Assembly (NCBI GenBank): GCA_903898855.1
Contig: CAIUHB010000161.1
Coordinates: forward strand, 1-15,748
DNA length: 15,748 nucleotides
Source of the DNA: an uncultured Actinomycetes bacterium
Lineage (GTDB): Bacteria; Actinomycetota; Actinomycetes; Nanopelagicales; Nanopelagicaceae
Direction of reading: 5' to 3'
Shown here: in pieces, positions 1 through 15,748 of the stretch
How positions within the stretch are numbered: the stretch's first letter is position 1
Layout: each line of letters starts with the position of its first letter
Position numbers and translations under genes: made by a program
Notes under the pieces: generated by a model
Seen by the model: the letters and a program-made list of their open reading frames with translations, nothing else
What the model was told of the DNA's origin: nothing
Database searches by the model: none

Positions 1-48
1 TTCTATTACAACCTTTACGCCAGCCAGTTCGCCAGCGCCATCGATTAA
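1..48 (+). CDS. 3' end of a truncated upstream gene, product unknown
   Basis: Frame 1 from the window edge reads FYYNLYASQFASAID and then TAA at 46-48. The frame is open from the first base, so this is probably the C-terminus of a gene that starts outside the window. Its stop overlaps the stop of the convergent phosphatase gene by a few bases, as is common for tail-to-tail neighbours. Fifteen residues are too few to assign a family. A polysaccharide-biosynthesis protein would fit beside a tyrosine phosphatase, but that is only a guess. Confidence 0.5.
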   Translation, partial: FYYNLYASQFASAID

Positions 49-530
49 ACCAAGCGGGCGATAAGTCCATCCACGGCGCGCTCGATCATCGCCAGTACAT
101 CCTCGAAGGCGTCGATCTCGTGGCCCCATGGGTCCGGCACGACTAACTTCTCGGCCTCCGGCGCATACGGATCAATGTCCGCCAGCGCAGGATCAAATTG
201 GCGCAGGAGAAATACCTTCGACTTAAACGTCGCATCATCGGTAGCGCCCTTAATGATGGCGCGGTTTGTTTGGTCCATGCAGAGAATCAAGTCTTGCGAA
301 TCAAAGGATGTCCGCCGGAACTGTCGAGCGGTATGCGTGTAGTCATATCCCGCTTCGCTCCATACCCGCTCCGATAAATTATGCGCAGGTTCACCCTCGT
401 GATAATTCGCGGTGCCCGAGCTGTTGACGATGATGCGCGGATGGTTCAGCGAAGAAGCGCGATCATGCAGGACTGCCGCGGCCAGAGGGGAGCGGCAGAT
501 ATTGCCGAGACAGACCATCTCGATATGCAA
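45..530 (-). CDS. low-molecular-weight protein tyrosine phosphatase
   Basis: Cytoplasmic phosphatase that removes phosphate from phosphotyrosine through a cysteinyl-phosphate intermediate. With the start used here (TTG at 530) it has 161 residues, the usual family length. The N-terminus carries the P-loop VCLGNICRSP (nucleophile C7, phosphate-binding R13, CX5R). The general-acid motif DPWG lies near the C-terminus (about D133), and an HTARQF segment sits mid-protein. The frame stays open to a TTG at 596, but that codon lies inside the repeat unit beginning at 594 and would add an atypical 22-residue leader. TTG 530 has AAGGG about 10 nt upstream and gives LHIEMVCLGN, matching the short first strand of the family; ATG 518 would remove that strand. 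In bacteria such enzymes often work with tyrosine kinases of exopolysaccharide export. No kinase is visible here. Confidence 0.9.
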   Translation of the reverse strand: MHIEMVCLGNICRSPLAAAVLHDRASSLNHPRIIVNSSGTANYHEGEPAHNLSERVWSEAGYDYTHTARQFRRTSFDSQDLILCMDQTNRAIIKGATDDATFKSKVFLLRQFDPALADIDPYAPEAEKLVVPDPWGHEIDAFEDVLAMIERAVDGLIARLV

Positions 531-653
531 TTCGCTCTTGCCCTTGAGTGCGGATAGATACGCGTCATTCACAAGAAGAGAATAGTGGTAACGCAAAGTA
601 GTTTTAATAATTCACGAATAACCTTGCTATGTATTCTCAATAGGCATACGCTT

Positions 654-682
654 CAAGAAGAAGAAACGGGGATTGCTCCCCG
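654..682 (-). terminator. intrinsic-terminator-like hairpin after micropeptide ORF, copy 1
   Basis: On the minus strand CGGGGA-GCAA-TCCCCG (682 to 667) forms a 6-bp stem with a GNRA tetraloop, extended by a G·U pair, followed by the pyrimidine-rich tail TTTCTTCTTCTT (down to 655). The second repeat has the matching stem with a GAAA loop and the tail TTCTTCTTCTT. Position (about 48 nt after the micropeptide stop) and the U-rich tail suggest transcription termination. A second small hairpin (CCCG-7 nt-CGGG, 692-706) lies between ORF and terminator in both copies. Confidence 0.6.
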
Positions 683-729
683 CCCCTTCTACCCGCGCGA
701 TACGGGCCTAGGTTTGTGGACTTTGTCTC

Positions 730-813
730 TTATCGAGATGCTCTCCAAGTGATTATTGCAGCAATTAGGTTGCTGATAATGACCACTAGAGAAATCCACT
801 TACTAAGACTCAT
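730..813 (-). CDS. 27-residue single-helix membrane micropeptide, copy 1
   Basis: The ORF starts with ATG at 813, preceded on the minus strand by a strong Shine-Dalgarno GGAGGT (818-823) at normal spacing, and ends with TAA at 730-732. The peptide begins MSLSKWISL, continues with a hydrophobic stretch (VVIISNLIAAII, residues 10-21) and ends TWRASR. That is a one-span membrane peptide with a positive C-terminal end. Seen directly: the second copy (2152-2235) has the same length, start, stop and SD. Of 27 codons 11 are identical, 9 differ synonymously (including a Ser AGT to TCT switch) and 7 differ by conservative changes confined to the membrane span. That is a coding signature. Function is unknown. 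A type I toxin-like or small regulatory membrane peptide is an inference from size, topology, tandem copies and the structured leader. Confidence 0.75.
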   Translation of the reverse strand: MSLSKWISLVVIISNLIAAIITWRASR

Positions 814-833
814 ACCTACCTCCGTTCTCTAAG

Positions 834-940
834 TTCCACCGGAAGGTGGAAAGCAATTGGTTTGTTTGTGGTGACGGATCAAACCAATGGAGAACGAAAG
901 AAACGGGCAAGACGCAAATTACGCGCCTTGCCCATTTCTT
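834..940 (-). ncRNA. structured 5' leader of micropeptide mRNA, copy 1
   Basis: On the minus strand, upstream of the micropeptide, three hairpins follow one another. First is a long stem at 898-940 (14 outer pairs, a mismatch, three inner pairs). Second is a 9-bp stem ATTGGTTTG/CAAACCAAT at 856-888. Third is TTCCACC-TTCC-GGTGGAA at 834-851, just before the SD. In copy 1 the long stem has a C·A mismatch if read on the plus strand but a U·G wobble on the minus strand, which points to a minus-strand RNA. The ACCUUC portion of the third hairpin can also pair with the SD (GGAGGU) in six pairs, which would hide it. Confidence 0.5.
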
Positions 941-999
941 ATTGGGGGAGAAGGTCTAACTGTGGAGAAGCCGGGCTGTGCAAAAGCGTCAATCCCATT

Positions 1000-1005
1000 T
1001 ATTCT
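1000..1005 (+). promoter_or_regulatory. -10 element TATTCT, likely leaderless promoter of DUF4236-TPR gene
   Basis: TATTCT matches the TAnnnT -10 consensus and ends 6 nt before the ATG at 1012, so transcription would begin at or very near the start codon. No convincing Shine-Dalgarno or -35 box is visible. The same arrangement occurs before three other plus-strand genes in the window. Confidence 0.45.
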
Positions 1006-1011
1006 TGAGAT

Positions 1012-2010
1012 ATGACTCTTCGCTTTCGCAAATCGGTAAAAATCATTCCTGGCGTACGGATCAATTTTAACAAGAACTCCACGAGTATGACCTTCGGAGT
1101 CCGCGGCGCACACGTCACTATGAATAACCGAGGTGATATCTATCGCTCGGTAGGAATCCCAGGCACTGGTCTCTACGATGTTGAGCGCACGTCGGGCAAG
1201 GCCCGCGCTGCTGCCCGTGCGCAACAACCAGCCCTCACAATGCCGCCCATCACTAAGGTCGGTCTCTTCGCACCGGCATACATGAAGGCGTTCGCCAAGA
1301 TCGTCGGCGATCTTTCACCTGAGAAATACGGCGAATTCATCGAACAATTCCCAGACCACGCACTGACCCCCAATCTCTTCAGCACAACTGCTCTAGTGGG
1401 CAAAGCGGACACATTCGAAAAGGGTGCAAAGATTCTGGCGGATTCATGGGCGCGACGCGAAGAAATTGCCAAAGATGACCTCTTCATCAAGTTCTCGGAA
1501 GCCATCACGGTCCATGTCCCAATAACGCCAGGGTTGACCGTCCCCATGCCCTTCACAATTAAGGCGCTGGGGCTTATTTATGCCGAGATTCTCCAGGCGC
1601 AGCAGAAATACACAGAGGCGTTAGCAGTCCTTGCTGAACTGGATACTGATATCGACGTCCAGATTTCCACCGCGGAGGTTGAGCTGCAGCTCGGTCAATA
1701 TGACGAAGTCATAGATACGACTGAAGGTGTTACGAACGAGGACGATGGGACCGCCATTCTCTTGATTTTTCGTGGGATAGCGATGCGGGAACAAGGAAAC
1801 TTCGAGGCGGCAATCGAGGAGTTCAAATTGGCGCGTGCGAAGAAATCTAATCATTCGGAAGTTCTCAATAAGGCGCTCTTTGAAAGAGGAGTGACCTATC
1901 AGAAAATGAAGAAGACGGCACTTGCTATCAAGGACTTCGAAAAGATTCTTGTATCCGATGGATCCTACGAAGGCGTAAAAGAAAAGTTGGCTGAGTTAAA
2001 GAAGGAATAG
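1012..2010 (+). CDS. DUF4236 domain protein with C-terminal TPR repeats
   Basis: The N-terminal 55 or so residues (LRFRKSVKIIPGVRINFNKN ... VGIPGTGLY) fit the DUF4236 pattern: RFRKS near the start, a GVRxN strand, and a closing GIPGTG. This family is often fused to other domains, and its function is unsettled. Residues about 60-185 show no family I recognise. From about 185 to 332 there are helical pairs of TPR type, for example the helices around IYAEILQAQQKYTEALAVL, GIAMREQGNFEAAIEEFKLA and ALFERGVTYQKMKKTALAIK. No signal peptide or membrane span is seen, so it is probably cytoplasmic. The start is fixed by the family, whose members begin just before RFRKS. The gene lies alone on the plus strand, exactly between the two direct repeats, and faces the minus-strand transcript of copy 2. 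Confidence 0.85.
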   Translation: MTLRFRKSVKIIPGVRINFNKNSTSMTFGVRGAHVTMNNRGDIYRSVGIPGTGLYDVERTSGKARAAARAQQPALTMPPITKVGLFAPAYMKAFAKIVGDLSPEKYGEFIEQFPDHALTPNLFSTTALVGKADTFEKGAKILADSWARREEIAKDDLFIKFSEAITVHVPITPGLTVPMPFTIKALGLIYAEILQAQQKYTEALAVLAELDTDIDVQISTAEVELQLGQYDEVIDTTEGVTNEDDGTAILLIFRGIAMREQGNFEAAIEEFKLARAKKSNHSEVLNKALFERGVTYQKMKKTALAIKDFEKILVSDGSYEGVKEKLAELKKE

Positions 2011-2077
2011 TTCAACTCAAAGTAGTTTTAATAATTCACGAATAGCCTTGCTATGAATCCTCAACAGGCATACGCTT

Positions 2078-2107
2078 TAAGAAGAAGAAGCGGGGATTTC
2101 TCCCCGC
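2078..2107 (-). terminator. intrinsic-terminator-like hairpin after micropeptide ORF, copy 2
   Basis: On the minus strand GCGGGGA-GAAA-TCCCCGC (2107 to 2090) is a perfect 7-bp stem with a GNRA tetraloop, followed by TTCTTCTTCTT. Compared with copy 1 the loop changes from GCAA to GAAA, still GNRA, and the outer pair changes from G·U to G-C. The companion hairpin ACCCG-7 nt-CGGGT is at 2115-2131. Both changes preserve minus-strand RNA structure. Confidence 0.6.
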
Positions 2108-2151
2108 GACTCCTACCCGCTGATTACGGGTCTAAATAAGTGGTACACCTC

Positions 2152-2235
2152 TTATCGAGATGCTCTCCAGGTAATTACTGCGACAACTAAGTTGCCGAAG
2201 ATAATCGCCAAAGAGATCCATTTAGATAAACTCAT
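2152..2235 (-). CDS. 27-residue single-helix membrane micropeptide, copy 2
   Basis: Paralogue of the ORF at 730-813. ATG is at 2235, SD GGAGGT (2240-2245) at the same spacing, and TAA at 2152-2154. The peptide begins MSLSKWISL, has the hydrophobic segment AIIFGNLVVAVI (residues 10-21) and ends TWRASR. The ends are identical in protein to copy 1 although their codons differ at Leu3, Ser4, Lys5, Ile7, Leu9 and Thr22. Only the membrane span varies, with V/A, V/I, I/F, S/G, I/V and A/V exchanges. This fits selection on a membrane-inserted peptide with conserved charged or aromatic ends. Function is not known. It lies downstream, on the same strand, of the TPR operon, separated by the long 2322-2364 hairpin. 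Confidence 0.75.
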   Translation of the reverse strand: MSLSKWISLAIIFGNLVVAVITWRASR

Positions 2236-2255
2236 AAACACCTCCGCTCTCTAAG

Positions 2256-2364
2256 TTCCACCGGAAGGTGGAATAACAGGAAGTTCTGGTTCGGTGATGA
2301 ATCGAACGACCTGGAGAACGAAAGAAACGGGCAAGACGCAAATTACGCGCCTTGCCCGTTTCTT
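2256..2364 (-). ncRNA. structured 5' leader of micropeptide mRNA, copy 2
   Basis: Equivalent of the copy 1 leader. A long hairpin at 2322-2364 has a 14-bp perfect outer stem AAGAAACGGGCAAG/CTTGCCCGTTTCTT. A hairpin with GGTTCG (2288-2293) and CGAAC (2303-2307) replaces GGTTTG/CAAAC of copy 1, a true compensatory change. The TTCCACC/GGTGGAA hairpin (2256-2273) stands before the SD. The long hairpin is also 48 nt past the stop of the minus-strand gene ending at 2412, so it could serve as that operon's terminator, although its tail is only weakly U-rich. Confidence 0.5.
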
Positions 2365-2411
2365 ATTGGGGGCGAAGGTCTAACTGTGGAGAAGAAGCAA
2401 TTGTGGAAAAA

Positions 2412-3011
2412 CTATTTAGCGCTATTTGCGGATGGCGTTGGCGAAGCCGTCTCCGTGTACATGTTTATATACATCGCAGCCATATCGTTATTTCCACCAA
2501 TCCCACTATTCACGATGCGACCGGTCGCATCAATCTGCTGGTAACCCAATTGAGTCAGATAGATCTCGCGGCCCATTTGGATTGGCGTATCGAGCCATAA
2601 GGCAACGGGTGTAAACGAAAACTTACCCTCAGCGCAATCAGGCGTGCAGTTATTCTCAAAGTATTCACCCGTGCCCTGGGCTGACAGCGGTGTCCACGTG
2701 GTCCATCGAATGCCACGAATGCCGGTGTTCCCATCAGCGCACGCAAAGTAGACCACATCCGGCTTATAACTATTTGGAATTTCGCAGACATAGGTAAAGA
2801 CATGGGTCCCTGCCGTTTTCACATTTAATGCAGTGGTGGGTGTGGGCCATGGAGTGGGGGAGGGCGAAGCAGTATCAACCACGGTGGTAGTCGACGAATC
2901 GTTGGAGCTGGTGAAAAGTGAGGCGCCCACTCCAATAACCAACACTCCACCGATGAGACCGGCCAGTGCAATCAAGGCAATCCGCCCTGGCCCCACGTTA
3001 AAGGTTTTCAT
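2412..3011 (-). CDS. membrane-anchored extracytoplasmic protein, function unknown
   Basis: 199 residues. A short cytoplasmic N-terminus is followed by one hydrophobic segment (about residues 9-33, IALIALAGLIGGVLVIGVGA), a Ser/Thr/Pro linker (about 34-60), and an extracytoplasmic domain. That domain contains YVCEIPN, a CADGNTGIRGIRWTTW stretch, GTGEY and NNCTPDCAEGKF, with four cysteines in all that may form disulfides. I recognise this Cys/Trp pattern from uncharacterised secreted actinobacterial proteins but cannot name a family. The C-terminus is again Ser/Pro-rich. There is no lipobox. The ATG overlaps the TGA of the upstream TPR gene (ATGA, 3008-3011), indicating translational coupling, so the TPR protein and this anchored protein are probably made together. 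Confidence 0.8.
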   Translation of the reverse strand: MKTFNVGPGRIALIALAGLIGGVLVIGVGASLFTSSNDSSTTTVVDTASPSPTPWPTPTTALNVKTAGTHVFTYVCEIPNSYKPDVVYFACADGNTGIRGIRWTTWTPLSAQGTGEYFENNCTPDCAEGKFSFTPVALWLDTPIQMGREIYLTQLGYQQIDATGRIVNSGIGGNNDMAAMYINMYTETASPTPSANSAK

Positions 3012-3955
3012 GACGCGATTGTTTCACTTTCATCATTGACCAGCGCTGCAAATCGCTCCAACCGCGCCATCACCTCGTTCGCTTCCTTTTCGCGGCCTGT
3101 CGCCCGATAAACATCGGCCATGACGGTTTCAATATCGAGAATGTCCTTGTACCGCGGTGGGTTTTGTGACTGCATCAAAGTCAGCGCTTCTCGACAATTT
3201 TTGAGCGCGTCGTCCCACATATAACGGGCGACTGATATTTTGCCCAGCAAGAAAAGCCCTTCACCGACCCTTCGGTCTTTTTCATAAATTCGAAAGACTT
3301 CAAGCGCCCGTTCCACATACCCCTGCGCTTCGATAGGAGAGCCCATCGCAAGTAGCGCCTCGCCAATATTGTGATCGGCCATCGCGACGTATTCGTATTG
3401 CTCGTTCTCTTTTGCCAACTGTCGGGCCTCGCGTTGCACTTCTAGCTCCTCATCGAACCGCCCCAGTTCATACAAGCACGCGCCCACCATCAACAAGTCA
3501 TAAACGACCGCTTCGGTATCCGCATTCGCGCGATTCTGCTCCAGTGTTAGTCGGTAATAAGCCAGCGCAGCCTCGTAATCCTTATCCTCAAACTTCCACC
3601 AGCATCGTTTGTTCTCCCACACGACGCCGGTCTTGTCAGCTGCCTCTCGAAACAGCTCGAGTCCTCGGTCTAGGAATGCATACGCCTCGTCATGACGGCC
3701 CAACTCTCGGGCGTTAATGGCGATGGCTACGTAGCTTTCTGCCTGTTCTACCTGCCGCATTGGATCAACCGAGAAGATCTCTAACGCTTCTTCAGCCAAT
3801 CGCATCGAGTGCGCCCATTGATTTGCACGCCAGGCGTATCGAGCCAATTTCATCAGACTCAACGCTCGCTCAAAACCCTCGAGCGCACCCAGCTGCTTCC
3901 ACTCTTCTTGCCAGCAATGAGGGCAACCCCCGTTGTCGTGATGATTCTGACTCAT
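3008..3955 (-). CDS. TPR repeat protein with N-terminal CPHC motif
   Basis: 315 residues, almost wholly alpha-helical TPR-like repeats from about residue 25 to 300, for example AEEALEIF, YAFLDRGLELF, EAALAYYRLTLEQN, EELEVQREARQLA, IEAQGYVERALEVF and DALKNCREALTLM. These form a protein-binding superhelix. The N-terminus has HHDNGGCPHCW (C11, C14), a possible half metal site; no second Cys pair is nearby, so metal binding is uncertain. There is no signal peptide. It sits 31 nt after another TPR gene and overlaps the next gene by ATGA, so it is the middle gene of a three-gene operon. It is clearly a diverged relative, in architecture at least, of the protein encoded at 3987-4904. The partner it binds cannot be read from the sequence. 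Only a weak SD is visible, as expected for an internal operon gene. Confidence 0.85.
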   Translation of the reverse strand: MSQNHHDNGGCPHCWQEEWKQLGALEGFERALSLMKLARYAWRANQWAHSMRLAEEALEIFSVDPMRQVEQAESYVAIAINARELGRHDEAYAFLDRGLELFREAADKTGVVWENKRCWWKFEDKDYEAALAYYRLTLEQNRANADTEAVVYDLLMVGACLYELGRFDEELEVQREARQLAKENEQYEYVAMADHNIGEALLAMGSPIEAQGYVERALEVFRIYEKDRRVGEGLFLLGKISVARYMWDDALKNCREALTLMQSQNPPRYKDILDIETVMADVYRATGREKEANEVMARLERFAALVNDESETIAS

Positions 3956-3986
3956 GCGCTCTGTTTATCCAATCCCACTGACGCCC

Positions 3987-4015
3987 CTACTGTCCGAGAA
4001 TTTCTCGGACAGTAG
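3987..4015 (-). repeat. perfect 14-bp inverted repeat spanning a stop codon
   Basis: CTACTGTCCGAGAA, one base, then TTCTCGGACAGTAG: a 29-nt perfect hairpin with both arms inside the last nine codons and stop of the TPR gene. No U-run follows on the minus strand (GGGGCGTCAGTG), so it is not a standard intrinsic terminator. It may be an mRNA-stabilising or processing structure, an attenuator between the two TPR genes, or a protein-binding palindrome. Confidence 0.8.
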
Positions 4016-4904
4016 CAAGACGACCTTCGATTTCCGCAGCGAGCTCTTCGCGATCTGTTGCTCGGCAGAGCATCGCTTGAGCCGTTTCGATACTGACAAT
4101 CAACTGCCAGTCCGTTTCATACATCGAACGAGCGGCGAACAATGCGCTTGATAGCGCCTCATTTGCCTCATCCCATTGCTCGAGCAGGTAGTGCGCCTCG
4201 CCCTTGATGGCCAGACACCAGGCGATGCGAGCATCGCTGGCAATCGTGCGAGCCACATCAAGTGCACGATTCGCGTGCACAAGAGCCTCTGCGCCATCCT
4301 TCATCTCAGTCAAGATGCCGGCAATAGATTCGTCGCACCGCGCGACTTCCACGATTGCCTTGCGCTCCTTGAAGAGATCTCGGGCTCGTCGATATGTAGT
4401 TATTGCTTCGGGGTAATTCTCGAGTTGGCCATATGCCACGGCCACGTTATATAAAGACTTCGCTAACCATTCCTGATTGCCATCTATCTCATTGACTCGC
4501 ACCGCTTCTAGATGGCAGTTGAGGTTGTTCTGCCAGTCTCCTAGTTCGCCGTACCAGATTGCTTGGGTCCGAAGAAGATCATCCACGAAGGGATAGTGAT
4601 CTGCTCGGTAGATATCTACCGCCTTGCCTAAGACGTTCACCGCGTCTTGGGTTCGATGGAGTTCTTTAAGTGAGTAACTGATGCCGGTATACGCATTTGC
4701 GATATCGGCGTTTGCAGCTTTCGCGCCGAGTGATTGATAAATCTCTGACGCTGTCTCTGCCAGCGCTAGAGCTTCATCTCCTGCTCCTCGATACGTTGCC
4801 TGTTGTGCTAACCGAAGTAATACTTCGGCTCGTTCTTCTCCGTCGGTCTGCGGCAGTTGCTGCCACAGCTCTTTCTCGCTCGGATCTTTATCTTCTATTG
4901 CCAC
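3987..4904 (-). CDS. TPR repeat protein, first gene of operon
   Basis: 305 residues composed of about six to seven TPR-like helical pairs between residues 25 and 300, including EVLLRLAQQATYRGAGDEAL, AYTGISYSLKELHRTQDAV, SLYNVAVAYGQLENYPEAIT and CLAIKGEAHYLLEQWDEANE. No enzymatic domain, DNA-binding motif, signal peptide or membrane span is seen, so a cytoplasmic scaffold or adaptor is most likely. The start is GTG at 4904, placed just after a GGGGAAGGA purine tract; no ATG exists nearby in frame. The final codons (TVREILGQ-stop) form one arm pair of a perfect inverted repeat. It is transcribed away from the coiled-coil gene at 4998 from a shared 93-nt region and is followed 31 nt later by a second TPR gene. 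Confidence 0.85.
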   Translation of the reverse strand: MAIEDKDPSEKELWQQLPQTDGEERAEVLLRLAQQATYRGAGDEALALAETASEIYQSLGAKAANADIANAYTGISYSLKELHRTQDAVNVLGKAVDIYRADHYPFVDDLLRTQAIWYGELGDWQNNLNCHLEAVRVNEIDGNQEWLAKSLYNVAVAYGQLENYPEAITTYRRARDLFKERKAIVEVARCDESIAGILTEMKDGAEALVHANRALDVARTIASDARIAWCLAIKGEAHYLLEQWDEANEALSSALFAARSMYETDWQLIVSIETAQAMLCRATDREELAAEIEGRLATVREILGQ

Positions 4905-4919
4905 TCCTTCCCCTGAGGA

Positions 4920-4961
4920 TTACGTAACGTATATCGGCCCTCTGACATTCCCGAGGATGTC
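4920..4961. promoter_or_regulatory. divergent intergenic region with two palindromes
   Basis: The 93 nt between the divergent genes at 4904 and 4998 contain TTACGTAA (4920-4927, a perfect 8-nt palindrome extended by a further CGTAT) and GACATTC-CCGA-GGATGTC (4944-4961, one mismatch). Either could be an operator. No factor can be named, and short palindromes also arise by chance. Confidence 0.3.
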
Positions 4962-4985
4962 CGATTTGTGAGCTTTTCTAGCCCC

Positions 4986-4991
4986 TACTCT
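4986..4991 (+). promoter_or_regulatory. -10 element TACTCT, likely leaderless promoter
   Basis: TACTCT (TAnnnT) ends 6 nt before the GTG at 4998, placing the transcription start at the start codon. No SD is present. The first in-frame ATG is at 5010 and would be an alternative start. Confidence 0.4.
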
Positions 4992-4997
4992 TAGTCA

Positions 4998-5897
4998 GTG
5001 CAACGCCAAATGACCCGAATCGGTCGCTTTAAGGACTTTGAAGTCTGCCTTGAGCCCGGGGAATTCTTAAAGGATCTACGTATTTACGAAGACCAAAAGA
5101 GCTACTCACAGTATGACGAGCTCCTTCGAGAAAAGAATCAACTAACCGATGCCATTGCTCTACATGAAAGAGAACTGGAGGAGTGCAAAACTCAACTCCT
5201 GGATCTCCGATCAGAGTACGAAAAATGGAACAATATTTATCAGCTTAGACCCCCTAATTCGGATATCTCGCTTGTTAAATCAAAGCGTATGGATTTGCAC
5301 GAATCAATATTTACAGTTCAAGTCCGCCAGTCCAAGCTTCTCGTAAAAAGTCAAAATGACACATCGAGACTGGAAGATATTACCTCGCTGACATTGACAG
5401 TTTTCCCGCTGGCAGAGAAGTCCCGAAAGTTTTACGAAATATATGATACCGAAATTAGTTATTACTCGCGATTTACGCTATCTGGACCATATAGCGATTA
5501 TCCGTTCGTGATTTCACCCAAGGATTATTATGGAATCCTTGGATACTCGCTTCCGGAATGTCACGTACTCAATGAGGAAACCGAACTGGCTAAGTTGGTT
5601 TTCGGTGGAAAAGTCGGGCGTGAATTTTCACGATTGGTTCCGAGCGGCCAAGTAGAGGAATTTCGAATATTGACGACCGAGGTTATGTCTTCTTCGGCAA
5701 TCAATGAAGTGATGAATCTATTCCAAGCTCGGCAGGAAACACATAGTCGCCTTGCGCGCTCTCTCTCAAAAAACAGACATGACGCTGGCGATCATGATCG
5801 CTGGAAAGACGGAGCCAGGGATGACGCAAGTGCATTATGTAATGAATGCAAAGTTCCTGTTTTCGGGCGGCACAAGCCCGGCTGCAAATTCCACTAA
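4998..5897 (+). CDS. coiled-coil protein with C-terminal Cys/His cluster, function unknown
   Basis: 299 residues, not recognised. After a short N-terminal segment (RIGRFKDFEVCLEPGEF) there is a predicted coiled coil at about residues 35-78 (EKNQLTDAIALHERELEE and following), a second helical stretch to about 125, then a mixed region rich in Tyr and Phe (about 145-190) and a charged, His/Asp-rich linker (about 255-275). The extreme C-terminus is CNECKVPVFGRHKPGCKFH: C-x2-C-x8-H-x3-C-x2-H spacing that could bind one zinc ion. No membrane span or signal peptide. Base composition and codon use look more AT-rich than the neighbouring TPR genes, which could mean later acquisition. GTG 4998 or ATG 5010 are both possible starts. 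It ends one base from the convergent small gene at 5899. Confidence 0.7.
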   Translation: MQRQMTRIGRFKDFEVCLEPGEFLKDLRIYEDQKSYSQYDELLREKNQLTDAIALHERELEECKTQLLDLRSEYEKWNNIYQLRPPNSDISLVKSKRMDLHESIFTVQVRQSKLLVKSQNDTSRLEDITSLTLTVFPLAEKSRKFYEIYDTEISYYSRFTLSGPYSDYPFVISPKDYYGILGYSLPECHVLNEETELAKLVFGGKVGREFSRLVPSGQVEEFRILTTEVMSSSAINEVMNLFQARQETHSRLARSLSKNRHDAGDHDRWKDGARDDASALCNECKVPVFGRHKPGCKFH

Positions 5898-5898
5898 G

Positions 5899-6084
5899 TC
5901 ATACGTAGGCCCCGAAGGTCACCACCGCGTGAGCGTGCATCGCCCGGAGCAGGTCCACCTCCTCCTTCTGGCCTATCAGGGACATCCACCCACACGTGCA
6001 GAGCGCCTGGTGGAACTGCCCCATGGGCACCAGCCCATTCCAGTGCTCGGCCCGAATCCGCTTTCTCTCTTCAGAATCGCTCAT
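5899..6084 (-). CDS. small CxC...HxH putative zinc-binding protein
   Basis: 61 residues. A basic and acidic N-terminal helix (SDSEERKRIRAEHW) precedes CTCGW (C29, C31) and, 18 residues later, HAH (H50, H52). CxCGW followed by a helix ending in HxH is a layout seen in small uncharacterised zinc-binding proteins, and the four ligands are suitably placed. The stop is one base from the stop of the convergent gene ending at 5897. ATG 6084 is preceded by AAGGG at about 9 nt spacing, an acceptable SD. The role is unknown; a protein- or nucleic-acid-binding accessory factor is possible. Confidence 0.6.
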   Translation of the reverse strand: MSDSEERKRIRAEHWNGLVPMGQFHQALCTCGWMSLIGQKEEVDLLRAMHAHAVVTFGAYV

Positions 6085-6387
6085 GCCAATTAGCCCTTAC
6101 TGGACCCTCATAAGCAGAAGATCCGCTCTTCTAGCGGTGTCTTTCATCGCTAGCAGGTCTTCCACTGGTTCCACCGTGCGCGGATGCGCGGTTGGCGCCA
6201 AGCAAGCCAGGGGGCTTATCGCTTGGTCTTCGATCGACCTAGGTAAAACATAGCAAGGGCCTCTGACATGAGTCCCTTACATATGTATAGACACGCGGGG
6301 AGGGGAATTGTTGGGGTGATAGACCAATTCAGGCTTATTCACCGAGTCGTCATGCAAATCCGTATACCCATTATTTAACGCTGGTTA
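6085..6387. other. intergenic region without a confident gene
   Basis: No convincing gene in about 300 bases. A short minus-strand frame (GTG 6174 to TAA 6097) reads MEPVEDLLAMKDTARRADLL and a few more residues, ending 12 nt before the ATG of the small CxC protein. It looks helical but lacks an SD. A second short minus-strand frame starts at an ATG near 6269 after AAGGGA and runs 17 codons. An imperfect hairpin CTAGCGGTG-5 nt-CATCGCTAG lies at 6131-6153. No tRNA or terminator with a U-tract is evident. The right end should contain upstream promoter elements of the giant gene. Confidence 0.4.
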
Positions 6388-6393
6388 TAGAGT
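6388..6393 (+). promoter_or_regulatory. -10 element TAGAGT / TTATAG region of the surface-protein cluster
   Basis: GGTTATAGAGT at 6383-6393 includes TAGAGT (TAnnnT) ending 7 nt before ATG 6401, and TTATAG slightly upstream. Either is placed for a leaderless or near-leaderless transcript. GAGG at 6396-6399 is only one base from ATG 6401, too close for a normal SD. Confidence 0.35.
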
Positions 6394-6400
6394 TTGAGGC

Positions 6401-9400
6401 ATGACGGAACGAGTAATGGGACGCACTCGGCCTGCGCTGATTCGCCTTCTTCTGAGCGCACTCGGAGCGCAATTGTTGGTGACTCTTACAGCGCTCGCCG
6501 GCTCCTATCCAGCCCACGCTGGATCTCTTGCTTCGGTTCGCCTCACTTATAAGGTCAACGGAACGCCGACTGAAGCGAATTTTAATCCGGTCTCTAATAA
6601 CGGCGTTCTTGGGGGCTATGGATATAGCAAGACTGGAGTTGGGTCATTTACCTATTACTTGAACCCCGGTCAATATCGAATGATTGGTATTGCTACGAAC
6701 GGCCTGAGTGGTGGAATATCCAATCTCTGCACCGTAAGCACAGATTCAACCACTGACTGTCCCGTTGCTATCCCTGCTCCGAATTTCCCGTTTCAAATCA
6801 CGAATAGCGACGGCTCCAACTACGCCAAACCTGCGAACTTGGCTATGACTATTAAGCGCACGGTAGATGGGAATCTATTCGATTTTTCTTGGAATAACAC
6901 GGCCCAGGATTCCGGAACTCTTGCACTCCAAGATGGCACTTATTTAATAAGTGTCTTTAATCAGACAGATGCAGCTCTTGCAAAGGCAAATGGACAATCT
7001 GTGAATCAATTTGATTTTAACTTAGTGATGTCAGGTGGTGCCGTATCGAGTTTCGGGCAGGTCGGTGGCTCGTCTATTTCGCCGACAGGGGGAAAATATC
7101 ACCTGCCGATTAAGCCAAACAATTTCACAGGAGTTGTGACTGCAGGTGGAACTCCTGTGGCTAATGAATATATCAACATCAGCCTGAATCCAAATTGCAC
7201 CGACGCTCAGTTGGCCGCTAAGACCTGCCAGGTCCAACAAATATACGGACAAACGGGAAGCGATGGGAGTTTTTCCGTTAATTTGCCTAGTGGAACCGGA
7301 AGTATGTATGCCTATGGATATGGTGGCTCAACAAGTTATGTAAATAGCTCGTTCGCCGTGACTTCTTCTGGCGACTCGGTCACGTCACTTATGGACTCGA
7401 ACAATAATGTGATCGCCTCAGTCGGCGGAATGTACACACTTCCCTTATCGCCCGCGAATGTTCAAGCGACATACACAGTGGGCGGATCCGGAGTGCAGGG
7501 TTATGTTCGAAATATTTTTGACACCATAAATAACAAGTACGCAAACACCAACGCTTCCGGATTCACCCCAGATGGCAAATTCGGATTAGCCCTCCCGGCG
7601 GGCGCCTATGATATTTGGGTTAATCCTGGGTCTAACGTGGCGTCCAATCGCGGCAACTGCCAAGTAGCAGCAACCGGAACGTCCAACTGCTCGATAACGG
7701 CGCCGGCGACAAATTTTAGCTTCGACATTAGCAGCGATACGGGGGTCGCGCTCGGACAGAACGCATCTGCAATTTTGACTTGGCTATCATCAAATTACAG
7801 CAACCAGGATTTTCTTAGAGCGACAAACGGAACGTTCAATGAGTCATTGAGTGATGGCAAATACTCGATGGACATTTATTCCTTCCAGGGAAGTTCGGAT
7901 GGTTTAAAAAGGACGCTTACTTTTGCTGTTGCAAATGGAGTCTTATCTCCGCTCACTGATCAAAGCAGTGGCGCGGTAATACAGTCATATCAAACAGGTA
8001 AATATCATCTCCAACTCGCAGCTCCAAATTTCTCAGCTGTTATTCAAGCCAATGGAAGTCCAGACCCGAATATTTACGCTCAGATCAATCAAATTATCAC
8101 AACACAGACTGGAACCATCTCTAATTACTCCTTTGGAGCGAACGCAGACTCAAATGGAAATTTGCAACTCAACCTTCCCAATGGTTTAAATGCAATTCGC
8201 ATCTTCCCGAGCACTCAAGAAACCCCGACGGTGGTATCGGCGCTATTTAACGTGCAGGTGGACTCAGGATCCGTTACTAGCGTCAAGAATCTCAATGGGG
8301 ACACTCTCAGTGCGGTTGCCGGCAACTACACCTTAAGCTTCCAGCGCCCTAGCATGATCGGAAAGGTCACAATTGGTGGCGTCCCCGCTTCGGGTTATGT
8401 GTGGGGCGTCTGGTCCACAATATTGAATCAGTCTGTCAGTTATGACTACTCCAACCTTGATAACAGTGGAAACTACGCGTTGATGTTGCCAGCCGGCAAT
8501 TACGACATACTATTCAATCTTCCGGGCGCTCCAGTCTCCGTCATTAATTGCAACTCAGTAGCGAATTCACAATCAACCTGCAATTTATCCCTTCCAGCTA
8601 CCAACTTCTCGCTCTCTCTGAAGAATTCTTCGGGTGATACCCCCACGGCGAATACTTGGGCAAACATCAGTCGCGCGGCAGTAAAGGGTCAATCTTTTTC
8701 TGGATGGGGTCAAGGGCTTAACTTAGATTCAACCGGCAAGTACTCGGAGTCGTTGCAAAATGGTTCGTATGTGCTTAATGTAGGTTCGAATACTCCCTTT
8801 GCCGATGGTGCGTCACGATCATTCACCTTTGATGTTGTTGCTGGCGCCGTTACAAATTTCAAAGACACGTTTGATAACTCCTTAGTATCTGTTGGATCTG
8901 GCGGAGCTACTCAGATTTCGTTGGCAAATCCAACTTTTAAGGCTGTCGTTACAGCAGGCGGAAATCCAGAGATAAGTGCTTATTACTATGGTTATGACAC
9001 GAGTGGCCGGAAACAGAACAACGCTTGGTTTAACGGGTATAGCGATAGCCAAGGCTTGCTTGGCGCTCGTCTCTCTGATGGTGACTATTACGTTCAGGTC
9101 AATCCGTCAGGTAATGACGCATCTCCCTATGTAAACAGTAATTATCGGGTCTCGGTCGCTAATGGAGCCGTGACTTCCTTCACCGCTGATGACGGCAGTC
9201 CAGTACTTACCCAAGGTGGCGTTTATCAACTCTCTCTATCGGCACCAAATCTAACCGGCAGTTTTTCAATCGGCGGGGTTTCTGCGATTGACCACAATAT
9301 TAATGTGACGGGGGTATACAGCCTGGACTCACAGCAGTTCGTAAACTCCCGAAGTGCCAGTACCCAACGCGGCAAGTACGCTCTTTTAGCTAATCCAGGA

Positions 9401-12400
9401 AATTACCTGATCTCTACAGACGAGTATGGGAAAGCGGGCATATTTTCGCCATGCACTATTGGAAATACAGCAAGCACATGTGACATTAATATCCCAGCAG
9501 ACAATTTTAAATACAAAATCATGGGTACGGACGGCACTCAGCTCAATACCAACGTGGCGTCGAAAGTTAATTTCCAGACGCAGAATTTTGGTCAAGGCTT
9601 CTGGATGCAGATGCAGACAGGAAATATTTTCGCGACGCCGGTCCGTGTTCCAGCTGGAATAACCGGGCACTATGAGGTCTACGTTTACCCTACGGACGGT
9701 TCAAACCGATATGGAATAGCTTCTGACTTCCGTGTAGATGTGACCGGTGAATCGATTACGGCTGTGACGAACATGCTTACCGGGCAAGTAGTGACCGCGG
9801 GCGCGGACGGCGTTTATCCTCTAGCCCTCGCGCAACCAAACATTGGCGGCACTGTCGTAGCCCCAGATGGCACAACGCCGATACCCAACTCTCAAGTGAC
9901 AGCAGCCGACAACAATTGGTATCAAATGACCACTGACAACAGCGGCGCTTTTGCATCCTATATAGATCAGGATGGCGTGTATCAAGTTTGGGCACAAGCT
10001 CCGCAATACGACACAACGAAAGCGGATTCTGCTCGCGTAAGTCAAACGATCACAAGCGGAGCGGGCAACGCATCGATGAAGTTGACGCTACGTACACCTG
10101 ATGTTCGTGGAACAGTGAATGGCCCGAGTGGATTATCTCCCGACAACTCAGTCCAGGTTCTCAAGCAGGATTCGCTCGGAAATTTCAATTTCGTTAATAG
10201 CGATGTTGCCTCGCCGCGGAACACTAATGCCAGTGGGCAATTCGCCTTCTATCTAGATCCAGGTGTATACGAGTTTTATGCGCAAACCGATGCATCAAGC
10301 GCAAATGGCGGCTACGCCTTCTCAAATAGCTGCACAATCACGGACACCTCGACACTTACGACCTGTGATATCCAATTGCGGCCATTTAATGCAAAAGTAA
10401 AGATATTGGGTTTAAATGCCAAGCCCTACACAACCGCTAACGTCTATTTCAATTATGTGGGTTCAGTCGATAAATCCGATGTGAATTCCGGGGTTCTTGG
10501 AAAAGTCGGAGATAACCAGCAGGTAGACGCTTTAGGTCAGGCTGAAGAAGCACTCGCAGATGGTCAGTGGACAGCAAGTGTCAATATCTCTGGCACGGGC
10601 ACGGAAGCTCCCACCTCGGTTCAAATTACTGTTGAGTCCGGCACCGTCACCTCAATGGTCGACGCGAAGGGAAATCCTTGTGTTCTTGATTCAAATGGGT
10701 ATTGGGAGATACAGCTCCCCACGTCCAACTTGATTGGCACAATTTTCGAACATGGCAATCAGATTTTGTATGGAGCGAGCGTAGATGTGCTTCAAACCGT
10801 GGGCGGTAATCAAAATTGGATCGCTAGCAACTGGGTGAACGGCGGCAAATTCGCGTTCCTGGTGCCTCCAGGTACTTACACGATTCACGTAACACCGTAT
10901 TCGAATCAGCCGTATTCGAGCGGTGCGCCGGTTATGACAAGTTATACCTGCATAGTTCCTGAGCAGGATATTGCGACGTGTAATGTCAATCTGAAAACGG
11001 GCAACTTCCTTGGCCGAGTGACTACTCCCAATGGGCAAACGGATTCTGATAGTTATGCCTACCTCTATAGCGAAGTTACCAGTTCGGATAACGGCAATTA
11101 TGAAAACTTTTATGGCTACATGAATGTTTTTAATGGTCTTTTCTCAGCTGGAGTTGGCCCAGGAGATTATCGCCTTCAGGTAATTCCAACTTCTACAGGT
11201 GCGAGTGTTTACACACCACGGAGTTACTCCATCCATGTCGGTGGCACCGATGATGCTCCAGTAATTGGGAACGTTGTGGACATGGTCACCAATGAAACAC
11301 TTACTGCAGATGATTCGGGCCGTTATTCCTTCAAATTGACCACGCCTTCGATTTCTGGACGCGTCTTGCGTGCCGGAACATCCACACTAGGAATTCCGTG
11401 GGCAGAAGTGGTACCCATCGATAGCTCTGGAAATGAACTATGGCAATATGCGACAAATGCCAACCAGAATGGTGACTACGCATTGACGCTACCCGACGGT
11501 AATTACCATTTGGTTGGTCATAGTTGGGGTGGCAAAGGCAATGCCTACAGCTCCACGAGTGAAGTACCTGTCACGATTAACAATACTTCTCCGATTTCGA
11601 ACTTTAATCTCGGTATGCAAAATCCAAACCTATTCCTTAAAGTGGTACTACCAGGCACTGCAACCCCGGTAGATAACGTTTACGTCAATGCCTGGTTTAA
11701 CGGACAAAATTTCTGGGGAGTCACCAGCAGCGATGGCCTCTTCAGCGCCTATGTTGATACCGCCGTCTTGGGTTCAAGCTGCACAAGCAATTGCGGCATT
11801 CAGCTCAATCCAACAAACTCCGCTGACTATACCCAAGCAACGTACTCACTGAATTCAATCGGTGATGTTGGCTCCAAGGAACTAGGTCAGATCACCGCAA
11901 AAGTCACTTTGTTTATTCCCACCAATGGCATTAAGGGAATTCCGGATAAGTGGGCCTGGATTTCGGTAGATGAACTCAACGACTCTGGCACGGTGGCAAG
12001 TACTGGCTATAACACTAATCAGCTGGGACAAGCAGGCCTCGGTCTTGTGGATGGTCATCACTACGTTCTTACGGCGTATCCCTCAGGTGACTATTACGAT
12101 CGCTACACACCAAAATCGCTGGAAATAAGAAGCTTCTCCGCCGCCGATTCAGGAACAATTTCCATCACCTTTGATTCACCGAACGTTTCGTTTGTTGTCA
12201 CGGACCCATCTGGTCAGGGAAATTCATGGGGCTGGTACGAGGTGAACAAGGTCGACAATGGGGCATCCTCAGCGTATGTCTCGGGATATCTCAATGGGCA
12301 GGGCCGTGGCGCTCAATTCTTGCCAGATGGCGATTACACCTTGCTCTTCCATCCAGGCGGTGCCTCTGGCGTGGATAAGAGCATCGCGCTCACTCTAAGC

Positions 12401-12724
12401 GGTGGCCACGTGACTAATGCGGTTAATGCTTCGGTATCCAATGATGTTGTAGGTGTAAGCCTTGGCGCAGGAAACGTCACCGGAATCGTTCACGGCGCAG
12501 ATGGAACCCCACTGAGCAACGCGCCGGTTACAGCAAAAACGACAAGCGGAGATTCAATTACCGTTACTACCGTGACGCAGGCTGATGGCAGCTTCCAAAT
12601 GAATCTAGATCCTACAAAGGATTGGATTATCGGATCCTTAGACCCAGTAACGGTAGCGAAGGCAACATTGTCACTTCCTGCCAATTCGCCTTCATATACC
12701 GGCCTCGTTCTTAATTTGGCTTAA
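6401..12724 (+). CDS. giant secreted multi-domain beta-repeat protein (carboxypeptidase-regulatory-like repeats)
   Basis: 2107 residues. An N-terminal basic region and hydrophobic core (about 12-34) end in AHAG, a typical Sec signal peptide with cleavage near residue 41. The mature part has about 21 repeats of roughly 85-115 residues, each with a first strand like NFxxxVxxxGxP, a middle G-x-Y/F-x-L-x-LPxGxY motif and a last strand before the next PNF. This resembles carboxypeptidase regulatory-like/prealbumin-like beta-sandwich domains used as spacers in surface adhesins. Five linkers carry a Cys pair (first Cys at 110, 420, 717, 1018, 1311), about 300 residues or three domains apart; another is at 1517. 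It is rich in Asn, Ser, Thr, Gly and Tyr. It lacks LPXTG, a C-terminal membrane span and recognisable catalytic motifs. ATG 6416 is an alternative start. It likely acts on the cell surface as a stalk, adhesin or matrix component. Its stop overlaps the next start (TAATG). Confidence 0.9.
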   Translation: MTERVMGRTRPALIRLLLSALGAQLLVTLTALAGSYPAHAGSLASVRLTYKVNGTPTEANFNPVSNNGVLGGYGYSKTGVGSFTYYLNPGQYRMIGIATNGLSGGISNLCTVSTDSTTDCPVAIPAPNFPFQITNSDGSNYAKPANLAMTIKRTVDGNLFDFSWNNTAQDSGTLALQDGTYLISVFNQTDAALAKANGQSVNQFDFNLVMSGGAVSSFGQVGGSSISPTGGKYHLPIKPNNFTGVVTAGGTPVANEYINISLNPNCTDAQLAAKTCQVQQIYGQTGSDGSFSVNLPSGTGSMYAYGYGGSTSYVNSSFAVTSSGDSVTSLMDSNNNVIASVGGMYTLPLSPANVQATYTVGGSGVQGYVRNIFDTINNKYANTNASGFTPDGKFGLALPAGAYDIWVNPGSNVASNRGNCQVAATGTSNCSITAPATNFSFDISSDTGVALGQNASAILTWLSSNYSNQDFLRATNGTFNESLSDGKYSMDIYSFQGSSDGLKRTLTFAVANGVLSPLTDQSSGAVIQSYQTGKYHLQLAAPNFSAVIQANGSPDPNIYAQINQIITTQTGTISNYSFGANADSNGNLQLNLPNGLNAIRIFPSTQETPTVVSALFNVQVDSGSVTSVKNLNGDTLSAVAGNYTLSFQRPSMIGKVTIGGVPASGYVWGVWSTILNQSVSYDYSNLDNSGNYALMLPAGNYDILFNLPGAPVSVINCNSVANSQSTCNLSLPATNFSLSLKNSSGDTPTANTWANISRAAVKGQSFSGWGQGLNLDSTGKYSESLQNGSYVLNVGSNTPFADGASRSFTFDVVAGAVTNFKDTFDNSLVSVGSGGATQISLANPTFKAVVTAGGNPEISAYYYGYDTSGRKQNNAWFNGYSDSQGLLGARLSDGDYYVQVNPSGNDASPYVNSNYRVSVANGAVTSFTADDGSPVLTQGGVYQLSLSAPNLTGSFSIGGVSAIDHNINVTGVYSLDSQQFVNSRSASTQRGKYALLANPGNYLISTDEYGKAGIFSPCTIGNTASTCDINIPADNFKYKIMGTDGTQLNTNVASKVNFQTQNFGQGFWMQMQTGNIFATPVRVPAGITGHYEVYVYPTDGSNRYGIASDFRVDVTGESITAVTNMLTGQVVTAGADGVYPLALAQPNIGGTVVAPDGTTPIPNSQVTAADNNWYQMTTDNSGAFASYIDQDGVYQVWAQAPQYDTTKADSARVSQTITSGAGNASMKLTLRTPDVRGTVNGPSGLSPDNSVQVLKQDSLGNFNFVNSDVASPRNTNASGQFAFYLDPGVYEFYAQTDASSANGGYAFSNSCTITDTSTLTTCDIQLRPFNAKVKILGLNAKPYTTANVYFNYVGSVDKSDVNSGVLGKVGDNQQVDALGQAEEALADGQWTASVNISGTGTEAPTSVQITVESGTVTSMVDAKGNPCVLDSNGYWEIQLPTSNLIGTIFEHGNQILYGASVDVLQTVGGNQNWIASNWVNGGKFAFLVPPGTYTIHVTPYSNQPYSSGAPVMTSYTCIVPEQDIATCNVNLKTGNFLGRVTTPNGQTDSDSYAYLYSEVTSSDNGNYENFYGYMNVFNGLFSAGVGPGDYRLQVIPTSTGASVYTPRSYSIHVGGTDDAPVIGNVVDMVTNETLTADDSGRYSFKLTTPSISGRVLRAGTSTLGIPWAEVVPIDSSGNELWQYATNANQNGDYALTLPDGNYHLVGHSWGGKGNAYSSTSEVPVTINNTSPISNFNLGMQNPNLFLKVVLPGTATPVDNVYVNAWFNGQNFWGVTSSDGLFSAYVDTAVLGSSCTSNCGIQLNPTNSADYTQATYSLNSIGDVGSKELGQITAKVTLFIPTNGIKGIPDKWAWISVDELNDSGTVASTGYNTNQLGQAGLGLVDGHHYVLTAYPSGDYYDRYTPKSLEIRSFSAADSGTISITFDSPNVSFVVTDPSGQGNSWGWYEVNKVDNGASSAYVSGYLNGQGRGAQFLPDGDYTLLFHPGGASGVDKSIALTLSGGHVTNAVNASVSNDVVGVSLGAGNVTGIVHGADGTPLSNAPVTAKTTSGDSITVTTVTQADGSFQMNLDPTKDWIIGSLDPVTVAKATLSLPANSPSYTGLVLNLA

Positions 12725-14028
12725 TGAAACTACGCACTTATCTCGCCTTTGTTCTAGGGAGCGCACTTGTAGCCGCGATCCAAGTGAGTAATCCGTATAT
12801 GAGCTACTCGGCTGCAATTCCTCTTGTGGCAAATGTAGTGGTTCATCCGAGTGTTGATGCCAGCTATCAAAATGGCAGCGTCACCGTCTCTTGGGACTCG
12901 GTAACTGTCGCAACGCAATACACAGTGCGTGCCACTCAGGTCGGTACGAGTACATATGTAACAACCACGGTGAGTGGAGCTGGAAATACGCAGGCGGTAG
13001 TTTCCAATCTCATCGGTGGAGCAAGCTACATCATTCAAGTGCGCACGATTTCAAATCTTGATTACAGTGACTGGACTTCCAATTCACTCACGGCCCTTCC
13101 CACGACCCTGCCCAAGGCTCCGGGTAAACCAACAGCCGTTCCAGATGTTGGCTCCGCAACTATTTCGTGGACGCCGCTCGCCGGACTTGAGGATGGCGGC
13201 TCGGAAGTCACGTCATATCTATTGACTGAGACAAATAGCGGAAACACCCTTTCGGTAGGACCTAGCACCTCCTCTGCGACGATGACAGGTCTCACAGAAG
13301 GAAGTACGGCTGCCTTCACGGTCACGGCCATTACAGCGGTCAATAAGACTGGTTCAACGTCGGTAGCTTCGGATCAAGTAACCATTGGTTCCAGTAGTGG
13401 CGGTGGAGGTGGCCCATCGGCATCTCCAACGCCAACCGCAGGTCCCACAGTTGTTCAAACTGCTCAGTCGAATCAACAAAGTGGCGGCGGGGGAGGTGGC
13501 GGGGGAGGTGGCGGCTTCTTCGGAGGCGGCGGCGGTGCGCCGATGGCAACCGCAAATCCATTCGATACTCACACTGCAACGTCAAAGCCCATCCCGACAC
13601 CAACGCCTACTCCATCACCAACACCAAGTGCGACGGTAACGCCAACTCCGACCCCTATGCCCACGCCTACGCCAACACCGAGTGCAACCAAAGTCGCAAC
13701 GAAAGTTATCGAAGTGTGCACAACGGCTAAGGCAAAGAGCGCTAAGAGCAAGCCTGTCGTCAGTTGTAAATCCGTAACTGTCGAAATCACTCCCAAGCCA
13801 AGCGCTAAACCATCTGTAAAGGTGACACCTAAGGTCACGCCAAAGAGCTCGCCTGCAGCTTCAAGGCTTCCGGCTGCGAAAACTTCGGTCAAAAGTCCGA
13901 CACCGAAGGCCTCGGCTAAGAGTGCGTCCGCTAAGAAACAGATAACGATCACGTGCACCAACGGCAAGAAGAATCTTGCAATCTCTGGTTCGTCACCAGC
14001 CTGTCCGGCCGGATTCCACCGCGAGTAA
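12724..14028 (+). CDS. secreted FnIII protein with Gly-, Thr/Pro- and Lys-rich tail
   Basis: 434 residues. A signal peptide (about 1-30: MKLRTYLAFVLGSALVAA, ending near SYSA) precedes two fibronectin type III domains (about 35-125 and 130-220; SVTVSWD, YIIQVRT, SATISWTP and AAFTVTAIT are typical strands). A Gly-rich stretch follows (about 222-275, with a run of eleven Gly), then a Thr-Pro repeat region (about 285-325), a Lys/Ser/Ala/Pro-rich basic region (to about 405) with Cys pair 332/348, and a C-terminal motif ITCTNGKK...GSSPACPAGF (C411, C427). The disordered basic and Pro-rich tail suggests wall spanning or binding to anionic polymers. No LPXTG. The ATG overlaps the giant gene's TAA and has no SD, so translation is probably by reinitiation, tying its level to the giant protein. 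Confidence 0.88.
   Translation: MKLRTYLAFVLGSALVAAIQVSNPYMSYSAAIPLVANVVVHPSVDASYQNGSVTVSWDSVTVATQYTVRATQVGTSTYVTTTVSGAGNTQAVVSNLIGGASYIIQVRTISNLDYSDWTSNSLTALPTTLPKAPGKPTAVPDVGSATISWTPLAGLEDGGSEVTSYLLTETNSGNTLSVGPSTSSATMTGLTEGSTAAFTVTAITAVNKTGSTSVASDQVTIGSSSGGGGGPSASPTPTAGPTVVQTAQSNQQSGGGGGGGGGGGFFGGGGGAPMATANPFDTHTATSKPIPTPTPTPSPTPSATVTPTPTPMPTPTPTPSATKVATKVIEVCTTAKAKSAKSKPVVSCKSVTVEITPKPSAKPSVKVTPKVTPKSSPAASRLPAAKTSVKSPTPKASAKSASAKKQITITCTNGKKNLAISGSSPACPAGFHRE
13486..13694 (+). repeat. low-complexity coding repeats (poly-Gly, Thr-Pro)
   Basis: GGC/GGA/GGT/GGG runs, with a tandem ggcgggggaggt unit near 13487-13512, encode poly-Gly. From about 13594 to 13690 imperfect CCA-ACG/ACC/ACT units encode (Thr-Pro)n with Ser interruptions. 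Such tracts are prone to length change between strains. Confidence 0.75.
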
Positions 14029-14075
14029 GCGGCGTGGAGCGCTAAGCATTGATGCGTGATATTGGATAATTGAGC

Positions 14076-14081
14076 TATCCT
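14076..14081 (+). promoter_or_regulatory. -10 element TATCCT before third surface gene
   Basis: TATCCT (TAnnnT) ends 5 nt before ATG 14087, consistent with leaderless expression of that gene separately from the upstream pair. A competing reading is GGAG at 14089-14092 acting as SD for GTG 14099. Confidence 0.35.
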
Positions 14082-14086
14082 AATGA

Positions 14087-15289
14087 ATGGAGATGCCCGT
14101 GTTCGGACTTAAGAAAATCACCCTTAACTTCATTGTGGTGAGTACTGCGATGATTTCGCTTTTCATCCCGTCCGCCACGCACGCAGCAACCACGCCAACC
14201 GCAGTACCCGCCGTCACCGGCGTCAGCTCTATCTACGATCCCAAGATTGGCTCCATGGTCAGCTGGACTCCAGAGGCCTCCACGGTCAAGGTAACCAGTT
14301 ACACCGTCACTGCAAATCCTGGTGGAGCAACGTGCAACGCCTCTGCCTATGTCAATCAGTGCATCTACTCCAACTCGGTCGTTCCTAATCCTTTGAAGGT
14401 CAACACCAACTACACCTTCACGGTTGTAGCAAATACCGCATCGGGTAGTAGCACCGCATCAACTCCTTCTAATTCAATTTCAATGGTCGGAATGCCTGGC
14501 TACCCAGCACCTGTTGTCGCAAAGACAATCAGTGATAATGAAATTGATGTGACCTGGGTTCCTTCACTCAGCACGGGCGGCGCACCTCTCTACGGCTACA
14601 AGGTCTATGCCTGGCCGTACTACAACTCTTCGCTTCAAACGATGCAATTAGTAACCGGAACATCTGCAAAGTTCACCGGGCTCACCAAGAGCACCTGGTA
14701 TGAGTTCGTTATATCCGAGTGCAATGTCTTCGGTTGTGACGCATCTGATCCCGCTGATCAATACACCACTCCAAACACACCTCAACTAATTGCTACCCAT
14801 CCACCCGCAACGCTCTCGGGCGGAAATGCAAGCACCACATGTTGGGATGCAATCCTTAACGGCGGAACAGCCTCGACATCAGCCACGCTGACTAAGAGCA
14901 CCTCAGCCTGCCCAGCAGGAGTTGTCCCACCAGCATCCTCGTATCCGGTCGTAAATCCTGCCGCGACCAACTTCCCATTCCCAGCACCGACGAACCGCTT
15001 TACAAATCTCTCTGCGCTGATGCTCTGGCAGATCTCGACACAGTCACTCGCTGTCTGGGCAAAGTGGAACGAGATGATGCCCATCGCGCCGTACTTCAAT
15101 AACTATGGCGTGCTCAATAGCCAGTCCACCGTCACTCTCACGAGTAAGACACCAGCGACCTGCGCAATCTCAGGAATGAATGTTCAGCTCATCTCGGCCG
15201 GCACCTGCACGCTCACCTCGCAAACAGGTGGCGATACCTACTACCTGCCTAGCGCAGTGAGTACGGTTTCGTTCACCATCACGAAGTAG
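14087..15289 (+). CDS. secreted FnIII and Ig-like domain protein
   Basis: 400 residues with a Sec signal peptide (hydrophobic FIVVSTAMISLFIP, cleavage near ATHA-A, residue 33). Two FnIII domains follow at about 38-130 (MVSWTP, YTFTVVANT) and 135-232 (EIDVTWVPS, WYEFVISECNVFG). A Ser/Thr/Pro linker with a Cys pair (TTCWDAIL ... SACPAG) leads to a segment with hydrophobic and Trp-rich helix-like sequence (LSALMLWQI, LAVWAKWNEM). The C-terminal beta domain has TPATCAISG and SAGTCTLTSQTGGDTYY (C359, C374), a pattern I know from repeated Ig-like modules of actinobacterial surface proteins, present here once. No LPXTG or C-terminal anchor. Start is ATG 14087 if leaderless; GTG 14099 has a good SD (GGAG) and would keep the signal peptide. 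It lies 58 nt after the preceding surface gene and ends 3 nt from the convergent protease gene. Confidence 0.88.
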   Translation: MEMPVFGLKKITLNFIVVSTAMISLFIPSATHAATTPTAVPAVTGVSSIYDPKIGSMVSWTPEASTVKVTSYTVTANPGGATCNASAYVNQCIYSNSVVPNPLKVNTNYTFTVVANTASGSSTASTPSNSISMVGMPGYPAPVVAKTISDNEIDVTWVPSLSTGGAPLYGYKVYAWPYYNSSLQTMQLVTGTSAKFTGLTKSTWYEFVISECNVFGCDASDPADQYTTPNTPQLIATHPPATLSGGNASTTCWDAILNGGTASTSATLTKSTSACPAGVVPPASSYPVVNPAATNFPFPAPTNRFTNLSALMLWQISTQSLAVWAKWNEMMPIAPYFNNYGVLNSQSTVTLTSKTPATCAISGMNVQLISAGTCTLTSQTGGDTYYLPSAVSTVSFTITK

Positions 15290-15292
15290 AGA

Positions 15293-15748
15293 TCAGTCAA
15301 TCAAGTCCATCGAACGAAGAAGTTTTTGAGTTCGAGCGGCGAACCACGCGCCTCTCGAACTAATCAGGACTAGTGCCACGACAATCATTAACCCAGCTTC
15401 TACTAACGTCCCCAACCAATCAGCGCCGCCCGTTACCTGCGCTTTAAAGGCCACTTCGCTCTGCATCATCAAGGGGAAATCCGAAAGTCCGTGAAAGACG
15501 ATGGGCACCCAGATAGAGCCCGTAAAGATCATCAGAGCGCAGCAGAGAAAGCCAAATGCAGCAGCATTCACCATCTGTCCCGCGGTGTAGTCAAAGGACT
15601 GCCCACCGTAATAGAAGTTGGTGAGATGCAGCATTCCAAACTGAACTGAAGAAATAATGACGGAAGTCCACATTCCATACTTTTCCAGGATTCCGTAGAA
15701 GAAACCCCGGCTCAGTAAATCTTCATTCAGCCCAATGAAAAGCGAAAA
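15293..15748 (-). CDS. CPBP (CAAX/Abi) family intramembrane metalloprotease, 5' end outside window
   Basis: The frame runs uninterrupted from the window edge to TGA at 15293-15295, so at least 151 residues are present and the N-terminus is missing. Motif 1 appears as NEDLLSRGFFYGIL (E-D-x3-R, where the family usually has E-E-x3-R). Motif 2 is FGMLHL (FxxxH) and motif 3 is FHGLSDF (HxxxD). These residues line the intramembrane active site of CPBP proteases. Several hydrophobic segments fit a polytopic membrane protein (around AAAFGFLCCALMIF and LMIVVALVLI). The C-terminus is basic and cytoplasmic-looking. An internal ATG at 15673 would cut off motif 1, so it is not the true start. Members process membrane proteins or act in self-immunity to peptides; which applies here is not shown. 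Confidence 0.88.
   Translation of the reverse strand, partial: FSLFIGLNEDLLSRGFFYGILEKYGMWTSVIISSVQFGMLHLTNFYYGGQSFDYTAGQMVNAAAFGFLCCALMIFTGSIWVPIVFHGLSDFPLMMQSEVAFKAQVTGGADWLGTLVEAGLMIVVALVLISSRGAWFAARTQKLLRSMDLID

Follow-up and report, generated by a model that had tools for sequence, protein, structure and literature searches.

Does a short DNA element that occurs twice within a few kilobases, with room for a peptide of only 27 residues, hold a real gene, and if so, of what kind? The question is raised by two direct repeats of 377 bases each, at 594-970 and 2018-2394, in a 15,748-nucleotide stretch of actinobacterial DNA (the whole of which we call the window). A sequence-only reading had described a duplicated element in which a minus-strand ORF of 27 codons is preceded by GGAGGT; repeat search, alignment and ORF listing confirm this description. 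In the repeat search the pair consists of three ungapped blocks with identities of 85%, 80% and 98% and a spacing of 1422-1424, and the minus-strand alignment runs from 970 and 2394 to 594 and 2018, respectively. The copies lie 1.4 kb apart with an opposite-strand TPR gene between them. Their neighbors encode a low-molecular-weight tyrosine phosphatase, a DUF4236-TPR protein, a 199-aa protein without a Pfam match and TPR proteins. The sequence GTTAGAC near an element end was considered as part of an integron attC site and rejected, since inspection by eye of the opposite end of copy 1 showed no matching core site.

The ORFs (minus strand, as are all features below unless stated otherwise) occupy 730-813 in copy 1, with product MSLSKWISLVVIISNLIAAIITWRASR, and 2152-2235 in copy 2, with product MSLSKWISLAIIFGNLVVAVITWRASR. 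The Shine-Dalgarno (SD) sequence GGAGGT, at 818-823 and 2240-2245, ends 4 nt before the ATG in both. By inspection of ORFs of at least 12 codons on both strands, the 27-codon ORF, read from its ATG, is the only one of which start and stop are present in both copies. Copy 2 has an extra in-frame GTG two codons upstream of the ATG, overlapping the SD. The two ORFs differ at 21 nucleotides, distributed 9/3/9 over the codon positions and including 17 transitions. A recount agrees with the earlier tally of nine synonymous codon changes (including Ser AGT/TCT) and seven replacements confined to one span, which covers residues 10-20; the resulting dN/dS of 0.17, like every comparison of the copies, rests on two sequences.

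Random placement of the same substitution types into the copy-1 ORF (20,000 times) left start, frame and stop intact in 12.1% of cases. An open ORF in which at least 20 of the 27 residues were kept was obtained in 0.08% (P 0.0008), and the observed BLOSUM62 score was reached by none of the placements. Furthermore, the entire window contains 116 ORFs that start with ATG and have 20-45 codons, nested starts counted; these two are the only ones that combine an SD-like site with a 16-residue stretch of mean Kyte-Doolittle hydropathy of at least 1.6. With the substitution test and this comparison, the proposal that the duplicated ORF is a real micropeptide gene, smaller than the usual annotation length, is well supported. 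Even if the product has no toxicity, the gene looks conserved, and would be missed by gene finders that apply a floor of 30 codons.

Both peptides are hydrophobic (GRAVY 1.16 and 1.10), with one membrane helix according to simple hydropathy scales; the helix core, residues 7-22, has a Kyte-Doolittle value of 2.55 in copy 1 and 2.45 in copy 2. The net charge is +3, and the cationic C-terminal residues R24 and R27 are present in both copies. A polar residue, Asn15, is conserved inside the predicted helix, and tryptophans are found at both interfaces (Trp6 and Trp23). Common traits of type I toxins, as given in excerpts of the literature, are a length below 60 aa, hydrophobicity, one membrane helix and a cationic C-terminus, to which a structured leader, an occluded ribosome-binding site and duplication can be added (PMC8309996, PMC4147584, PMC3919570). 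The peptide has both the small hydrophobic single-helix build and the cationic C-terminus, the latter being usual in type I toxins, not universal.

In the predicted fold, the leader of the mRNA is a three-way junction in which the SD pairs with an upstream pyrimidine-rich strand, UUUCGUUCUC. This anti-SD strand lies at 890-899 in copy 1 and at 2314-2323 in copy 2, and its predicted partners are 820-829 and 2242-2251. The SD stem is predicted in both copies, where one A-to-G change leaves a G-U pair. Hairpin 1 (898-940 and 2322-2364) is a long inverted repeat for which 18-19 pairs are predicted; it resembles a terminator on either strand, and its sequence is the sole inverted repeat that the repeat search, run at 25 nt or more, detected inside the elements. 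Hairpin 2 (856-888 and 2277-2313) has a much changed sequence, with differences in 10 of the 25 alignment columns 101-125, yet folding still predicts it in copy 1 (-7.8 kcal/mol) and in copy 2 (-10.8 kcal/mol). Hairpin 3 (834-851 and 2256-2273; UUCCACC-UUCC-GGUGGAA), also predicted, is invariant. Downstream of the ORF, a terminator-like hairpin with a T-rich tail is found at 655-682 in copy 1, where it was predicted by folding and missed by a simple terminator scan, and at 2081-2107 in copy 2, where the scan did detect it (stem 2107-2090).

Leader folding energies have z scores of -3.2 and -3.5, values as low being reached by 2 and 1 of 500 shuffles. Occlusion of the ribosome-binding site is a hallmark of type I toxin mRNAs according to excerpts of PMC6733600 and PMC4147584. 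Here, mean SD accessibility was not below that of shuffled leaders, of which 349 of 500 were as low or lower for each copy, and removal of the anti-SD strand in silico opened the SD in copy 1 and left it closed in copy 2. The 401-nt stretches that hold the elements have folding z scores (100 shuffles each) of -8.4 and -8.2 on the minus strand; the plus strand gives -4.9 and -5.1. Two other measures do not point to a strand. Variable pairs of a consensus fold are lost on the other strand at similar counts (16 of 19 for the minus-strand fold, 13 of 18 for the plus-strand fold), so they do not single one out. Asymmetry of G-U pairs was rejected as evidence for the transcribed strand: five of six variable local pairs favor minus, but the plus-strand fold favors plus, so the test favors whichever strand is folded and is uninformative.

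A feature newly described here is a block at the end of the ORF. Codons 23-27 show no change at all, synonymous sites included, though 16 of the 27 codons differ between the copies (P 0.0057). With the stop codon and 3 nt beyond it, they form a 21-nt invariant block in the copy alignment (727-747 and 2149-2169). The block includes GGAGAGC, complementary to the anti-SD strand, and the predicted pairing energies (-12.5 and -12.4, versus -13.0 for SD/anti-SD) indicate that this part would bind the anti-SD strand with nearly the strength of the SD. Compared with synonymous recoding, the pairing has a P value of 0.03, which applies to one identical block seen twice and chosen post hoc. The anti-SD strand is also predicted to pair with the 3' UTR (-11.3 and -10.7), so the ORF end is not its unique alternative partner.

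An antitoxin RNA was not detected. The lone plus-strand promoter-like site common to both copies, TTGCTA-17-TACGCT at 624-652 (a candidate antisense promoter) and 2048-2076, is not significant, its P value of about 0.2 being within chance, and no minus-strand promoter-like site is common to both. A simple scan of 400-2600 gave two promoter-like sites, with 2.5 expected, and one terminator-like site, with 2.7 expected in shuffles. Judged from its predicted fold, hairpin 1 could form the end of an opposite-strand RNA.

Pattern searches of genome contigs and viral contigs, and searches of plasmids and phages, gave no homologue. The SD-plus-peptide pattern had no match in viral contigs and a single one in genome contigs, on an Aphanizomenon contig where the frame hits a stop after 17 residues, which we attribute to chance; the leader pattern gave no match. 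Peptide alignment in viral contigs produced 28 pattern stretches; tblastn at E 1e-3, a strict cutoff for a 27-residue query, confirmed none of them. Four stretches found with a looser pattern were also read as chance, because all lack a GGAGG-type SD and their frames either end after 16 residues or extend to 39-48. Blastn with copy 1 returned a 28-base match in one plasmid record and a 25-base match in two records of one phage (E 0.3-0.4), while tblastn, run with copy 1 on plasmids and with copy 2 on phages, gave none, nor did a PDB search. NCBIfam had no match for the peptides at E up to 10, and the best matches in Pfam (E 0.25 and 0.098) and PHROGs (0.12 and 0.067) fall in families that are unrelated or have no known function, and carry no weight.

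The type I toxin analogy of the sequence-only reading thus holds in part: size, hydrophobicity, the single helix, the cationic C-terminus, the structured leader and the duplication match published traits, but an antitoxin RNA and a protein family match of any weight did not emerge. By this analogy, we give a type I-like toxin role of the peptide about an even chance. Similarly balanced is our estimate that each element constitutes a stand-alone gene for a single-span membrane peptide, a toxin or self-limiting stress peptide whose translation is restrained by its own mRNA. The transcript would start at or before hairpin 1 and end at the terminator-like hairpin. The folded leader, together with an antisense RNA that comes from the opposite strand and ends at hairpin 1, would silence the peptide, and opening of the leader or loss of the antitoxin RNA would release it. 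The membrane-active peptide would insert with Trp6 and Trp23 at the two interfaces, place its cationic C-terminus at the membrane face and reduce the membrane potential. Divergence of hairpin 2 might let each copy respond to its own antitoxin RNA alone, comparable to the V1 region of OrzO/OrzP toward zorO. The most specific form of this proposal is a first Actinobacteria type I family with a two-state mRNA, in which the leader strand either buries the SD or pairs with the ORF end, and with copy-specific antitoxin RNAs that act via the diverged hairpin; this we consider speculative and rather unlikely.

The evidence for coding and for a structured leader would fit equally well with a harmless regulated membrane micropeptide that binds a membrane enzyme, transporter or protease and adjusts its activity, the leader serving as a condition sensor. 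An antitoxin RNA is then unnecessary, and Asn15 in the helix and the interfacial tryptophans may suit helix-helix contact. However, neither copy adjoins a membrane enzyme, and close duplication is described as a habit of type I toxin loci in excerpts of PMC3919570 and PMC4147584. We regard such a micropeptide as a credible, though not the probable, explanation.

The elements might also act chiefly as a structured RNA or non-autonomous repeat, the ORF being incidental or the translated part of a dual-function RNA. Their ends, with identical runs of up to 46 nt, are better kept than the center, the folding z of about -8 is low, and the copies occupy one convergent and one divergent intergenic region. 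This is nevertheless improbable, as the ORF start, stop and 20 of 27 residues are kept with synonymous turnover. Moreover, inspection by eye found no terminal inverted repeats or target-site duplication at the element ends, and within the elements no Rfam model reached its gathering score (four matches in 560-2430, at E 1.5-2.5, are far below gathering). A bacteriocin of the leaderless two-peptide type, or a different secreted peptide active on membranes, is very improbable: a pair of similar peptides, cationic, hydrophobic and about 30 aa long, would suit it, as would an Rce1-like (CAAX protease type) protein at 15293-15748, from a family that includes bacteriocin immunity proteins, but this protein is 13 kb away, an opposite-strand gene separates the copies, the peptides have low amphipathicity (mean moment 0.28 and 0.20), and no transporter is among the Pfam matches for the ten scanned ORFs, a set that leaves out the 2107-aa ORF.

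Known type I systems offer several parallels, here drawn from excerpts of the cited papers. ZorO-OrzO/ZorP-OrzP of E. coli is likewise a duplicated locus with a hydrophobic peptide (29 residues), a long 5' leader and a short region that varies between the copies (PMC3919570). There, the variable region V1 belongs to the small RNAs, encoded by a divergent gene, whereas here a leader hairpin varies and an RNA gene was not detected; the systems belong to different phyla and no sequence relation was found. AapA/IsoA and Hok/Sok have SD/anti-SD pairing and alternative pairings in a folded mRNA, as predicted here, and RNA structure that constrains synonymous sites, such as Ser9 of aapA3 (PMC6733600). 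In the present locus, known from sequence alone, the anti-SD strand precedes the SD, and its alternative pairing would involve the ORF's 3' end. In contrast to Hok/Sok, a mok-like leader ORF is not evident, since the leader ORFs of the two copies do not agree in length or stop, and none with 12 or more codons has its start and its stop preserved in both. The LDR repeats of E. coli (Ldr/Rdl) are also large direct repeats, each with one small hydrophobic toxin gene and a long leader (PMC4147584); their toxin has 35 instead of 27 residues, no sequence relation was found, and the antisense RNA is putative in our case.

Excerpts of PMC8309996 place membrane-associated type I toxins only in Proteobacteria and Firmicutes. 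Those of PMC12390103 confine type I toxins to these phyla and Tenericutes, a restriction that its authors suspect to come from search bias. Among the papers listed from an open-licence library, titles and abstract openings yielded no report of a type I system in Actinobacteria. A type I module in a Nanopelagicaceae-like freshwater actinobacterium, if true, would break the known phylum range, and would do so in a lineage with streamlined genomes. For MsoT1 of the cyanobacterium Microcystis, two helices are predicted and expression in E. coli has been used as a test, a step beyond the sequence data that define the 27-residue locus (PMC12390103, in excerpt). Like the elements described here, msoT1/msoA1 is a candidate type I locus outside the phyla known for such loci.

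Repeat search and alignment confirmed that a 377-base element is duplicated on the minus strand, at 970-594 (copy 1) and 2394-2018 (copy 2). Copy 1 is intergenic, with diverging neighbours, one coding for a low-molecular-weight tyrosine phosphatase and the other, on the plus strand, for a DUF4236-TPR protein (1012-2010). Copy 2 lies in the convergent space between the DUF4236-TPR gene and a minus-strand 199-aa gene. Each copy starts with an invariant 21-nt stretch, hairpin 1 (minus strand, a long inverted repeat of 18-19 predicted pairs; 898-940 and 2322-2364) and a short pyrimidine-rich strand. These are followed by hairpin 2, variable in sequence, the invariant hairpin 3 (UUCCACC-UUCC-GGUGGAA) and the Shine-Dalgarno (SD) sequence GGAGGT, which in both copies stands four bases before the ATG of a 27-codon ORF, in line with the equal spacing first described. 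The 3' part holds a terminator-like hairpin with a T-rich tail, then a conserved stretch ending in a 27-nt block (594-620 and 2018-2044) that is identical in both copies and for which no role was found. A simple terminator scan reported the copy 2 terminator alone, a count showing no excess (1 versus 2.7 in shuffles).

The 27-codon ORF very probably encodes a translated micropeptide, judging from a single comparison of two copies. There are 21 base differences across the 84 positions of the ORFs, and the nine synonymous and seven replaced codons counted in the sequence-only reading were recovered, with replacements confined to residues 10-20. Its claim of a real gene is supported by three results. 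The Nei-Gojobori ratio is 0.17 (dN 0.18, dS 1.09, with just 19 synonymous sites); when the same substitution types were placed randomly (20,000 trials), 0.08% of the ORFs remained open and retained 20 or more of the 27 residues; and among all window ORFs of 20-45 codons that start with ATG (116, counting nested starts), only this pair combines an SD-like site with a hydrophobic stretch (16 residues, mean Kyte-Doolittle at least 1.6).

The proposed search for homologues of peptide or element found none in genome, viral, plasmid and phage collections or, for the peptide, in Pfam, NCBIfam, PHROGs and PDB. One SD-plus-peptide pattern scan of the genome collection gave a single chance match; this pattern, which asked for an exact GGAGG and for seven residues in addition to Met, would miss diverged relatives. 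Four scans of the viral collection yielded no relative, and four loci from one of them were taken as chance matches on inspection. Plasmids and phages yielded no relative by DNA (copy 1) or by protein (one copy each).

Folding z-scores against shuffles for the 401-nt stretches holding the elements were -8.4 and -8.2 on the minus strand versus -4.9 and -5.1 on the plus strand; the leader alone (86-88 nt) gave -3.2 and -3.5. The fold predicted for either copy pairs UUUCGUUCUC with GAGARCGGAG; this stem would bury most of the SD and enclose hairpins 2 and 3. Hairpin 2 is predicted in both despite 10 of 25 differing columns over 101-125, and one of the four pairs of its consensus core is changed on both sides. 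Two results count against a dedicated SD occlusion. For each copy, 349 of 500 shuffled leaders hid the SD equally well or better, presumably an effect of a composition that favours pairing by itself. Removing the pyrimidine-rich (anti-SD) strand was predicted to open the SD in copy 1 only.

This strand has a second potential partner. A 21-nt block made up of codons 23-27, the stop and the next three bases is identical in both copies, although 16 of the 27 codons of the ORF differ (P 0.0057 by codon permutation for the unchanged last five). Within the block, GGAGAGC has a predicted pairing energy with the anti-SD strand of -12.5/-12.4 kcal/mol; the SD reaches -13.0 kcal/mol and the best 3' UTR place -11.3/-10.7 kcal/mol. 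When the codons were swapped for synonyms at the codon usage of six genes of the window, 3% of the recodings attained the GGAGAGC pairing strength. Given this strength and the recoding result, a two-state mRNA is possible, a post hoc model built on one identical block and a small margin over the 3' UTR.

A plus-strand RNA opposite the peptide gene, which the sequence-only reading had suggested looking for, would have a candidate promoter: TTGCTA-17-TACGCT occupies the same place in both copies. That sharing does not exceed chance, as column-shuffled alignments gave at least one such site in 20% of 1000 trials; the same alignment test found no minus-strand promoter-like site common to both copies. 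TAATTT lies at the hairpin 1 loop in both, and hairpin 1 appears symmetric enough to terminate transcripts on either strand. Between copies, 22-24 of 25 columns are alike near both ends versus 15-21 of 25 in the middle, and the more similar stretches reach beyond the presumed transcript. Two explanations would fit: a functional unit extending past the transcript, as needed for an antisense promoter, or partial homogenisation of the ends through recombination.

The DUF4236-TPR gene (1012-2010, plus strand) lies between the elements, which are direct repeats; recombination between them could delete the gene or could have introduced it. Its protein has 130 relatives at E ≤1e-5 among 7998 candidates scored. 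The nearest two among the 120 matches listed are 98% and 71% identical, and a relative from Candidatus Nanopelagicaceae is 44% identical over 99% of length; Eubacteriales and Burkholderiales relatives among the matches listed cover only about one-fifth of the protein. Elsewhere in the window, an Rfam scan placed a SAM-IV riboswitch (RF00634, 62.9 bits) at 6120-6239 on the minus strand, a family present among 14 control genomes in Corynebacterium glutamicum only. Together with the DUF4236-TPR relatives, the riboswitch suggests a host near Nanopelagicaceae. Immediately downstream of the riboswitch is a minus-strand ORF of 61 aa (6084-5899) that has no Pfam match; for a SAM riboswitch this would be an unusual gene to control. 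The ORF listing also gave a plus-strand repeat-rich ORF of 2107 aa (6401-12724), its product probably secreted as judged by eye, with two fibronectin type III domain proteins encoded after it.

The closest rival to a toxin role is a harmless regulated membrane micropeptide. The best functional analogue of the peptide gene would be a type I toxin gene; the likeness first proposed stands for the layout but falls short of a type I system, whose definition calls for an antitoxin RNA and for toxicity. For layout, the nearest counterparts are zorO/zorP (PMC3919570) and the folded aapA and hok mRNAs (PMC6733600, PMC4147584).
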